Shown piece after piece: positions 1 to 64,000 of a stretch of DNA of 64,000 nucleotides (position 1 is the stretch's first letter; each line of letters starts with the position of its first letter). The stretch comes from Rhizobium sp. Leaf371 (GTDB lineage Bacteria > Pseudomonadota > Alphaproteobacteria > Rhizobiales > Rhizobiaceae): assembly GCF_001424045.1 (NCBI RefSeq), contig NZ_LMQB01000025.1, positions 26,010 through 90,009 of the forward strand, given 5' to 3'. The position numbers and the translations under genes are program-made. The notes beneath the pieces are model-generated. The model was not told the DNA's origin. It searched no databases and worked only from the letters and a program-made list of their open reading frames with translations.

Positions 1-399
1 GGTCGTATCGTGTAGCGATGCGTCGCCAGTCCTTGAGCTTGGCGAAGAGGTTCTCGACCTTGTGGCGCTGGCGATAGAGTACCTTGTCGTAGGGATAAGG
101 AATTTTCCGGCTTCGGCTCGACGGAATGCAGGGTTCGATGCCCTTGGTTACGAGCGCCTGCCGGAACCAGGAGCTGTCGTAGCCGCGATCGGCGATAAGG
201 ACGTTGGCTGGCGGGAGGGCGGTCAGCACGAGACGGGCGCCTTTGTGGTCACTCATCTGACGTTCCGATAACAGCATGACGACGGGACGGCCTTTGTCGT
301 CGCAGACGGTGTGGAGCTTGGAGTTCAGGCCGCCCTTGGTGCGTCAGATACGTCGGGGAACATCCCCTTTTTAAGCAGGCTCGCTGCCGTGCGGTGGGC
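1..399 (-). pseudogene. IS5-family (IS427-type) transposase remnant
   Basis: The minus strand encodes 114 continuous codons of an IS5-family transposase C-terminal half, running off the left edge. The catalytic-core words ADRGYD and RHKVENLFAKLKDWRR are readable, so the second Asp and the Glu of the DDE triad are present. Upstream an in-frame TGA at 344-346 interrupts the phrase that normally reads GRTKGGLNSKL. The earlier segment (AHRTAASLLKKG) lies in a neighbouring frame, joined at an A/G-rich run that may be a former frameshift site. The reading stops abruptly at 399 where the IS3 element starts, and no 5' part of the gene appears beyond that element. This is therefore a decayed, 5'-truncated copy. 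The family call rests on remembered sequence similarity. Confidence 0.82.
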
Positions 400-425
400 T
401 GAACCGCACCGGGTTTGCCGGAGGC
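400..425. repeat. IS3 terminal inverted repeat, transposase 3' side
   Basis: It begins TGAACCGCACCGGG. It is the reverse complement of 1651-1676 except for one base (A here, G in the partner's complement). Confidence 0.93.
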
Positions 426-438
426 CATTTCGTTTAAG

Positions 439-1623
439 TTATGCGGCCATGGCTGCTTCGTCCAGCATGGCGTAATATCGCTCTTCAGCTTCGGCTGGCG
501 GTATGTTTCCGATGGGCTCCAGGAGGCGTCGGTGGTTGAACCAATCGACCCCTTCGAAAGTGGCGAATTCGACCGCTTCGAAGTTCCTCCATGGCCCGCG
601 CCGGTGGATGACTTCGACCTTGTAAAGACCGTTGATCGTTTCGGCGAGGGCGTTATCGTAACTGTCGCCGACGCTTCCGACAGAAGGCTCGATGCCAGCT
701 TCTGCCAACCGCTCGGAGTACCGAATGGACACGTATTGGACGCCGCGATCCGAGTGATGCACAAGGCCGCCGCCATGAACGGGACGCCGATCATGAAGTG
801 CCTGCTCAAGGGCATCAAGGACGAAGCTTGCATGTGCCGTCCGGCTCGCCCGCCAGCCAACGATGCGACGAGCAAATACGTCGATCACGAAGGCCACGTA
901 GACGAAGCCCTGCCAGGTGGCGACATAGGTGAAATCCAAAACCCACAGCCTGTTTGGTGCTGGGGCTTTGAACTGGCGGTTAACCCGGTCAAGCGGGTTC
1001 GGGGCCGACTTGTCCGAGAATGTCGTGCGGATCGGCTTTCCTCGAATGATACCCTGCAGGCTCATCGACCTCATAAGCCGAGCAACGGTGCAGTGGGCGG
1101 CGTCAAAGCCTTCACGCTTCAATTGCCGCCAGACCTTGCGAACGCCATAGACGCGGAAGTTCTGTTCGAAGACACGGAATATCTCGATCTTCAGGCCGAT
1201 ATTGCTGCGGGCGCGGATCGACAGGCGATCCACGTCCAGGCGTTTGGCGACATTCTCGTAGTAGTTGACGGGGCGGCCGAGCTCCCCTTGCCCGGCAAGC
1301 GAATGCTTGCATTCGCTGAAAGGGGCCATGGCGAAATAGGCCGAAGCTTTGCGCAAAATCTCGTTGGCCTGACGAAGCTCCCGATTCTCCGGCTCAAGAA
1401 CCTTCATCTTCTCGGCGACATCGCTCGGCAGGCCCGTTCTATTGCCGCTGTCGACCTCGGTCTTCTTGACCCATTCGTGCAGGGCGGCTAGCGAGCAGCC
1501 GATCTTGGCAGCGATAGATGAAACGGCAGCCCAGCGGGATGGATGCTCGGCCTCGTGGTCCAGCACCATATGTGTGGCACGGCTACCGACTTCAGGTGAA
1601 AACTTGTTCGTTGTCTTGCTCAT
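439..1623 (-). CDS. IS3-family transposase, OrfA and OrfB fused in one frame
   Basis: A 394-residue DDE transposase. Residues 1-95 are an OrfA-type helix-turn-helix plus coiled-coil segment ([11 protein letters not shown], then [16 protein letters not shown]). Residues about 120-394 are the OrfB integrase core with D230 (DFTYVATW), D292 (HHSDRGVQY) and E328 (NALAETING); the D292 to E328 gap is exactly 35 residues, as expected for IS3. IS3 elements normally make OrfAB by programmed -1 frameshifting. Here both parts share one frame, joined by an atypical stretch (about residues 100-120). This stretch replaces the usual end of OrfA and the first residues of OrfB. A small deletion or rearrangement probably created the fusion. 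The catalytic core is intact, but activity is uncertain. Confidence 0.9.
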
Positions 1624-1650
1624 GATGACTCCACTTTCTCAGAAGTTGGA

Positions 1651-1676
1651 GCCTCCGGCAAACCCGGCGCGGTTCA
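1651..1676. repeat. IS3 terminal inverted repeat, transposase 5' side
   Basis: It starts GCCTCCGGCAAACCC and ends GGTTCA. It pairs with 400-425 over 26 bp with one mismatch and lies 27 bp upstream of the transposase start codon. Confidence 0.93.
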
Positions 1677-1725
1677 GTTCTGACTGAGCCCCCCGCTACA
1701 ACGCGGAGGCCCCATCAAGCGGCTA

Positions 1726-3546
1726 TCATGCGGCATGGCGTCCCGCAGTTCTTGCCGCATCCTTGTCGTTCGTCAGCTTGAACTTGGCGATGAGATCGTG
1801 AAGCAGCAGGCTCTCGTTGGCGAGCGTTGCGCTGGCGGCGTTCGTTTCCTCGACCATGGCCGCGTTGCGCTGCGTCACCTGGTCCATCTGGTTGACGGCC
1901 GTGTTGACTTCCGCAAGGCCGACGGACTGTTCGCGCGAGGAGGTGGCAATTGCGTCCATGTGTCGGTTGATGCTGGAGACGTGGGTCTCGATCGCCTTCA
2001 GCGCTTCCCCCGTTTCCCGCACGAAGGTGACGCCACTGGCGACTTCGGTCGACGAGATGCGGATCAACTCCTTGATATCCTTGGCTGCCTGGGCGGAGCG
2101 CTGCGCCAGTTCGCGCACTTCCTGGGCGACGACGGCAAAGCCTCGTCCTGCCTCGCCCGCTCGCGCGGCCTCGATGCCTGCGTTCAGCGCGAGCAGGTTC
2201 GTCTGGAAAGCAATCTCGTCGATGATGCCGATGATGTTAGAGATTTTGCCCGAGGACTCCTCGATCCGTTCCATGGCGCCGACAGCTCCGGCCACGACAA
2301 CACCGGAGCGGGTCGCGCTGGTGTTCGCGAGGATCGCAACTTCGCGGGCCTCGTCGGCCCGTTTGGAGGCGTTCGAGACATTGGCCGTGATCTGATCGAG
2401 CGCCGCTGCGGTTTCTTCCAGCGAAGCGGCCTGCTGCTCGGTGCGCTTGGACAGGTCGTCGGAGCTCGTGCTGATCTCCCGCGTGCCGCTGTCGATGGAG
2501 ATTGCTGCATGCGCGACGGAGCTCAGCGTGGTGCCAAGCCGGGAGACGGCATGATTGAGGTCGTGGCGCAGGGACTCGAAATCCGGAGCGAATGGTTCCT
2601 GGAGCTGAAAGGACAGGTCTCCGTCTGCAAGGCGTCGCAGGCCCGTCGCCAGGCTGCTCGTCGCCTGCTGCAGGCGCTGCTGTGCCGCAGCCTCCGCGTC
2701 CCTTGCAAAAACGGCCCGGTCGCTCTCCGATTTCTGTCTCTGGGCCTCGGCTTCGGTCTCGAGTTTCCGGTTTGCGATGGCCGCTTGACGAAAGACCTCC
2801 ACGGCCTTTGCCATCTGACCGATCTCGTCGGACCGATCCTTGCCGGCGACGCTCGATTCCGTATGACCTGCCGCAAGGTCCTGCATCGCTAGCGATAAGG
2901 TCTCTATCGGCTTCGTGATCGTCCGGCGGCTGATCACGAGCAGCACGAGTGCGGACGCGACCGAGAATGCGAGGATGGACAGCAGAACCATCGAGACCAG
3001 CGTCGAGAGGTCACCGCTGTGCTTCAGGACGTCCTCGGACGACATCTGGATCGCATCTCCGGCCTTCTCCATGGCAGACTCGAGGGCCGTGAACTTGGCC
3101 TTGAAGTCCGGGAAGGCGGCTTGCATTGTGTCCGGAGCGGAGGTGGCTTTGTCGACGAGCTGCGTTGCGGTTTCGATATAGTCCTGCAACGGCGCATTCA
3201 GGTCTTTCAGCACGCTGCCGATCGGGCTTTCGCCTGCAAGCTTCGTGTTTTCGGCAATCGCCGAGCGGAAGTTGGTGACATGTTCTGCGAGATCGCTTTT
3301 GACCTCGGAAATCTCGATATTGGTGGATGGATCCCGCGACAGCATCGCGGAGAGAACGTCGGCGCGGAGGGCGTCATGCATCATGTCCGCCTCCATATGG
3401 TTGCGAAGGATGCTGGCGGAGTCCGAGACTTCGGTGACGTTTGCCGTCAGCAGGCGCGAACTGAGGAGACCGACCCCTGCCGAGCCTCCGGCCAGCGCGA
3501 ACATCGCGACACTCACGATGATCATCTTGCTTCTGATCGTTGTCAT
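1726..3546 (-). CDS. Methyl-accepting chemotaxis protein
   Basis: A 606-residue transmembrane chemoreceptor that would signal to CheA/CheW. Order: TM1 (about residues 8-30), a helical periplasmic sensor of about 150 residues resembling a four-helix-bundle domain, TM2 (about 185-208), a HAMP domain with an extended coiled region, then the signalling domain. The signature hairpin [20 protein letters not shown] and the following [16 protein letters not shown] are clear. There is no C-terminal NWETF-type CheR-binding pentapeptide. The ATG at 3546 (MTTIRSKM) is preferred over an upstream start because GTGGGA precedes it and TM1 follows at once. No che genes are nearby, so it is an orphan receptor. 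The ligand is unknown. Confidence 0.93.
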   Translation of the reverse strand: MTTIRSKMIIVSVAMFALAGGSAGVGLLSSRLLTANVTEVSDSASILRNHMEADMMHDALRADVLSAMLSRDPSTNIEISEVKSDLAEHVTNFRSAIAENTKLAGESPIGSVLKDLNAPLQDYIETATQLVDKATSAPDTMQAAFPDFKAKFTALESAMEKAGDAIQMSSEDVLKHSGDLSTLVSMVLLSILAFSVASALVLLVISRRTITKPIETLSLAMQDLAAGHTESSVAGKDRSDEIGQMAKAVEVFRQAAIANRKLETEAEAQRQKSESDRAVFARDAEAAAQQRLQQATSSLATGLRRLADGDLSFQLQEPFAPDFESLRHDLNHAVSRLGTTLSSVAHAAISIDSGTREISTSSDDLSKRTEQQAASLEETAAALDQITANVSNASKRADEAREVAILANTSATRSGVVVAGAVGAMERIEESSGKISNIIGIIDEIAFQTNLLALNAGIEAARAGEAGRGFAVVAQEVRELAQRSAQAAKDIKELIRISSTEVASGVTFVRETGEALKAIETHVSSINRHMDAIATSSREQSVGLAEVNTAVNQMDQVTQRNAAMVEETNAASATLANESLLLHDLIAKFKLTNDKDAARTAGRHAA

Positions 3547-3797
3547 TTTCCCACCCCACGCCCGACTTCCAGTAACAAGCGACAGAATGGCACAAAACAA
3601 ATAAGGAATATCTTAACCGGCTTGGGATGCGGGAAGGTGACCTTCGACCGAGGCTTTGCCTGGTGATGGCAACGGAAGCCGCCGTTCAATCCGCTTGCCG
3701 CTACCAAACGCTTGAATTTTGCGATATTCGGATGAACTGAAGCGCCACTGTCGGTATCGGGTCGGTATCCGGGGCGTCTGGGCCGAATGGAAATGGA

Positions 3798-4601
3798 ATG
3801 CCTCTCTCCGCGCATCAGCGTAACAATGTCAGGACCACCGGGAACGGGCCCCGGACGATGATGTTTGCCCACGGCTATGGGTGCGACCAGGGCATGTGGC
3901 GATACGTCGCCCCGCAATTTTCGGAAGAGTTCAGGATTCTGACCTTCGATCATGTCGGCAGCGGGGGGTCGGATAGCAATGCCTTCGATCCGGCCAAGTA
4001 CGCGACTTTAAAAGGGTACGCCGAGGATGTGATCGAGATTGCGCGCGAGGCGAGTGTTCAAGGCGGGATCTTTGTCGGGCATTCGGTGAGCGCGATGATT
4101 GGCGTCCTCGCCGCGATCGACGCGCCTGAACTGTTCGACGAGCTCGTACTGGTCTGCCCGTCACCATACTTCCTCAATGACGGGGATTATCTCGGTGGCT
4201 TTACGCAGGGCGATATCGATGAGCTTCTTGCGTCGATGAGCAACAACTACGCCGCCTGGTCGAACACGATGGCACCGGCGATCATTGGCAATGCCGACCG
4301 GCCCGAGCTGGGGCAGGAGCTTGCGAGTGCTTTCTGCCGGATGGATCCTGCTATCGCGGGCACGTTTGCGCGGGCCACATTCACATCTGACAATCGGCCG
4401 GACCTTCCCAAAGTCTCTGCGCGAACGCTTGTCCTGCAGTGCCGGGATGACATTCTGGCCGGCGAGCATATCGGGGCCTATGTCGCCTCGCAGGTTCCCG
4501 ACGCGTCGCTCGTCATACTCGATGCCACAGGCCACTGTCCAAATCTCAGCGCGCCCCATGCCGTCAACGAGGCAATCAAGGCGTTTGTCGGATCGCCATG
4601 A
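3798..4601 (+). CDS. RsbQ-like alpha/beta hydrolase
   Basis: A 267-residue alpha/beta hydrolase. The oxyanion-side HGYG motif is at residues 25-28. The nucleophile elbow is GHSVS with Ser96, the acid is in CRDD (Asp217/Asp218), and His246 sits in ATGHCP. The spacing is nearly the same as in Bacillus subtilis RsbQ, whose triad I recall as Ser96, Asp219 and His247. RsbQ hydrolyses an unidentified small molecule that activates the PAS domain of RsbP. Here the stop codon overlaps the start of a PAS histidine kinase by four bases, so the two are probably translationally coupled. Inference: the hydrolase makes or processes a ligand for the kinase's PAS domain. The close relatives DAD2/KAI2 hydrolyse strigolactone- or karrikin-like butenolides. 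Confidence 0.87.
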   Translation: MPLSAHQRNNVRTTGNGPRTMMFAHGYGCDQGMWRYVAPQFSEEFRILTFDHVGSGGSDSNAFDPAKYATLKGYAEDVIEIAREASVQGGIFVGHSVSAMIGVLAAIDAPELFDELVLVCPSPYFLNDGDYLGGFTQGDIDELLASMSNNYAAWSNTMAPAIIGNADRPELGQELASAFCRMDPAIAGTFARATFTSDNRPDLPKVSARTLVLQCRDDILAGEHIGAYVASQVPDASLVILDATGHCPNLSAPHAVNEAIKAFVGSP

Positions 4602-5719
4602 CTCGACCGGCAGCAACAGGTCTCCCGACCCCGGACGATCTTTTCGAGAATGCACCCTGCGGGTATCTCGTGCTCAGCGAGGACGGGACGATCAGGATGG
4701 TCAACGGGACCTTCTGCCGTTGGCTTTCGTGCGCGCGTGCCGAACTTGTCGGAAAGCGGATCGCGGCGCGCCTCAGCGTTTCGAGTCGGATCGCCTATGA
4801 GACCCATTTCATGCCGCTTCTGCGCCTTGGAGGCGCCAGCCACGAGATCTCTTTCGACTTCCTCGACGCCGGCGGAGGGGCTTTCCCGGCCAGTGTCAGC
4901 GCTCTCTTCTGTCCTGCCGGCGAACAGGAGTCTTCGATCAGGCTCACGGTGTTTCCAGCCGTTCAGCGCCGCCGGTACGAGCGCGGTCTTCTCGAGGCGC
5001 GAGAGGCGTCCGAGGTGGCGCGCCACAGCGAGTTGGAGACGGGCAAGCTGCGCGAACAGTTCGTCGCCGTTCTCGGACACGACCTGCGCAATCCGTTGGC
5101 TGCCGTATCGGCAGGTGTCAGGGCCCTTTCACGTGAGGGTACGACAGAACGCGGCGCGCGCGTCCTCGTTCTCATGGAGGGAAGCGTCCAACGGATGTTC
5201 GGCCTCATCGAGAATATCCTTGATTTTGCGCGCGCGCGGCTTGGTGGCGGCATCGTGCTGACACAGTGCATCACCGACCAGCTGCCGGCGATTTTGAGCC
5301 AGGTTGTCGATGAACTTCGAGCCACGAACCCGGACAGGGTCATCGACGCGACATTCGACCTGCGGACGCCGGTCGAGTGTGATCCGAGCCGCATCGCTCA
5401 GCTCGTTTCGAACCTGCTCGGCAACGCCATCTCGCATGGGGCGACGGATCGCCCCGTCCGCCTCAGCGCCGTCAGCACCGCATCGGGAGATCTCACCGTC
5501 ATCGTCACCAATGAAGGCCCGACGATCCCGCCGGACGCGATGGATCGCTTGTTCGAGCCGTTCGTCCGCGGCGCGTCCAGCGGCTATAGCGAAGGTCTCG
5601 GCCTGGGGCTGCACATCGCCTCCGAGATAGCGAAGGCGCATGATGCGGTTTTAGACGTGACATCAGAGGACGGCGTGACGAGCTTCAGGTTGCGCTTGTC
5701 ATCGGTTCGGGCAAGCTGA
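4598..5719 (+). CDS. PAS-domain sensor histidine kinase
   Basis: A 373-residue soluble kinase without membrane segments. An N-terminal PAS domain (about residues 12-120; LFENAPCGYL) is followed by a short helical linker and a HisKA dimerisation helix with phospho-acceptor His161 in VLGHDLRNPLAAV. The HATPase domain has an N box (QLVSNLLGNAISHG) and a G box (GLGLGLHIA). The ATG overlaps the stop of the RsbQ-like gene, marking a two-gene operon. No response regulator is adjacent, so the partner is unknown. The PAS domain resembles that of RsbP-type proteins, which fits the pairing with an RsbQ-like hydrolase. The output differs: a kinase replaces the PP2C phosphatase. Confidence 0.92.
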   Translation: MTRPAATGLPTPDDLFENAPCGYLVLSEDGTIRMVNGTFCRWLSCARAELVGKRIAARLSVSSRIAYETHFMPLLRLGGASHEISFDFLDAGGGAFPASVSALFCPAGEQESSIRLTVFPAVQRRRYERGLLEAREASEVARHSELETGKLREQFVAVLGHDLRNPLAAVSAGVRALSREGTTERGARVLVLMEGSVQRMFGLIENILDFARARLGGGIVLTQCITDQLPAILSQVVDELRATNPDRVIDATFDLRTPVECDPSRIAQLVSNLLGNAISHGATDRPVRLSAVSTASGDLTVIVTNEGPTIPPDAMDRLFEPFVRGASSGYSEGLGLGLHIASEIAKAHDAVLDVTSEDGVTSFRLRLSSVRAS

Positions 5720-5809
5720 TGCTCGAAACACTCGGCGAGATCCCATCTCTGCGATGCCCCTGGAAGAGACGCGAACGAAGCGCACATCGTGTCGAGCGTC
5801 AGCGAGAGG

Positions 5810-6841
5810 TTAGAAGTTCTCGCTGAAGATGGGTGGAATCTCGATCCGTGTGCTGTCTGCCGCGCCACTCTCTATGATGGCGAAAACGGCATCCAGCATC
5901 GAGGGGACATCCTGGCGGACCATTTCGACATCGTCGCCCAAAAGAGCGGCGAATGGGTCCCAGTCGAAGCAGCCGATGACGGGCGAGTGCTCGCCATAAT
6001 GGCCCGATCGCTTGATCCAGCGCATCACGCCTTCCAGCGAGATCGTGGAGTTCACGAACATCCCCGATGGCAGCGATCCCTCCGTTCTCGCCAATGACGC
6101 GAGCGAAGCCTCTGCTTTTTCCGGTGCGTAGCCGCTCGCCAGGATATGGCTCTCGTCGACGGGCACGTCGATATCGGCATGCGCCGCGCGAAAGCCGCGG
6201 ATGCGCTCCGACGTGTTGTGATCACTGGCTCGGCCGCCAATGAAAAGCAACGGCTGGGCTTGCCCGAACTTCACACGGCTGTTCAGCATGATGCGGCGGG
6301 TCAGTTCACGGGCGCCGGTGAAATTGTCCGAGATGATCGAGGGCGCCTTTGTGCCGGGCAGGTCGAGGTTCAGGCTCCCGACGTTTGCGGCCGCACACAG
6401 GTCGCTGATGCGATCCGGATCGGTCGCACCCGTCGAGACGAGCCATTCCACCTGATAGGACAGCATGGTCCGTGCCGCCTCGACCTCCAGTTCCGGATCG
6501 CGCCGCGTGCAGGTGATGATGGGGAAGAGCCCGCGCTCGCGCGCCATCGTCTCGAACGTTTCGACAATCGAGCCGAAATAGCGGTTGTCGTATTTCGGCA
6601 CGATCATGCCGATGATCTTGGATTTTTCACGCCGGAGCAGGCTCGCCTGCATGTTGACTGCATAGCCCTGCTCGTCGGCGAGCGTGGTGATGCGCTCGGC
6701 CAGCTTGGCGCTGATCCGGCGCTTCTTCCATGTTCCGTTGAGAACCGCGCTGACGGCACTGGCCGACGTGCCGGCAAGTTCTGCCAGATCGTAGATGGTC
6801 GTCTTCTTCGATGATTTTTCCTGATTCACATCAGTCTCCAT
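5810..6841 (-). CDS. LacI-family transcriptional repressor
   Basis: A 343-residue regulator. The N-terminal LacI helix-turn-helix is plain (TIYDLAELAGTSASAVSAVLNG, read from about residue 15), followed by the hinge region and a periplasmic-binding-protein-like effector domain from about residue 70 (KIIGMIVPKYDNRYFGSIV). It lies divergent from a sugar ABC operon with about 250 bp between, and very probably represses that operon until its inducer binds. Three starts are possible: TTG at 6850, ATG at 6841, and a GTG six codons or so further in that has GGAG at good spacing. ATG is reported. The inducer is likely a pentitol or pentulose, judging from the target operon. Confidence 0.9.
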   Translation of the reverse strand: METDVNQEKSSKKTTIYDLAELAGTSASAVSAVLNGTWKKRRISAKLAERITTLADEQGYAVNMQASLLRREKSKIIGMIVPKYDNRYFGSIVETFETMARERGLFPIITCTRRDPELEVEAARTMLSYQVEWLVSTGATDPDRISDLCAAANVGSLNLDLPGTKAPSIISDNFTGARELTRRIMLNSRVKFGQAQPLLFIGGRASDHNTSERIRGFRAAHADIDVPVDESHILASGYAPEKAEASLASLARTEGSLPSGMFVNSTISLEGVMRWIKRSGHYGEHSPVIGCFDWDPFAALLGDDVEMVRQDVPSMLDAVFAIIESGAADSTRIEIPPIFSENF

Positions 6842-6851
6842 TCTCCCCAAC

Positions 6852-6915
6852 TTGACACCGATTCAATCTCGTGACAAACATGCTCCATCGATTGAGCAAG
6901 AGTGCGCAATCGATG
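6852..6915 (+). promoter_or_regulatory. Putative promoter and LacI-type operator of the ribitol operon
   Basis: TTGACA at 6852-6857 could be a -35 box facing the transporter; the matching -10 is weak. Just downstream lies an inverted repeat: CATCGATTG (6886-6894) and CAATCGATG (6907-6915), separated by 12 bp. The repeat extends inward as TTGAGC...GCGCAA with one mismatch. Its place in the divergent LacI/ABC intergenic region makes it the best operator candidate. Neither the promoter nor the binding was tested. Confidence 0.55.
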
Positions 6916-7091
6916 AATTGGCCAACTGGAGGGTTGGCCTGGAGATGTTCGCCCGATTTTGATCGAAGCCGATGCCGGAGCACGATGTTTCGGCTCTGCG
7001 GACCGCGATGCCGAATGGCATCCCGCGCGTCGGCGACGATGAGGTGTGGCGAGGTCTTCGGTGACGCAGACGATTTCAAAAGGAGGAGACT

Positions 7092-8135
7092 ATGACTTTT
7101 CGCTCTACACTGCTGGTGACGACGGCCGTTGCCGCCATGTTCTCGGGCTCTGCCTTCGCGCAGGAAGCCGCGACCGTCGCGTTCCTGATGCCGGACCAGG
7201 CCTCGACGCGCTACGAGAACCACGACTATCCCGGCTTCAAGGCCGAGATGGCAAAGCTCTGCGCGGCCTGCACCGTCATCTACCAGAACGCCAATGCGGA
7301 CACGGCCCTGCAGCAGCAGCAGTTTAACTCGGTCATCGCGCAGGGCGCGAAGGTCATCGTTCTCGACCCGGTGGATTCCGCCGCTGCCGCCGCGCTTGTG
7401 GAAATCGCCCAGTCGCAGGATGTGAAGGTCATCGCCTATGACCGTCCGATCCCGGCCAAGGCCGCCAATTTCTACGTGTCCTTCGACAATGAAGGCATCG
7501 GCCACGCCATCGCCCAGTCGCTGGTTGCCCATCTGAAGAAGAGCGGCGCTGCCGAAGGTGCCGGCGTACTGCAGATCAACGGCTCGCCGACCGACGCTGC
7601 CGCCGGCCTGATCCGCGACGGCATCCATCGCGGTCTGAAGGATTCCGGCTACAAGACGCTCGCCGAATTCGACACGCCGGAATGGGCGCCGCCAAAGGCG
7701 CAGGAATGGGCTGCCGGCCAGATCACCCGCTTCGGAGCCGACATCAAGGGCGTCGTCGCGGCCAATGACGGCACCGGCGGTGGCGCCATCGCGGCCTTCA
7801 AGGCGGCCGGCGTCAATCCTGTTCCTCCGGTCACGGGCAACGATGCGACCATCGCCGCGCTGCAGCTCATCATCTCGGGCGACCAGTACAACACGATCTC
7901 CAAGCCGTCGGAAATCGTGGCGGCGGCGGCCGCCAAGGTTGCCGTCCAGTTCCTGAAGGGCGAGACGCCGGAAGCGAAGACCTCGCTTTACGACACCCCT
8001 TCGGAACTCTTCGTGCCCGCTGTCGTAACGGCCGAGAACATCAAGGCCGAGATCTTCGACAAGAAGATCCAGACGGTGGCCGAAGTCTGCACCGGCGAAT
8101 ACGCCGAAGGCTGCGCCAAGCTCGGCATCCAGTAA
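7092..8135 (+). CDS. Sugar ABC transporter periplasmic binding protein (XylF-like)
   Basis: A 347-residue periplasmic protein with a signal peptide (MTFRSTLLVTTAVAAMFSGS, cleavage after AFA). The mature chain has the Peripla_BP_4 fold of ribose and xylose binding proteins, with phrases such as VIAYDRPI and NDGTGGGAIAAFKAAG that resemble XylF. A strong AAGGAGGAG ribosome site precedes the ATG. It is the first gene of an operon with a single-NBD ATPase, a RbsC/XylH-type permease, a ribitol-dehydrogenase-like SDR and a ribulokinase-like kinase. The inferred ligand is ribitol or a related pentitol, but xylose-like sugars cannot be excluded from sequence alone. Confidence 0.92.
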   Translation: MTFRSTLLVTTAVAAMFSGSAFAQEAATVAFLMPDQASTRYENHDYPGFKAEMAKLCAACTVIYQNANADTALQQQQFNSVIAQGAKVIVLDPVDSAAAAALVEIAQSQDVKVIAYDRPIPAKAANFYVSFDNEGIGHAIAQSLVAHLKKSGAAEGAGVLQINGSPTDAAAGLIRDGIHRGLKDSGYKTLAEFDTPEWAPPKAQEWAAGQITRFGADIKGVVAANDGTGGGAIAAFKAAGVNPVPPVTGNDATIAALQLIISGDQYNTISKPSEIVAAAAAKVAVQFLKGETPEAKTSLYDTPSELFVPAVVTAENIKAEIFDKKIQTVAEVCTGEYAEGCAKLGIQ

Positions 8136-8207
8136 GCCGCTTGCGGCAAGCGACCGGTCGCGTTTCGGCTCGACCGGTCGATCCCTCCTCAACAGAGAGC
8201 GCGCATC

Positions 8208-9026
8208 ATGGCGGACAGACAGACGGAAGGCTCGGCGACGGGCGGTCCCATTCTTCGGTTGACCAAAATCTCCAAGAATTTCGGCGCGGTTTCCGCGTTG
8301 ACCGATATCGATCTCGAGGTGAATGCCGGCGAGGTCGTCGCGCTCGTCGGGGACAATGGTGCCGGCAAATCGACCCTGATCAAGGTTCTCGCCGGCGTGC
8401 ACCAGCCGACATCAGGACAGATCGAATTCTGCGGCAAGCCCGTCAGCCTCGACAGCCCCAGCCGGGCGCTGGAGCTCGGCATCGCCACGGTGTTCCAGGA
8501 TCTGGCGCTGTGCGAAAACCTCGATGTCGTCGCCAACCTGTTCCTCGGGCATGAAGTTTCGCCATGGAGCCTCGACGAAGTGGCGATGGAAGTCCGCGCC
8601 TGGACGCTCCTGAAGGAGCTTGCCGCACGGATACCCTCCGTGCGCGAGCCGATCGCGTCGCTCTCCGGCGGTCAGCGGCAGACCGTCGCCATCGCCCGCT
8701 CGCTGCTGCTCGACCCGAAGATCATCATGCTCGACGAGCCGACGGCGGCGCTGGGCGTCGCCCAGACGGCCGAGGTGCTCAACCTCATCGAGCGCGTCAG
8801 GGAGCGCGGGCTCGGCGTCATCATCATCAGCCACAATATGGAGGACGTGCGCGCCGTTGCCGATCGCATCGTCGTGCTGCGGCTCGGGCGCAACAACGGC
8901 GTCTTCAGCCCGGATGCCTCCAATCATGAGCTTGTCGCTTCGATCACCGGTGCGACCGAAAATGCGGTCTCGCGCCGGATCGAGCGCAAAGCCGATGTCA
9001 ACCCCTTGAGCGGGAGCACCGCATGA
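8208..9026 (+). CDS. Sugar ABC transporter ATP-binding protein
   Basis: A 272-residue ATPase with one nucleotide-binding domain: Walker A GDNGAGKST, signature LSGGQRQ, Walker B IIMLDEP and a downstream switch histidine in IISHNM. Ribose-type importers often use a double-length RbsA; this single-domain form matches FrcA-type rhizobial transporters, where the ATPase dimerises. It follows the binding protein by about 70 bp. Its stop overlaps the permease start by four bases (ATGA), so the two are translationally coupled. Confidence 0.94.
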   Translation: MADRQTEGSATGGPILRLTKISKNFGAVSALTDIDLEVNAGEVVALVGDNGAGKSTLIKVLAGVHQPTSGQIEFCGKPVSLDSPSRALELGIATVFQDLALCENLDVVANLFLGHEVSPWSLDEVAMEVRAWTLLKELAARIPSVREPIASLSGGQRQTVAIARSLLLDPKIIMLDEPTAALGVAQTAEVLNLIERVRERGLGVIIISHNMEDVRAVADRIVVLRLGRNNGVFSPDASNHELVASITGATENAVSRRIERKADVNPLSGSTA

Positions 9027-10273
9027 GCCAGAATCCCAACCTCAAGGGCCCGGCGCTTGACCGCAGCGACGTTCGCGTCGTGCATGCCGAAGGTCTCTCG
9101 GGCGCCCTGCATACCCTTGTCGGCCGCGTCAAATCCGGCGATCTCGGCATGCTGCCGGTCGCCATCGGCCTGATCGTCATCTCCACCGTCTTCAGCATTC
9201 TGAACCCGATTTTCCTCGCGCCGAACAACCTCGTCAATCTGCTGTTCGACTGCGCGACCGTGGGCATCATTTCGCTCGGCATCGTCTGCGTTCTCATCCT
9301 CGGCGAAATCGATCTCTCTGTCGGTTCGATGAGCGGACTTGCCTCGGCCATCATCGGCGTTCTCTGGGTCAATTCCGGTCTGCCGCTGGTCGTCGCCATC
9401 GGTGCAGCCCTTGTCACGGGTGCGCTCGTCGGTGCGCTTTATGCGTTCATGTACAATCGCCTGGGCATGCCGAGCTTCGTTGCCACGCTCTCCGGCTTGC
9501 TCGCGCTGCTTGGCCTGCAGCTCTATATTCTCGGGCCGACCGGCAGCATCAACCTGCCTTATGCCTCGCCGCTCGTGCGCTTCGGCCAGATCCTCGTCAT
9601 GCCCGGCTGGATGTCGGCGCTGCTCGGCCTGCTTCCGGGCCTCGTCATGGTCGTCGTCGGCCTGTCGGTGCGCAAGCGTCGCGAGGCGGTCAACCTCTCG
9701 TCCCAGCCGCTGAGCACGTTGTTCGTCAAGGCCGGCATCCTCACGATCGTCATCGAGGCAATCGTCTCCTATCTCAATCTCGGGCGTGGCGTGCCGTGGA
9801 TGTTCGGCCTCTTCGTGGTGCTGGCCATGGTTCTGAACTATGGCCTGACACGGACGCAGTGGGGCCGGTCCATGTTTGCCGTCGGTGGCAATCGCGAAGC
9901 CGCCCGGCGCTCCGGCATCAATGTGCGCCGAATTTACACCAGTGCCTTCGTGCTCTGCTCGACCCTCGGCGCCCTCGGCGGTATTCTCTCCGCCTCACGC
10001 CTTGCGTCATCGAGCCAGCAGGCCGGCACCGGCGACGTCAACCTTAACGCCATCGCCGCAGCGGTCATCGGCGGCACCAGCCTCTTCGGCGGACGCGGCA
10101 GCGCCTATTCCGCGCTGCTCGGCATCATCGTCATCCAGGCCATCTCCAATGGCCTGACCCTGCTCAACCTCAACTCGTCTTTGCGCTACATGATCACAGG
10201 CGCCGTCCTCGCCATCGCCGTGATCGTGGATTCGCTGGCTCGCCGCTCGCGCGTCAGCCACGGCCGAGCCTGA
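9023..10273 (+). CDS. Sugar ABC transporter permease (RbsC/XylH family)
   Basis: A 416-residue inner-membrane permease with about 10-12 hydrophobic segments. Family hallmarks are GEIDLSVGSM near residue 95 and GGTSLFGGRGS near residue 350; the latter is the conserved BPD_transp_2 loop that contacts the ATPase. An EAA-like stretch GNREAARRSGINVRRIY is also present. The length, above that of RbsC (about 320), matches XylH-type permeases. It starts inside the stop codon of the ATPase gene and is the only permease in the operon, so it probably forms a homodimer. Confidence 0.94.
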   Translation: MSQNPNLKGPALDRSDVRVVHAEGLSGALHTLVGRVKSGDLGMLPVAIGLIVISTVFSILNPIFLAPNNLVNLLFDCATVGIISLGIVCVLILGEIDLSVGSMSGLASAIIGVLWVNSGLPLVVAIGAALVTGALVGALYAFMYNRLGMPSFVATLSGLLALLGLQLYILGPTGSINLPYASPLVRFGQILVMPGWMSALLGLLPGLVMVVVGLSVRKRREAVNLSSQPLSTLFVKAGILTIVIEAIVSYLNLGRGVPWMFGLFVVLAMVLNYGLTRTQWGRSMFAVGGNREAARRSGINVRRIYTSAFVLCSTLGALGGILSASRLASSSQQAGTGDVNLNAIAAAVIGGTSLFGGRGSAYSALLGIIVIQAISNGLTLLNLNSSLRYMITGAVLAIAVIVDSLARRSRVSHGRA

Positions 10274-10294
10274 AACACTACGGGAGAATGTCTC

Positions 10295-11023
10295 ATGTCT
10301 GATCTCATGACCGGAAAAGTCGTCGCCATCACCGGGGCCGCCTCCGGCATCGGCCTTGCCTGTGCCCGCACTCTCATCGCCGAAGGCGCCACCGTCGTCC
10401 TCATCGATCGCGCCAAGGACAAGCTCGACACGCTCTGTGCGGAACTCGGAGACCGCGCCAAGCCGTTGGTCATCGACCTGATGGACGGCAAGGAACTCTC
10501 GGGCATTCTGCCGCGCATCCTCGAGCTTGCCGGGCGCCTCGACGTCTTCCACGCCAATGCCGGTGCCTATGTCGGCGGCGCGATTGCCGAGGGCGATCCG
10601 GATGCGTGGGACCGGATGCTGAACCTCAACATCAACGCGGCATTCCGCTCGGTCCACGCGGTTCTGCCGCATATGATCGCCCAGAAGTCCGGCGACATCC
10701 TGTTCACGAGTTCGATTGCCGGTGTCGTGCCGGTGATCTGGGAGCCGATCTACACCGCATCGAAGTTTGCCGTTCAGGCCTTCGTTCATTCGACGCGCCG
10801 CCAGGTCGCGCCGCATGGCGTTCGCGTCGGAGCTGTCCTTCCCGGCCCGGTGGTCACTGCCCTTCTCGACGACTGGCCGAAGGCCAAGATGGACGAGGCC
10901 CTGGCCAATGGCAGCCTGATGCAGCCGAAAGAGGTGGCCGATGCCGTGCTCTTCATGCTGACGCGACCGCGCAACGTCACCATCCGCGACCTCGTGATCC
11001 TCCCCAACAGCGTCGATCTCTGA
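10295..11023 (+). CDS. Short-chain dehydrogenase, probable ribitol 2-dehydrogenase
   Basis: A 242-residue classical SDR. The Rossmann nucleotide site TGAASGIG is at about residues 12-19, HANAG follows, and the catalytic Ser (SSIAG) and YTASK (Tyr-x-x-x-Lys) are intact. Its position between a sugar importer and a D-ribulokinase-like kinase suggests oxidation of ribitol to D-ribulose with NAD. That substrate is an inference from context, since SDRs are poorly predictable. GGGAG precedes the ATG, and it begins 21 bp after the permease stop, consistent with one transcript. Confidence 0.8.
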
Positions 11024-11070
11024 TCGGCGGTCGATCCGCGACGCCCAGAGACAAAGCCAGAGACAAGACA

Positions 11071-12708
11071 ATGATAGAAGACGACAGCGCGATCACCCAG
11101 CCAGCCGCCCGTTATGTGATCGGCGTCGATGTGGGCACGGGCAGCGCACGCGCCGGCGTCTTCGATCTCGAAGGCCGGATGCTAGGCGTCGCCAAACGCG
11201 ATATCACGCTGTTTCGCGATGCCGGCGGGATGGTCGAGCAATCGAGCCGAGAGATCTGGGCGGCCGTCTGCGATGTCGTGCGCAACGCCGTCGGCAAGGC
11301 GGGCATCGATCCCGCCGCGGTGATCGGCCTCGGCTTCGATGCAACGTGCTCGCTGGTCGTGCTCGGGCCGGGGGGCGCCTCCCTTCCGGTCGGCCCGTCT
11401 GAGGATCCGGACCGGGATATCATCGTCTGGATGGATCACCGCGCCGTGGCGCAGGCCGAACGCATCAACGATCTCGGCCACGACGTGCTGCGCTATGTCG
11501 GTGGGCGGATCTCGCCCGAGATGGAGACGCCGAAGCTCCTGTGGCTGAGGCAAATCCGGCCCACCGTCTTCGACGCGGCCTGGCAATTCTTCGATCTCGC
11601 CGACTTTCTCACCTGGAAAGCGACGGGCAGTCTTGCCCGCTCCACCTGCACGGTGACCTGCAAATGGACCTATCTGGCCCACGAAAAGCGGTGGGACCCG
11701 AGCTTTTTCCATAAGATCGGTCTCGACGTGCTGGCAGAGGAAGGCTTCGCCCGGATCGGCACGGAAATCGTCGCACCGGGCACGCCGCTGGGGCAGGGAC
11801 TGTCGGTTGATGCAGCCCTCGCCATGGGCCTGAGCCCTGGTACCGCGGTTGCGGCGGGCATGATCGATGCTCATGCGGGCGGCATCGGCACCGTCGGGAT
11901 CGACGGGGGCCCAGGTGCCAATCTCGGTTATGTCTTTGGAACCTCGTCCTGCACCATGACATCGACGACGGAGCCGGTCTTCGTACCCGGTGTCTGGGGC
12001 CCCTATTTCTCCGCGATGGTGCCGGGAATGTGGCTGAACGAAGGTGGCCAGAGCGCCGCTGGCTCGGCGATCGACCATCTTCTGGCGTTCCATCCCGCAG
12101 CCGCATCGGCGAAATTGGAGGCGGCAGCGGCAGGTCTCTCCCTGCCGGTCTTCATCGCCAACGCGGCCGCCTCCCGCACAGCCTCGGCGTCGGAGGCCGC
12201 GCGGCTTGCGACCGGCCTGCATGTCGTCCCGGAGTTTCTCGGCAACCGCGCGCCCTTTGCCGACCCCCACGCCCGCGCCGTTATCGCGGGGCTCGGCATG
12301 CAAGAGGACACCGAAAGCCTCATTGCCCTCTACGTGGCCGGCCTCTGCGGCATTGGGTATGGTCTTCGCCAGATCATCGACACGCAGACGCAAGCCGGTG
12401 CGCCCGTAGACCGCGTGGTGATCAGCGGCGGCGCCGGCCAGCACGATCTCGTCCGCCAGATCCTTGCCGACGCCTGCGGCAAACCGGTCGTCGCCACCCG
12501 CTCGGAAGAGCCGGTCCTGCTCGGCTCGGCGATCCTCGGTGCCGTCGCCAGCGGCGCTTTTCCCGAGACCGGCGCTGCCATGAAAGCGCTCAGTCATGCA
12601 GATCGGACATATGCCCCTGCGGAAAACGAGATCGCAACCCTTCATCATCGCCGCTACGGGGTTTTCACCACGTTGCAAGAGCAGGCGCGCGCAATGAGAG
12701 AGTTTTGA
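11071..12708 (+). CDS. FGGY carbohydrate kinase, probable D-ribulokinase
   Basis: A 545-residue FGGY-family sugar kinase. The ATPase-fold start IGVDVGTGSARAGVFD, the sugar-side WMDHRAVAQAERIN, the central GTSSCTM and the C-terminal ISGGAGQHDLVRQIL are visible. Several phrases (YVGGRISPEME, PKLLWLR, FFDLADFLTWKATG, CKWTYLA, FLGNRAPFADP) closely follow the eukaryotic and bacterial FGGY D-ribulokinase subfamily as I remember it, rather than xylulokinase or glycerol kinase. It would phosphorylate D-ribulose to D-ribulose 5-phosphate, completing ribitol catabolism after the upstream SDR. It is the last gene of the operon and is followed by tandem repeats and a strong hairpin. Confidence 0.88.
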   Translation: MIEDDSAITQPAARYVIGVDVGTGSARAGVFDLEGRMLGVAKRDITLFRDAGGMVEQSSREIWAAVCDVVRNAVGKAGIDPAAVIGLGFDATCSLVVLGPGGASLPVGPSEDPDRDIIVWMDHRAVAQAERINDLGHDVLRYVGGRISPEMETPKLLWLRQIRPTVFDAAWQFFDLADFLTWKATGSLARSTCTVTCKWTYLAHEKRWDPSFFHKIGLDVLAEEGFARIGTEIVAPGTPLGQGLSVDAALAMGLSPGTAVAAGMIDAHAGGIGTVGIDGGPGANLGYVFGTSSCTMTSTTEPVFVPGVWGPYFSAMVPGMWLNEGGQSAAGSAIDHLLAFHPAAASAKLEAAAAGLSLPVFIANAAASRTASASEAARLATGLHVVPEFLGNRAPFADPHARAVIAGLGMQEDTESLIALYVAGLCGIGYGLRQIIDTQTQAGAPVDRVVISGGAGQHDLVRQILADACGKPVVATRSEEPVLLGSAILGAVASGAFPETGAAMKALSHADRTYAPAENEIATLHHRRYGVFTTLQEQARAMREF

Positions 12709-12716
12709 TAAGCCCA

Positions 12717-12756
12717 AAGGCTTGCATCCGGTCTCCCGAAGGCTTGCATCCGGTCT
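12717..12756. repeat. Two direct copies of an 18-bp sequence
   Basis: AAGGCTTGCATCCGGTCT occurs at 12717-12734 and again at 12739-12756, with a 22-bp period, just after the kinase stop codon. The function is unknown; it may be a slippage product. Confidence 0.85.
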
Positions 12757-12898
12757 AAAGATTCGGATCTGATCGGTCCGAAAAGCCTGCGACGCAGATC
12801 CCTGCACGGCGGTAATGGGCGGCATTCAGGGAACGGAAATCGTTATCATCTTGAGATGTTGGTGCGCGTGCTGGCGACAATGCCGTCTCCGGCATGAC

Positions 12899-12932
12899 AG
12901 AACCCCCGGTTCGAGAACGGACCGGGGGTTCT
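12899..12932. terminator. Strong hairpin between convergent operons
   Basis: AGAACCCCCGGT (12899-12910) pairs perfectly with ACCGGGGGTTCT (12921-12932) around a 10-nt loop. It lies between the ribitol operon and the oppositely oriented cellulose operon, so it likely terminates both. A run of T is weak on either side. Confidence 0.8.
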
Positions 12933-13031
12933 GGCGTTTCGGCCCGAGAGTTCCGGGAAGGGAAATCAATGGCGACGCAGACGGTCGTCTGCCACCGTTT
13001 GCGGCGAAGGTCTCGCCTCCGCCGCAGGCCC

Positions 13032-15386
13032 TCAATGCCTTGACGATACGGCGGCGGGGGTGGCCGCACGGGCGTTGGCAAGGCCACGGATGGCTTCCTG
13101 ATTTCCGGTCGCAGCCAGCGTCTCGAAGGTGCGGATCGCTTCGCCGAAGCGCTTGAGCCCGAGAAGAGCGTAGCCGCGCAGGACCATCAGGTCGATCCGC
13201 TCGGGCGACAGTTGCGCACGGCGGTCGAGCAGGATCAGGGCCTCGGAGAAGCGCTTCTGGTTGAAGGCGACGAGAGCGCGGTCCGAGAGAAGCGCGATCT
13301 GGATTTCCGTCGCCTTCGGCGCGTCCATCTGTCCACGCGTTGCGGCAACGGATGCCTTGTCGGTCAGGCCCTGTCGCAGATAGGCGAGGCTCTGCCCATA
13401 GGCGGCTTCGCTGCGGATGCGCGTGTCGCCGCCGCGGATCGCCGCATCGAAATGTCGTGCGGCTTCGAGCGGACGGTTCAATTCCATCAGGCACCACCCG
13501 CGCCCAAGCGCTTCGTCGGCCGAAAGTCCGGACGGGTCGGTGGAGGTGCTGCAGCCTCGACCGGAGGCTGACGCGGTGCTGTTCCTTGGAGCTACCGAGC
13601 GTGCGGGGCGCTGGCGCGCTGCTGTTTCGCCGCTCGCCGACGCTGCTCGCGACGACGACCGCGCGACCGGCCGGGCCGGTTCGCGCTGAGGCGCGCCGGA
13701 AACGGCTCCGGCAGACGCCATGCGCGAGGCTTCCGTCGCATCGTCGTCTTCACCGAGCAGCGCGATCCGCGGAGAGCGGCCGGCCCACTGCCTCTGGATG
13801 CGCGCGACATCGCTGGCCATGTCGAGCTGGTTCGCGGTGATCGCAAGGCCATAGGCAGAGGGTTCCGTTTCCGGTGCCCAGGTCAGCGAGGTCGAGAACC
13901 ATTGCAGCGCGAGCTGCGGCTGTTCGAAGGCGCGTGCATACCAGCCGAACTGCTGGGCGACGTCGGCGCTTCTGGCGCGGATCGCCTCCTGGGCCATGCG
14001 CTGCAGAATGTCCGCTTCGATCACGATCGGCGGGTCGAGAGCCAGCAGGTTCGCGGCGGCCGCCAGATAGGTATTGCGCGTATCGTCGGACGTGTCGCGC
14101 CAGGGATAGAGGACGGCTTCCGCTTCGCCCGGAGTCTTCCGGGCAATGAGCGTCAGCGCCAGACCTTGGGAGGCTGCAGCGGAATCCTCTTCCGCACGCG
14201 CCCGCCGGAACCAGTTCTCCGCCTGTTCGCTCTCGTTGCGCCGGACGTAGTACCAGCCGAGCAGCAAGGCGTCGGAGGCCTTTCCGCCCGTTTCGGCCGC
14301 TCGCTGAAGACGCGACAGATAGGTCGGGGGAACAGTAAGCTTCGGGTCTTCGCCCGCAGCCGCGACGAACTGGCGGGCCAGTTCGTCCTTCACCGGCTCG
14401 AATTCGCCCTTGCCCGAGGCATCGGTTTTTTCCTGCGTCAGCAGCTGCTCGACCATCGGGCGGGGCAGCAATGACGCTGCCTTCTGCAAGGTTGCCAGCC
14501 GGTCCGCGCTCGCGGTGCAGCTGGAGAGAATATAGGTATAGGCGTCCATCGCCCGCTGCGGACGGTCGGTCTTTGCGAAGGCTTCGGCCAGACGCCAGAG
14601 AAGGTCGATCTCGCCGCAGACGAGCAGTTGCGGCATCTGCGCGGAAACATCGACCACGATGGGGTATTGCTGCAGGTTGGAGGCGTTGATGAGACGCTGC
14701 CGCGCTTCGCCGAGCGCCAGCATGGAAAGAAGATTTTCCGGAGGCTTCCAACCCGGTTCGCGCGCCTGGCGGTCGGCGATCGCCTTGCGGACGTCGGCAT
14801 AGCGCGTTTCGCCATAGAGCGCCCACATGGCCTCCAGCTGCGTATCGGCATTCGGCGGGGCTGCCAGCGGATCTGCCGGAGGTTCCCAGTCGGGATAGAG
14901 CGTGCGCAGTCGGGCGATTTCGGCCTGAACCCGAGCGGTGTCGCCCTGACGTGCGAAATAGCGCAATGCGCCTTCATCGACGATCGGCTTCGCTGGCTGC
15001 GACGCGGCAGACGTCGAGGGAGGTGAGGGGGCTGCAGCCGGCGGCGGTTCGCTTTGTGCCTGTGGCTTCGGTTCCACGGGCGCCTCGGTGAGCGCTTTCG
15101 GTGCGGGTTCCGCACTCTCGTTTTTGGGCGTAGCCTCGGCGTCGGGCTGCGTCGCCTTCGGCGGCAGGTCCTGCGACAGTTGAACCGGACGCTGCTGGCT
15201 GGAGCGCGCAGCGGGCGCCGGGGGAACCAGGCTCAGCCGGTTGCCCTTCTCGTCGACGGCGGCGGGCGGCGCGAGGATCGAGCCGGTCGTCAGCTCTGCC
15301 TCAGGCCAGATGTCGGAGCCGTAATAGGTTGCCGTTGCCGTTGCTGCGGCCAGCGTCGAGAAAAGCAGGATGCGGGCGGTGGTCAT
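13032..15386 (-). CDS. TPR protein of the cellulose operon (BcsK-like)
   Basis: A 784-residue envelope protein. An N-terminal hydrophobic segment (MTTARILLFSTLAAATATAT) acts as signal or anchor, then come a Pro/Ala-rich linker (about residues 45-140) and many TPR-like helical pairs. A second Ser/Ala/Arg-rich linker falls at about residues 545-617, and a final TPR block ends the protein. It is downstream of bcsB in the same direction with a 106-bp gap. TPR proteins in this place are called BcsK in alphaproteobacterial operons; TPR proteins in other cellulose systems scaffold export or assembly. No beta-barrel like BcsC is present. ATG at 15386 was chosen for its GGGAG site and the signal segment; an upstream start would add 29 residues. 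Confidence 0.75.
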   Translation of the reverse strand: MTTARILLFSTLAAATATATYYGSDIWPEAELTTGSILAPPAAVDEKGNRLSLVPPAPAARSSQQRPVQLSQDLPPKATQPDAEATPKNESAEPAPKALTEAPVEPKPQAQSEPPPAAAPSPPSTSAASQPAKPIVDEGALRYFARQGDTARVQAEIARLRTLYPDWEPPADPLAAPPNADTQLEAMWALYGETRYADVRKAIADRQAREPGWKPPENLLSMLALGEARQRLINASNLQQYPIVVDVSAQMPQLLVCGEIDLLWRLAEAFAKTDRPQRAMDAYTYILSSCTASADRLATLQKAASLLPRPMVEQLLTQEKTDASGKGEFEPVKDELARQFVAAAGEDPKLTVPPTYLSRLQRAAETGGKASDALLLGWYYVRRNESEQAENWFRRARAEEDSAAASQGLALTLIARKTPGEAEAVLYPWRDTSDDTRNTYLAAAANLLALDPPIVIEADILQRMAQEAIRARSADVAQQFGWYARAFEQPQLALQWFSTSLTWAPETEPSAYGLAITANQLDMASDVARIQRQWAGRSPRIALLGEDDDATEASRMASAGAVSGAPQREPARPVARSSSRAASASGETAARQRPARSVAPRNSTASASGRGCSTSTDPSGLSADEALGRGWCLMELNRPLEAARHFDAAIRGGDTRIRSEAAYGQSLAYLRQGLTDKASVAATRGQMDAPKATEIQIALLSDRALVAFNQKRFSEALILLDRRAQLSPERIDLMVLRGYALLGLKRFGEAIRTFETLAATGNQEAIRGLANARAATPAAVSSRH

Positions 15387-15492
15387 GGGAACTCCCGGTG
15401 GAAAGTCCGAGGAAGAAAGGACACGCCGGGCAGGCGCGTCGAGGCAAAGCTCGGCAGAACGGCTGTTTCGCAACGTCGGCGGCGAAGGATTG

Positions 15493-18012
15493 TCATCGGC
15501 TGCGCCCCAACAGGCGCAGCATCAGTGTTGTGATGATGCCGAGCAGGGCAAAACCGCTGATGAACATCACCGCGAAGAAGAGGATGTTGGTCGAGAGCCA
15601 GTTCGCGGCGATCAGACGCCAATTGGCAATCGAGAACGGCTGCGTCGGGTTCAGATGCAGGTCGCGCACGGGCACCATCGCGACCTCTCCCGTGGATTCC
15701 GCAAAGGTCGTGATGCGGCCATCGACGCCATTCCAGCGCGCCTCCTGCACCATCGCGCCCATGCCGGCCTGAAGGCTCGCGGGTGTCGGGCCCGTTGCAA
15801 GCGTCCATGTGCCGGCGCCGGACGGGCTTCGGCTCTGGGCGATCATGAAGCTGACAGTGTCCGGGGGAGAAAAGTCCTCTTCCTTGCCGGGCAGGAAGCG
15901 CAGCGAGTCCATCGACAGATCGAGATCGCTTTTCAGCCAGGCTTCAAGGCGCGACCCCTGGCCGAGCCAGCTGCCGCCGGAAACCTTGCCGCGCCACTCT
16001 TCAAACAGGGTGCCGCTGCCGTCGTCCGGCTGGCCGGCGGCGTGATGCGTGCCCCAGTTGGCGGGTGCCGCACCGATCTGCATCTGGCTGAGCAGCGGCG
16101 GCGGAAGCTGCGAAAGCGTTCCGACGATCACAGCGTTGCGATCGCCGAGGGCTGCAGGCGAAGCGACCGTGTCGAGCGCGAGCGGATTGCCGGCGGCAAC
16201 CGCGAGACGCCCGAGCAGCGTTGCCGCGGCCGACAGCGTTTCGGGGTCGAGACGGTCGAGATAGAGGGCCGTGGGTTGCTCGGAGCGGCGGTAGGGCTGC
16301 CCCGTGGACGAGGTCGCCGCAAGGCTGGGGCTGCTGTCGATCCGGGCGAAATCCGGCATATGGAATTCGGTCGTGTCGAACAGGGCAAAGCGCGGTGTGG
16401 TCTGCGCCGGTGTGCCCGTGGCGCAGGTCTCGTCGTCCGACGTCAGCAGCACGGCTTCGATCGAGATGCGGTTCACGCCCGGTACGAAATGGCGCATCGT
16501 CACGGTGATCGGGAGGTGGCTCAGAATGCCGCCGCCGGCTGTGGAAAGCGGCGTGGTCGTGGCGATATTACCGTTGACATAGACGTCGATGCGGCTGCCC
16601 GGCAGAACGGACGGCGAGTAGCCGGCATCGAGCAGGATCACGGCATCGCCATAGGCGCTGGCATAGAAATCGGCGGGAACGCCAAGCATGAACTCCGTGC
16701 GGAACCTGCGTCCTGCGAATTCGCTGGTGGTGATGCCGAGTTGCGACAGCGCAACGCGCGTATCGCCAACGAGGATCGGCGCATCCGGCGTGTGCCACGC
16801 TTTGGTGGAAAACGAGGTGCGTGAGGTCCCCGGTGCCGCATCGAGAGGGCCGGCGAGCGTTTCGACAGCCTGCCGGAGCGCTTCGGCCGTTGGGCCGGTG
16901 ACGACGAGGGCGTTGACGCCGGGCGTCGTGGCCGGCGCAAACGTCACCGTCGGGCCGACGGCCGTACCGGCCGGAAGTGTCGGGAGCATCCCGTCGATTT
17001 CGAGTTGCGTGCCGACCAGAACGGTCAGGGCACCGGCGGCCGACGTCGTCGGCATGGTCGTGTGGAAGGCGACCGTCTGGTTCGGCATCTGGACACGCAG
17101 CGCCAGCGCCTGAGCCAGGCGCAGCAGCATGTTCGAGCGGCTGGGATTGGTCAGTCCCGGTGCGACGATGTCGATGGCTGTGACGCCGGAGCCATCAAGG
17201 CCGACGGCCTGGATGTCGTCGATGCTGGACAGGCGGTTGCCGACGGGCGCATCGAAGGTCAGGTAGGTCCGGCTCGGATCGATATTGGTCCAGAGATCAT
17301 AGGTCGATTGAATGCTGCAATCGGTCCGGTGGCGCTGCTGGGTGGACAGGCGCACGACGTTCGCGCCGGCCTGCAGCGCGCCGGTGGGCAGCTCTAGAAC
17401 GATATCGCTCACCGACTCGGCCGAGGCGACGGGCACCTCGCCGATCACGGCGCCGTTCAGCTCGACGGAGAAGCTCGATGCTTCCGGCGCGACGACGATG
17501 GAATTCTGGTAGCCGATGGTGATGGCGGTGGCGGCCACTGCCTGTTCGGGCGTGAGATAGATCGTCCAGGTCCGCCTGTCGGCCTCACCGGAGAGGTTCA
17601 GCTTTCCGAACGGCAGGATGTAGCGACGGTAGGCATCGGTGTCCGAGGCCGTGCGAACGGGTGTCCGGGCGGCGGCTGGTTCCTCCGGAGCGGAAGGCGC
17701 TGCAGGTGCCTCCTGCGCGGGCGCGGGGGACGCCGGCTTTTGCTGCGCCGGTTGTGAAGACGGTGCGGCCGGCGCGCTGGGCGATGCCCCGAAGGGCGGC
17801 TGCTCTGTTACCGGCGGCTGTTGACGAACCTCGGGTGCTTCTGCGGGCGGCGGTGTCTCCACTGCCGGCTTGGGGGCGCCGGCTGCCGGGGCCTGTATTG
17901 CCGGGGCCTGGGTTGCCGGGCTCTCGCGGGACATGTCGAACGGCGTTGTCTGGGCGAAAAGCGGCAACGGCGCGAGGAGCGCAAGCGTGGATGCGATGAC
18001 GAAGGATTTCAT
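15493..18012 (-). CDS. bcsB: Cellulose synthase regulatory subunit BcsB
   Basis: An 839-residue periplasmic subunit, tethered by one C-terminal membrane helix (LSTNILFFAVMFISGFALLG). It guides the glucan from BcsA across the periplasm. A signal peptide (MKSFVIASTLALLAPLPLFA) is followed by an Ala/Pro-rich stretch of about 90 residues that is longer than usual, then the repeated carbohydrate-binding and flavodoxin-like modules typical of BcsB (for example LNLSGEADRRTWTIYLTPEQ). The ATG is preceded by AAGGAGG and overlaps the bcsA stop codon by four bases, showing coupled translation. Confidence 0.93.
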   Translation of the reverse strand: MKSFVIASTLALLAPLPLFAQTTPFDMSRESPATQAPAIQAPAAGAPKPAVETPPPAEAPEVRQQPPVTEQPPFGASPSAPAAPSSQPAQQKPASPAPAQEAPAAPSAPEEPAAARTPVRTASDTDAYRRYILPFGKLNLSGEADRRTWTIYLTPEQAVAATAITIGYQNSIVVAPEASSFSVELNGAVIGEVPVASAESVSDIVLELPTGALQAGANVVRLSTQQRHRTDCSIQSTYDLWTNIDPSRTYLTFDAPVGNRLSSIDDIQAVGLDGSGVTAIDIVAPGLTNPSRSNMLLRLAQALALRVQMPNQTVAFHTTMPTTSAAGALTVLVGTQLEIDGMLPTLPAGTAVGPTVTFAPATTPGVNALVVTGPTAEALRQAVETLAGPLDAAPGTSRTSFSTKAWHTPDAPILVGDTRVALSQLGITTSEFAGRRFRTEFMLGVPADFYASAYGDAVILLDAGYSPSVLPGSRIDVYVNGNIATTTPLSTAGGGILSHLPITVTMRHFVPGVNRISIEAVLLTSDDETCATGTPAQTTPRFALFDTTEFHMPDFARIDSSPSLAATSSTGQPYRRSEQPTALYLDRLDPETLSAAATLLGRLAVAAGNPLALDTVASPAALGDRNAVIVGTLSQLPPPLLSQMQIGAAPANWGTHHAAGQPDDGSGTLFEEWRGKVSGGSWLGQGSRLEAWLKSDLDLSMDSLRFLPGKEEDFSPPDTVSFMIAQSRSPSGAGTWTLATGPTPASLQAGMGAMVQEARWNGVDGRITTFAESTGEVAMVPVRDLHLNPTQPFSIANWRLIAANWLSTNILFFAVMFISGFALLGIITTLMLRLLGRSR

Positions 18013-20204
18013 GGTCTTGCTGCCTCCTTCTTGGCGGGAGTGGCTGCGTCCTTCGGCCCGCCGAGGCTTCGGAAGAAGTAGAAGAGACCGCGATTGGTTT
18101 GAAAGAGCGCGATCGCGAAGAAACTGATCGTGCCGCGAATGAGGCCGGGGTTGCGCCGTCGGCCCATCTGGAATTCGGTCCATTGTGCCGAGTTTGCAAA
18201 GATGATGTCGGCGAGCAGCCGGCGTTCTTCCGGTTCCCGCGGCGCGAACGTGCAGCCGACGAGCACGAAGCCATCGCCCCGTGCGCTACGGACGATCTTG
18301 ACCGGCATGGAGGACGGTGCGCCCGGACTGAACGTCTCGACGCGGATCTCCTCCATCGTCCCCTCCGTCAGCGGCTGCATGGAACGATCGTAGACATGGA
18401 CGAGAAGTCCATTGACCGAGACGTTCTCGATGATGCCCGGAAGCCACTGATCGCCGACCTTGAACTCGCATCGGCGCTTGACGTTGACCCGCCTGGACGA
18501 CGATTTTTCGCCGCGTTCGGACACCACGCCAAGGGCACAGCCGGCGAAGATGAGGTTGAGCAGGTTCCAGCCCGCGACGACCAGCGTCACGTCGGATTTA
18601 TACGGCTCGGCATAGATCTTGTAGAACGACATGGCGGTGGCGATGAGGAGCACGCCGAAGATGACGAAAAACGGCCGGCTGATCTCCGAAAGTCGATTGG
18701 TGCTGATCGACTCGTCCTTCGCCGTGACCTTGAAAGTGGGCTTTGACGGATTGAAGATCACCGAAATAACGGCCGGCAAGAGGTGTACGGTCTGCACATA
18801 CTCGTAGAGCTCGGAGATCCACGGCCAGCGGAAGCGACCGTAGAGATAGTTCTGCATGAGCAGGTTCACGAGCATGTAGGTGGTCGTATAGGCCAGGAAC
18901 TCGCCGCCGGAGCCGACGAAGATTTCCAGATCGAAGAAGATGTAGAACAGCGGGGCGAACAGGAAGACTGTGCGCGGAAACGGGAACAGCCAGAACAGCG
19001 TCGAGGACATGTAGCAAAGCCGCTGCGGCATGGAGAGGCCGCGCTTGAACAGCGGCATGCGGAACATGAGGATCTGCATCATGCCCTGCGCCCAGCGACT
19101 GCGCTGGCCGATGAAGCTTGCGAAGGTCGCCGGCTGGAGACCGGCGATCAGCGGCTTGTCGACATAGACGCTGTTCCAGCCGCGGGCGTGCAGCGCAAGC
19201 GCCGTCTCGCAGTCCTCGGTGATGCTGATGCCGCTGAAGCCGTTGGTGTCTTCGAGCGCACGCCGGTTGAGCACGGCCGCCGAGCCGCAGAAGAAGGCGG
19301 CGTTCCATTTATCCAGCCCGCGCTGGATGATGCCGTAGAACATTTCGTTCTCGCTCGGCATCTTGTTGAAGGTTTGCAGGTTCCGCTCGATCGGATCGGG
19401 ATTGAGGAAGAAGTGCGGCGTCTGAACGAGAAAGAGACGCGGATCCTCCTCGAAATAGCCGACCGTCTCGCGCAGGAAGTCGCGCGCCGGCGCATGGTCG
19501 GCATCGAAGACGGTGATCAGGTCGCCCTGGGAATGGCGCATGCCGTTGTTCAGATTGCCGGCCTTGGCATGTTCGTTGCGATCGCGCGTCAGGTAGTTCG
19601 CATCGAGGTTGCGGCAGAGTTCTTTCAACTCCTCGTGGCGGCGCTGGGCGGCCTGGCTGTCGGGAATGCTGGCCGCGTTCCGCTTCTGCAGCGTGCCGCC
19701 GTCGTCCAGAAGCCAGACGGTCAGCTTTTCCGGCGGATAGTCCATGTTCTTGGCAGCCGCGAGCGTATTGGCCAGCAGGTCGGCGTCCTCGTTATAGGTC
19801 GGGATGAAGACATCGACCGACGGCGCGTAATCCGGCGAGCCCGGGCGCGGCCTGTTCGGCGGAAGCGGCATGGAAACGATGAACAGGCTGAGGGCCAGCA
19901 TCGCCACGCTGTACATTTCCGCCAGGTAGAGCAGAAAGCCCGGAATGAAGTTCTCGAGCTGGTTGACGGGCGGCAGCGTGCTGGTGGTGCGCCAGTAGAC
20001 GTAGCGCAGCACGATGGCGGTTCCGAAACCGAGGCCGATGAGGCGCCAGTTGCCCTCCGCCTTTAGCATTTTCAGCACGGCGAGAAGCGCCATGCAGAGA
20101 AAGGCGGCAACCAGATGGGTCTGGAGGCTGACCGGCAGTGTCGTGATCGCCACGATGACGATCGACATGCAGATCCACGCGACGACGATAAGCGCCTTGG
20201 CCAT
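18009..20204 (-). CDS. bcsA: Cellulose synthase catalytic subunit BcsA
   Basis: A 731-residue processive GT2 enzyme making beta-1,4-glucan from UDP-glucose at the inner membrane. Residues visible: Asp168 in LLDDGG, FDADH (233-237), the catalytic base in TED (329-331) and QRSRW (367-371). Four membrane helices precede the GT domain and several follow it. The C-terminal PilZ region (about 560-660) should bind c-di-GMP, but its signature is degenerate: RRVNVKRR gives RxxxK rather than RxxxR, and NVSVNG has Asn594 where DxSxxG has Asp. ATG at 20204 begins the first membrane segment; the longer upstream reading is proline/arginine-rich and unlikely. Confidence 0.95.
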   Translation of the reverse strand: MAKALIVVAWICMSIVIVAITTLPVSLQTHLVAAFLCMALLAVLKMLKAEGNWRLIGLGFGTAIVLRYVYWRTTSTLPPVNQLENFIPGFLLYLAEMYSVAMLALSLFIVSMPLPPNRPRPGSPDYAPSVDVFIPTYNEDADLLANTLAAAKNMDYPPEKLTVWLLDDGGTLQKRNAASIPDSQAAQRRHEELKELCRNLDANYLTRDRNEHAKAGNLNNGMRHSQGDLITVFDADHAPARDFLRETVGYFEEDPRLFLVQTPHFFLNPDPIERNLQTFNKMPSENEMFYGIIQRGLDKWNAAFFCGSAAVLNRRALEDTNGFSGISITEDCETALALHARGWNSVYVDKPLIAGLQPATFASFIGQRSRWAQGMMQILMFRMPLFKRGLSMPQRLCYMSSTLFWLFPFPRTVFLFAPLFYIFFDLEIFVGSGGEFLAYTTTYMLVNLLMQNYLYGRFRWPWISELYEYVQTVHLLPAVISVIFNPSKPTFKVTAKDESISTNRLSEISRPFFVIFGVLLIATAMSFYKIYAEPYKSDVTLVVAGWNLLNLIFAGCALGVVSERGEKSSSRRVNVKRRCEFKVGDQWLPGIIENVSVNGLLVHVYDRSMQPLTEGTMEEIRVETFSPGAPSSMPVKIVRSARGDGFVLVGCTFAPREPEERRLLADIIFANSAQWTEFQMGRRRNPGLIRGTISFFAIALFQTNRGLFYFFRSLGGPKDAATPAKKEAARP

Positions 20205-20250
20205 GATCCTAGTTTTCCTGTCCCGAAGTGTGCTGGATACGGCGCATGGA

Positions 20251-21354
20251 TTACATTTTCCTGGTGCAGGAGCTGGTCGGGGAAATCGTGCAGGGAACGG
20301 CCGGAATGACAGGCCGTGCCTGAAGCGCGGACGCCTTGGCGGTGCGCGCGGCATCGTTGTCGTTCAGCTGGCTCGTCGGCCGGGTCAGCGGAGGCGGCAG
20401 GATTGTCGGACCCGGCACGACCGCAGACGCCGGCTGGCCGGCACTTGCGGCGGGTGTGGTCGAAAGCATGTTCGGTGCGGGGATGGCGACCGAGGGAACC
20501 GACGGTCGGATGGCTTGAACGCGGGCAGCTGCGGGCCGCGTGTTCTGGCTTCCCAGCCTGCGCAGGGCAGGCCGCATGGGCGCGACATCGGACACGGCCG
20601 GTGCAGCGGACAGCGGCTGAAGCCTGGAACCCGCGCCGGCGGCATAGATCGGCCGGCCGAGCTGGCCGACGGAAGGGTCGAGAGGCGGCACGTTGCCATA
20701 GGGGTTCCAGCCGACGCTGTCGAACGCCCCGGTCAGCGTATAATTGTACATCACCGACAGCAATTCATCGCGCGAGGCGCCGGTCTGGCAGAAACGGACG
20801 CGCGTCTGGATCCTGCCGAGATAGCGGAAGGTGCGCACGAGATTGTCCGAAGCCCTGATCTGCTGCCATCCATAGAGGCAGGCATCGCCCGAACCTTCGT
20901 TCGTTCCGTATGCGTATGCAAATGCGCCGTAATTGTTCTGCACGAAGCTCGGGGAGATGCTCATGCGGATGGTCGGAAACTCCGTCCGCATCTCACCCAC
21001 CGCCTGTCCCGTCGTCATGATCCGGGTCGAAAGCGGCGATGCGCCGGCAAACGAGGTGGAGGACGGACCGAAGTAGCGAACCTGGATGTAGTTCTGGCCC
21101 TGACCGCGGGCATCGGTGCCGAGAAAGATGTCCTGCTGGACCGCGTTGGAGAAGTTGCGCTCTATCACGCTCACGATGGCGGGGCCACCGGGTGGCGGAA
21201 ACGCCAGTGCCTTCTCGGTTGCGACCTCGGTCGGTGCCGAGGACACTTTCAGTCCGCCCGTCTGCGTGCAGCTCGAGAGCGCCAGAGCACCAAAGGCCAG
21301 AAACGCGCCCTGCATGGCCGTTCTTCCTGCGATTGCGAGAGCCGTATGAAACAT
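20251..21354 (-). CDS. bcsN: Cellulose biosynthesis lipoprotein BcsN
   Basis: A 367-residue protein, first in the rhizobial-type cellulose operon and 46 bp upstream of bcsA. The N-terminus has a lipoprotein signal with lipobox LSSC, so it is probably lipid-anchored in the envelope. The middle (SVIERNFSNAVQQDIFLGTD and YIQVRYFGP) matches the BcsN family as I recall it; the C-terminal third is Pro/Ala-rich and likely disordered. BcsN is associated with alphaproteobacterial cellulose operons, with no defined biochemical role. The start is uncertain: ATG at 21354 is preferred because it gives a positive charge before the hydrophobic core; ATG at 21399 and a later Met are alternatives. Confidence 0.85.
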   Translation of the reverse strand: MFHTALAIAGRTAMQGAFLAFGALALSSCTQTGGLKVSSAPTEVATEKALAFPPPGGPAIVSVIERNFSNAVQQDIFLGTDARGQGQNYIQVRYFGPSSTSFAGASPLSTRIMTTGQAVGEMRTEFPTIRMSISPSFVQNNYGAFAYAYGTNEGSGDACLYGWQQIRASDNLVRTFRYLGRIQTRVRFCQTGASRDELLSVMYNYTLTGAFDSVGWNPYGNVPPLDPSVGQLGRPIYAAGAGSRLQPLSAAPAVSDVAPMRPALRRLGSQNTRPAAARVQAIRPSVPSVAIPAPNMLSTTPAASAGQPASAVVPGPTILPPPLTRPTSQLNDNDAARTAKASALQARPVIPAVPCTISPTSSCTRKM

Positions 21355-21684
21355 GTGCGCGGTGCATCCAGTGATGGAATCAGTGTTCGTCGGCCTCATT
21401 TCTAGCGGGTGGAGTTAATGTTCGGTAAATCTTTTTTCATGTGTTGCGCAGATACGCACCGAGACCGATGATTTCCTGTCGCGTCGTGACCAAGAAGCCA
21501 CGCTAAAGGCGCTTGACGACCGGAAAAAATGCTGTTCGGGGCTCCCCGTGTTACGAACCGAGAAATGGGAGGGGCTCGAAGCGAACGGGTATTCTCTCCA
21601 CGCAGGTCATTGCCGTCTTTTGAAGCCCGCGCGATGAACCGAAAAGTTGCGCGTTCGAACGGTCGAACGTACCGACGTCTGCGA
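21355..21684. other. Region upstream of bcsN
   Basis: 330 bp that should hold the cellulose operon promoter. A small inverted repeat, CGTTCGA (21652-21658) and TCGAACG (21663-21669), lies near the distal end. It is either a terminator-like element after the upstream small gene or an operator. No convincing coding sequence or sigma-70 promoter was identified. Confidence 0.5.
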
Positions 21685-21855
21685 CTATTGTGCGCCGGTG
21701 GTCGGCCCCGGATTGTTCGGCATCGTCTGTGCCGGTGCCTGCCTTGCACTGCCGCCCGCAGGATCTCGCTGAGATGGGCTCATCACCAGCCAGCCGATCG
21801 CGAACATGATCACGACAAGAATGGCGATGCTGAGGGCTGTCCGGTTCAACGTCAT
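21685..21855 (-). CDS. Small single-pass membrane protein
   Basis: 56 residues: an N-terminal membrane helix (SIAILVVIMFAIGWLVM) then a hydrophilic Pro/Gly/Gln tail. It starts 5 bp after the stop of the equally small gene upstream, forming a two-gene unit pointing toward the cellulose operon. It resembles the small protein at 62428-62628: both begin with LNR plus a hydrophobic stretch ending in W-x-VM-x-SP and a proline-rich tail. The function is unknown. Confidence 0.6.
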   Translation of the reverse strand: MTLNRTALSIAILVVIMFAIGWLVMSPSQRDPAGGSARQAPAQTMPNNPGPTTGAQ

Positions 21856-21860
21856 GACGT

Positions 21861-22022
21861 CTAGCCCTTTTCGGCCTGATCGGCTGTCACGACATTCGCC
21901 TTGGGATCGATGCGCCCTGCGGCATCCTCCACACGGGTCGCGGCGGCGTAGACGAACAGGACGCAGATCAGGGACATGGCCAGGACCACGATGACGGATT
22001 GGTTTCCGGTGCGAACTCTCAT
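21861..22022 (-). CDS. Small single-pass membrane protein
   Basis: 53 residues (from MRVRTGNQ) with one membrane helix (SVIVVLAMSLICVLFVYAAA) and a short acidic/polar C-terminus. The gene is followed after 5 bp by another small membrane-protein gene. The start is uncertain; an in-frame ATG at 22037 would add five residues, and neither has a clear ribosome site. It is divergent from the RTX-type gene. The function is unknown. Confidence 0.5.
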   Translation of the reverse strand: MRVRTGNQSVIVVLAMSLICVLFVYAAATRVEDAAGRIDPKANVVTADQAEKG

Positions 22023-22211
22023 GACGGGGAAAGGCATCCGCGCACCGTAAGTTCCCGTTGGGTGCAAGCTTGTGGCGTCCAGCGTTAAGCACGTCGCACA
22101 GTTCTCGCAGAAAATGCGGACGCCGACACGATTTGGGGAGGTGTGACGGTCGATTCACGAACGGTTGTCATGTAAGGACTTTCAGACCGATAAAACGAGT
22201 GGCACGCCGCG

Positions 22212-23870
22212 ATGGCATTCAGGTTTCTGACCAAGAGCACGAAGACCAGTGTCAGCTTCACCGAAGCCGATACGAAACTGGTGCTTGTGAAGGATGTTAC
22301 GATCAGCGTGACGGGCAGCGGCATCGTCGCGTCCGGTCTGGCGATGTCGCGCGACGTCGTGATCGACGGCAAGGTTTCGGCCGGAGCATCCGGCGTCCTG
22401 TTCGGTGCGGCGAATGCCGGCGATCTCGATGGTTCCGTCGTCGTCTCGAGAACCGGCTCCATCGCTGCCGGCACCTTCGGGATCTCGGCCACGGCGGTCG
22501 GGATGGATCTCGTCAATCGTGGCAGCCTTGCCGGCAAGCAGGCCGGCATCAACGTGGTCGGCAGCAAGGCGAATGTCGCCAATGAATCCAGCATCACATC
22601 GTCCGCGGGCAGCGCGGTTCTGGTAAAGGGTGCGGCGGCGATGGTGGTCAACAACGGCAAGATGGCCGGGCAGCTCGATGCCCTCAAGCTTTCCGGCGAT
22701 CGCATCGTCATGACCAACAACAAGGACATCTCGTCTGCCACCGCTGCCGGCATCGTGGTCGATGGCGTCGGGACGATCGTCACCAACAACGGGTCGATCT
22801 CCACGCGCGGCAATGGCGTGACGGCCACCGGGGCCTCCGAGATCATCACGAACAACGGAACGGTGAACAGCGGTACGACGGCGATCGCGGCGAAGGGCAA
22901 GAATGCCATCGTCACGAATTCCGGGATCTTGCAGGCGAGTGGCGACGGCATCGTGCTTTCCGGCGCCAAGGGGACGGTAACGAGTACGAAGACGATCGCG
23001 GTCGGCGGCATCGCCATCCACGTCATCGCCGACGACGCGATCGTCAACAACCGGGGCTCCTTGACCGGTGCCGTCGGCATCTCGGTCGACGGAGACTCCG
23101 CGCGCGGCGCCAACAGCGGCACGATTTCCGCCTCAAAGGGCAGCGCCGTCGATTTTACCAAGGCCGATCAATCCAGCTTCAACAATAGCGGCGTTCTGTC
23201 GGCGACCTCGGGCATCACGTTCAAGGGTGGTGACGGCCAGCAGTCGGTGACCAACAGCGGCACCCTGAAGGGCGACGTGCTGCTGGGCGGTGGCAACGAT
23301 TATTTCGACGGTCGCGCCGGAACGGTCACGGGCAAGGTTGCGGGCGGCACCGGCAATGACACCTACGTCATCGACAATGCGCGCACCCTCCTGGTCGAAG
23401 CCAAGACTGCCGGAAACGATCTCGTCATCTCCCATGTCAGCTACACGCTGGCGGACAATTTCGAATTTCTGACGCTCGGTGGCACCGCAGCCGTCAACGG
23501 GGCCGGCAATGGGCTTGCCAACCAGATCCACGGAAACAGCGCCGCCAACCGGATCGACGGCAAGGCCGGCAACGACATGATCTGGGGCCATCGTGGCGCG
23601 GACACGCTGACGGGCGGTGCCGGCAGCGACCATTTCGTGTTTTCGACCGGCGACGGCCGCGACGTGATCACGGATTTTGCGGCCAGCGGCTCGACCCATG
23701 ACATTCTCGACCTGACCACCGTCAAGGCGATCACGGATTTCGCCGACCTGATGAAAAACCACGCCCGGCAGGTCGGCAGCGATGTGATGATCGATGCCAC
23801 CGGCGGCGACAGCATCCTGCTCAAGAATGTGAAGCTCGGCCATCTCGACAAGGGCGACTTCTTCTTTTGA
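22212..23870 (+). CDS. Beta-helix / RTX calcium-binding secreted protein
   Basis: A 552-residue protein. Residues about 10-350 are short imperfect repeats built around VxNNGxI/NSGxL turns (for example TNNGSISTRGNGVTATG), which suggests a right-handed beta-helix. Residues about 355-480 contain RTX nonapeptides (GGGNDYFDG, GGTGNDTYVID, GKAGNDMIWG, GGAGSDHFVF), ending in a hydrophobic/aspartate tail (KLGHLDKGDFFF) like type I secretion substrates. There is no N-terminal signal peptide. It would be exported by a type I system and fold with calcium outside the cell. No type I exporter genes lie in the window. The role may be adhesion or surface coating; no enzyme motif was seen. Confidence 0.85.
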   Translation: MAFRFLTKSTKTSVSFTEADTKLVLVKDVTISVTGSGIVASGLAMSRDVVIDGKVSAGASGVLFGAANAGDLDGSVVVSRTGSIAAGTFGISATAVGMDLVNRGSLAGKQAGINVVGSKANVANESSITSSAGSAVLVKGAAAMVVNNGKMAGQLDALKLSGDRIVMTNNKDISSATAAGIVVDGVGTIVTNNGSISTRGNGVTATGASEIITNNGTVNSGTTAIAAKGKNAIVTNSGILQASGDGIVLSGAKGTVTSTKTIAVGGIAIHVIADDAIVNNRGSLTGAVGISVDGDSARGANSGTISASKGSAVDFTKADQSSFNNSGVLSATSGITFKGGDGQQSVTNSGTLKGDVLLGGGNDYFDGRAGTVTGKVAGGTGNDTYVIDNARTLLVEAKTAGNDLVISHVSYTLADNFEFLTLGGTAAVNGAGNGLANQIHGNSAANRIDGKAGNDMIWGHRGADTLTGGAGSDHFVFSTGDGRDVITDFAASGSTHDILDLTTVKAITDFADLMKNHARQVGSDVMIDATGGDSILLKNVKLGHLDKGDFFF

Positions 23871-23892
23871 GCTTTCCAGGCATGCGGGCCTC

Positions 23893-24942
23893 TCAGGCTG
23901 CGGCGCGCTGGAGCATTCCGAACAGGTCGCGCGGATCGTCGGGATCGGCGATGATGTCGATCTGCTGGAAGAAATCGGTTCCGGCCAGTGCGGCACGCAC
24001 GTAGCGCAGCGCGGAAAAATCCTCCACGGCAAAGCCGACGCTGTCGAACAGCGTGATCTGCCGCGCGTCTTTCCTGCCGGCAGCTTCGCCCCGAACGACA
24101 CGCCAAAGCTCCGTCACCGGGTAATCCGGCGCCATCTGCTGGATTTCGCCTTCGACCCGGGTCTGCGGCGGATATTCCACGAAGGTGTCGGCGCGCAGCA
24201 GGATGTCCCGATGCAGCTCCGTCTTTCCCGGACAATCCCCGCCGATCGCGTTGATGTGCACGCCGCTGCCGATCATATTGTCGGTCAGGATGGTCGCATA
24301 CTGCTTGTCCGCCGTGCAGGTGGTGATGATGCCGGCACCCTCGATCGCCTGCTCGGCGCTTTCGCAAGCGTGGAGCTTGAGGCCTGAGCCGGTGAGATTG
24401 CGCACGGCCTTCTCGGTTGCCCGCCTGTCGATGTCGAAAAGACGGATGTCGGTGATGCCGAGGACGGCCTTCATCGCCAGGGCTTGGAATTCGGCCTGCG
24501 CGCCATTGCCGATCATCGCCATCACCCGCGTGTCCTTCGGCGCGAGATGCCGGGCGGCCATGGCGGAGGTCGCGGCTGTGCGCAGGGCCGTCAGCAGCGT
24601 CATTTCCGTCATCAGCACGGGATAGCCGGTCGCCACATCCGCCAGCAGGCCGAATGCCGTGACGGTCTGCAGGCCTGCAGCCATATTCTTCGGATGCCCG
24701 TTCACGTATTTGAAGCCATAGATTTCGCCGTCCGATGTCGGCATCAGCTCGATTACGCCCTCTCGGGAATGCGATGCGATCCGCGGCGTCTTGTCGAACA
24801 CCTCCCAGCGCCGGAAGTCGTCTTCGATCGTGTCGGTCAGTTCGCGGAGAACGCGCTCGATGCCGAGATGGTGGACGAGCCGCATCATGTTCTCGACGCT
24901 GACGAAGGGGATCAGGGCCTTTTCGGATGGCAGGGCGGACAT
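23893..24942 (-). CDS. ocd: Ornithine cyclodeaminase
   Basis: A 349-residue NAD-dependent enzyme of the ornithine cyclodeaminase/mu-crystallin family, converting L-ornithine to L-proline plus ammonia. The dinucleotide-binding region is visible (VMAMIGNGAQAEFQALA), as are GGDCPGKTEL and the upstream TALRTAATSAMAARHLA. The length matches the long form found in rhizobia and pseudomonads. The ATG is preceded by GAGGAAA. It lies 124 bp downstream of an AraC regulator on the same strand and converges with the RTX gene. Confidence 0.9.
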   Translation of the reverse strand: MSALPSEKALIPFVSVENMMRLVHHLGIERVLRELTDTIEDDFRRWEVFDKTPRIASHSREGVIELMPTSDGEIYGFKYVNGHPKNMAAGLQTVTAFGLLADVATGYPVLMTEMTLLTALRTAATSAMAARHLAPKDTRVMAMIGNGAQAEFQALAMKAVLGITDIRLFDIDRRATEKAVRNLTGSGLKLHACESAEQAIEGAGIITTCTADKQYATILTDNMIGSGVHINAIGGDCPGKTELHRDILLRADTFVEYPPQTRVEGEIQQMAPDYPVTELWRVVRGEAAGRKDARQITLFDSVGFAVEDFSALRYVRAALAGTDFFQQIDIIADPDDPRDLFGMLQRAAA

Positions 24943-25066
24943 GGGTTTTTCCTCGTTGCAGATACAGATCGTAGCAACCGGAAATGTTTGCCGAAACGTC
25001 GGACAATTGGCATAAATGGCTCTCACTTGAGCAGTTTGCAGGGTAAAATTGTGTATTCCGTCAATG

Positions 25067-25873
25067 TCAGCGAGAGAGAAGATACTGCCGCGGCGCGGTG
25101 CCCATCATGCGCCGGAACATGGTGGTGAAGGCCGCGATGTTCTCGTAGCCCGCATCGAGGGCAACGCTTGTGATCGAATGCCCGGCGGCCAGCCGCGGCA
25201 GCGAGGCGAACAGGCAGGCCTGCTGGCGCCACGTGACGAAGCTGACCCCGGTCTGGGCGCGAAAGAAGCGGGTGAAACTGCGGCGGCTCATGGCGAGCGT
25301 TGCCGCCCAATCATCAATGCTCGCCACGGCGCGCGGCGCCTGCAGAAAGGCGCGGCACGCATCTGCGAGCCGCGGATCGTTCGGAAAGGGCAGGCCGAGC
25401 GGCACTTCGGGCAATTGCTGCATCTCGTCCAGCAGCAGATCCATGACCAGCTCCCGTCGGCGCGGATTGGGAAAGGGCGGCGTCTCCCGCACCAGCTCGT
25501 CCATCAGGTTTGCCGCAAGCGTCGTGACGTTGACCACTTTCGGTCGCTCGACCAGCGCCAGTTGCGCATCGACATAGATCGACAGCATCTCGACCGGGCT
25601 CATGGTTTCCGATGCGTGCTCCAGGCCGGCCGGAATGATCAGGCCATGGCCCGGCGGGATCATCCAGCGCCGATCGCTGGTGCCGACGACGACGACCCCG
25701 CGACGGGCATGCCAGAGCTGCGTCTTCCGGTGCGAATGCAGGAGGCTGCGCTCGCCTTGTCGGTAGCTCCGGCCGACCGCGTAGAGCGGCTCCTGCGCCG
25801 CATCGATCCGGCTCAGGCTCTGATGGTGCTCGTCGAGATCGGCATCACTTTGGGGAAGGTCGAGGAAACGCAT
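25067..25873 (-). CDS. AraC-family transcriptional regulator
   Basis: A 268-residue regulator with an N-terminal cupin sensor (HSHRKTQLWHARRGVVVV) and a C-terminal double helix-turn-helix (LAMSRRSFTRFFRAQTG then ITSVALDAGYENIAAFTTMF). It is divergent from an Fsr-type exporter with about 108 bp between, the usual layout of this AraC subgroup with its target exporter. It may also read into ocd. ATG at 25873 is reported; an in-frame GTG adds three codons. Confidence 0.9.
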   Translation of the reverse strand: MRFLDLPQSDADLDEHHQSLSRIDAAQEPLYAVGRSYRQGERSLLHSHRKTQLWHARRGVVVVGTSDRRWMIPPGHGLIIPAGLEHASETMSPVEMLSIYVDAQLALVERPKVVNVTTLAANLMDELVRETPPFPNPRRRELVMDLLLDEMQQLPEVPLGLPFPNDPRLADACRAFLQAPRAVASIDDWAATLAMSRRSFTRFFRAQTGVSFVTWRQQACLFASLPRLAAGHSITSVALDAGYENIAAFTTMFRRMMGTAPRQYLLSR

Positions 25874-25981
25874 TTGGCCCACTCACGAAAGAAAGGGACC
25901 AGAGCGCAAAGGCAGGCCAGCGTCAAGGCCTGTAGGACATGCCAAGCGGCGCAAACGTCGGCGAGTCAGGGGAGGCGAGGT

Positions 25982-27187
25982 ATGGCGAGCGTAAACACGG
26001 AAAGCGGTGTCCGGGCGGAGACCATCACGGTTTCGATCATTGCGGCAGCAAGTTTCTGCCACATGCTGAACGACATCATGCAGTCGCTGCTGACGTCGCT
26101 TTACCCGCTGCTCAAGGAAAATTACGCGCTGGATTTCGTCCAGATCGGCCTCCTGACCTTTGCCTTCCAGGTGACGGCGTCGCTGCTGCAGCCTGTGGTC
26201 GGGGTGGTGACGGATCGCTGGCCCATGCCGTTTTCGCTGCCGGCCGCCATGCTGTCCACCTGCGCCGGCCTGTTCACGCTGGCCTATGCCCACAGCTTCG
26301 AGATGCTGGTCGTCGGCGCCTGCCTCATCGGCGTCGGTTCCGCCGTCTTCCATCCCGAGGCTTCGCGCGTTGCGCGTCTTGCATCCGGCGGACGGCACGG
26401 ACTGGCGCAATCCTTCTTTCAGGTCGGGGGCAATGCGGGAACGGCGACCGGGCCGCTTCTGGCGGCCTTCATCGTCATCCCGCGCGGACAGCAGACGCTC
26501 GCCTGGTTCTCGATCATCGCGATCGTCGGCTTCATCGTGCTGTCCTTTGTCGGCACATGGTATCTGCGTCACCGCCGGGCCAATGCCGGACGCCCGACGC
26601 TCGATCGCGCGCTGCCGCTGCCGCGCAATCAGGTTCTGTGGACGCTCGGCGTTCTCACGGTGCTCACGGCAACGAAGAATGCCTATCTCGCCAGTCTTTC
26701 CAGCTACTTCACCTTCTTTGCCATCGAGAAGTTCGGGGTCGGCGTACAGGATGCGCAGATCATGCTTTTCCTGTTTCTCGGTGCTTCTGCGGCCGGCGTC
26801 TTCTTCGGCGGGCCGATCGGCGATCGCTTCGGCGCCCGCGTCGTCATCTGGTTCTCGATCCTCGGCGTCATCCCCTTCGCGCTGATGCTGCCCTATGCCA
26901 ACCTCTTCTGGACGTCGGCCCTCGTTATCATCATCGGCTTCATCTTCTCCTCGGCCTTCTCCGCCATCGTCGTCTTCGCGCAGGAACTGGTGCCGGGCAG
27001 GGTGGGGCTGATCGCCGGCATGTTCTTCGGCTTTGCCTTCGGGTTCGGCGGTATCGGCGCGGCCGTGCTCGGCCTGTTTGCCGATCGCTACGGCATCGAG
27101 TTCGTCTACCGCCTCTGCTCCTACCTGCCGCTGCTCGGTCTGCTCACGGTCTTGCTGCCGAAGCTGCCCGGCCGCAAGCGCGCCTGA
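25982..27187 (+). CDS. fsr: MFS exporter, fosmidomycin-resistance (Fsr) type
   Basis: A 401-residue major facilitator with 12 predicted membrane helices. The N-terminus (SFCHMLNDIMQSLLTSLYPLL) and GVGSAVFHPEASRVAR are typical of Fsr, a drug exporter. GGRHGLAQSFFQVGGNAG is the helix-5 region, where GxxxGxxxGP-like packing is expected. GGGGAGGCGAGG provides a good ribosome site. The AraC gene upstream is divergent and probably its regulator. The true substrate is unknown. Confidence 0.88.
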   Translation: MASVNTESGVRAETITVSIIAAASFCHMLNDIMQSLLTSLYPLLKENYALDFVQIGLLTFAFQVTASLLQPVVGVVTDRWPMPFSLPAAMLSTCAGLFTLAYAHSFEMLVVGACLIGVGSAVFHPEASRVARLASGGRHGLAQSFFQVGGNAGTATGPLLAAFIVIPRGQQTLAWFSIIAIVGFIVLSFVGTWYLRHRRANAGRPTLDRALPLPRNQVLWTLGVLTVLTATKNAYLASLSSYFTFFAIEKFGVGVQDAQIMLFLFLGASAAGVFFGGPIGDRFGARVVIWFSILGVIPFALMLPYANLFWTSALVIIIGFIFSSAFSAIVVFAQELVPGRVGLIAGMFFGFAFGFGGIGAAVLGLFADRYGIEFVYRLCSYLPLLGLLTVLLPKLPGRKRA

Positions 27188-27190
27188 GCT

Positions 27191-28666
27191 TTACACGGCA
27201 GACGGGCCGTCGCAGATGGCCTCCGCCTCGATCTCGACCGCGTAGTCGCCGATCAGGTCGCCCGCCTGCACCATGGTGTTGGCGGGCAGACTTGTGCCGA
27301 ACACCCGGCCATGGGCGCGCGAAACCGGCTCCCACTGGCCGGCGTCGCGCAGATAGACGCGCGTCCGCACGACATCGTCCATCGATCCGCCGAGGGCGGT
27401 GATCGAGGCGGCGATCTTGTCGAGAATATAAGTGGCCTGCGCGCCGGCATCGCCCGGCGCGACGCAGCGGTCGGCGGCATGCGTCGCCGTCGTGCCGGAC
27501 ACGTGGATGCGGTCGCCCACACGAACCGCGCGGCTATAGCCGGCGATCGGCTCCCAGACGCTGCCGGAGGAGACGCGGCTTCGCCCCGGCCGGCCCGGCA
27601 CCGGCTCGGCGGTGTAGATCGAGGGGATGGCGCTCAGGTGATGGCTGAGATCGCCGGACGCGGTCAGAAAGGGTGGCTTGCGGTATTCGTCGCCGCAATC
27701 GCCCGGAATGGCTTGCGTGCCGGCGAAGGCCGCATCGAGCGCCGCATGATCTTCGGCATCGAGCGAAAAGCGGAAGACGTTGAGATTGTCGTCCCTGTGC
27801 TCGTTCTCCCCGAGGCGCGCGCCGATGATGGTGGCGGCGACGGCCGGGTGTTCGAGGACCCAGCGGCTGGCGACATTCGAGAGCGACACACCGTGGCGCT
27901 TCGAGATGCGCGATGCGGCGGCGAGGATACCCTGAAAGGCTTCCCAGCCACCGGCGGTGTCGATGAAGCGCTTGTATTTCGACCGGCTCCAGTCGGGGAT
28001 CGCAATCGGCTCGGGCTTTCCCAGCCACGTCTCGGAGAGAAACCCGCCGCATAGCGTGCCATAGGCAAGCAGCTTGACGCCGCGCCGTGCGCAGAGATCC
28101 GAGAGTGCCCCGGCGGCGCGCCGATCGATGAGCGAGAACGAGACTTGATTGGTGGCGATCTCGATGCCATCGGCAAGCGCCAGCGCCAGATGCCCGGCGT
28201 CGAAATTCGTCAGGCCCAGAGCACCGATCAGGCCTTCTTCCTTCAGCCGCTGCATTTCATGCAGGGCATCCAGCCAGGCCGGATGCTCGAAGGTCCACCA
28301 GTGGAACTGCAGAAGATCGACCCGCTCCAGCCCGAGCCGCGTCAGCCGTTCCTCGATGCCGCGTCGAACGACGTCCCGCGTCATCTGGCCCGGTTCGGGG
28401 CACCATTTCGTAAAGGCGACAGGGCGCGCGTCACGCGGATATCGTGACAGCAGGCGCCCGGTTATAAGCTCGGCCGAGCCGTAATGGTCGGCCATGTCGA
28501 AGGTGTCGAAGCCGTCCCGGGCATAGGCGTCCAGCGCGTCGGCACCCTTGTTCGGGTCGATCGTGGCGCCGTTCTTCTCGATATCGGCGACCTGCCAGAG
28601 GCCGCAGACGAGGCGGCTGATCTCCAGCTCGGGGGTCAGGCGAATGCGGTCAGGGCGCTCGGTCAT
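27191..28666 (-). CDS. Aldo-keto reductase fused to a RidA-family domain
   Basis: A 491-residue two-domain protein. Residues 1-about 335 are an aldo-keto reductase barrel, with the Tyr of the tetrad in ADHYGSAE, Lys in FTKW and His in LLQFHWW. Residues about 360-491 are a Rid/YjgF domain (GDRIHVSGTTATH, DDVVRTRVYLRD, ANTMVQAGDLIG). Rid proteins hydrolyse reactive imines or enamines, so the fusion suggests reduction of a carbonyl coupled to imine clearance, perhaps of an amino-acid-derived substrate. The start overlaps the end of the liv permease gene by 17 bp, placing it as the last gene of that operon. Confidence 0.88.
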   Translation of the reverse strand: MTERPDRIRLTPELEISRLVCGLWQVADIEKNGATIDPNKGADALDAYARDGFDTFDMADHYGSAELITGRLLSRYPRDARPVAFTKWCPEPGQMTRDVVRRGIEERLTRLGLERVDLLQFHWWTFEHPAWLDALHEMQRLKEEGLIGALGLTNFDAGHLALALADGIEIATNQVSFSLIDRRAAGALSDLCARRGVKLLAYGTLCGGFLSETWLGKPEPIAIPDWSRSKYKRFIDTAGGWEAFQGILAAASRISKRHGVSLSNVASRWVLEHPAVAATIIGARLGENEHRDDNLNVFRFSLDAEDHAALDAAFAGTQAIPGDCGDEYRKPPFLTASGDLSHHLSAIPSIYTAEPVPGRPGRSRVSSGSVWEPIAGYSRAVRVGDRIHVSGTTATHAADRCVAPGDAGAQATYILDKIAASITALGGSMDDVVRTRVYLRDAGQWEPVSRAHGRVFGTSLPANTMVQAGDLIGDYAVEIEAEAICDGPSAV

Positions 28667-29639
28667 CAGGAGGTCTCCCGGGCTTGCGCCCGTGTTTTCC
28701 GCGGGGGCCGAGCGCGCTGCGCTCGCCCACGATGCCGCGGGGCCGAAGAAGAAGGATGGCGCAGAGGCCGACGCCGATCGCGACGATCTGAAGCGCTGCG
28801 GCGCGGGCCTGCTGCTCCGGCGGTACGAAAGCGGAAACGGCCGCCGCCGAGAGCGCCCAGAGCCCCCAAACGAGGATCGCGCCGAGAATGGCGCCGCGAT
28901 TGTTGCCGGAGCCGCCGACGATGAGCATGGCCCAGACCTGAAAGGTCAGGATCGGGAGATAATTGTCCGGCGCGATGAAGCCGATGAAATGACCTTGCGC
29001 CGCCCCGGCTAGACCCATTATGGCACCGCCGATGGTGAAGGCCTGCAGACGAAAGCGGATCGGCCGTTTTCCGAGCGCCTGCGCTGCCGTCTCATCCTCG
29101 CGGATCGCCCGCAGCACGCGGCCCCACGGGCTTTTTGCCAGATGCTCCAGCGCGAGATAGAGACCCGCCACGAGACCGGCCATCAAGGCGAGATTGGCAA
29201 GCCCGAAGGCGAGAGCGTCGCCGGCGAGATGCGAAAAGGGGCGGGGAATGAAGCCGATGCCGAAGGCGCCGCCGGTCAGGCCCTGCAGGTTCAAAACGCA
29301 GAGCTGCACGCAGACCGCCACGCCGAAGGTCGCGATCGCCAGATAATCCGATCGGAGCCGGATGGTCAGCGCGCCGACGAGCCAGGCGGCGAGACCGGCG
29401 GCCGCGGCTCCCCCCAGCCAGCCGATCAGAATAGGCATGTCGAAACCGCCGAACCTGTCGGGCGTCGGCGGTGTCGTCAGCAGCGCGGAGACATAGGCGC
29501 CGATTGCCACGAACGCCGCGATCCCGACATTGAACAGCCCCGTCTGCCCCCATTGCAGGTTGAGCCCGAGACACATGACGGCATAGGTCAGCGCCATCGT
29601 GAGGAAGAAGGCGGCATAGGCGATGAGATCGAGGCTCAT
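28650..29639 (-). CDS. livM: Branched-chain amino acid-type ABC permease (LivM)
   Basis: A 329-residue inner-membrane permease with about nine helices. The family loop LRAIREDETAAQALGKRPIR, where the ATPase docks, and MLIVGGSGNNRGAILGA are clear. It has a charged C-terminal tail (GPRGKHGRKPGRPPDDRAP). The ATG overlaps the stop of the LivH gene by four bases. No periplasmic binding protein is encoded in this operon, so the substrate (a hydrophobic amino acid, amide or related compound) is undefined. Confidence 0.92.
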   Translation of the reverse strand: MSLDLIAYAAFFLTMALTYAVMCLGLNLQWGQTGLFNVGIAAFVAIGAYVSALLTTPPTPDRFGGFDMPILIGWLGGAAAAGLAAWLVGALTIRLRSDYLAIATFGVAVCVQLCVLNLQGLTGGAFGIGFIPRPFSHLAGDALAFGLANLALMAGLVAGLYLALEHLAKSPWGRVLRAIREDETAAQALGKRPIRFRLQAFTIGGAIMGLAGAAQGHFIGFIAPDNYLPILTFQVWAMLIVGGSGNNRGAILGAILVWGLWALSAAAVSAFVPPEQQARAAALQIVAIGVGLCAILLLRPRGIVGERSALGPRGKHGRKPGRPPDDRAP

Positions 29640-30547
29640 GCGGATCTCCCGAAGAGACCGCGCGGCCGAAACAGAAGCACCGCGACCAGGATGAGGAAGG
29701 AGACCGCCGCCCGCCATTCCGCCCCGACGAGCTGCACGGCTGCCGCCTCCGACAGGCCGACGATGAGGCCGGCGAGCATGGCGCCGGGGACGCTGCCGAT
29801 CCCGCCGAGGATGGCGGCGGCAAACAGCGGCAGCAGAAGGTCGTGGCCGAGATAGGGACGGACCTGCACCAGCAATCCGGTCATGATGCCGGCAAGGCAG
29901 GCAAGGCCGGCGCCCAGCATCCAGACCACGCGGATGACGCGACGGACATCGACGCCCGCAATTCCCGCCAGCGCGGGGTTCTCGCTGACCGCCCGCATGG
30001 AGCGGCCGACATCCGTGCGCGTCATCAGGAGGTGCACGGCGAGGACGGCGAGGAGGGAGACGCCGAGCGACAGCAACTGATCCGGCGTTGCCCGCATACC
30101 GCCGCCGAGCGGCATGGCGATCTGCAGCGCCTTGGTGAAATAGGCGGGCTTCGAGGTGAACAGGAATTCGAGCAGGCTGCGCAGCGCCAGCGATGCGCCG
30201 AAACTCGCCATGACCAGAATGATGACGGCACTGCCGCGCGCGCGCAGACGCCCGAAGAGAACGGCATCCACCGCAAGCGCCAGAACGCCGGTGAGGAGAA
30301 TGGCGAGGAGGGCGGCGAGGGGAAGCGACCAGCCGAAGGAGAAGGGACCGATCGGCCGCGTCAGCGAGGTCGACAGCAGGCCGAGGCCGCCGCTGACCGC
30401 AAGCGCGATATAGGCACCCCAGGAAAGAAGCTCGCCATGGCCGAAATTGGCGAAGCGCAGAATGGAATAGGTCAGCGTGACGCCGATGGCGCCGAGGCCG
30501 ATCATTGCGCCCGCGATGAGCCCGTCCATGAGGAATTGCGGGTTCAC
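29636..30547 (-). CDS. livH: Branched-chain amino acid-type ABC permease (LivH)
   Basis: A 303-residue permease with multiple membrane helices. LivH hallmarks are TYSILRFANFGHGELLSWGAY near the N-terminus, SMRAVSENPALAGIAGVD (ATPase-docking loop) and AAAILGGIGSVPGAMLAGL. It pairs with the adjacent LivM as a heterodimer. The start overlaps the LivF stop by four bases. Confidence 0.93.
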   Translation of the reverse strand: MNPQFLMDGLIAGAMIGLGAIGVTLTYSILRFANFGHGELLSWGAYIALAVSGGLGLLSTSLTRPIGPFSFGWSLPLAALLAILLTGVLALAVDAVLFGRLRARGSAVIILVMASFGASLALRSLLEFLFTSKPAYFTKALQIAMPLGGGMRATPDQLLSLGVSLLAVLAVHLLMTRTDVGRSMRAVSENPALAGIAGVDVRRVIRVVWMLGAGLACLAGIMTGLLVQVRPYLGHDLLLPLFAAAILGGIGSVPGAMLAGLIVGLSEAAAVQLVGAEWRAAVSFLILVAVLLFRPRGLFGRSA

Positions 30548-31284
30548 GATGCGGCGACCTCCGCGGAATGCGAGGCGCCGAGGTAGAGGCGGGCCAGCAG
30601 CGGGTCGCCGAACAGGCCGTCGGCCTGTCCTTCATGCGCGATACGGCCTTCGACCAGCACGACCGCGCGACGGGCGATCGCCAGAGCCGCTTTCACATTC
30701 TGCTCGACCAGCACGATGGTGACGCCGTCCGCATTGATCTCCTGGAGCATGGCAAAGACTTCCCCGACGATCTTCGGCGACAGGCCCGCCGAGGGCTCGT
30801 CGAGGATGAGAACCGTGGGATCGACGATGAGGGCGCGTGCGACCGCGAGCATCTGGCGCTGTCCGCCGGAGAGCGCGCCGGCCAGCCGCGAAGGCTGGCG
30901 CGCGAGATCCGGAAAGCGCCGATAGAGACCAGCGATCCGGCCCGCGCGATCCGGTTTCGGAAGGATCGCTGCGGCGAGTTGCAGGTTCTCGTGAATGGAG
31001 AGGGTCGCGAAGATGTTTTCGGTCTGGGGCACGAAGGCGAGGCCGCGGGCAATCTTGCGATGGGAGGGGACGCTGGTGATGTCCTCTCCGCCCAGCAGAA
31101 CGGCACCGGCGTGGATCGGCACGACGCCGGCGATGGCCTTCACGAGGGTCGATTTCCCCGCGCCGTTCGGGCCGAGCAGAACGAGAAGATCGCCCGGGGG
31201 AACGACGAGGTCCACGCCGCGAACGATCGGTAGGTCGGGCTCGTAGCCGGCGACGAGCGCACGGATATCCAGCGCCGCGCTCAT
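30544..31284 (-). CDS. livF: Branched-chain amino acid-type ABC ATPase (LivF)
   Basis: A 246-residue ATPase: Walker A GPNGAGKST, Q-loop FVPQTENIF, signature LSGGQRQ and Walker B VLILDEPSAG with the LivF-type continuation GLSPKIV. VEQN replaces the H-loop context as usual in LivF. It is coupled by four-base overlaps to both neighbours. Confidence 0.94.
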   Translation of the reverse strand: MSAALDIRALVAGYEPDLPIVRGVDLVVPPGDLLVLLGPNGAGKSTLVKAIAGVVPIHAGAVLLGGEDITSVPSHRKIARGLAFVPQTENIFATLSIHENLQLAAAILPKPDRAGRIAGLYRRFPDLARQPSRLAGALSGGQRQMLAVARALIVDPTVLILDEPSAGLSPKIVGEVFAMLQEINADGVTIVLVEQNVKAALAIARRAVVLVEGRIAHEGQADGLFGDPLLARLYLGASHSAEVAAS

Positions 31285-32072
31285 GCCATCGCTCCGAGAT
31301 AGGCCTCGATGACGGCGGGATTGCGCGCGACCTCGGCCGGCGTGCCCTCCGCGAGCGGCCTGCCGAGCGCCATGGCGACGATCCGCGAACAGAGACGCGA
31401 GACCATGTCCATATTGTGCTCGATCAGGAGAATGGAGGTGCCCTCGGCATTCAGCTGCATTACGCGCTCGATGATGGTTTCCAGCAGCGCAGGATTGACC
31501 CCTGCCGCCGGCTCGTCGAGCAGGATCGCGCTCGGATCGGCCATCAGGATGCGTGCCAGTTCGAGGAGCTTGCGCTGCCCGCCGGAGAGAACGCGCGCCG
31601 GCTGGTGCTCGAGATCCGACAGGGTGACGAAGGCAAGCAGCGCGCGGGCCTTCTCCACCGCCGTCTTTTCCTGGCGGCGGACATGGGCCGGGCGTAGGAA
31701 ATTTGCGAACAGGCTTTCGCCGTCCTGACGTTGCGCGCCGGCAAGCACGTTTTCCAGCACGGTCATTTCGAGGAACGGCCTCGGTATCTGAAAGGTGCGG
31801 CCGATGCCGAGACCGATCCGCTGCTCCGGCCGATCCTGCGAGGCATCCCGCCCGCCGATCCGGATCTCGCCCGATGTCGGCTTCAGTGTTCCCGCGATGA
31901 GATTGAAGAGCGTCGTCTTGCCTGCTCCGTTCGGGCCGATCAGCCCCACCATCTCGCCACGCCCGAGACGCAGCGACATGCCATCGACCGCCGTCATTCC
32001 CTCGAACCGCTTGACGAGATCACGGGCGTCGATGACGAGGGTATCGGATGTCGCGGTGGTCTGGATCGGCAA
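31281..32072 (-). CDS. livG: Branched-chain amino acid-type ABC ATPase (LivG)
   Basis: A 263-residue ATPase with Walker A GPNGAGKTT, signature LSGGQRK, Walker B ILLDEPAAGVNP and LIEHNMD, all typical of LivG. It is the first gene of the operon livG-livF-livH-livM-AKR/RidA. The upstream 242 bp must contain the promoter; no motif there was convincing. Confidence 0.94.
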   Translation of the reverse strand: MPIQTTATSDTLVIDARDLVKRFEGMTAVDGMSLRLGRGEMVGLIGPNGAGKTTLFNLIAGTLKPTSGEIRIGGRDASQDRPEQRIGLGIGRTFQIPRPFLEMTVLENVLAGAQRQDGESLFANFLRPAHVRRQEKTAVEKARALLAFVTLSDLEHQPARVLSGGQRKLLELARILMADPSAILLDEPAAGVNPALLETIIERVMQLNAEGTSILLIEHNMDMVSRLCSRIVAMALGRPLAEGTPAEVARNPAVIEAYLGAMA

Positions 32073-32314
32073 GCGAGGTGCCCCAAAGGCTGCAGGAAAA
32101 TCAGTGGCTTATGTGGTGCGGGCAGTCTCCGGCGACCGAAATCGTGTTTCCACACGGCAGCTCGCCTCAACATGCTGATAACACTTAAAGATTTGCACAG
32201 CTAGGCCGCCATGCCCCCGGGCTTCCCAAGGGGGGCTTTCGTGACGGGGTGTTGCAGACTTTCGACAGTCGCGACATCGAGGTGCGGCATCGAGACCGCC
32301 GGGGCCAAGGGCCC

Positions 32315-33274
32315 TTATCTCTGTCGAACGGCCTTGCGATCGTCGGCCGGTTCGACACGGGTTGCAAACCAGTTGGCCAGAAGCGCACCGGAGATGTTGT
32401 GCCAGACGCTGAAGATCGCGCTGGGCACGGCGGCAAGCGGCGAGAAATAGGCCGTGGCGAGTGCCGCGCCGAGACCGGAGTTCTGCATGCCGACTTCGAT
32501 GGCGATGGCCTTGCGCTTGGCAAGCGAGAGGCCGGATGCCTTCGCCGCGAAGAAGCCGAGGAGGTAACCGAGACCATTGTGCAGAACGACCACGGCGAAG
32601 ATCATCAGGCCGGACTGCGCGATGGCCGCCTTCGAGCCACCGACGACGGCGGAGACGATGAGGACGATGCCGACGACGCTCACGAGCGGCAGGGCGGGCA
32701 CGGCTGCCTTGACGACGCTGGGGAGTAGCTTCTGCAGCAGCGCCCCGAGCGCCAGCGGAACCAGAACGACCTTGATGATGCTGAGGAACATCGCCCAGCC
32801 ATCGACCGGAAGAAATTGGCTCGCAAACATCCAGACCAGGAACGGGGTGATGATGGGTGCGGCGAGCGTCGTGACCGACGTGCAGGCGACCGACAGGGCG
32901 ACATCGCCCTTCGACAGAAAGGTCATCACGTTGGACGACGTGCCGCCGGGGCAGCAGCCGACGAGAATGACGCCAGCCGCGACCTCCGGCGGCATGGGGA
33001 TGATCCATGTCAGGAAGACGGCCAGCAGCGGCATGATCAAGAATTGGCCGACGACGCCGATGGTCACGTCGAACGGTCGCCGCAGAACCTCGCGAAAGTC
33101 ATCGACCGACAGGGTCAGGCCCATGCCGAACATGATGATCGACAGAAGCGTAACGATCCAGGGGCCGATCTGCTTGAACGTATCCGGAAAGAAGAAACCC
33201 AGGACCGCAAAGAGGATGACCCAGACCGCAAATGTCTTGCCGACGAAGGTCGAGATGGTTGCCAGGCGGTTCAT
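32315..33274 (-). CDS. BASS-family (bile acid:sodium symporter) transporter
   Basis: A 319-residue membrane protein of the SBF/YocS type with about nine or ten helices. VGCCPGGTSSNVMTFLSKGDVALSV is the conserved crossing region that binds sodium and substrate, and EVGMQNSGLGAALA is the second signature. Bacterial members carry organic acids such as pantoate, pyruvate or sulphonates; bile acids are unlikely here. ATG at 33274 is preferred (GGAG upstream); the longer reading adds a charged 35-residue leader. It is divergent from the choline transporter gene. Confidence 0.9.
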   Translation of the reverse strand: MNRLATISTFVGKTFAVWVILFAVLGFFFPDTFKQIGPWIVTLLSIIMFGMGLTLSVDDFREVLRRPFDVTIGVVGQFLIMPLLAVFLTWIIPMPPEVAAGVILVGCCPGGTSSNVMTFLSKGDVALSVACTSVTTLAAPIITPFLVWMFASQFLPVDGWAMFLSIIKVVLVPLALGALLQKLLPSVVKAAVPALPLVSVVGIVLIVSAVVGGSKAAIAQSGLMIFAVVVLHNGLGYLLGFFAAKASGLSLAKRKAIAIEVGMQNSGLGAALATAYFSPLAAVPSAIFSVWHNISGALLANWFATRVEPADDRKAVRQR

Positions 33275-33419
33275 AAGCGCACTCCGGATGCCGTTTTGTC
33301 GTGGTGTAAACCGTGCGATCTGCCTGTCAAGGGCAGCGCTTCTGCAATCCAGGGCTTTCCGCTTTTGCATATTGTTCAACGATTTGTTAGGGAACCGCTT
33401 ACGCAGCTAAAGGAAGCCG

Positions 33420-35411
33420 ATGTTCAAGTTCACTATCAATCCGCCCGTCTTCTTCGGATCGGTCGCCATCATCCTGACGTTCGTGGCGGTCGGAGCCCTC
33501 GTCCCTGCACAGGCCGAGGCACTCTTCGGCGCGCTTCAGAGCTGGATTTTGACATCCTTCGGCTGGCTCTATCTGCTGGCGGTCGGCATCTTCCTGTTCG
33601 GTATCCTCATTCTTGCCTTCGGACGGTACGGCGACCTGAAGCTCGGACCCGACGACAGCCAGCCGGAGTTTCGCTATCTCTCCTGGATCGCCATGCTCTT
33701 TGCCGCCGGCATGGGCATCGGCCTCATGTATTTCGCCGTTGGCGAACCGATGACACACTTTGCGGCCCCGCCGACGGCCGACCCGCTGTCGATTGCCGCC
33801 AAGCGGGAAGCCATGAGCGTCACCTTCTTTCACTGGGGCATCCACGCCTGGGCGATCTATTCGGTGGTCGGTCTGTCGCTCGCCTATTTCGGGTATCGCT
33901 ACAACCTGCCGCTGACCATTCGCTCGGGTCTCTATCCGCTCCTGAAGGAGCGCATCAACGGCCCGATCGGGCATATGGTGGATATCTTCGCCATCTGCGG
34001 CACGCTCTTCGGCATCGCCACATCCCTCGGCTTCGGCGTTCTTCAGATCAATGCCGGGCTGAACTTTCTGCTTGGCGTGCCCGTCTCCTCGGTCGTGCAG
34101 GCGGTTCTGATCGTCGTCATCTCGGCGGTCGCCACCCTGTCCGTCGTCAGCGGCCTGGACAAGGGCGTGCGCATCTTGAGCGAGTTGAACCTGATCGTCG
34201 CCGTTGCGCTGATGGTTTTCGTGCTGGTCATGGGCCCCACCGCACAGCTGATGCGAGACTTCGTGCAGAATATCGGCCTCTATCTCGACACGTTTCTGCT
34301 GCGCACCTTCAACATCTATGCCTATGAGCCGACCCCGTGGATCGACTCCTGGACGCTGTTCTATTGGGCCTGGTGGATTTCCTGGTCGCCCTTCGTGGGC
34401 ATGTTCATCGCGCGTATTTCGCGTGGGCGAACCGTACGCGAGTTCGTGATCGCGGTGCTCTTCGTGCCGAGCATCTTCACCTTTCTCTGGATGACCGTCT
34501 TCGGCAATACGGCGATCGATATCGATCAGGGGATCGCCGTCGGTGCGCTCGGGCGGGCCATTTCGGACGACATCTCCGTCGGGCTCTTCCAGTTCTTCCA
34601 ATATCTGCCGTTTCCGGCGATCACCTCGACGCTCGCCGTGGCTTTGGTCGCCATCTTCTTCGTCACATCGGCCGATTCCGGCTCGCTCGTCATCGACACG
34701 ATCGCGGCCGGCGGAGAAACCAATACCGGAACGGCGCAACGCATCTTCTGGTGCGCGCTGGAGGGTTTCGTGGCGATCGTCCTGCTGCTGACGGGTGGGC
34801 TCACGGCGCTGCAATCGGCAACGATCGCATCGGCCTTGCCCTTCGTGTTCGTCATGATGGCGCTGCTGTTCGGCCTGTTCAAAGGCATGCGGGCCGACAT
34901 GGCGCAGCAATCGGCCCTTGCCGGGCCGCTGGTCGCGCATCCCGCCGCCGGCATCACCTGGCAACGCCGGCTGGCACTGGCGCTGAATGCGCCGAGCGCG
35001 ACCGACGTTTCCACGTTCGTCGACGGCGTGGTGCAGCCGGCGCTTGCAGCCGTTGCGGCGGAACTCAAGCGTGGCGACCGTGAGGCCACGGTGCAGCGGA
35101 GCGAGGAGGATGCCGGGACCGGCGGCGTGGTGGTGAGCCTGTCTGTTCCGGCCGCGCGCGTCCGCGACTTCGTCTATGCTGTTGCGCCCGCGGCCCAGAA
35201 ACTGCCGGCCTATACCGCATTCGACGCGACGAAGATGGAGCTTCGGCATGAAGCGCGCACCTCGTTTTCGGATGGCAGCCGAGGGTACGACATCATGGGC
35301 ATGAACAAGGAGCAGATCATCACGGACGTGCTCGCCCAGTTCGAGCGCTATCTCGCGCTGACGGCCTCGACCGAAACCGTGCTGATGACGAACGCGCCGG
35401 AGCATCTCTAA
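33420..35411 (+). CDS. betT: BCCT-family choline/betaine transporter BetT
   Basis: A 663-residue proton- or sodium-driven transporter with 12 helices. The glycine motif [14 protein letters not shown] and the aromatic choline-binding helix ([20 protein letters not shown]) are intact. The C-terminal hydrophilic tail of about 140 residues is long, as in E. coli BetT, where the tail senses osmotic stress. AAGGAAG precedes the ATG. No betIBA genes are nearby. The expected role is choline uptake for glycine betaine synthesis or catabolism. Confidence 0.93.
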
Positions 35412-35449
35412 CGCTACTCGGCGATCGCTCCGGGCTCCGCGCCTCTCGC

Positions 35450-36847
35450 CTAAAATTGCGCCTTGAGCTGAGCGCCGACGTTCCATTCGGGATCGTCATA
35501 CTGGCGGAAGGTCGCGCCGACCGAGGTGTCCAGGTGCCAGACCTCGTCGAGGCGGACGCCGATCCGGGCTCCGGCGGAGGCGAAGGTCTGGTCGCGCGCC
35601 CGGCCGGACACGTCTCCGACCCAATCGACCGATGCCCGGACGGCCTTGTCATCGGCGAAGATGCGGCCGACGGCGCCGGACAGAGTGTAGTCCAGCCGGC
35701 CCTCGGTCTGGTGGCTCCAGGCGACTTCGGCGCTGACGATGTTCTCGCTCGACGTGCCCCCGTGGACTTTGGCTGCGAAGAGGTTTCGATCCGTTGCCGT
35801 CTCGCCGTACCCGTCGAGATCGAGCCAGGCTTTGGTGAAGCGGGCCGAGAGCACGATTTCGTTCGCCTGGTCGGGCGCAAACACCGCACCGATGCGTCCG
35901 TAGGAGCTGAGAAGCGACCCATCGACCGTGCCGACGGCGGAAACGACGGTGCTGGTATCGAGGTAGCGGCGCGACAGGGTCGCGCTCACATTGGGAGAGC
36001 CCCAGGCGCCGACTTCGCCGAAGCCGCGCCATGTTGCCTGCGGCGTCGTGTAGCGGACAGCGCCGGCGAGCAGCGCCAGCGTGTCGACCGAGACATGATC
36101 GTCGTCAGGGTTGACGATCGCGGCGCCGCCGAGAAGGCTGATGCCGCTGCCGGCTTCCCACCGGCCCTTGAACCCCGCCGCCGCGCTGGAGGATCCGAAG
36201 AGGCTGATCGAACTGCCCGCATCGAAGCGTTCGCCTTCGCCGAGGAGGCCTTGCGCCGTGCCCATGAGGTCAGCGGCGATTGCCTGCCTCTGGCGCGCAA
36301 GCTGGTCCATCGAGCCGGTCACGGATGACAGCGTGGTGAAGCCGAGGCGCGTGATGTCGATGGTGTCGACGAGAAGGGTCGCGTCGGGTGCGACGGGATC
36401 GATCGGTGCCGTCGTCTCGACGACGACCGTCAGGCCGAGCGTGTCCGATCCCGATGTGCCGACCTTTCCGCCCGTGGCGACATCGTCCTGCAGCGGACCT
36501 GTAACCTGATATTTCAGGACCTGCCGGCCGTCCTGCAGGGTGACGATCTGTGCCGCCTGGCCGTCTTCCGCCGAGACAAAGCCGCGATAATCGACGCCAA
36601 AGACGCTGAAGCCATCGGGTCGGGTGACGGGGACGCTCAACTGGCAGGTGCTCGTCGCACGCGATGTGCCGGGTCCGCCGCCTGCGGTGGCCGAGAAATC
36701 GTCGAAGAGCACGCTGGTCGCATTGCCGTCAGGCGAGGTGACGCTCGAGAACGTGCCGTCGGCACATCCGTCGGCCGCCGTGGCGTTTCCCGACAGCGCA
36801 GCGGCGATGCCTGCGAAACAGAGGACGAACGACGTGCTGTTGCGCAT
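35450..36847 (-). CDS. DUF4360-like domain fused to an outer-membrane beta-barrel
   Basis: A 465-residue secreted protein with a signal peptide (SFVLCFAGIAAALSGNATA). Residues about 25-120 align with the DUF4360 protein encoded just upstream: SPDGNATSVLFDDF against SPDGKALSLLFDNY, TCQLSVPV against TCNVAIPV, and VDYRGF against IDYRGF. The rest (about 190-465) alternates polar and hydrophobic residues, with strands ending in Phe (final AQLKAQF), like an autotransporter-type or porin-like barrel. Such a barrel would anchor the small N-terminal domain at the outer membrane. The domain pairing looks unusual. The barrel assignment is by pattern only. Confidence 0.7.
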   Translation of the reverse strand: MRNSTSFVLCFAGIAAALSGNATAADGCADGTFSSVTSPDGNATSVLFDDFSATAGGGPGTSRATSTCQLSVPVTRPDGFSVFGVDYRGFVSAEDGQAAQIVTLQDGRQVLKYQVTGPLQDDVATGGKVGTSGSDTLGLTVVVETTAPIDPVAPDATLLVDTIDITRLGFTTLSSVTGSMDQLARQRQAIAADLMGTAQGLLGEGERFDAGSSISLFGSSSAAAGFKGRWEAGSGISLLGGAAIVNPDDDHVSVDTLALLAGAVRYTTPQATWRGFGEVGAWGSPNVSATLSRRYLDTSTVVSAVGTVDGSLLSSYGRIGAVFAPDQANEIVLSARFTKAWLDLDGYGETATDRNLFAAKVHGGTSSENIVSAEVAWSHQTEGRLDYTLSGAVGRIFADDKAVRASVDWVGDVSGRARDQTFASAGARIGVRLDEVWHLDTSVGATFRQYDDPEWNVGAQLKAQF

Positions 36848-36934
36848 GAGCGGAGCTTTCGATGATGGCAGGCAAGGCGGATGCGTCGAGAAACGGGGCG
36901 GAGGGCGTGTTCGCGCCGACCGCCCCGGAGGTTG

Positions 36935-37525
36935 TTAGCGGCAGGTCTTCCACTGCAGCTGGTAGACGATGGCGGCCTTCACATCCTGCGTGTCGACCGT
37001 CGCCATGGCTTCCTGACCACGGGTCGTGTTGACGCGGATGCTGGAATTGGTGCGCAGGTTGACGTCTTCGCCGCAAGCCGACCAGATGAGCGAGTCCGCA
37101 ACGAGCTTATTGGAGATCAGGTAGTCCTTCTCGTTCGGGCCGGTGAAGGTCTTGACGAAGGCCGGTCCGCGGGTGCCTGCAAAGAAGTATTCGACGTTGA
37201 ACTGCGAGCGGGCGCCGCGCGGCAGCTGATTGAAGCCGCGATAGTCGATCGCGAGAACCGAGACGCTGCGGCCCTGCGGCACGTGAACCGGGATGGCCAC
37301 ATTGCAGGTCTTGCGGTCGAATTTCTTGCCGGTGTCTCCGCCAGCCTGAACGATATAGTTGTCGAACAGCAGGCTCAGGGCCTTGCCGTCGGGGCTGATC
37401 GTTGCGGAAACGCTGTCCGACGGGCAACCGCTGCCGCCATAGCCGGGAACGCCGAGGGAAATGTCGTCGGCGTAAGCCGCGGACGAGATGAACAGCGACG
37501 CCAGCAGGAGACCAAATCTCTTCAT
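36935..37525 (-). CDS. Secreted DUF4360-family protein
   Basis: A 196-residue exported protein with signal peptide MKRFGLLLASLFISSAAYAD. The mature chain shows the DUF4360 pattern: conserved cysteines (GSGCPSDSV, KTCNVAI, SACGEDVNL, WKTCR), SPDGKALSLLFDNY and DYRGFNQLPRGAR. The function of the family is unknown; cysteine pairs suggest a disulphide-stabilised extracellular domain. The gene precedes, in the same direction and with an 87-bp gap, a gene carrying a related domain joined to a barrel. GAGGAAG precedes the ATG. Confidence 0.85.
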   Translation of the reverse strand: MKRFGLLLASLFISSAAYADDISLGVPGYGGSGCPSDSVSATISPDGKALSLLFDNYIVQAGGDTGKKFDRKTCNVAIPVHVPQGRSVSVLAIDYRGFNQLPRGARSQFNVEYFFAGTRGPAFVKTFTGPNEKDYLISNKLVADSLIWSACGEDVNLRTNSSIRVNTTRGQEAMATVDTQDVKAAIVYQLQWKTCR

Positions 37526-37778
37526 TGAACTTCCTCGTTTTGATGTGAGCCTTAAGCCCTGGCAGGAAAATATGTGTGCCAACATGAACCGTCGCTGAGC
37601 ATTCCGTTCGGCTGCAATTCACATCAGGAAGCGTTAGAAGTAGAGCGACGTGATTAAGAGAGTTTTAAGCAAACGCGTCGGAAATCGCGCCATTTGGTGG
37701 CAGGATCATGTCCGTCGTCACGAACCGAGACGAAATCCATTGGTTACGGCGCAAGCCGTTCGGAAAGAAGGAAAGACG

Positions 37779-38021
37779 ATGAAAATGCGCTCGGTCGCCC
37801 GGAACGCGACGATCCTCGCCGCTATGGGCATCATCCTCTGGGGATGCGCCGGCACGCCGCCTTCTCCGGTTGCCCCGACGGTTTCGGCAAGGCCGGCGAG
37901 CTCCGCCGAGGTCCTGCGGGATCACCAGCGCCGGCAGGCGATCCGCGCGCGCGAGGGCGGTTACGAGCGCCTGTATCGCCCACGCGTCTGCCGCTCGAAC
38001 GTGGGCCCATGCGCTCGCTGA
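37779..38021 (+). CDS. Small lipoprotein
   Basis: An 80-residue lipoprotein. The start MKMRSVARNATILAAMGIIL leads into lipobox LWGCAG; the tail is Arg/Ala/Pro-rich with a pair of cysteines near the C-terminus (RVCRSNVGPC). AAGGAAAG precedes the ATG at 37779; the longer upstream reading is rejected because it would bury the signal. It is divergent from the DUF4360 gene. No function can be assigned. Confidence 0.75.
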   Translation: MKMRSVARNATILAAMGIILWGCAGTPPSPVAPTVSARPASSAEVLRDHQRRQAIRAREGGYERLYRPRVCRSNVGPCAR

Positions 38022-38053
38022 CGCGTCTGACTGTTGCGCTCCCCGATCGGGCG

Positions 38054-39046
38054 CTAGCGCAGCGCCTCGATGGCGTCCAGCACATCGGCGGGAATGTCGA
38101 TGCCGCTGTCGGCAGCTTGACGTCGCAGGCCGAGACCGCGGCGGCCCGGAAGCCGGACGCCATCCTCGCGCCCGATCTCCTCGGCGAGTTCGGCGAGCCT
38201 GCCGGAGGTGCCGGCCCCCGTCGCGGCGTCCGGATCGATCGCGATGATCATGTGACCGAGGGCCGGCGGCGGGCCTTCCGCGTCGAACAGCGAGCTTGAT
38301 TGATAGGAGAAACTGGCACCGGTGAGGCCCGCGGCCAGCACTTCCACCATCAGGGCGAGAGCAGCACCCTTGGCATCGCCGGCCGGCGCCATCGTTCCTT
38401 TCAGGGCGTCCTTCGCGTTCGCCGTCGGGTTTCCCTCGACATCGAACGCCCAGTCGGCGGGGATAGCGACGTTTTTCTGCGCTGCCTCCATCACCTTTCC
38501 GCGGGCGACCTTGGAGAGCGCGAGGTCGATGACGAGAGGATCGGCACCCGCAACCGGAACGGCAAAGGCGATCGGGTTCGTGCCATACAGCGGCTTTCGC
38601 CCGCCCCAGGGCGCCATGGCGGCCGGTGCGTTTGCAAACATCATCGCGACGAGGCCCTGGTCCGCAAAACGCTCCACGGTCAGTGCCATCACGCCGGCAT
38701 GATGCGAACGGGTGATGGCCGCGGCTGCGATCCCCTGCGTCCGTGCGATGCCCGGCAGGCGTTCCACCGCAAGATCGAGGGCGGGATAGGCGAAACCGTG
38801 CATGGCGTCGATGGCGAGCACACCCGGCTTCTGCAGCCTTGCCGAAGGCTTTGCCCGCCCATCCACCTTGCCGGTGCGCACCTGCTTCGTATAGGCCGGA
38901 ACCCGCCGCAGACCGTGACCGGATTGGCCCGCAGCCTCGGCCTGCACGAGCGCATGGGCAACCGAGGCGGCAACGGACGCCTCGACCGCGTTGTGCACGA
39001 AGGTCGATGCGACGAGGTCTTCGGCGTCTGTCAGAGAAAAGATCAT
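38054..39046 (-). CDS. Ldh2/malate dehydrogenase-family oxidoreductase
   Basis: A 330-residue NAD(P)-dependent oxidoreductase of the Ldh_2 family (YlbC, ComC, DpkA), which differs from Rossmann-fold lactate dehydrogenases. SGHGLRRVPAY and RSHHAGVMAL are the conserved catalytic-histidine segments, and GTNPIAFAVP is typical. Family members reduce 2-keto acids, ureidoglycolate or cyclic imino acids such as piperideine-2-carboxylate, so the substrate is open. It lies downstream of poxB, in the same direction, with a 94-bp gap. Confidence 0.88.
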   Translation of the reverse strand: MIFSLTDAEDLVASTFVHNAVEASVAASVAHALVQAEAAGQSGHGLRRVPAYTKQVRTGKVDGRAKPSARLQKPGVLAIDAMHGFAYPALDLAVERLPGIARTQGIAAAAITRSHHAGVMALTVERFADQGLVAMMFANAPAAMAPWGGRKPLYGTNPIAFAVPVAGADPLVIDLALSKVARGKVMEAAQKNVAIPADWAFDVEGNPTANAKDALKGTMAPAGDAKGAALALMVEVLAAGLTGASFSYQSSSLFDAEGPPPALGHMIIAIDPDAATGAGTSGRLAELAEEIGREDGVRLPGRRGLGLRRQAADSGIDIPADVLDAIEALR

Positions 39047-39140
39047 CGGCTCATCCTGTTTTCCTTCTCCCCCAACCCGCGCCGCCCGAGCGCGACTTTA
39101 CGCACGTTTTCGGGCGCAAGGCAGAGACGATCGAACGTTT

Positions 39141-40883
39141 CTAGCGGAAGAGCGAGGTGAGGACGTTGCCGCCCTTCAGGAGATCGATGATCTCGTCGCC
39201 GCGCCCGTTCAGCACGGCCTGCATGCCCCACAGGCCGAAACCCTTGACCTCATCGGCCGTGACGACTGGCGGCATCGAGAGTTCCTGCGGATTGGTGACC
39301 ACGTCGAGCAAGGCCGGGCCGGGATGCGCGAGAACGTTTGCGACCGCGTCCTCCAGCAAAGCCGGATCCTCCACGCGGATGGCATGGATACCGACCGCCT
39401 GCGCCATCAGGGCAAAGTTCGGGTTCTTGAGGTCGGTTCCGAATTCCAGGAAGCCGCCACCCTTCATCTCCAGCGCCACGAAGCCGAGCGAACCATTGTT
39501 GTAGATCACCACCTTCACCGGCAGGTTCTGCTGGGCCAGCGTGAGAAAATCGCCCATCAGCATGGTGAAGCCGCCATCGCCGGAAAGGCTGATGACCTGC
39601 CGTCCCGGAAAGGCCGCCTGCGCGCCGATCGCCTGCGGCATGGCATTGGCCATCGAACCGTGCGCAAGCGAACTCAGCATTCGCCGGCGGCCGTTCATCG
39701 TCAGATAACGCGCGGCCCAGACCGTGACGGTGCCGACGTCGAAGGTGAACACCGCATCGTCCGACGCCTGGTCGCTGATGACTTTCGTGAGATATTGTGG
39801 GTGGATCGGCTTGCGTCCGGGCGTTCCCGTCGCGAGCGCATCGAGGCCCTTGCGCGCCTTTTTGTAGTTGGCAAGGCTCCTGGTCAAAAACGTGTCATCG
39901 GCCTTGCGGTCCAGTCGCGGCAGGAGCCCTTCGATCGTCGCGCCGATATCGCCGACGACACCGAGCGCCAGCGGCGTGCGCCGGCCGATATTCTCGGGAC
40001 GAAGATCCACCTGCGCGATCGTCGCGTCCTTCGGGAAGAACTGGCGATAGGGGAAATCGGTGCCGAGCATCAGCAGGGTGTCGCATTCCATCAGCGCCTG
40101 ATAGCCTGACTTGAAGCCGATCAGTCCGGTCATGCCGACATCATAGGGGTTGTCCCATTCGACATGCTCCTTGCCGCCAAGCGCGTGGACGATCGGCGCC
40201 TTCAAGGCCTCAGCAAGCTGGACGACCCGATCATGCGCGCCGGCGCAACCGCGGCCGCAGAACAGCGTGACGCGCTCGCCCTTGTTGAGAAGGTCGGCCA
40301 GTGCCGAAAGCTCGGTCGCACCGGGCGTGACCACGGGTGCGGCGATCCGCAGGCCGGCGGCTGCGGAAATCGGCGCCTCGTAAGCCGAAAGGGCGATATC
40401 GCCGGGGATGACGACGACCGAGACGCTGCGGTTGCCGAGCGCACTGCGGATCGCGGTTTCGAGGATGCCGGGCAGCTGCTCGGGATGTGACACCAACTCG
40501 CAGTAATCCGAGCAGGCCCGAAAAAGCTCTTCCGGCTTCGTTTCCTGAAAGTAGTTCCGGCCGATTTCCCGCGAGGGTATCTGCGCGGCGATGGCGAGAA
40601 CGGGGACCCGGCTTCTGTGGCAATCGAACAGGCCGTTGATGAGATGCATGTTTCCCGGACCGCAGGAACCCGCACAGACGGCCAGCTCCCCTGTCAGGGC
40701 GGCCTCCGCACCGGCCGCAAAAGCCGCGACCTCTTCATGACGCACATGCACCCAATCAATATCGCCACGCTTGCGAAGCGACTCCGTCATCGCGTTCAGG
40801 CTATCGCCGACAAGGCCGTAGATGCGACGGACGCCCGCCTGATGAAGAACCTCGGTCACGAGATCGGCTGCGGTCTTTGCCAT
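39141..40883 (-). CDS. poxB: Pyruvate dehydrogenase (quinone), PoxB-type
   Basis: A 580-residue thiamine-diphosphate enzyme. The PYR domain glutamate is in HVRHEEVAAFAAGAEA, the central domain is FAD-binding, and the PP domain has the GDGGF...NN metal/ThDP motif (SGDGGFTMLMGDFLTLAQQN). The length and the end (GNVLTSLFR) fit PoxB, which oxidises pyruvate to acetate and CO2 and passes electrons to ubiquinone at the membrane. Start at 40883, with AGGAG upstream. Acetolactate synthase is less likely because the best-matching phrases are those of PoxB. Confidence 0.9.
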   Translation of the reverse strand: MAKTAADLVTEVLHQAGVRRIYGLVGDSLNAMTESLRKRGDIDWVHVRHEEVAAFAAGAEAALTGELAVCAGSCGPGNMHLINGLFDCHRSRVPVLAIAAQIPSREIGRNYFQETKPEELFRACSDYCELVSHPEQLPGILETAIRSALGNRSVSVVVIPGDIALSAYEAPISAAAGLRIAAPVVTPGATELSALADLLNKGERVTLFCGRGCAGAHDRVVQLAEALKAPIVHALGGKEHVEWDNPYDVGMTGLIGFKSGYQALMECDTLLMLGTDFPYRQFFPKDATIAQVDLRPENIGRRTPLALGVVGDIGATIEGLLPRLDRKADDTFLTRSLANYKKARKGLDALATGTPGRKPIHPQYLTKVISDQASDDAVFTFDVGTVTVWAARYLTMNGRRRMLSSLAHGSMANAMPQAIGAQAAFPGRQVISLSGDGGFTMLMGDFLTLAQQNLPVKVVIYNNGSLGFVALEMKGGGFLEFGTDLKNPNFALMAQAVGIHAIRVEDPALLEDAVANVLAHPGPALLDVVTNPQELSMPPVVTADEVKGFGLWGMQAVLNGRGDEIIDLLKGGNVLTSLFR

Positions 40884-41061
40884 GGCAGAGGCTCCTGGGG
40901 CTATGAAACGGACGGTCGATCGCAAACTGGATCATCGGGCGGGGTCACCCCGTGACGATCGATTGCCCGTGCAGATCTATGGCAGTGCGCCCGACAGTCG
41001 AGAGCTTCGGTCTGCCGACGACGGTGATCAGCCGGCGTGCCTGGGCCTGCGCGGCGAACTC

Positions 41062-42102
41062 CTACAGCGTTTTCAGCAGGCGCAGGAGCGACAGGATTTC
41101 GAGCGGGGTGCGGCGCTTGAAGCCGATATAGGTGGGGATCTCCTCGCCATGGAAGCGGCGCTTGAAAGCGGCCTGTCCCTGCAGGTTGAAAATCCGGGCA
41201 TTGACCCTCTTCGAGTGGAAAGCGCGCTCGAACAGGCTCCGCCAGATACGGCTTTCCAGAAAGCCGCTTTCGGTGATCGCCGCAAGCGGCGACAGGCCGA
41301 AGGTGACGATCGCCCGACCCTCCGCGGCAAAGCGATCGGTTGCGAATTTCGTCAGCCCGATTTCGGCATGCGGCGTCGTTCCCGCCAGTTTACGCTTGAA
41401 CGCGACGGTGTAGCCGATCACCTCGCCGGTGCGGAAGATCGGATCGAAATCGAGCACGGCCACCGGATGGCCATCGGGGTCGATGATGAGAAAGCGGCGC
41501 ATGAATGGCGCGAGCTGGACGCCGAAGGGCCGATTGAGGAAGCGCATCTCGCGGCGGCTGACGATGCGGCCACTGCGCCAGTTCGACGAGATATCCCGCA
41601 CCTTCTGCGCATCCGCAATGCTGCCGTCGCATTCGATCAGCCGGTAGTTCTTCTTCAGGAGCCAGCGCTCGGAATAGCGGATCGTCTCGTTCCGCTTGCC
41701 GGAGAACGAATGCGTATCGAGCGACAATTTCGTATCGACGCCCATATGGTTGATGCGATAGCCGAGCGTTTCCAGAACGGCGGCAGTTTCGCGCGAGGTC
41801 TGCACGAAACAGGGCGCATTCGAGGCGGCGACGAAACGCCGGATGTAATCCGCCCGGCGTGCGGGATCGGCGACGGGATCGCCGAGCACGAAGGTGTGCC
41901 CCATCTTGGTCGCGTAGGCGATATAGCCCTCCGCATCGCCGAAATACTGCAGGTCCGGTTGCGCATAGGTCGAATAGGCCACGGAGAAATCGCCGTATTT
42001 TCGCAGAAGCTCGAGGCGGGCCGGCGCGTCGAGCGCGGCAGCGGGCAACTGGGGAAGGCGCGCGTTCAGGATCGCGTCCATCCTCTTGCGTAGGCTTGAC
42101 AT
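41062..42102 (-). CDS. DUF2156 / MprF C-terminal-like protein
   Basis: A 346-residue soluble protein resembling the cytosolic aminoacyl-transferase domain of MprF (phosphatidylglycerol lysyltransferase), which has tandem GNAT folds. Phrases include YFGDAEGYIAYATKMGHTFVLGDPV, the nucleotide or lipid-binding-like RFLIIDPDGHPVAVLDF, and NLQGQAAFKRRFHGEEIPTY near the end. No membrane flippase region is attached, unlike MprF/LpiA. The role could be lipid aminoacylation or another tRNA-dependent transfer. It is divergent from an FAD oxidoreductase gene. Confidence 0.8.
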   Translation of the reverse strand: MSSLRKRMDAILNARLPQLPAAALDAPARLELLRKYGDFSVAYSTYAQPDLQYFGDAEGYIAYATKMGHTFVLGDPVADPARRADYIRRFVAASNAPCFVQTSRETAAVLETLGYRINHMGVDTKLSLDTHSFSGKRNETIRYSERWLLKKNYRLIECDGSIADAQKVRDISSNWRSGRIVSRREMRFLNRPFGVQLAPFMRRFLIIDPDGHPVAVLDFDPIFRTGEVIGYTVAFKRKLAGTTPHAEIGLTKFATDRFAAEGRAIVTFGLSPLAAITESGFLESRIWRSLFERAFHSKRVNARIFNLQGQAAFKRRFHGEEIPTYIGFKRRTPLEILSLLRLLKTL

Positions 42103-42250
42103 TCACAGGGCTCCGGAAAAGGCGAAGGTGGGCCAGATGACGTCGACGCAATAGAAATTAGACGCTTACCAAGCCGCCGCAGACATTGCCATCTTGTCGC
42201 CGCCGTGCACAGTCCCTAGGACTGCTGAAAGGGTTGGAAAGAAGCTGATT

Positions 42251-43333
42251 TTGTCGACAAATGTCCATGAGGTGGTGATCGTCGGTGCGGGTTTGGCCGG
42301 ATTGACGGCAGCCTATGTTCTGAAACAGCACGGGATCTCGGCAATCTTGCTCGAACGGGAGCCGGAAATCGGTGCCTCCTGGCAGCGGCGGCATCCGCAA
42401 CTGACGCTGAACACCCATCGCGACCTCTCGACGCTTCCCGACACCCGCTATCCCGCGGGAACCGGCGCCTTTCCGAAACGGGATGTGGTCGTGCGGCATC
42501 TCCAGGATTTTGCGCGCACGCACGCCTTCGATATCCGCCACGGGGTCTCCGTTGATGACATCACGCGAGACGCGCCCGGCGTCTTCCGGATCGCGTCCAG
42601 TGCTGGCGACTTCCAGGCGCGGCATGTCATCATGGCGGTTGGGCGGGACACGGAGAGGCAGCTGCCTCCCTGGCCGGGGCTCGACGGCTACGAGGGCGAC
42701 ATCCGACATGCCGCCGACTTTGGTGATGCGCAGGCCTATGCCGGCCGATCCGTCCTCGTCGTCGGCGGCGGCAATTCCGGCTTCGACGTTCTCAACCACC
42801 TCAGCCGGGTGAAGACGGGACCGGTGTGGTTTTCCGTCCGGCGCGGCCCGTCCATTCTCCCGAAACGGCTGTTCCGCTTCGCGGTCCATCGCCTGTCTCC
42901 TCTGATGCAGGCCTTGCCGACGCGGCTCGTCGATCGCATGATCGCCGCCACGCAGTACCTCGCCTTCGGGCGTCTCTCCCGGCTCGGCTTTCCCAAAGGG
43001 GCGCACGACGCGGCCACGCGGCTTGTCGACCAGCAGATCGCCATTCCGGTGGACGATGGCGCGATCGACGCAATCCGGCGCAAACAGATCAGCGTCGTTC
43101 GCGGCGTCCGATCCCTGGACCGCAAGGCCGTGATCCTGGAGGACGGGAGCCTGCTGGTGCCGGATGTCGTTATCGTCGCGACGGGCTACGGCACGTCTGC
43201 GCTGGCGGGCAGCGACGGCGGCACCGGCGTCTGGCATATGGGATTGACGCCCAGCCTGACCTCGTTCTTCCACCAGACCCGCCGCGAAGCGACGCTGATC
43301 GCAAAGGCGATCTCGGGGCGCTCCGGAAGGTAA
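42251..43333 (+). CDS. FAD/NAD(P)-dependent oxidoreductase (CzcO/FMO-like)
   Basis: A 360-residue flavoprotein. The N-terminal FAD-binding motif is GAGLAGL, a second dinucleotide motif is VVGGGNSGFD, and VIVATGYGTSAL is the ATG motif of flavin monooxygenase-type enzymes. No ATG lies upstream of the FAD motif in frame. A TTG at 42251 with GGAAAGAAG ahead is the preferred start; a TTG at 42194 would add 19 residues. The substrate is unknown; CzcO-type proteins include monooxygenases and K+-efflux-associated oxidoreductases. Confidence 0.85.
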   Translation: MSTNVHEVVIVGAGLAGLTAAYVLKQHGISAILLEREPEIGASWQRRHPQLTLNTHRDLSTLPDTRYPAGTGAFPKRDVVVRHLQDFARTHAFDIRHGVSVDDITRDAPGVFRIASSAGDFQARHVIMAVGRDTERQLPPWPGLDGYEGDIRHAADFGDAQAYAGRSVLVVGGGNSGFDVLNHLSRVKTGPVWFSVRRGPSILPKRLFRFAVHRLSPLMQALPTRLVDRMIAATQYLAFGRLSRLGFPKGAHDAATRLVDQQIAIPVDDGAIDAIRRKQISVVRGVRSLDRKAVILEDGSLLVPDVVIVATGYGTSALAGSDGGTGVWHMGLTPSLTSFFHQTRREATLIAKAISGRSGR

Positions 43334-43457
43334 GTCGTTGAAAACGGAAACATCGACTTAACGACCATTTAATTCCGTAACGGTAGTGTCCGCGCACGAA
43401 GATCAACCGACCTCGTGTCCGGCGGCATGATGCGCGCCCTTTCCCGCCGGAAACGGC

Positions 43458-45620
43458 ATGTCCCCGCAGTTTTCCTTCCGCCGCATCCTCCACTGCCTGC
43501 AGAGCGCCCGACATTCAGGAACATCCGTGCCTAAAACATCCAATCTGATGACGCGCATCCTCATTGCCGCGTCCGTCCTCGTTGCTGCCGCCTTCGCCGG
43601 TTTCTCGTTCTACATCGACACGCTGCAGCGAAGCGCAACGACACGTGCGGTCGAGGAGAATATCGCCTTTTCCGGAAAGCAGGCCGCGCAGAGCGTTGCC
43701 AACTGGCTGAACGGCCGCGTCACGCTGACGGCGATGGCCGCCAATGCTGCCGCCAACGCGGCGGACCCTGCGGCCCTCCTCGCTGTCCTGAAGAACGATG
43801 TTCTGGTCAAGGAATTCATGACGACCTATGTCGGCGACGAGGCCGGCACCTTCACCATGTGGCCGGCCTCCGACATGCCGGCCGACTATGATCCGCGCAA
43901 GCGCCCGTGGTATCAGGATGCGGCAAAGGCGAAGGGCGACATCCTCACCGACCCCTATATCGACGCGTCGAGCGGCGACCTGATCATCAGCGCAGCCGTG
44001 CCCCTGATCAGGAACGGCGTCCTGACCGGTGTCGCCGGCAGCGACTTCTCGCTGAAGACGCTGGTCTCGATGATCCGGTCGATCGATGCGGGAACCGGTG
44101 GCTTCGCCTTCCTGGTCAACAAGTCCGGCCAGATTCTCGTGCATCCCGATGCCAAGCTCGTGACGAAGACACTTGCCGATGCCTTCCCGGCATCGACGCC
44201 GGCGATCGGCAGCGGCATCATGGAGACGGAAGCAAACGGCAAGCCGATGCTTGTCAGCTTCGTGCCGGTTGCGGGCCTTCCCACCGTCGAATGGTATGTG
44301 GGCTTCGCCGTCGATGAGGATCAGGTCTATTCCGCCATCGGTCAGTTCCGGATTGCCGCGACCATCGCGACACTTCTCGCCGTCGGCGCGATGATCGTCT
44401 TTCTCGCGAGCCTTCTCAGCCGCCTCGTCATCCGTCCGGTCACCGATATGACCCGTGCCATGGAAAAGCTGGCTTCGGGCGACCTGCAGACGGAGATTCC
44501 GGGCCAAGAGCGCCGCGACCAGATCGGCTCCATGGCCGCTGCCGTTGCCGTGTTCCGCACCAATGCCATCGACCGGACACGCCTGGAGAGCGAAGCCGAA
44601 AGCGGCCGGTCGCTGTCGGAGCGCGAACAGCGCGCGCGCGAGGCCGCGAAGGCGCAGGAGACGGCCGACGTCCAGCATGCCGTCGAGGCACTGGCGACGG
44701 GGCTCGGCCGGCTTGCGGACGGAGATCTCGGCTATCGCATCGCGACGCCTTTCGTCCTCCATCTCGACCGGCTCCGCGCCGACTTCAACCACGCCGTTTC
44801 AAAGCTGCACGACGCGATGCGGGCCGTCGGCAGCAATGCGCGCGCTATCGATGCCGGTGCGAGCGAGATCCGCCACGCCGCAGACGATCTGGCCCGCCGT
44901 ACCGAGCAGCAGGCGGCCTCCGTCGAGGAAACCGCAGCCGCGCTGGAGGAGATCACCACCACCGTGCGCGACAGCGCGCGCCGTGCCGAAGAGGTCGGCC
45001 AGCTCGTCGCCCGCGCCCGTGCCGGGGCGGAAACCTCCGGCGAAATCGTCGGCAAGGCGGTCAGCGCGATGCAGGGCATCGAGACTTCGTCCAACGAAAT
45101 CGGCAACATCATCGGCGTTATCGACGACATCGCCTTCCAGACGAACCTTCTGGCGCTGAACGCGGGCGTCGAGGCGGCGCGTGCCGGCGAGGCGGGCAAG
45201 GGCTTTGCCGTCGTCGCGCAGGAGGTTCGCGAACTCGCACAGCGTTCCGCGAAGGCTGCCAAGGAGATCAAGGCGCTGATCAACACGTCCAGTGGTCAGG
45301 TGCGCGCCGGCGTGTCGCTCGTCGGCGAGACCGGCCAGTCGCTTCAGGCCATTGCGGGCCAGGTGCAGGAGATCAACGCGCATATCGCAGCGATCGTCAC
45401 CGCGAGCCGCGAGCAATCGACCGGGCTCCAGGAGATCAATACGGCCGTCAACACGATGGACCAGGGCACGCAGCAGAACGCGGCCATGGTCGAGGAGCAG
45501 ACGGCGGCAAGCCACGGGCTCGCAGGCGAAGCTGCAGCGCTCAATGCCTTGCTTGAGCAGTTCAAGCTCGATGACGACGGTGCGGCGCGATACCCGGCGG
45601 CTGCGCGGCGGGCAGCCTGA
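43458..45620 (+). CDS. Chemoreceptor with dCache_1 amino-acid-type sensor
   Basis: A 720-residue methyl-accepting chemotaxis protein. TM1 (about 33-53), a periplasmic double-Cache domain (about 55-320), TM2, HAMP and signalling domain with [20 protein letters not shown]. In the distal Cache module, Tyr144, Arg149, Trp151 and Tyr152 (YDPRKRPWY), with Tyr167 and Asp196 (GSDFSL), fit the published amino-acid-binding dCache signature. Amino acids are therefore the likely attractants. A GTG at 43527 with AGGAA upstream is an alternative start that puts TM1 nearer the N-terminus. No CheR-tethering pentapeptide is present. A strong hairpin follows the stop. Confidence 0.93.
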
Positions 45621-45632
45621 CCACCCGATCCC

Positions 45633-45666
45633 TGCAACGCCCAACCTCGGACGCGTGGGCGTTGCA
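45633..45666. terminator. Hairpin between convergent chemoreceptor and bluB
   Basis: TGCAACGCCCA (45633-45643) pairs perfectly with TGGGCGTTGCA (45656-45666) across a 12-nt loop. It sits 12 bp after the chemoreceptor stop and 54 bp beyond the bluB stop, so it may serve both genes. Confidence 0.75.
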
Positions 45667-45720
45667 AACGGACTGTGGGCCTCGGCGCGCCCAGATCTTG
45701 TTTTTCCGAGACCACAGGCT

Positions 45721-46371
45721 CTAGCGCCGCAGGATCACGCTTTCGGGATCGCAACGCTGCTCCCAGCCCGCGCGCTCCAGTGCAGGCGTGTCGTCGTCTG
45801 CTGCAGGATAGCCGAGGCAGAAATAGCCGATGAAATGCCAGCTGTCGGGAGTGTCGAGGGCCGATACGATCTCTGAGGGGTCGAGGATCGACAACCAGCC
45901 AAGCCCGAGCCCTTCCGCGCGGGCGGCAAGCCACAGCGTGTGGATCGCAAGCACCACCGAATAATCGAGCGTTTCCGGCATCGTTCTGCGACCGAGCCCG
46001 TGTCCCTGTGCCACGGAGCGGTCGCAGAAGACGGCAAACTGGGAGGGTGCCGTATCGAGCCCTGCGAGTTTCAGCCGCGCATAGCGCTCTGCCTTGTCAC
46101 CCGAATATCCCGCAAGAGCCGCGGCGTTGCATGTCTCGAATACGCGCCGTAAGGCCGCGCGGCGTGAGGTCTCGTCCACGAGCACGAACCGCCAAGGCTG
46201 GCTGAGGCCGACCGATGGGGCGAGGCAGGCCGCTTGAACCAGGCGCTCCACCGTCCCCGCGGGCAGCGGATCGGTGCGAAATAGCCGGACATCGCGACGC
46301 CATGTCAGGAGCTGCGCCAGTTCTGCCCGGAAACCGGCGTCGAATGTCTTTCGCTGCAGCATCTCCCACAT
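45721..46371 (-). CDS. bluB: 5,6-dimethylbenzimidazole synthase BluB
   Basis: A 216-residue nitroreductase-fold flavoenzyme. BluB turns reduced FMN and oxygen into dimethylbenzimidazole, the lower ligand of vitamin B12. Recognised by WRRDVRLFR, CLAPSVGLSQPWRFV and GLGWLSILDP, which separate BluB from ordinary nitroreductases. No other cobalamin gene is adjacent and no B12 riboswitch was found upstream. The start may be ATG at 46371 (MWEM) or three codons later. Confidence 0.92.
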   Translation of the reverse strand: MWEMLQRKTFDAGFRAELAQLLTWRRDVRLFRTDPLPAGTVERLVQAACLAPSVGLSQPWRFVLVDETSRRAALRRVFETCNAAALAGYSGDKAERYARLKLAGLDTAPSQFAVFCDRSVAQGHGLGRRTMPETLDYSVVLAIHTLWLAARAEGLGLGWLSILDPSEIVSALDTPDSWHFIGYFCLGYPAADDDTPALERAGWEQRCDPESVILRR

Positions 46372-46552
46372 CCCTCGGCTCCAGCCGCTCAGAGTTTCGC
46401 GACGGACAGGCGGTTGCTTAGCAGGAGAAGACCGGTGCGCGCCAGATGACGTGCGCGATCTCGTAAGGATTGTCTCATGAACGGATGCGGTTGACGCCTC
46501 GGCTTGGCGATTTAGGACGAGTCATCTTCTGAACCGCGAGTCGAGGCGTCGA

Positions 46553-47296
46553 TTACGCCTTCGGCCGGCCCGTCCACAAGGGAATGTTCAGATCGCAGGA
46601 GACCTGCGGATCGGCGGTGTATAAGGGCCGTCCTTCTGCCAGAAGCTGCTCGATGATGGTCTTGTCCATCTGCACGTGAGCCCGAGCGAGACCCGTCTGG
46701 TTGTAGGAATGTCCGGTCGAATTGGGATTGATGCCCGTGATGATGACCTGCGGCGCGCCGTGATAGAGAGCGAAGAGAACGGCATTCAGGCCGTTCGAGC
46801 ATTTGTCCTCAGTGCGCACCTCGGTATTCTTGCGGCCTGTTATTTCTTCGAATAGCGACATTCGCTCATAGCGGTCGATGATTGTGAGATCGTCATAACT
46901 GTAACCGAAGGCCTTCAGTCCATCCACCAGCCTCTGGCGCTTGTTCTTGCGCCAGAGCAGGACATAGAGGCTGCGCGTCCGCTGACCGGAGAGAACGCGG
47001 CGGACCTCCACCGCATTGGCGGAGGTACCCTCGACCTGGTTGAACATCATGAAGCTGATGTCGGGCACGTCGATCCCCCAGCCGCGTATGGCGGACTGCG
47101 AACCATTGATCGTCATGACGCTGAAATCCGCGTCCCAGCCTTCCGGCTTGTAGATCAACGGCGCGGAGCCGACCACGACCACGGGCCCCCTGAAGACATG
47201 GCTGGAGGCTGGCGGGAGAGGGCGGTTCAGCCGATATTTCAGCGACCTGTGGAGGCGCTGGCGGGTCTGCGTGAGCCATTTTTTGACGGTCGTCAT
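46553..47296 (-). CDS. Sialyltransferase-fold-like glycan protein (GT42-like), copy 1
   Basis: A 247-residue cytosolic protein. VVVVGSAPLIYKPEGWDADF looks like a nucleotide-sugar-binding first strand. After a block of charged residues comes SNGLNAVLFALYHGAPQVIITGINPNSTGHSYNQ, which resembles the SGVYMCAIALGYKEIYLxGIDF core of CMP-sialic-acid transferases. The proteins encoded at 47333-48166 and 52213-52914 share this layout. It is the second gene of a two-gene unit. The catalytic role and donor are not proven; a non-enzymatic or different-sugar function is possible. Start at 47296. Confidence 0.55.
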   Translation of the reverse strand: MTTVKKWLTQTRQRLHRSLKYRLNRPLPPASSHVFRGPVVVVGSAPLIYKPEGWDADFSVMTINGSQSAIRGWGIDVPDISFMMFNQVEGTSANAVEVRRVLSGQRTRSLYVLLWRKNKRQRLVDGLKAFGYSYDDLTIIDRYERMSLFEEITGRKNTEVRTEDKCSNGLNAVLFALYHGAPQVIITGINPNSTGHSYNQTGLARAHVQMDKTIIEQLLAEGRPLYTADPQVSCDLNIPLWTGRPKA

Positions 47297-47332
47297 CGAA
47301 GCACCTTCATGCTGCTTGCCACGCAAGGTGCG

Positions 47333-48166
47333 TCATCGCTTCTTCAGGAAGCCAGGTTTGAGGTTGCGCAGAAAAACATCGGCGGACTTCAAGATGCCCG
47401 TCAGGGAGATCAGTTTGTCCACCTGTGCATCGGTATTTCCCATGCGTTGCGAGAGGACGTCGGCAACCGTAAGAGAAATTTCGGTGGCCGGAATGTCCGG
47501 AAAACGCGCGGAAAGCTTTGCATAGGGATCGGACAGGTCCGTCTCGTGAAGGGAAAGCTTGCCGGATCTTGCAAAAACCTTGAGGCACACCTGCTCGAAA
47601 GCCCAATCGTGGATGGCCACGACACGCCATTTCTCGCTTCTCTTGCCGGAAAATCCCGCCAGCACGACCTTCAGCGGCAAGCGTTGCGCCAGCAGCCAAT
47701 AGGCAAGCGCAAAGCCCGACGTCGGAAGCTTGTCCGACGGATAGATGCCGTCGCCCAACGATGTCAGGTCGAGATGACCGGTTGCCGTGCCACCATAATC
47801 GGCCTGCGTATTGGGCGTTTCGCTGTCGGCGAGACGCATGTTCAAAATGCCGTGGAACGTTTCGGGGGCGAAGAGACCAAGCACCTGCTCGACCTCGCCG
47901 CGATAGACGATGTTTGCACCGCGCGGCTGCGCGCGGGAAACGAGCATGGATTGGCCGGCGAAGGGCTTTTGCAGAACCTTGTAGGCCTTGTTGAAAAAGA
48001 TGAAGAGGGAATCATCCGGATAGGCCCGCTTGAGCGCGGCGACATCGACCTGCTCGCTGTTGGCGACCAGAACGACCTGGGGAAAGCGTGAGAAGAACGC
48101 CCGCCAGTCCTGTTCGGTTACCAAGCCGGACGTCGTCTTGATGTCTCTATCCTCGGGAAAGTCCAT
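47333..48166 (-). CDS. Sialyltransferase-fold-like glycan protein (GT42-like), copy 2
   Basis: 277 residues. VVLVANSEQVDVAALKRAYPDD opens a Rossmann-like first half, SLFIFFNKAYKVLQ follows, and SGFALAYWLLAQRLPLKVVLAGFSG with a nearby His (VAIHDWAFEQ) parallels the second half of GT42-type sialyltransferases. It precedes copy 1 by 36 bp in the same direction, so they are probably co-transcribed. Sequence identity to copies 1 and 3 is low outside that core. Function is inferred only from layout and the surrounding glycosyltransferases. Confidence 0.5.
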   Translation of the reverse strand: MDFPEDRDIKTTSGLVTEQDWRAFFSRFPQVVLVANSEQVDVAALKRAYPDDSLFIFFNKAYKVLQKPFAGQSMLVSRAQPRGANIVYRGEVEQVLGLFAPETFHGILNMRLADSETPNTQADYGGTATGHLDLTSLGDGIYPSDKLPTSGFALAYWLLAQRLPLKVVLAGFSGKRSEKWRVVAIHDWAFEQVCLKVFARSGKLSLHETDLSDPYAKLSARFPDIPATEISLTVADVLSQRMGNTDAQVDKLISLTGILKSADVFLRNLKPGFLKKR

Positions 48167-48314
48167 AAATCATACCGCTTTCAGACGATATCCGGTGAAA
48201 CTCCGTTCATCGGAACTGACGCTGTTGAACGATGACCCGCAAAGATAGTAAGGCCATGTGAACGCGGTCGGCGTAAGGCTCGGCCCCGCTCTATCGTTAT
48301 CGGGTTCTTACAAT

Positions 48315-49259
48315 ATGTTCGGATGGAAGAGCAAACGGAGTTTCACGCGGGAGCTCGTCATAACGCCGCCAGATCCACTGGCCGGTCGTCATGGCATCTC
48401 CATCGTGGCCTGCGTCAAGAATGAAGCACCCTATATCGAGGAATGGGTCCGTTTTCACAGATCGATCGGCGTCCGCCACTTTCATATCTATGACGACGGC
48501 TCGACGGACGGCACGATGGACACGCTGCGGTCGCTTCTGTCTGCGGAATTCCTGACGATCGTTCCCTGGGTCATGCGCATGCGCGACCAGGCGACGTCGG
48601 TGGTTCTGAACGGCCAAGCCATCGCTTTCGCGCACGCTCTCCTCAATTTCGGTGGCGCATACGACTGGATGGCCTTCATCGATGTGGACGAGTTCCTCTT
48701 GCCGCGACGCGACCGAACGCTGGGGGAAGCGCTGAGGCACGCGAAGGGTTTTCCAAATATCTCGCTGCCCTGGCACATGTTCGGGCATGGTGGCCATCGG
48801 TTACGCCCCGCCGAGCCCGTCTGTCTCAGCTACACGATGCGTGTGGCCCACCCGAAACGTCAGGACGGGAATGCGAGCAACTTCAAATGCATCGTCGATC
48901 CGACGCGCGTGACAGGTGTCAGTGTCCATCGCTTCTGCACCAAGGATTTCGGCGATCGGACGTCGAACGATGCCGGCCTGGTCGCGTCCGTGCGGGATCG
49001 AAAGGCAGAGGCTTTCTTTTCGGCGCAGTATCTGCAGCTCAACCACTACTATCTGAAGTCGGAGCAGGAGCTTGCCGAGAAGGTGGCGCGCGGCTGGTCA
49101 TTCGACGACACTGCCGCAAAATATCGTCAGAAGGTCGCCGAGACCGCGCGCTCTATCGAACGCGACGTCATCGAGGATCGCGGCATGGCCATTTTCATCG
49201 CGCAGAACAAGATCGATCTCGGACAGTCCGTGATCCCCGTTGCCGGAGCAGAGACATGA
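48315..49259 (+). CDS. GT2/GT92-like glycosyltransferase (DUF23 type)
   Basis: A 314-residue glycosyltransferase. ISIVACVKNEAPYIEEWVRFHRSIGVRHFHIYDDGSTDGT is the donor-binding start, and WMAFIDVDEFLLPRR carries the DxD-type metal motif typical of Glyco_tranf_2_4/GT92 enzymes. A downstream NHYYLKS is also family-like. ATG at 48315 starts a natural N-terminus; a GTG at 48258 is possible. The stop overlaps the start of the ELM1-family gene by four bases. Confidence 0.85.
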   Translation: MFGWKSKRSFTRELVITPPDPLAGRHGISIVACVKNEAPYIEEWVRFHRSIGVRHFHIYDDGSTDGTMDTLRSLLSAEFLTIVPWVMRMRDQATSVVLNGQAIAFAHALLNFGGAYDWMAFIDVDEFLLPRRDRTLGEALRHAKGFPNISLPWHMFGHGGHRLRPAEPVCLSYTMRVAHPKRQDGNASNFKCIVDPTRVTGVSVHRFCTKDFGDRTSNDAGLVASVRDRKAEAFFSAQYLQLNHYYLKSEQELAEKVARGWSFDDTAAKYRQKVAETARSIERDVIEDRGMAIFIAQNKIDLGQSVIPVAGAET

Positions 49260-50272
49260 CCGGACATCCTGATCGTCCGAGCGGCCTTCGGCGCGCTCCC
49301 AAAGGCTGGGCTGTCACCGAGGAAAAGGCGGGTACGCTGACGCAATGCCTCGGCATCGCCAAGCAGATCGACCCAGCGCCCGTCATCAAGATCGTGACGA
49401 AGCCGCGCGGCTGGCGGAAATGGTTCAAGCCGCGGCTGTTCTCGACACGCGAACAGGAGCCCACCTTCATCGTCTCCTGCGGCTTTCGCGCGGAGGAGCC
49501 GGTTCTTGCCATCAAGAGCGCGTTCGGCGGCCGTCCGTTCGCGGTGCACCTGCAGCGACCGCGTGTTGATGGCTACGATCTCGTCTTCATTTCCCGACAT
49601 GACTGGGTGCCGGAACTGGACGGGATCGACCATGTGCGGCAGATGGTCGGCGTACCCCACCAGATCACGCCGGACAGACTGGCGGCACATGCCGGCAGCA
49701 GGTCGCAATATGCCGGTCCTGCCGACCGGGTCGCGGCCGTCTTTCTCGGCGGGTCGAATGGTGCCTATGTCTATGACGCTGCGTGTCATTTGACGATCGA
49801 AAATGCCGTGCGGGATCTCGAGGCTGCCGGTTGGAAGATCGTGATTTCCGTCTCGCGACGGTCGAGCGCGGAGACGCTGCAGGCCGCCTTGACGCTGCGG
49901 TCCGGCAATGTGACCGTCTGGGATCGGACGGGGGACAACCCCTATCTCGACTTCATGGCCGCTGCCGATGCGTTCCTGATCGCCAAGGACTCGATCACCA
50001 TGCCTTGTGAAGCGCTCGTGACGGGCAAGCCGGTCTATACGCTCGATCTCACGCACGTGCCCGGGGAGCGGCTTTTAAAGTTCGAGACCTATCATACCGA
50101 CCTCCGCGAAACCCTGAAGCTGACCAAAGCCTTCGACGGCGACCTTGCGCCCTATGTCTACGAGCCGCTGAACGAAACAGCGCGTATCGGCACCATCGTT
50201 GCGGAAGCGCTGGCCGACCGGCAGCAGAGCGGTCCGCGCGGAGTTACGGTCAGCGTGAAGCGGCAGATCTGA
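49256..50272 (+). CDS. ELM1-family (DUF1022) glycosyltransferase-like protein
   Basis: A 338-residue protein of the family that includes plant mitochondrial fission ELM1 and bacterial GT-B-like proteins. Phrases: GWAVTEEKAGTLTQCLGIAKQI, FIVSCGFRAEEPVLAIKSAFGGR, VAAVFLGGSNGAYVYD, and DSITMPCEALVTGKPVYTLDL, which resembles the donor-binding end of GT-B enzymes. Bacterial members lie in cell-surface glycan loci. It is translationally coupled to the upstream glycosyltransferase. Confidence 0.8.
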   Translation: MTGHPDRPSGLRRAPKGWAVTEEKAGTLTQCLGIAKQIDPAPVIKIVTKPRGWRKWFKPRLFSTREQEPTFIVSCGFRAEEPVLAIKSAFGGRPFAVHLQRPRVDGYDLVFISRHDWVPELDGIDHVRQMVGVPHQITPDRLAAHAGSRSQYAGPADRVAAVFLGGSNGAYVYDAACHLTIENAVRDLEAAGWKIVISVSRRSSAETLQAALTLRSGNVTVWDRTGDNPYLDFMAAADAFLIAKDSITMPCEALVTGKPVYTLDLTHVPGERLLKFETYHTDLRETLKLTKAFDGDLAPYVYEPLNETARIGTIVAEALADRQQSGPRGVTVSVKRQI

Positions 50273-50303
50273 GCGCACGCCGTTTCGCCCGGCTCTGGTT
50301 TGC

Positions 50304-51143
50304 CTATTCCCGCCAATGGTCGCCGACCCAAAGCGTCGGCTTGATGTAGTGACGCAGGTCGCTGAAGACGGAATGTCTGCGTTCTCGGCCGGTGATCACG
50401 TTCATGAAATAGGTTGCGGGCGCCGTTGCGACCTGCTTGCCTCCGTATTTTCCTTCCAAGGCATGCTGGGGCAGCAGGCCACGCGGAAAGATGACGACGC
50501 GGGCCGACTTCGGCAGCTTGGGCGGCAAGAAATAGTTCAGCGGAAAGGGCCGGCGGCAATCCTGGCGGAAATGCAGAACCCAGCGTCTGGGATAGAATTT
50601 AACGCCACCCGGTGCGTTCTTTGTGACGAAGCGCTGCTCGTACCGATACTTGTCCGCAACCTTTTGTGGATCGGCACGAAATTTCTCCTGGATCGGCACC
50701 AGCTTGCCGACGGGAAAACGAAACAGCGACGTTTGACCCAGGCGTTCGAACGGCGTGGTCTGGTTTTTGGCCATGACCACATCGTCCGGTTCGCCGACGG
50801 TGAAGAAGTCGTCGAGCGACGAGACGATCACCAGATCGAGATCCAGAAACAGCACGGTGCCTTTGAGTTTCCCCAGCGTGGCGCCCCAAAGACGCGCCTT
50901 CGGCCAGATCCCGCGGGAATTGACCGGCATCACCACATCGAGTTCGGGAAGATCCTCGCACAAGACCTCCGGCCGGATGCCGTCACGGTTGTCGGTGAAA
51001 CATGTGAACGTGAAGGGCGGCGTAATATTCCGCTGCACCATGGCGTAGAGCCTGTTGATGAAGGGAGGGCCGTATTTCGTGCCCCAATTGATGCAGATGA
51101 TCTGCTTCACGCCACCGCTTGCGTCTAATATTTTCGACATCAT
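50304..51143 (-). CDS. DxD glycosyltransferase (GT8-like)
   Basis: A 279-residue GT-A-type transferase. IICINWGTKYGPPFINRLYAMV begins the donor fold, and TVLFLDLDLVIVSSLDDFF carries the DxD metal/UDP-sugar motif. WVLHFRQDCRRPFP is a likely acceptor loop. It has no signal or membrane segment. The donor and acceptor are unknown. The gene converges with the ELM1-family gene and continues the glycan cluster. Confidence 0.8.
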   Translation of the reverse strand: MMSKILDASGGVKQIICINWGTKYGPPFINRLYAMVQRNITPPFTFTCFTDNRDGIRPEVLCEDLPELDVVMPVNSRGIWPKARLWGATLGKLKGTVLFLDLDLVIVSSLDDFFTVGEPDDVVMAKNQTTPFERLGQTSLFRFPVGKLVPIQEKFRADPQKVADKYRYEQRFVTKNAPGGVKFYPRRWVLHFRQDCRRPFPLNYFLPPKLPKSARVVIFPRGLLPQHALEGKYGGKQVATAPATYFMNVITGRERRHSVFSDLRHYIKPTLWVGDHWRE

Positions 51144-51310
51144 GTTTCGGCCCCTTACGGCGCTCGCCCTTACGGGTCTCAGAGCAGCTCACGCTCCACT
51201 CCCTACAACAATTGTACTCTCGCTTTAAGGGGGAAGATGAACGCACGAGGCATCGGCAGCCAGACCGAGACACGCGGCAAGCCGCAATCGCGGCTGCCGC
51301 GTGGGGCCGA

Positions 51311-51994
51311 TCAGCGCTGCTGGACGTGGAGCATGCGCTCGCGCGTGGCGAACCACTCTTCCGAATAGTCGTCATTCTTGTATTCTTCGAAATACGGGCC
51401 ACCGTCCGTGAAATGCACGAGGGATGCATCCTCACTGCGCTCGTATTCATTGACCAACCAGTTCCAGGCTGGCGGCAATTCGCCGATAAGCTCTTCCGAT
51501 TCCAGCCATTTGAACTGGTGAAGCTCCAGACCCGTTGCCGTGTTGACGTAGTCAAGGTCGAGCTTGCGGCACTTGGCGTTGTTGAACAGGATCACGCTCG
51601 ACCAGTTCTTCTTCTCGTACTTCGTCTGGACCTGACCGAGGAACTTCGTTTCGACCTTCGGAACATAGTTGTGCTTGACGCACATGGCTGCGTAACGATC
51701 TTCTTTCACCTCCCACAGCTTGGCGATGTCGGTGCGCATGAGCATGTCGCAATCGGCAAAGAGCGACCAGCCTTCGTAATTGCTTAGGTAAGGCACGAGG
51801 AAGCGCGAGAAAGAAAATTCCGTCGACTGCAGCGCATTGCGCTCGCGTGTGAAGATGTTGCTGACATTGCTCAGCACGATCGGCGTAAATTTGACGGGGA
51901 TGGAGCTCTTCTCAAGAATGCTCTGGCAAAGAACGTGATACGCGGCGACTTCCTTGGTATCGAAACCGATGAAGACATTGGCAATTTCGGTCAT
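51311..51994 (-). CDS. DxD glycosyltransferase (GT8-like)
   Basis: A 227-residue protein. VFIGFDTKEVAAYHVLCQSIL is the strand that precedes the donor site in GT8-like enzymes, and SLFADCDMLMRTDI contains a DCD metal motif. A tail rich in acidic and aromatic residues (HFTDGGPYFEEYKNDDYSEEW) may form the acceptor site. ATG at 51994 follows GAGAGAG. Same strand as the neighbouring DxD transferase, with a 167-bp gap. It resembles a sugar transferase acting on surface polysaccharide. Confidence 0.78.
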   Translation of the reverse strand: MTEIANVFIGFDTKEVAAYHVLCQSILEKSSIPVKFTPIVLSNVSNIFTRERNALQSTEFSFSRFLVPYLSNYEGWSLFADCDMLMRTDIAKLWEVKEDRYAAMCVKHNYVPKVETKFLGQVQTKYEKKNWSSVILFNNAKCRKLDLDYVNTATGLELHQFKWLESEELIGELPPAWNWLVNEYERSEDASLVHFTDGGPYFEEYKNDDYSEEWFATRERMLHVQQR

Positions 51995-52212
51995 ATCTCT
52001 CTCATTCCTCAGGTGCGTTTCCCATCGCTGCGGGGCGCGTCGTCTGGTCGATGCCGGCGGGTCCCATGGCGCAATCTCATGCAGGCCGCTCGTCCCCTTG
52101 AGGAATCCGCCGCGCGACATGGTTCGTCGTGGCTATCTTTATCGGATATCAGCGGTTTTCGTAAGCTGCAACCCTATGAAGGATCACGACAGCGCAACGG
52201 TCCGGCACGGTT

Positions 52213-52914
52213 TCAGGCTTCGCGATCGGTCATGGACGCGTCTCGAATGTCTTCGAGGCGCGAAACGTGGCGGATGCCGATGGACGCAGACAAACCCTCT
52301 TCCGTCGTGAAGACATCGGGGCGCTCCCGGAGTTTCGACAGGACATACGCGTCTTCGGCAATCTGGCGCCGCGTGTTGCCATTCTCGTTGTAGGAGTGGC
52401 CCATGACGGTGAGCGAGAAGCCCGCCAGCGTGACGGAAGGCACGCCCATGAAGAGCGCGTAGCAAAGGGCCGCGACGCCATTCGTGACGTGGCCGGTTTC
52501 GCCGATGTCCTTTGGCATGCCGCCGCACATGTGCTCGACGATCGCCTCACGCTCCTCCTTGGTGGCACGCATGAGGCTTCGGTAGCGAACACTGGGTTTC
52601 ATGAGTAACTTCAGGTGCATGACCCAGAGCGGACGGGTATGGAGCCATAGAAGGCCGCGCGTGCGAACATCGGGATGTTCCTCCCAGGACTTCTTGCGCT
52701 TTCGAAACGTCAGGTCCGCCGCGGGGAGCCCGAGCATGTTGGCCGTCTTGCCGGCATTGTTCACGTCCATTCGGGCGCAGTGCGCGACGATGTCAGACGG
52801 CAGCGTCGGGTTGGGTGCGGACCCCAGCACGAGCCATGGCCGATCGAGAATCTCGAGCTTCGCAAGCCACCGGCGGTGGGTCTCTCTCAATGCCTGCAAC
52901 TCTTGCTTCTTCAT
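52213..52914 (-). CDS. Sialyltransferase-fold-like glycan protein (GT42-like), copy 3
   Basis: 233 residues. WLVLGSAPNPTLPSDI begins the fold, and TNGVAALCYALFMGVPSVTLAGFSLTVMGHSYNENG closely parallels copy 1 (GLNAVLFALYHGAPQVIITGINPNSTGHSYNQ). The shared GHSYN is likely a catalytic or ligand-binding block. Start at 52914. The function is unassigned, but it belongs to the same family as copy 1 and lies in the same glycan cluster. Confidence 0.55.
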   Translation of the reverse strand: MKKQELQALRETHRRWLAKLEILDRPWLVLGSAPNPTLPSDIVAHCARMDVNNAGKTANMLGLPAADLTFRKRKKSWEEHPDVRTRGLLWLHTRPLWVMHLKLLMKPSVRYRSLMRATKEEREAIVEHMCGGMPKDIGETGHVTNGVAALCYALFMGVPSVTLAGFSLTVMGHSYNENGNTRRQIAEDAYVLSKLRERPDVFTTEEGLSASIGIRHVSRLEDIRDASMTDREA

Positions 52915-53194
52915 CTCGCCGTCCCGGGAAGCGGTGAACCGTCCGACGGGCACCACGATAAAGTCTCATTTTACGGCTTTTCCCTCTGCGGGCGTCGGCC
53001 GGATCTGTCGTGAGTAACGCACAGATAGGACCGATATGCCCCGGACAGGTCAGGATGTCATGCCGTTTTTGTAAGCGAGTAGCGACAACAGGGCGTCCGA
53101 GAGCTAATCGAAGGACTGCGGTCTCAGCGAGAACCGCTTTTTTACTTTCTTCTGCACAAGACGACGTACAGAGTCTGGGATAGGGAATCAGCCC

Positions 53195-55288
53195 ATGGCC
53201 GCTTCGGCTGGATCGAAACATGTCATAGGCGCGAAGCATATCGATTATCGCCCCGACCTCGATGGTTTGCGTGCGCTTGCCATTCTGCCGGTTCTTCTTT
53301 TCCATGCCGATGTCGCGCTGTTCCGCGGTGGCTTCGTCGGGGTCGATGTGTTCTTCGTCCTCTCGGGCTACTTCATGGCGAAGATCATCCTGTCGGATCT
53401 CGAGGCGGGAACATTCTCCTTTCCAGCCTTCTATATCCGCCGAATCCGGCGGATCATTCCCGCGCTGTTCGCGATGATGGCAATCACGGCCGTCTTTGCC
53501 TGGTTCCGTCTGATGCCGCAGGAGTTCCGCTATTTCGGCGACAGCGTGCGAGCCGCCGCACTGTTCTCGGCCAATGTTCTCTTCCGCCAGGAAAGTGGCT
53601 ATTTCGACATTTCGGCCGAAATGAAGCCGCTGCTGCACACATGGTCCCTGTCCATGGAGGAGCAGTTCTACATCCTGTTTCCGATCTCGCTGTTCCTCGC
53701 CTTCACCTTCGCCCGGCGGTTCATCCTGCACATCACGGGTGGTCTCATCCTGATCTCGTTCGGTGCCTGCCTTTGGGCGACGAGCCATTCCCCGGAAAAG
53801 GCGTTCTTCCTTCTGCATTTCCGCGTCTGGGAATTGTTGATCGGTGCACTGGTCGCCTTCGCACCACGGCCGAACTACAGCGAGCGGGTGGCGGCTCTCC
53901 TCAGCACCGTGGGCCTTTCGGCGATCCTGGCCGCGATCTTCCTCTATTCCTCCGCGACGCCTTTTCCCGGGCCTTTTGCTGCTGTTCCGGTGCTGGGCGC
54001 AGCCCTCGTGATCCATGCCCGGTCAACGCGCTGGTTTCCCGCCCGCTTCCTCACCCATGGCGCGTCTCTCTTCATCGGCCGCATCTCCTATTCGCTCTAT
54101 CTCTGGCACTGGCCGATCATCGTGTTTTATCGCTACGAGACCGGCCACCACCTGACACTCACCGACAGTCTGATGGTCGTCGTCCTGTCCTTCATTTGTG
54201 CAACGCTGTCGTGGCGGTTCATCGAGCAGCCTGCCCGCACCGCCGCAGTCTTCCGGTCGCGCGGTCTCGTCCTGTCGCTGCTGGGAACGACAATGGCCGC
54301 GGCCGCGACGTTCGGCTTCGTCGTGACACGGTATGAGGGTATTCCTGAGCGCCTGCCTGCTGATGTCTATTCGATCTATTCTGCGACTTATGACCAGAGC
54401 CCCTTCTTTGCACCGAACTGCTTCACCGATACCGATGGTCAGGGATTGCAGACGCAAGCCATCCGGGACGGTGCTGTCTGCCCGATGGGCGCTGCCGCGA
54501 CAGGGGCGCCGCGCTTCATTGTCTGGGGGGACTCTCATGCGGCGGCAATAGCGCCGGCCATCGATGCAGCCGCGCGCAAGGCAGGCATCTCCGGTCTTTT
54601 CGTTGCGCGGGCCTCCTGTCCGCCTCTCCCTGACGCTGTCTTCGGGCCAGAGCGCGTCGTCAATCGCTGCCGTGAGACCTTGGCGGCGACTTTCGGCCTG
54701 ATCGAGCAGAAAAAGATCCCCTATGTCTTCATGGTCGGTTACTGGCCGAAATATGTTCACCGTACCGAACTGCCCGGGGAAGGCGTCTTCTTCAACACAT
54801 CCGAACCGCTGTCTCTACCTGACTGGTCGGCGCCGGTTCGCGACAGCCTGAAGGCGACCATCGATGCGTTTGCGCAGCAGGGCACGCGAGCGATCCTTGT
54901 TCAGGATGTACCCGAAATGGGCGTGAAGGTGCCGGAAGCGCTGGCGCGTGCGAAAATGACCGACGAAAATGTCGATTTCAGCCTGCCCCTCAGCTACACG
55001 CTGCAGCGGCAGAGGCTGGCGCGCGACATGCTGTTCGGGCTTGCGCGGGAAACGGGATCTTCGATTGTCGATCCTTTCGCGTTGCTCTGCGACGCGACGC
55101 GATGCCATCCGGTTGCCAATGGCGGCATCCTCTATCGCGACAGCGATCATCTCTCCCTGACCGGCGCGAGATTCCTGTCGCCACTCTTCGACGAGACGAT
55201 GGCGATGATCGCCAAACCGCCGGGCGAGACATCTCAGCCTTCGGGGGATCGCTGGAGCATGGCGGTGCCGGAGACGCAGCGCCGATGA
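53195..55288 (+). CDS. Acyltransferase-3 protein with SGNH domain (OafA-like)
   Basis: A 697-residue membrane protein. Residues 15-about 350 form the Acyl_transf_3 module with about ten helices (YRPDLDGLRALAILPVLLFH, FFVLSGYFM, LLHTWSLSMEEQFY). The C-terminal part is an SGNH/GDSL-like domain with VWGDSHAA (nucleophile Ser) and DSDHLSLTG (catalytic His). This two-part design O-acetylates surface polysaccharides, taking acetyl groups through the membrane and placing them outside. The cluster around it suggests that a glycan assembled nearby is the acceptor. Confidence 0.9.
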   Translation: MAASAGSKHVIGAKHIDYRPDLDGLRALAILPVLLFHADVALFRGGFVGVDVFFVLSGYFMAKIILSDLEAGTFSFPAFYIRRIRRIIPALFAMMAITAVFAWFRLMPQEFRYFGDSVRAAALFSANVLFRQESGYFDISAEMKPLLHTWSLSMEEQFYILFPISLFLAFTFARRFILHITGGLILISFGACLWATSHSPEKAFFLLHFRVWELLIGALVAFAPRPNYSERVAALLSTVGLSAILAAIFLYSSATPFPGPFAAVPVLGAALVIHARSTRWFPARFLTHGASLFIGRISYSLYLWHWPIIVFYRYETGHHLTLTDSLMVVVLSFICATLSWRFIEQPARTAAVFRSRGLVLSLLGTTMAAAATFGFVVTRYEGIPERLPADVYSIYSATYDQSPFFAPNCFTDTDGQGLQTQAIRDGAVCPMGAAATGAPRFIVWGDSHAAAIAPAIDAAARKAGISGLFVARASCPPLPDAVFGPERVVNRCRETLAATFGLIEQKKIPYVFMVGYWPKYVHRTELPGEGVFFNTSEPLSLPDWSAPVRDSLKATIDAFAQQGTRAILVQDVPEMGVKVPEALARAKMTDENVDFSLPLSYTLQRQRLARDMLFGLARETGSSIVDPFALLCDATRCHPVANGGILYRDSDHLSLTGARFLSPLFDETMAMIAKPPGETSQPSGDRWSMAVPETQRR

Positions 55289-55342
55289 AGATAGAAGCGT
55301 TTTACAAGCCGGTTCGCCGGCAGACCCTGGAGGATCTGCCGA

Positions 55343-56731
55343 TCAGGCGACGGCGCTGAGCCGCGATGCCTGAGTCTGGCCCGGGGCAGTCTGCGCCGCG
55401 CCCGCGTCGTCGCGATGCGCGGCATTCAGGCAGCGGGCGACCAGGTCGTGATGGATCCAGCGCACGGGACCGGCGGGCGCTGAGGTTGCGCCGAAGATGA
55501 GCCGGCCGGTTGCCTCCACCACCAGCGTACTCAGGAGATCGCTGATCAATTCCTTGCCGTCGCGGTGCATGGCGGTGATGTCGTTGGAGGTACCGATCGT
55601 CAGATCCGCCTGGGCCTGGCTGTTGGGCATCGGCCAGGCGCTGAAATCATAGAACGGCACCATGACGGCGCTCGCCTGCAGATCCTTGATCCGGCTTAGC
55701 ACATCGGTCACCGAGTGGCCGTCGGCCAGCAGAGCTTCGCAGGCCTGCCACTGTCCGTCCGCCCAACGGCCGCCATTCTCACGCTTCAAGGCCAGCAGAA
55801 GCGGGATCAGGGGAAGCTCGATGCCGGTGAAGACGTCGGAAGAATTGGTGCGGATTTCAGGGCAGTTGTAGACGGTCGCCGTCACGCCGGCGTCCCACGC
55901 TTCCGATGCGATGGCCTCAAGCCGCATCTTGGCGTAGCCCTGCGTATAGTTCGTGTAGGTCTGCCAGCGATACGCGTCGCCGATGAGAATGCCGGTCCCG
56001 TGATAGCCGTAGGCGGTATAGCGCACGGAACTGCCCGAGGCTTCCACCCGCGTGCGGATCGCGGCGCTTGCATCGATCAGATGACGGAAGGTGTTGGCCG
56101 AGACTTCATCGAAGTTCTGGAGGATCAGCTTGCCCATGTCGCTGTCGAGCAGGGTCTGCGACGACATGTGGCGGGCGCCGGTACCCTTGTAGATCCTGTT
56201 GGCGACGACGAGCAGGACCTTGGCCTTCGGAATGCCGCCAGCCATCGTGTGCGCGAAGAAGACGTTGCGCCCCTCCGGAATCATGCCGTCGAGAACTGCC
56301 ATGACCTGCGCCAGCGCCGTCTCGAACCGGTTCGTCGCAATCGCCTTGCAAGTCTCGATATGATCCCAGTCGATCTTTGCGTCCTGCCACGTCTGAAGCG
56401 TGAGGTCCGCCAGAAGATCTGTCGGTGTCGGGCCACCCTCCGGGCCGTCGAGATCGAAGCCGGCCATCAGCGGCACGTTGATGATCGTGCCGCCCAGCCG
56501 CGCCTCGGCCGCCGAAAGCTCGTCTGGGGTGAGCGGACGCAGCGCATTGTTTTCATCGCGACGGCCAACCGTGATGCCGACGATCTGCATACCGACCTTG
56601 CGGGCCTGATCGAGAAGGCCTGTCGCATATCCGCGGCCGAACAACTCGCCGAAGAGAACGAAGATGTCGCCCTTCCGAAACAGCGTGTTGCCGGCGATGC
56701 TTTCCAGTGCGATCGGGTTTTCCATGGTCAT
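55343..56731 (-). CDS. Enoyl-ACP reductase FabMG-family protein
   Basis: A 462-residue protein that I recognise as the family labelled enoyl-ACP reductase FabMG. Phrases: FRKGDIFVLFGELFGRGYATGLLDQARKVG, ITVGRRDENNALRPLTPDEL, HTMAGGIPKAKVLLVVANRIYKGTG, and TYTNYTQGYAKMRLEAIASEAW. A Rossmann-like N-terminus is followed by a Tyr/Lys-rich catalytic part; the two residues cannot be fixed without alignment. It would act in fatty-acid or polyketide reduction in the cytosol. A long leader region lies upstream and it converges with the acyltransferase gene. ATG at 56731 is preferred. Confidence 0.72.
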   Translation of the reverse strand: MTMENPIALESIAGNTLFRKGDIFVLFGELFGRGYATGLLDQARKVGMQIVGITVGRRDENNALRPLTPDELSAAEARLGGTIINVPLMAGFDLDGPEGGPTPTDLLADLTLQTWQDAKIDWDHIETCKAIATNRFETALAQVMAVLDGMIPEGRNVFFAHTMAGGIPKAKVLLVVANRIYKGTGARHMSSQTLLDSDMGKLILQNFDEVSANTFRHLIDASAAIRTRVEASGSSVRYTAYGYHGTGILIGDAYRWQTYTNYTQGYAKMRLEAIASEAWDAGVTATVYNCPEIRTNSSDVFTGIELPLIPLLLALKRENGGRWADGQWQACEALLADGHSVTDVLSRIKDLQASAVMVPFYDFSAWPMPNSQAQADLTIGTSNDITAMHRDGKELISDLLSTLVVEATGRLIFGATSAPAGPVRWIHHDLVARCLNAAHRDDAGAAQTAPGQTQASRLSAVA

Positions 56732-57239
56732 GTCTTCAGGTCGTGGGTCGTTGCGCGCAGGTCGCAACAGTCGTTGATCATCACATGAACGGAGTTCGCC
56801 GCAATGGAAAGTCATTTAACGTGACGGATTATATCGAAACGTGAACCGCATGCGGCATTGACGATGGCGATCGTCGCGCGCGTCAGCGTCTTCGGTCTGC
56901 CGAAAGTGCGGGATCAACCGAGAGTGGGCTGCGAACGAGCCGGCGGCACCCTTTGGCACCCGAGAGTGCCGCCAGGTGCAGCAGGCATCTTCAAAAGCCG
57001 GTGTGCACGGTATGATGGTAATGACCGTGTTTTGGCGACTCCTATATTTCGGGTCCGTATATCGGAAGCGCATGAGATAGATCTTACGCCCAACGGAGGA
57101 TTGCTATAGGCGAAATTAGGCCGTTATTTTCGAATATACATGTTTTAAGAAGAACGGATATACAGAATTTAGACTTGTAGATTATTGAATTTTTCTTCCG
57201 GAGGCCAATCTCATTCTTTTCACGACGATGGAGGGCGAT
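56732..57239. other. Long divergent intergenic region, AT-rich on the right
   Basis: 508 bp between divergent genes. The left half contains an 8-bp inverted repeat, GGCGGCAC (56942-56949) and GTGCCGCC (56966-56973). The right part (57080-57200) is notably AT-rich against a high-GC genome and runs up to GGAGGG before the small gene at 57240. It is a probable promoter and control region for both directions. No credible coding sequence was found. Confidence 0.6.
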
Positions 57240-57437
57240 ATGGAAGACATCGCAAAGAAGCGTCGCACGCGCGGGCAAGGTGCGCTGGGCGACATTACGG
57301 CAACCAAGCAGACCGTCATGGAAATGCAGCGTCGCCAGGAGGACGAGCGTCGGCAAAAGACCGAGCGGCTGCGGGCCCAGCGGCTTGCCAAAGATACCGG
57401 CAGCAAGAGTCACGAAACGGCAAGCGGTCCAGCATGA
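57240..57437 (+). CDS. Small basic protein, function unknown
   Basis: A 65-residue, highly charged protein (EDIAKKRRTRGQGALGDITA, then Arg/Gln/Glu-rich EMQRRQEDERRQKTERL), probably helical. GGAGGG precedes ATG 57240; the ATG at 57228 overlaps that ribosome site and is rejected. It overlaps the next gene by four bases. It may be a small partner or DNA-binding peptide. Confidence 0.6.
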   Translation: MEDIAKKRRTRGQGALGDITATKQTVMEMQRRQEDERRQKTERLRAQRLAKDTGSKSHETASGPA

Positions 57438-57676
57438 GAATTCGATTCTTTACCGACGAGGGCGGTCGGATCGACGAGAGTGGCGGCGTTTCGCTTCCTG
57501 ACCAGGCGACCGCGGAACAGGAGGCGCTCGGCGCTCTTTGCGACTGGCTGAGGGACCTGCAGCCGACGGCGCTTCCGGCGACGACAGCTGTGATTGGCGA
57601 GCGGGCCGATGGGACTTTGCTCTTCCGGGTGCAACTTGATGTCGACATCGAACGTTTTGATAGTGATGGATCATGA
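57434..57676 (+). CDS. DUF6894-type small protein
   Basis: An 80-residue protein starting MRIRFFTDEGGRIDESGG, with GVSLPDQATAEQEALGALCDW, the usual pattern of DUF6894 proteins of rhizobia. Function unknown; it may form a beta-alpha sensor-like fold. The start overlaps the previous stop (ATGA). It is followed by a diguanylate cyclase gene in the same direction. Confidence 0.7.
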   Translation: MRIRFFTDEGGRIDESGGVSLPDQATAEQEALGALCDWLRDLQPTALPATTAVIGERADGTLLFRVQLDVDIERFDSDGS

Positions 57677-57749
57677 TCAGCGTTTCACGCCCGCCCGCGC
57701 CGCACCTCGGCGCAGACCTGCCTCCTCTTTAGCGGCGAGAGGTTCTGTG

Positions 57750-59024
57750 ATGGATGTGCCGGAAAACGATTCGGAACAGGGCCTGGCGCTGTTCGACTTC
57801 GCATTCCGGCATGCGCCGATCGGCATGGCGCTGGTGGATACGGAGGGCCGGATCGTCCGCGGAAACCGGTCCTTCTCCAGAATGGTCGGCATCTCAGCTG
57901 ACCGTCTCAACGGGGTGCTGTTCGCGGATTTCACGCATCCCGATGATCTCGACGCCGATCTCGCGCTCTTCAACCAGGTGCTGGCCAGGCAGCGCGACGG
58001 GTATACGATCGAGAAACGCTATATCCGCCCGGATCGGTCGCTTCTCCCTGTGCGAATCCACGTCGCCGCGATGCGCGGCAGTGACGGCGAGGTCGTTCGG
58101 TTCATTACCCAGGTCGAGGATATCACCCAGGCGAAGCAAGCCGAGCGGCAGCTCGCCGAACGCGCGGCGCAGCTGGAACTGGCACTGGAGACGGTGCGCG
58201 GCGGCTTCTGGCAGCTGGATATAGCGGCCCAGGCCTTCGAAACATCCGATCGGCTCGCTCAGTATATCGACGGCCCGGATGCGACGGGGCTTGATATCGA
58301 TACGTATGTGAGCAAGATCAACGGGCTCGACAGGCCTTCGGCCGATCTCAGCCCGCTTATCTGCGGTACGGTCGATCAGAACGTTGCCGAATACAGGCTG
58401 GAGACGATCGCCGGAGAGCGATGGATGCGATGCGATCGACGCCTCCTGCGGGATGCCGATGGCAAGCCGCTGAAGATCGTCGGCATGGCGATCGATTTTA
58501 CGGAGGAGCATCGCCAGATCGAAGATCTGCAGCGCAACGCGCAGACCGACAGTCTGACGGGGCTCCTCAACCGCCGCGGCCTCGAAGCGCGCTTCTCGCA
58601 GCTGACATCATCCGCGGGGTTTGCGGTTCTCGTGATCGATCTCGATGGTTTCAAACAGGTCAATGATCGGTACGGCCATGCGGCCGGCGATGCGGTGCTG
58701 GTGGAAACGGCACGCCGATTGACGTCCTGCGTCCGTTTCGATGATCTCGTTTGCCGGGCAGGTGGGGACGAGTTTGTCGTCGTGATTGCCGGCGACAGGG
58801 AAACGGGCATTTCCGTCGCCGACCGCATGGTGGGTGCGATGCGAACGTCGTTTTCGCTCCGCGACGCGGATGCCCCGGTCGATGTGCGCGCGAGCATCGG
58901 CGGTGTCTGGGCCGTGACCAATCGCGACCTCGACCGCATGATCGCGCATGCAGACACGCTTCTCTACCGCGTCAAAGCATCTGGCAAAGACGGGGTCGGA
59001 TTCGATCGTCACGCCTTTTCCTGA
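57750..59024 (+). CDS. PAS-PAS-GGDEF diguanylate cyclase
   Basis: A 424-residue cytosolic enzyme. Two PAS domains (about 13-128, ending with VEDITQAKQ, and about 140-255) are followed by the cyclase domain with GGDEF at 338-342. The inhibitory site R329-F-D-D332 is present five residues before it, so product feedback by c-di-GMP is expected. No EAL domain is attached. It would make c-di-GMP, which normally activates cellulose synthesis through BcsA. The start is ATG 57750; a longer in-frame reading (from 57594) overlaps the previous gene and is unlikely. Confidence 0.9.
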   Translation: MDVPENDSEQGLALFDFAFRHAPIGMALVDTEGRIVRGNRSFSRMVGISADRLNGVLFADFTHPDDLDADLALFNQVLARQRDGYTIEKRYIRPDRSLLPVRIHVAAMRGSDGEVVRFITQVEDITQAKQAERQLAERAAQLELALETVRGGFWQLDIAAQAFETSDRLAQYIDGPDATGLDIDTYVSKINGLDRPSADLSPLICGTVDQNVAEYRLETIAGERWMRCDRRLLRDADGKPLKIVGMAIDFTEEHRQIEDLQRNAQTDSLTGLLNRRGLEARFSQLTSSAGFAVLVIDLDGFKQVNDRYGHAAGDAVLVETARRLTSCVRFDDLVCRAGGDEFVVVIAGDRETGISVADRMVGAMRTSFSLRDADAPVDVRASIGGVWAVTNRDLDRMIAHADTLLYRVKASGKDGVGFDRHAFS

Positions 59025-59090
59025 ATGACGACCATCAAACCCTGCGCTTGCGAGACGCCAAGCGCCGACGAGCGCGACGAGGAGATCGAT

Positions 59091-59930
59091 ATGCCGACAT
59101 CAAAACGAACCTGGCTCATCACAGGCTGCTCGACCGGTTTCGGGCGGGCTCTGGCCAAGATCCTGATCGCGCGTGGTGACACCGTGTTTGCGACAGCCCG
59201 AAATCCCGAGCAGATCGCGGATCTGGTCGAGGGCCACGCCAACGCCTATTCGCTGAAGCTCGATGTGACCTCGCATGACGATATCGCCGCTGCCGCCGCG
59301 CGGGTCGAAGAGGCGGGCGGGGTCGATGTCCTCGTCAACAATGCGGGCTATGGCTACCTCACAGCCTTCGAAGAGGGAAACGAGGCCGGCTACCGGGCGC
59401 AGTTCGAGGCGAACGTCTTCGGGCTGATTGCCATGACGAAGGCTGTCCTGCCGTCCATGCGAAAGCGCGGAACCGGCCACATCGTCAATATCGCCTCTGT
59501 CGGCGGTCTCGTTGGCAATCCCGGCTCCTCTTATTATGCCGCAACGAAATTCGCCGTGGTCGGCATGTCCGAGGCCCTGTCGAAGGAAGTGGGTGCGCTC
59601 GGCATCAAGGTAACGGTCGTCGAGCCGGGGCCGTTCCGGACGGACTGGGCAGGCCGCTCGCTTCAGTCGTCTGCCGGACGGATCGACGCCTATGCGAAGA
59701 CCGTGCACGAGCGGCTCGATCAGGTCGCGCAGCAGAGTGGCCATCAGCCGGGCGACCCTGTCCGCGCGGCGGAGGCCATCCTTCAGGCGGTCGAGAGCGA
59801 CGAGCCTCCGCTGAACCTGATCCTTGGCGCGCCGGGGTTGAAGCTGGTGAGAGGGAAACTGGCCACACTCATAGCCGAGATCGATCGCTGGGAGTCCGTC
59901 ACGCTCGGTGCGGACTACCCCGAGGCCTGA
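59091..59930 (+). CDS. Short-chain dehydrogenase/reductase
   Basis: A 279-residue classical SDR. TGCSTGFGRALAK (cofactor), NNAGYG, SVGGL with catalytic Ser, and YYAATKF (Tyr-x-x-x-Lys). NASSIAS-like features place it with the oxidoreductases often annotated as SDR family. The substrate is unknown. GGAGATCGAT precedes ATG 59091. It is convergent with the GH13 gene and starts 66 bp after the diguanylate cyclase stop. Confidence 0.85.
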   Translation: MPTSKRTWLITGCSTGFGRALAKILIARGDTVFATARNPEQIADLVEGHANAYSLKLDVTSHDDIAAAAARVEEAGGVDVLVNNAGYGYLTAFEEGNEAGYRAQFEANVFGLIAMTKAVLPSMRKRGTGHIVNIASVGGLVGNPGSSYYAATKFAVVGMSEALSKEVGALGIKVTVVEPGPFRTDWAGRSLQSSAGRIDAYAKTVHERLDQVAQQSGHQPGDPVRAAEAILQAVESDEPPLNLILGAPGLKLVRGKLATLIAEIDRWESVTLGADYPEA

Positions 59931-60043
59931 GATCGCCCGGTCGACACCGATGAGCCTCCGCGGCTGTGCGCCGGGCTCGAACATCGGAGGCATCCATCGG
60001 GGCGCGACAGATCGATGCCGCGCTCCGATATCCGTCTTCGTGA

Positions 60044-62110
60044 TCAGGCCAGAACGGGCAAGGTCCCGACGATGCGCAACGCGAGGCCTTCATAGGCGTC
60101 CAGCGTGATGGTCAGGGCGCCGTCTTCCTGAAGGTCGCCTTCGATCGTTTCGCCGATCATATCGACCACCGGGCCGGGGGTGACCTGCGGCAGGGTGATC
60201 ACCTCTTGCAGCGCGGTGCTGCCGAAATTGAGGGCGGTAACCTGCGTGCCGCGCCCGTCCGGCAGTTCGTGCACCATGACCAGGAGACCGGGCGTGTCCG
60301 TGTCGGGGATCAGGACCTGCCGGCTGGCAGCAAGACCGTAGGCCTCGCGCACCGCAAGAAGCCGCTTCAGCTGGCTTGCAAACGAATCCGGCTGCGTCAG
60401 CTGTTCCGTCACCGGGCCGTAGAGTGCACGGGCGCGCGGAACGCCTTCGGCCGATTGCCCGGCGTCCGACTGGCCCGTGAGGTCGTAGGCGCCTCGCTCG
60501 ATCCACCGCGTATCGCCATCGCCCATGAGATGCTCGACATCCTCCGGGCGGACGGGAAGGGCGCCGACGAGATCCCAGCCGGAGAGCGCGAAAATGCCGG
60601 GCTGGAAGGCGTTGTACATGACCAGCAACAGATGGATCTTGCGGATCAGGGCGACCGCCTCGTCGTCGATCGTGTCGAGATCGGCGATACCGAGCGCCGC
60701 GGTGATGACGCTGGCGGTGGTGCAGGCGATGCCGTTGGTGACGAAAGGCAGATTGTAGGGCGCGTTGGCGCCGGACAGCCGCTCGCGGATCACATCGCGC
60801 AGATGCATCCGCAGTGTCCGACCCTGCCAGGTCTGGCCGCTGAAGCTGTAGATATCGTCGGCATGCAAGGTCCAGAAATGCACGAGCTCGGTCGTCAGTT
60901 CGTCATGGTTCTGCAAAGCGTGGATGAGCGAGGCGGGATCGATGCCGAACTCGTGTACGGTGCGCAGCATCATGCGCAGCCACTCGGTATTCCCCGTCAG
61001 CAGCGCATGGTGGTAGGCCGGTCGCGTGATGAAGTCATAGGAAAGATCGGCGCCGCCCTTGGACATGGCGGCGATATCGTCGACCGTCAGATTGAGCTCC
61101 TGGAACGAGAAGCCGCCCGCCTTGCGCACCATTCCCGCAAGCAGGGCGTTGCCGGTCAGCGACAGAGGATGGCTTTCAGACCAGGCCGGCCCGTCCGGGC
61201 GGCGCTCGACGCCGAGAAAGCCGTTGGCATCCAGCCGCAGGCCGCGGGCGCCGAGCTGGTCGATGGAATGGAGGGCATCGCCGATGATCATCTGCTGGGC
61301 TGCAAAGGTCGGGTCGAGCCAGTTGAGGCTCGGCTGCCCTTCCTTGAAATAATGGAGGTAGACCCAGCGCCGCAACTTCCCGTCGACACCCTCGACCGGC
61401 GCCGTCGCACTCCAGTCGGTTTCCTTCACGCCCGGCTCGAAAAAGATGACGCGCTGAAGCTGGCCGACGATGAAGCCCTTGTCCCTGAAATAATCGACGG
61501 TCTCCGCGCCGAGGTTCACGGCGTCGCGCCCTTCCGGCACGTCGGGCAGATGCGACCACTCCTCCTCGGGGATGTCCACCATGTGGTAGAGGCCGGGATA
61601 GGCGCCGTGCTTCATTTCGGCGAGACGGAAATCCGCCCCTTTGCCGGTATGGGAGGGAATGACGTCGTCGATCACGATCGCATTGAAGGCGGCGGCCATG
61701 CGGCTGATGGCGACGAATTCCTCGGTCGTGCCGAAGGCCGGATCGATGTCGAAGCCGATACGGTCAAAATTGCCGTCGATCGTCGGCGTATAGGCGCCAT
61801 CCTTGAGGCCGCCGGACCGTTTCGTGGGTCCGACATGGATGCCGCGGACGCCGATCGACGAAAGCGCTGACCAGAGCTGCGGGTCGCCCAGCGTCTTCAA
61901 GACGGAATCGCCTTCGCGCGTGATGACGGAAGGGGGATAGGCGGTGAACCAGACCGAGGCGATGGCCGAGGCCGAGCGGGGGCGCGGCTCCGCATAGGGC
62001 CGCTGCCAGAAACGCCCCTGTCCACCGTAACTCTCGGCGAAATGGCGTGCCTGGTGCAGCATCGAGGAAGATACGAGGTTCTCGATGTCGTCTTTGCTAG
62101 GTGATGTCAT
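60044..62110 (-). CDS. GH13 trehalose-synthase-like alpha-amylase family enzyme
   Basis: A 688-residue GH13 protein. Four conserved regions: [12 protein letters not shown] (region I), GLRLDANGF (nucleophile Asp), [10 protein letters not shown] (acid/base Glu) and ALQNHDELT (third Asp). The C-terminal beta domain ([20 protein letters not shown]) is present. The sequence is closest to trehalose synthase/maltose glucosyltransferase-type enzymes of rhizobia, but no maltokinase or trehalose genes are adjacent. ATG at 62110 is preferred; an upstream reading adds a basic 50-residue leader. Confidence 0.78.
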
Positions 62111-62427
62111 GTCAGCCTTTGATCCCGCGCATGGTCTGGTCGTGCCTCTGGTCCACGCTGATCGATGTAGGCGTCGCGCGGCGAAAGGGAACGGCAAAAC
62201 CGAACTTCGCTCGAAGCTTCGGCGAGAGGCGGGCCTGACGATGTCGGTGAGACTGCGCATTCAAGCGACTGTACCGGCGTGTTTCGCGTCTGTTCATGAC
62301 GTCACACCGCAGGCACGTGCGCTTCAATCGTCCGTCCGCCGGCACGCCGAGATTCTGGAGGCTCGGTCGCGTCCGGCGTGGCAGGGGGAGCGGCGGCCGC
62401 CTGCTGATGAGGCGGCCGCTGTCAGGG
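62111..62427. other. Intergenic region upstream of the GH13 gene
   Basis: 317 bp between the GH13 start and the stop of the small proline-rich gene, both on the minus strand. It holds a TGACGTCA-like palindrome and the hairpin listed next; no gene was recognised. Confidence 0.6.
62393..62419 (-). terminator. GC-rich hairpin after the small proline-rich gene
   Basis: GCGGCCGCCT (62393-62402) pairs with AGGCGGCCGC (62410-62419) around a 7-nt loop, 8 bp beyond the stop at 62428 on the minus strand. No T-run follows. Confidence 0.6.
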
Positions 62428-62628
62428 TCAGTTAGCCGGCGGTGTCGTGGTTGCCGGAGCCGGTGTGGTGGTGGCCGGCGGCGTCGTGGTCGGTGCCGGA
62501 GCCGGGGTCGAAGCGGCCGGCGGCGTGGCGGGCGGTGTGGGCGCCGGAGCGGGGCTGCGCATGACGCTCCAGAGAACGATGACGACGATGACAGCGACGA
62601 CGGCTGCGATAATGGTGTTGCGGTTCAA
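62428..62628 (-). CDS. Small membrane protein with proline/threonine-rich tail
   Basis: A 66-residue protein: N-terminal membrane helix (IIAAVVAVIVVIVLWSVM) then a low-complexity Pro/Ala/Thr tail. No ATG is available; AAGGAGG five bases before a TTG at 62628 fixes the start. It resembles the small protein at 21685-21855 (LNR then a helix ending W-x-VM-x-SP). Function unknown. Confidence 0.6.
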   Translation of the reverse strand: MNRNTIIAAVVAVIVVIVLWSVMRSPAPAPTPPATPPAASTPAPAPTTTPPATTTPAPATTTPPAN

Positions 62629-62862
62629 TGTTGCCTCCTTGGTTAGCAGGCTTAACCTATCCGCGAACGCGTGATTGTCCAAGCCTTTAGCGAGACAGTG
62701 ATGCTGCGGAGCCGGATTCCCGAGGATGGCAGGCCGAGGGCTCGAAGGACTGCGGCTGCCAGTCTTGCCTTGCCAAGGTAAATATGACAACGAGTGTCAT
62801 CTTAAGACGGCGAGCGCTCGGCTGGTCGACGACGAGGCTTTCAACGAAACGGGCACCGCATC

Positions 62863-63780
62863 ATGCGCTTCTGGCATCGGATGTCGTGGAAGACGGACGG
62901 CATCACCGTCTCGGCGCCGGTGCAGTGGCGCCAGCTCGACGGGATGGTGACGGTGCTCTGGGAAGCCGAGAGCCGGGCCGGGGCGAGCGGCTACTATCTC
63001 GCGGACGATCCGCGCATCATGCTGTTCTTCAACGACGTTTCACAGAACGTGCGCATCTCCAACCGCAGCGACGACTTCACCCGCAACGCCCGCGCCATGC
63101 CGCGTGCGGTCTACGTGCCCGCCGGCATGCCGATGTGGACCACGAGCCGGAGCGCCCACCGCTTCAGCCACCTCAATCTTCACCTGCACAAGGATACGAT
63201 CCTTCGCTATCTCGCGCCGTCGATCGGCAGCGCATCGGCGCAGGCAGCGCTTCGCCGTCCGGCCGAACTCCACGACATCGCCGGCATCGAAATGCTGGCC
63301 CGTCTTCTGGCGAACGAGATTCGGTCGCCGACCCGGCACGCCGTCTATGCCGAAAGCCTTGTCGGCAGCATCGTGGCGGGTCTTCTCGACATTCCTGCTG
63401 AAGAGGATGTGAGGACGGGCGGCCGCCTGACGCAGGCGCAAATGAACAAGCTCGTCGGTCATGCGGAAAAGGTCGGCGGCTATCGCATGTCGGTGGCCGA
63501 CATGGCCGCGACCGTCGGCCTGTCGGAAAGCTGGTTCTCAAGCGTCTTCAAGAAGACGACCGGCCAGACGCCGCTGCAATGGCAGCTCGGAAAGCGGATC
63601 GGGCAGGCCAAGCAACTGCTCGGAACAAGCGACCTTCCGGTCGCCAGCATCGCGGCCCAGCTCGGCTTTTCCGATCAGGCGCACCTGACGAAGGTCTTTC
63701 GGCATGTGGAAGGCGAGACGCCGGCCGCGTGGCGGCGTCTGCAACAGATCAGCGGGTCGGGAACGCCCGCCGGCGCGTGA
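62863..63780 (+). CDS. AraC-family transcriptional regulator
   Basis: A 305-residue regulator. The N-terminal half is a sensor domain; the C-terminal tandem helix-turn-helix is clear (MSVADMAATVGLSESWFSSVFKKTTG, then VASIAAQLGFSDQAHLTKVFRHVEG). It is convergent with a TonB-dependent receptor with 28 bp between stops. Siderophore receptors are often controlled by AraC regulators next to them, so iron-compound response is possible. Confidence 0.88.
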   Translation: MRFWHRMSWKTDGITVSAPVQWRQLDGMVTVLWEAESRAGASGYYLADDPRIMLFFNDVSQNVRISNRSDDFTRNARAMPRAVYVPAGMPMWTTSRSAHRFSHLNLHLHKDTILRYLAPSIGSASAQAALRRPAELHDIAGIEMLARLLANEIRSPTRHAVYAESLVGSIVAGLLDIPAEEDVRTGGRLTQAQMNKLVGHAEKVGGYRMSVADMAATVGLSESWFSSVFKKTTGQTPLQWQLGKRIGQAKQLLGTSDLPVASIAAQLGFSDQAHLTKVFRHVEGETPAAWRRLQQISGSGTPAGA

Positions 63781-63808
63781 CGCGCAAGCGGGCCGCCGTC
63801 TCCGTTCC

Positions 63809-64000
63809 TCACCAGGTCTGGCGAAGCGTGGCCATGAGCTTGCGGCCAGGATTGTAGTAGACGGCGCCCGAATCGGTGCTCGCGATATGCTTTTCGTCGA
63901 ACACGTTGTTGACGTTCAGCTGCAGCGTCGTGTTTTCCTGGACCTTGTAGGTGTAGGCCAGATCGAACACGACCGCACTCTCGGACGACTTGGTGTTCTC
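63809..64000 (-). CDS. TonB-dependent receptor, C-terminal part (partial)
   Basis: The minus strand encodes the last 63 residues of a TonB-dependent outer-membrane receptor, running off the right edge. VVFDLAYTYKVQENTTLQLN and NNVFDEKHIAS are the typical end strands, finishing with GRKLMATLRQTW and stop at 63809. It is likely a siderophore receptor. The rest, including plug domain and TonB box, is outside the window. Confidence 0.88.
   Translation of the reverse strand, partial: ENTKSSESAVVFDLAYTYKVQENTTLQLNVNNVFDEKHIASTDSGAVYYNPGRKLMATLRQTW

Follow-up and report, generated by a model that had tools for sequence, protein, structure and literature searches.

Predicted Sialyltransferase-fold Proteins in a Rhizobium Gene Cluster Homologous to the Sinorhizobium pSymB Kdo-capsule Locus

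RESULTS

The Eight-gene Cluster

In the window, a stretch of 64,000 nucleotides from the genome of Rhizobium sp. Leaf371, eight open genes on both strands all lie inside positions 46,553–55,288 (Table 1), as the first-pass annotation had described. Its account of their content also stands in large part: DxD motifs are present in P5 and P6, the GT92-like gene is coupled to the ELM1 gene, with the start of P4 overlapping the stop of P3 (ATGA), P8 carries the Acyl_transf_3 and SGNH domains of a predicted O-acyltransferase, and none of the eight proteins has a Pfam match to a Wzx, Wzy, or ABC-exporter family. It should be noted that P1, P2, P5, and P7 have no Pfam family match above the cut-off, that the GT8 match of P6 is borderline (24.6 bits, where the cut-off is 24.3), that the match of P8 in NCBIfam is below the cut-off, and that the name GtrOC1 for P4 comes from the annotated pSymB record. 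On the basis of its domains, P8 is predicted to be a probable glycan O-acylating enzyme. The start given for P7 is the ATG that fits its orthologs, a GTG at 52,956 being a possible alternative.

Table 1. Features of the cluster (positions in the window)
Feature	Positions	Strand	Description	Basis
P1	46553..47296	-	247-aa protein, predicted GT42 fold, in one family with P7	S. meliloti ortholog, presumably SMb20804
P1 core	46700..46798	-	SNG...GIN...GHSYN, residues 167-199	Motif in alignment A2
P2	47333..48166	-	277-aa protein, GT29/GT42-type fold	Predicted structure
P2 core	47594..47722	-	TSGF...GF...HDWAFE, residues 149-191	Resembles sialylmotifs S and VS
P3	48315..49259	+	GT92/GT2-like glycosyltransferase	PF01697, E 2e-34; PF13704, 3e-19
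P4	49256..50272	+	ELM1 (GtrOC1-type) putative glycosyltransferase	PF06258, E 2e-63
P5	50304..51143	-	DxD protein without Pfam family	S. meliloti ortholog annotated "glycosyl transferase"
P6	51311..51994	-	GT8-like glycosyltransferase	PF01501, E 2e-5
P7	52213..52914	-	Second member of the P1 family	BLAST to P1, 3e-15; alignment A1
P7 core	52387..52485	-	TNG...GFS...GHSYN	Motif
P8	53195..55288	+	Fusion of an AT3 acyltransferase and an SGNH domain	PF01757, 9e-32; PF19040, 4e-52

P1 is present in five of six other genomes of the same genus, and the five loci were used for comparison of the neighborhood. The full eight-gene set is found together in four of them, at 78–98% identity, and is divided between two contigs in the fifth (G003). 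Since the set is kept across these loci, the co-conservation of the cluster exceeds chance by far. The best conserved of the eight proteins is P6, with 95–98% identity in the genus and 84–87% in the loci L041–L048, which comprise seven Sinorhizobium or Ensifer loci and one from a Rhizobiales isolate.

Predicted Folds of P1, P7, and P2

P1 and P7 are homologous by sequence. In the 53-member alignment of their family (A2), GH.Y[ND] is present in all 53 rows and [ST]NG in 52, and His196 of P1 is invariant. All 19 Foldseek matches of the predicted P1 structure at E ≤ 0.001 are sialyltransferase chains, which argues strongly for a GT42 fold in P1, as predicted; the same fold is assigned to P7 through its homology to P1. 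Sequence searches gave no comparable signal: with E-values as high as 1 allowed, none of the 53 members matches a Pfam sialyltransferase family (the strongest match to any other family is at E 0.013), and neither phmmer with P1 nor the family profile gave a significant match among PDB sequences. The top two matches of the latter search were an antibody chain, at E 1, and then Cst-II, at E 1.6; the non-significant alignment with Cst-II places the P1 core on positions 120–164 of the Cst-II chain and the GH.Y block on 159–162. His188 is described as the "likely" catalytic base of Cst-II (PMC4202792).

P2 belongs to a separate family, of predicted GT29/GT42-type fold. The pattern TSGF...GF...HDxxxE occurs in all 24 members aligned (A3), and the core resembles sialylmotifs S and VS, a VS-type HxxxxE following motif S in the family. 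GT29 enzymes are reported to contain motifs L, S, III, and VS (PMC5811610). Among the 24 members there is no Pfam sialyltransferase match at E-values as high as 1, and the top match to another family, at E 0.035, is unconvincing; searches of PDB sequences with phmmer and with the family profile gave nothing significant for P2. The Foldseek matches of its predicted structure are weak (E 2.6e-3, TM 0.36–0.40), with sialyltransferases best and the GT29 fold among them, and give moderate support to a predicted sialyltransferase-type fold. P2 shows no relation to P1 and P7 in BLAST (E 0.15 and 39) or in comparison with the P1/P7 family profiles (hhalign probability 0.1), so that the predicted fold is its one link to them. 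The first-pass annotation had proposed three GT42-like proteins with a common SNG/TNG...GHSYN core; this holds for P1 and P7, but a single three-member GHSYN family was rejected because P2 lacks GHSYN and any sequence relation to the others. Structure prediction supports the suggested sialyltransferase fold itself, more strongly in P1 than in P2.

The Counterpart on Sinorhizobium pSymB

Orthologs of P1 to P8 are all found in one locus in L117 and in each of L041–L048. The pSymB replicons of S. meliloti strains 1021 and ml21 both carry the eight genes together, the 1021 orthologs having 57–86% identity. In S. meliloti, an effect on the capsular polysaccharide (KPS), described as a homopolymer of Kdo with β-(2-7) linkage in strain 1021, is reported for rkpA, kdsB2, smb20804, and smb20805 (PMC5539429), and Muller, Forsberg & Keating (2009) is cited for the pSymB Kdo-KPS genes kdsB2, SMb20804, and SMb20805 (PMC5539429, PMC4881576). 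A host-peptide phenotype, sensitivity to NCR247, is also reported in this bacterial group (PMC5539429). The annotated pSymB record places the orthologs of P2 and P1 side by side with a fourth protein, of GT42/Maf-like appearance. From gene order and record annotation, by which the SMb numbers were assigned since the 1021 entry lacks gene features, we infer that kdsB2 is the P2 ortholog, smb20804 the P1 ortholog, and smb20805 the gene of the fourth sialyltransferase-like protein. The Sinorhizobium P2 ortholog is labeled CMP-Kdo synthetase or "3-deoxy-manno-octulosonate cytidylyltransferase" in public records; since a profile search of 1021 pSymB gave no match to PF02348, the pSymB "kdsB2" should be P2. 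On pSymB a gene for KpsF, an isomerase type of the Kdo pathway, lies between P7 and P8.

By these sequence comparisons the cluster is a previously known kind of locus, the counterpart of the Sinorhizobium pSymB Kdo-capsule locus. The first-pass proposal, that the cluster decorates an existing glycan in an undescribed manner, is not supported in that form, since the eight genes make up this conserved pSymB locus and a KPS effect is reported for genes that appear to belong to the set.

With the A4 profile of the fourth protein, a Maf glycosyltransferase ranked first among PDB sequences (E 0.0045), with GT42 chains at 0.21–0.56. Its relation to the P1 family profile is weak (P 0.005, probability 7%), and profile comparison with P2 gave none. 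A 45% homolog is encoded in the Leaf371 genome outside the cluster, in an LPS-core-like region, where it lies among GT2 and GT4 genes of LPS-core type and a gene that by eye is GreA-like.

Capsule and Kdo Genes Elsewhere and Co-occurrence

Outside the cluster, the Leaf371 genome encodes KdsA, Capsule_synth proteins, a KpsM-like protein, and KdsB, the last of which matches NF003948 at E 4e-111 over a 213-aa part. An rkp-1-like row (L133), for which we use rkp gene names by presumed analogy, consists of aminotransferase, SDR, sulfatase-type, and Capsule_synth genes and then KpsF, and before it lies a frame of 1634 aa that by eye looks PKS/FAS-like. This KpsF, a 74% homolog of that of pSymB, adjoins the rkpJ-type gene. 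The lack of an exporter in the cluster fits the location of capsule-type export genes elsewhere in the genome. PF02348 has one match that is KdsB and another, weak, that is GlmU by eye, which leaves KdsB as the one evident CMP-ulosonate synthetase of the genome; exactly one match below 1e-20 was found in 17 of 20 related genomes.

Among 199 genomes of the family, P2 and the Capsule_synth family PF05159 co-occur in 17 (9.8 expected; p 0.007, a value that, like the other p values, is too good since the genomes share kinship). P1/P7-type proteins co-occur with PF05159 in 17 genomes (7.6 expected) and with P2 in 20 (6.2 expected); for strong P1 the counts are 12/17 (4.2 expected) and 11/17 (3.4 expected), respectively. 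PF05159 is missing, however, from 23 of the 40 genomes with P2 and from 14 of the 31 with P1/P7-type proteins. A strong RkpJ homolog is present in 12 of 12 genomes with the full or nearly full cluster, which represent few lineages, and in 2 of 8 P1-alone genomes; PF05159 is missing in four of these eight, which were hand-picked as having P1 without the other seven genes in the fetched stretch, and those genes may lie elsewhere.

DISCUSSION

The reading that we favor, and consider somewhat probable, is that the cluster is the counterpart of the pSymB K antigen (KPS) locus and encodes CMP-Kdo transferases for a Kdo-containing capsule. P1, P7, and P2 would act in the cytoplasm, each using CMP-Kdo as the donor to add Kdo to a growing lipid-linked glycan. 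On this reading P2, the likely "kdsB2" of Sinorhizobium, is probably a transferase rather than a CMP-Kdo synthetase. The GT92, ELM1, GT8, and P5 enzymes would build or extend a non-Kdo part (a linker, cap, or side chain), P8 would acylate the glycan, and export would use an rkp/kps ABC route encoded elsewhere, hence the cluster would need no exporter of its own. Several observations stand against this scheme. GT42 and GT29 enzymes are reported to be inverting (PMC4202792, PMC5811610) and would yield α-Kdo from CMP-β-Kdo, whereas the 1021 polymer is reported to be β-linked and β-Kdo transferases are described as retaining enzymes with a modified GT-B fold (PMC12887879); P1 and P2 therefore may not make the β chain itself. 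A Kdo homopolymer has no need of GT92, GT8, ELM1, or P5, the P1 and P2 families are also found in genomes without Capsule_synth genes, and the Foldseek matches of P2 are weak. No enzyme assay, fold, or activity assignment for the cluster proteins was found in the literature searched, which for the most part excluded subscription papers.

It is unlikely, although the best of the alternatives, that the enzymes decorate the core or O chain of LPS, with the Kdo-capsule effect of S. meliloti being secondary or confined to that species. The frequent occurrence of the P1 family without the other genes, also in genomes without PF05159, is in keeping with this, as are the R. tropici locus L072, in which P1 is alone beside a glycerol-kinase-like gene (by eye), the position of the 45% homolog of the fourth protein among LPS-core-type genes, and RL3439 lpcB, for which a role as CMP-Kdo transferase in the LPS core is stated (PMC11103875). 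A role in LPS accounts less well for the RkpJ homolog in all full or nearly full-set genomes, few as the lineages are, for the kpsF type in the pSymB locus and beside the rkpJ-type gene in Leaf371, and for the KPS effect reported for genes that appear to belong to the locus (PMC5539429). More doubtful still is the use of a donor other than CMP-Kdo by the sialyltransferase-fold proteins, with the cluster building an unrelated heteropolysaccharide; the uniformly sialyltransferase matches of P1, KdsB as the sole evident CMP-ulosonate synthetase, and the S. meliloti KPS effect (PMC5539429) all argue against it. The record annotation of its orthologs would make P2 a true CMP-Kdo synthetase, the second of its kind (KdsB2); this reading is very improbable and was rejected, because P2 matches no Pfam or NCBIfam family, PF02348 and the NCBIfam KdsB included, 1021 pSymB has no PF02348 match, the predicted fold is closest to sialyltransferases, and the Leaf371 genome encodes a separate KdsB.

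With CMP-Kdo transfer for a capsule as the preferred function, the locus offers small candidate Kdo transferases of predicted fold in a group with a reported Kdo-capsule effect, it suggests that a pSymB gene annotated as a CMP-Kdo synthetase is probably a transferase, and the inverting folds and the β-linked polymer are in sharp, testable conflict. According to PMC12887879 (2026), the enzymes responsible for Kdo in the capsule variable region had gone uninvestigated to date. We suggest, tentatively and with less assurance than for the capsule assignment, that P1/P7, P2, and the fourth protein of Sinorhizobium may represent new glycosyltransferase families of GT42/GT29 fold that use CMP-Kdo and evolved apart from the retaining GT99, GT107, and GT140. 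In that case either rhizobial KPS contains α-Kdo that earlier work missed, or a retaining transfer of Kdo is carried out by one of these folds.

Comparison with the pSymB locus shows that all eight genes are common to both, but that the fourth GT42/Maf-like protein, a PMT_2 protein, and kpsF of pSymB are missing from the Leaf371 cluster, whose genome also has the rkp-1-like row. P1 shares a predicted fold with the GT42 enzymes Cst-I and Cst-II at 10–16% identity but has no Pfam match; similarly, P2 shares a predicted fold and a VS-like motif with GT29 sialyltransferases but has no Pfam sialyltransferase match. Sialyltransferase-like proteins have also been suggested to move Kdo in plants, as GT29-like Kdo/Dha transferases of RG-II (PMC3522684); these candidates are Golgi proteins, and the parallel with P1 and P2 is one of idea. 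The retaining Kdo transferases GT99 (WbbB), GT107 (KpsC), and GT140 (KrkA) use the donor, CMP-Kdo, that is proposed for P1, P2, and P7, but are described as having a modified GT-B fold and a double displacement mechanism (PMC12887879), whereas the structures closest to P1 and P2 are those of GT42 and GT29.

RESULTS

The eight genes in the cluster, P1 to P8, belong to a 5.09-Mb genome of 29 contigs whose nearest named relatives are Ferranicluibacter rubi, Rhizobium sp. PP-CC-3A-592, Rhizobium sp. NFR03, and a Rhizobiales isolate, and we take its genus to be Ferranicluibacter. The cluster has a G+C content of 59.6%, as opposed to 63.9% in the remaining window, with the lowest value in P6 (53.7%); P3 and P4 are joined by an ATGA overlap. 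Pfam gives no match for P2, P5, or P7 and a single match below the cut-off for P1 (E 0.16), and NCBIfam matches P8 alone, also below the cut-off. The sialyltransferase-like enzymes of the cluster fit no Pfam family.

Features of the cluster and of related loci
Feature	Location	Strand	Description
P1, P2, P5, P7	window, within 46553-55288	minus	
P3	window, within 46553-55288	plus	GT92 (Pfam)
P4	window, within 46553-55288	plus	ELM1 (Pfam)
P6	window, within 46553-55288	minus	GT8, borderline (Pfam)
P8	window, within 46553-55288	plus	acyltransferase and SGNH (Pfam)
Adjoining gene, outside cluster	window, 55343-56815	minus	enoyl-ACP reductase family FabMG match (PF22046, E 1e-218)
Gene row	L133, window's genome		large PKS/FAS-like frame (by eye), then aminotransferase, SDR, sulfatase-type, Capsule_synth
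KpsF	L133, after Capsule_synth gene		74% identical to pSymB KpsF
Gene group	L131, 9190-15317		GT8-Capsule_synth fusion, KpsM-like protein, KdsA, second KpsF
303-aa protein	L135, 8476-9384 (window's genome, contig C1)		homolog (45%) of the fourth, 301-aa S. meliloti sialyltransferase-like protein
Eight orthologs	S. meliloti 1021 pSymB (L117), about 585-598 kb		together
301-aa protein	pSymB, adjoins P1 ortholog		weak MptE-like match, E 0.001, below cut-off
PMT_2 protein; polysaccharide pyruvyl transferase	pSymB, among or beside the eight orthologs		
KpsF	pSymB, between P7 and P8 orthologs		
P2 ortholog	L118 (CP140937.1), 19038-19868		named as cytidylyltransferase
P8 acyltransferase, two nearby copies	Ensifer aridi L042, 16471 and 19483		second runs past stretch end

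The first-pass annotation had credited three proteins with a common core. For P1 and P7 this is borne out by homology (25% over 211 residues, E 3e-15) and by SNG/TNG followed by GHSYN in both; in a 53-member alignment (the window's P1 and P7 with hand-chosen rows from the P1/P7 matches, many near-duplicates being omitted), GH.Y[ND] is present in all members and [ST]NG in 52. P2, however, lacks GHSYN and detectable homology to P1 or P7 and has its own core, TSGF...GF...HDxxxE, in 24/24 members of its alignment (the window's P2 and 23 of 24 P2 matches, that of L039 being omitted). The claimed family of three proteins is therefore two families.

P1 is present in the window's genome and in five of six other genomes of the genus, four of these five having all eight genes together. 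In genome G003, the fifth, the cluster is in two pieces, P1-P6 inside one contig and P7-P8 inside another (L019, L024), neither near a contig end; P6 and P7 have been separated by a rearrangement. Genome contigs scanned with a P1/P7-family alignment (A1, one conserved peptide pattern) gave 111 relatives, the best 80 being retained. Among these best 80 of 111 stretches, P1-P8 are complete in 11, namely L041-L048, mostly from Sinorhizobium/Ensifer, and L037-L039, which are from the window's genus and the same genomes as three of the same-genus set; six of the eight genes are seen in L040, from the genome of G003, and 24 of the 80 have a P2 homolog. Smaller sets occur in other genera: R. subbaraonis (L059), for example, has P1-P3-P6-P2, and many Rhizobium have P1 alone. 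In the betaproteobacterium Pigmentiphaga, three loci (L049, L051, L056) have adjacent P1 and P6 homologs (58-74% identity) and, nearby, a distant (about 27%) homolog of the 301-aa protein; the P1 and P6 set suggests transfer between classes.

On pSymB, about 13 kb past P8, an ABC2 membrane protein is encoded together with a pair of Capsule_synth proteins, of which one has a fused GT2-type domain. In CP140937, an annotated sister record, three neighboring genes carry the names "3-deoxy-manno-octulosonate cytidylyltransferase" (P2 ortholog), "membrane-anchored protein" (P1 ortholog), and "glycosyl transferase" (301-aa protein). The first name recurs in other public records; P2 has no match to KdsB models, and, judged from sequence, the name is probably a copied misannotation.

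On pSymB the kpsF gene is inside the cluster, and the same type adjoins an rkpJ-type gene in the window's genome, where the Capsule_synth protein of L133 has a KpsS match below the NCBIfam cut-off. L131, whose KpsM-like protein is above the cut-off in Pfam but below it in NCBIfam, is a second Kdo/capsule region, and L132 and L134 contain more Capsule_synth proteins. A strong homolog of the L133 RkpJ (E below 1e-180) is present in 12/12 genomes with the full or near-full cluster; in eight hand-picked genomes with P1 alone within the fetched locus, two homologs are at about 1e-160, one is weak (6e-52), and five genomes have none. PF05159 is present in all 12 of the former but in four of the eight latter. 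Because the 12 genomes belong to few lineages, this co-occurrence is support, not proof. Around the 303-aa protein of L135 are genes of the GT2 and GT4 families and, by eye, a GreA-like gene, a setting resembling that of LPS-core regions; this protein may be an LpcB-type Kdo transferase.

DISCUSSION

Sialyltransferases use CMP-sugars and, to our knowledge, the synthetases of CMP-Kdo and of the common CMP-nonulosonates all belong to PF02348. Two matches to this family occur in the window's genome; the strong one is KdsB by NCBIfam (E 4e-111 over a part of 213 aa) and the weak one (8e-5), ahead of a GlmS-like gene, is GlmU by eye. Of 20 named genomes that carry P1, among them 12 in which the cluster is full or near-full, 17 have a single match below 1e-20, the exceptions being G233 (S. 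meliloti 4H41), G235, and G239. CMP-Kdo is therefore the only donor evident from gene content in most of these genomes.

One study describes rkpA, kdsB2, smb20804, and smb20805 as genes that affect the K antigen capsule (KPS) of S. meliloti 1021 and whose mutation gives higher competitiveness under the plant peptide NCR247 (PMC5539429); the KPS is given there as a β-(2-7)-linked Kdo homopolymer, and Muller 2009 is cited. Because the genes of the P2 ortholog, the P1 ortholog, and the 301-aa protein directly follow one another and no KdsB-family match occurs on pSymB, we infer that kdsB2 is the P2 ortholog, SMb20804 the P1 ortholog, and SMb20805 the 301-aa protein; a chromosomal kdsB2 would weaken this mapping.

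In the mechanism that we propose, P1, P7, and P2 would attach Kdo, with CMP-Kdo as the donor, to a lipid-linked chain, the remaining transferases would build its non-Kdo part, P8 would acylate it, and the product would be exported by the rkp/kps route. The main difficulty is stereochemistry, since inverting sialyltransferase folds should give α-Kdo, whereas the 1021 polymer is reported to be β, and the β-Kdo enzymes described in PMC12887879 are retaining and of another fold. The Capsule_synth proteins may therefore make the β chain, with P1, P7, and P2 placing a first, last, or branching Kdo; alternatively, the reported β linkage or the assumed inverting mechanism may fail to hold. Members of the P1 and P2 families are also encoded in genomes lacking PF05159, which suggests roles in other glycans as well, perhaps in LPS.

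The literature found, seen in part, assigns no activity to these sialyltransferase-like enzymes, which are promising candidates for novel families of Kdo transferases. The cluster itself is of a known kind, the Sinorhizobium K antigen locus, here in another genus.
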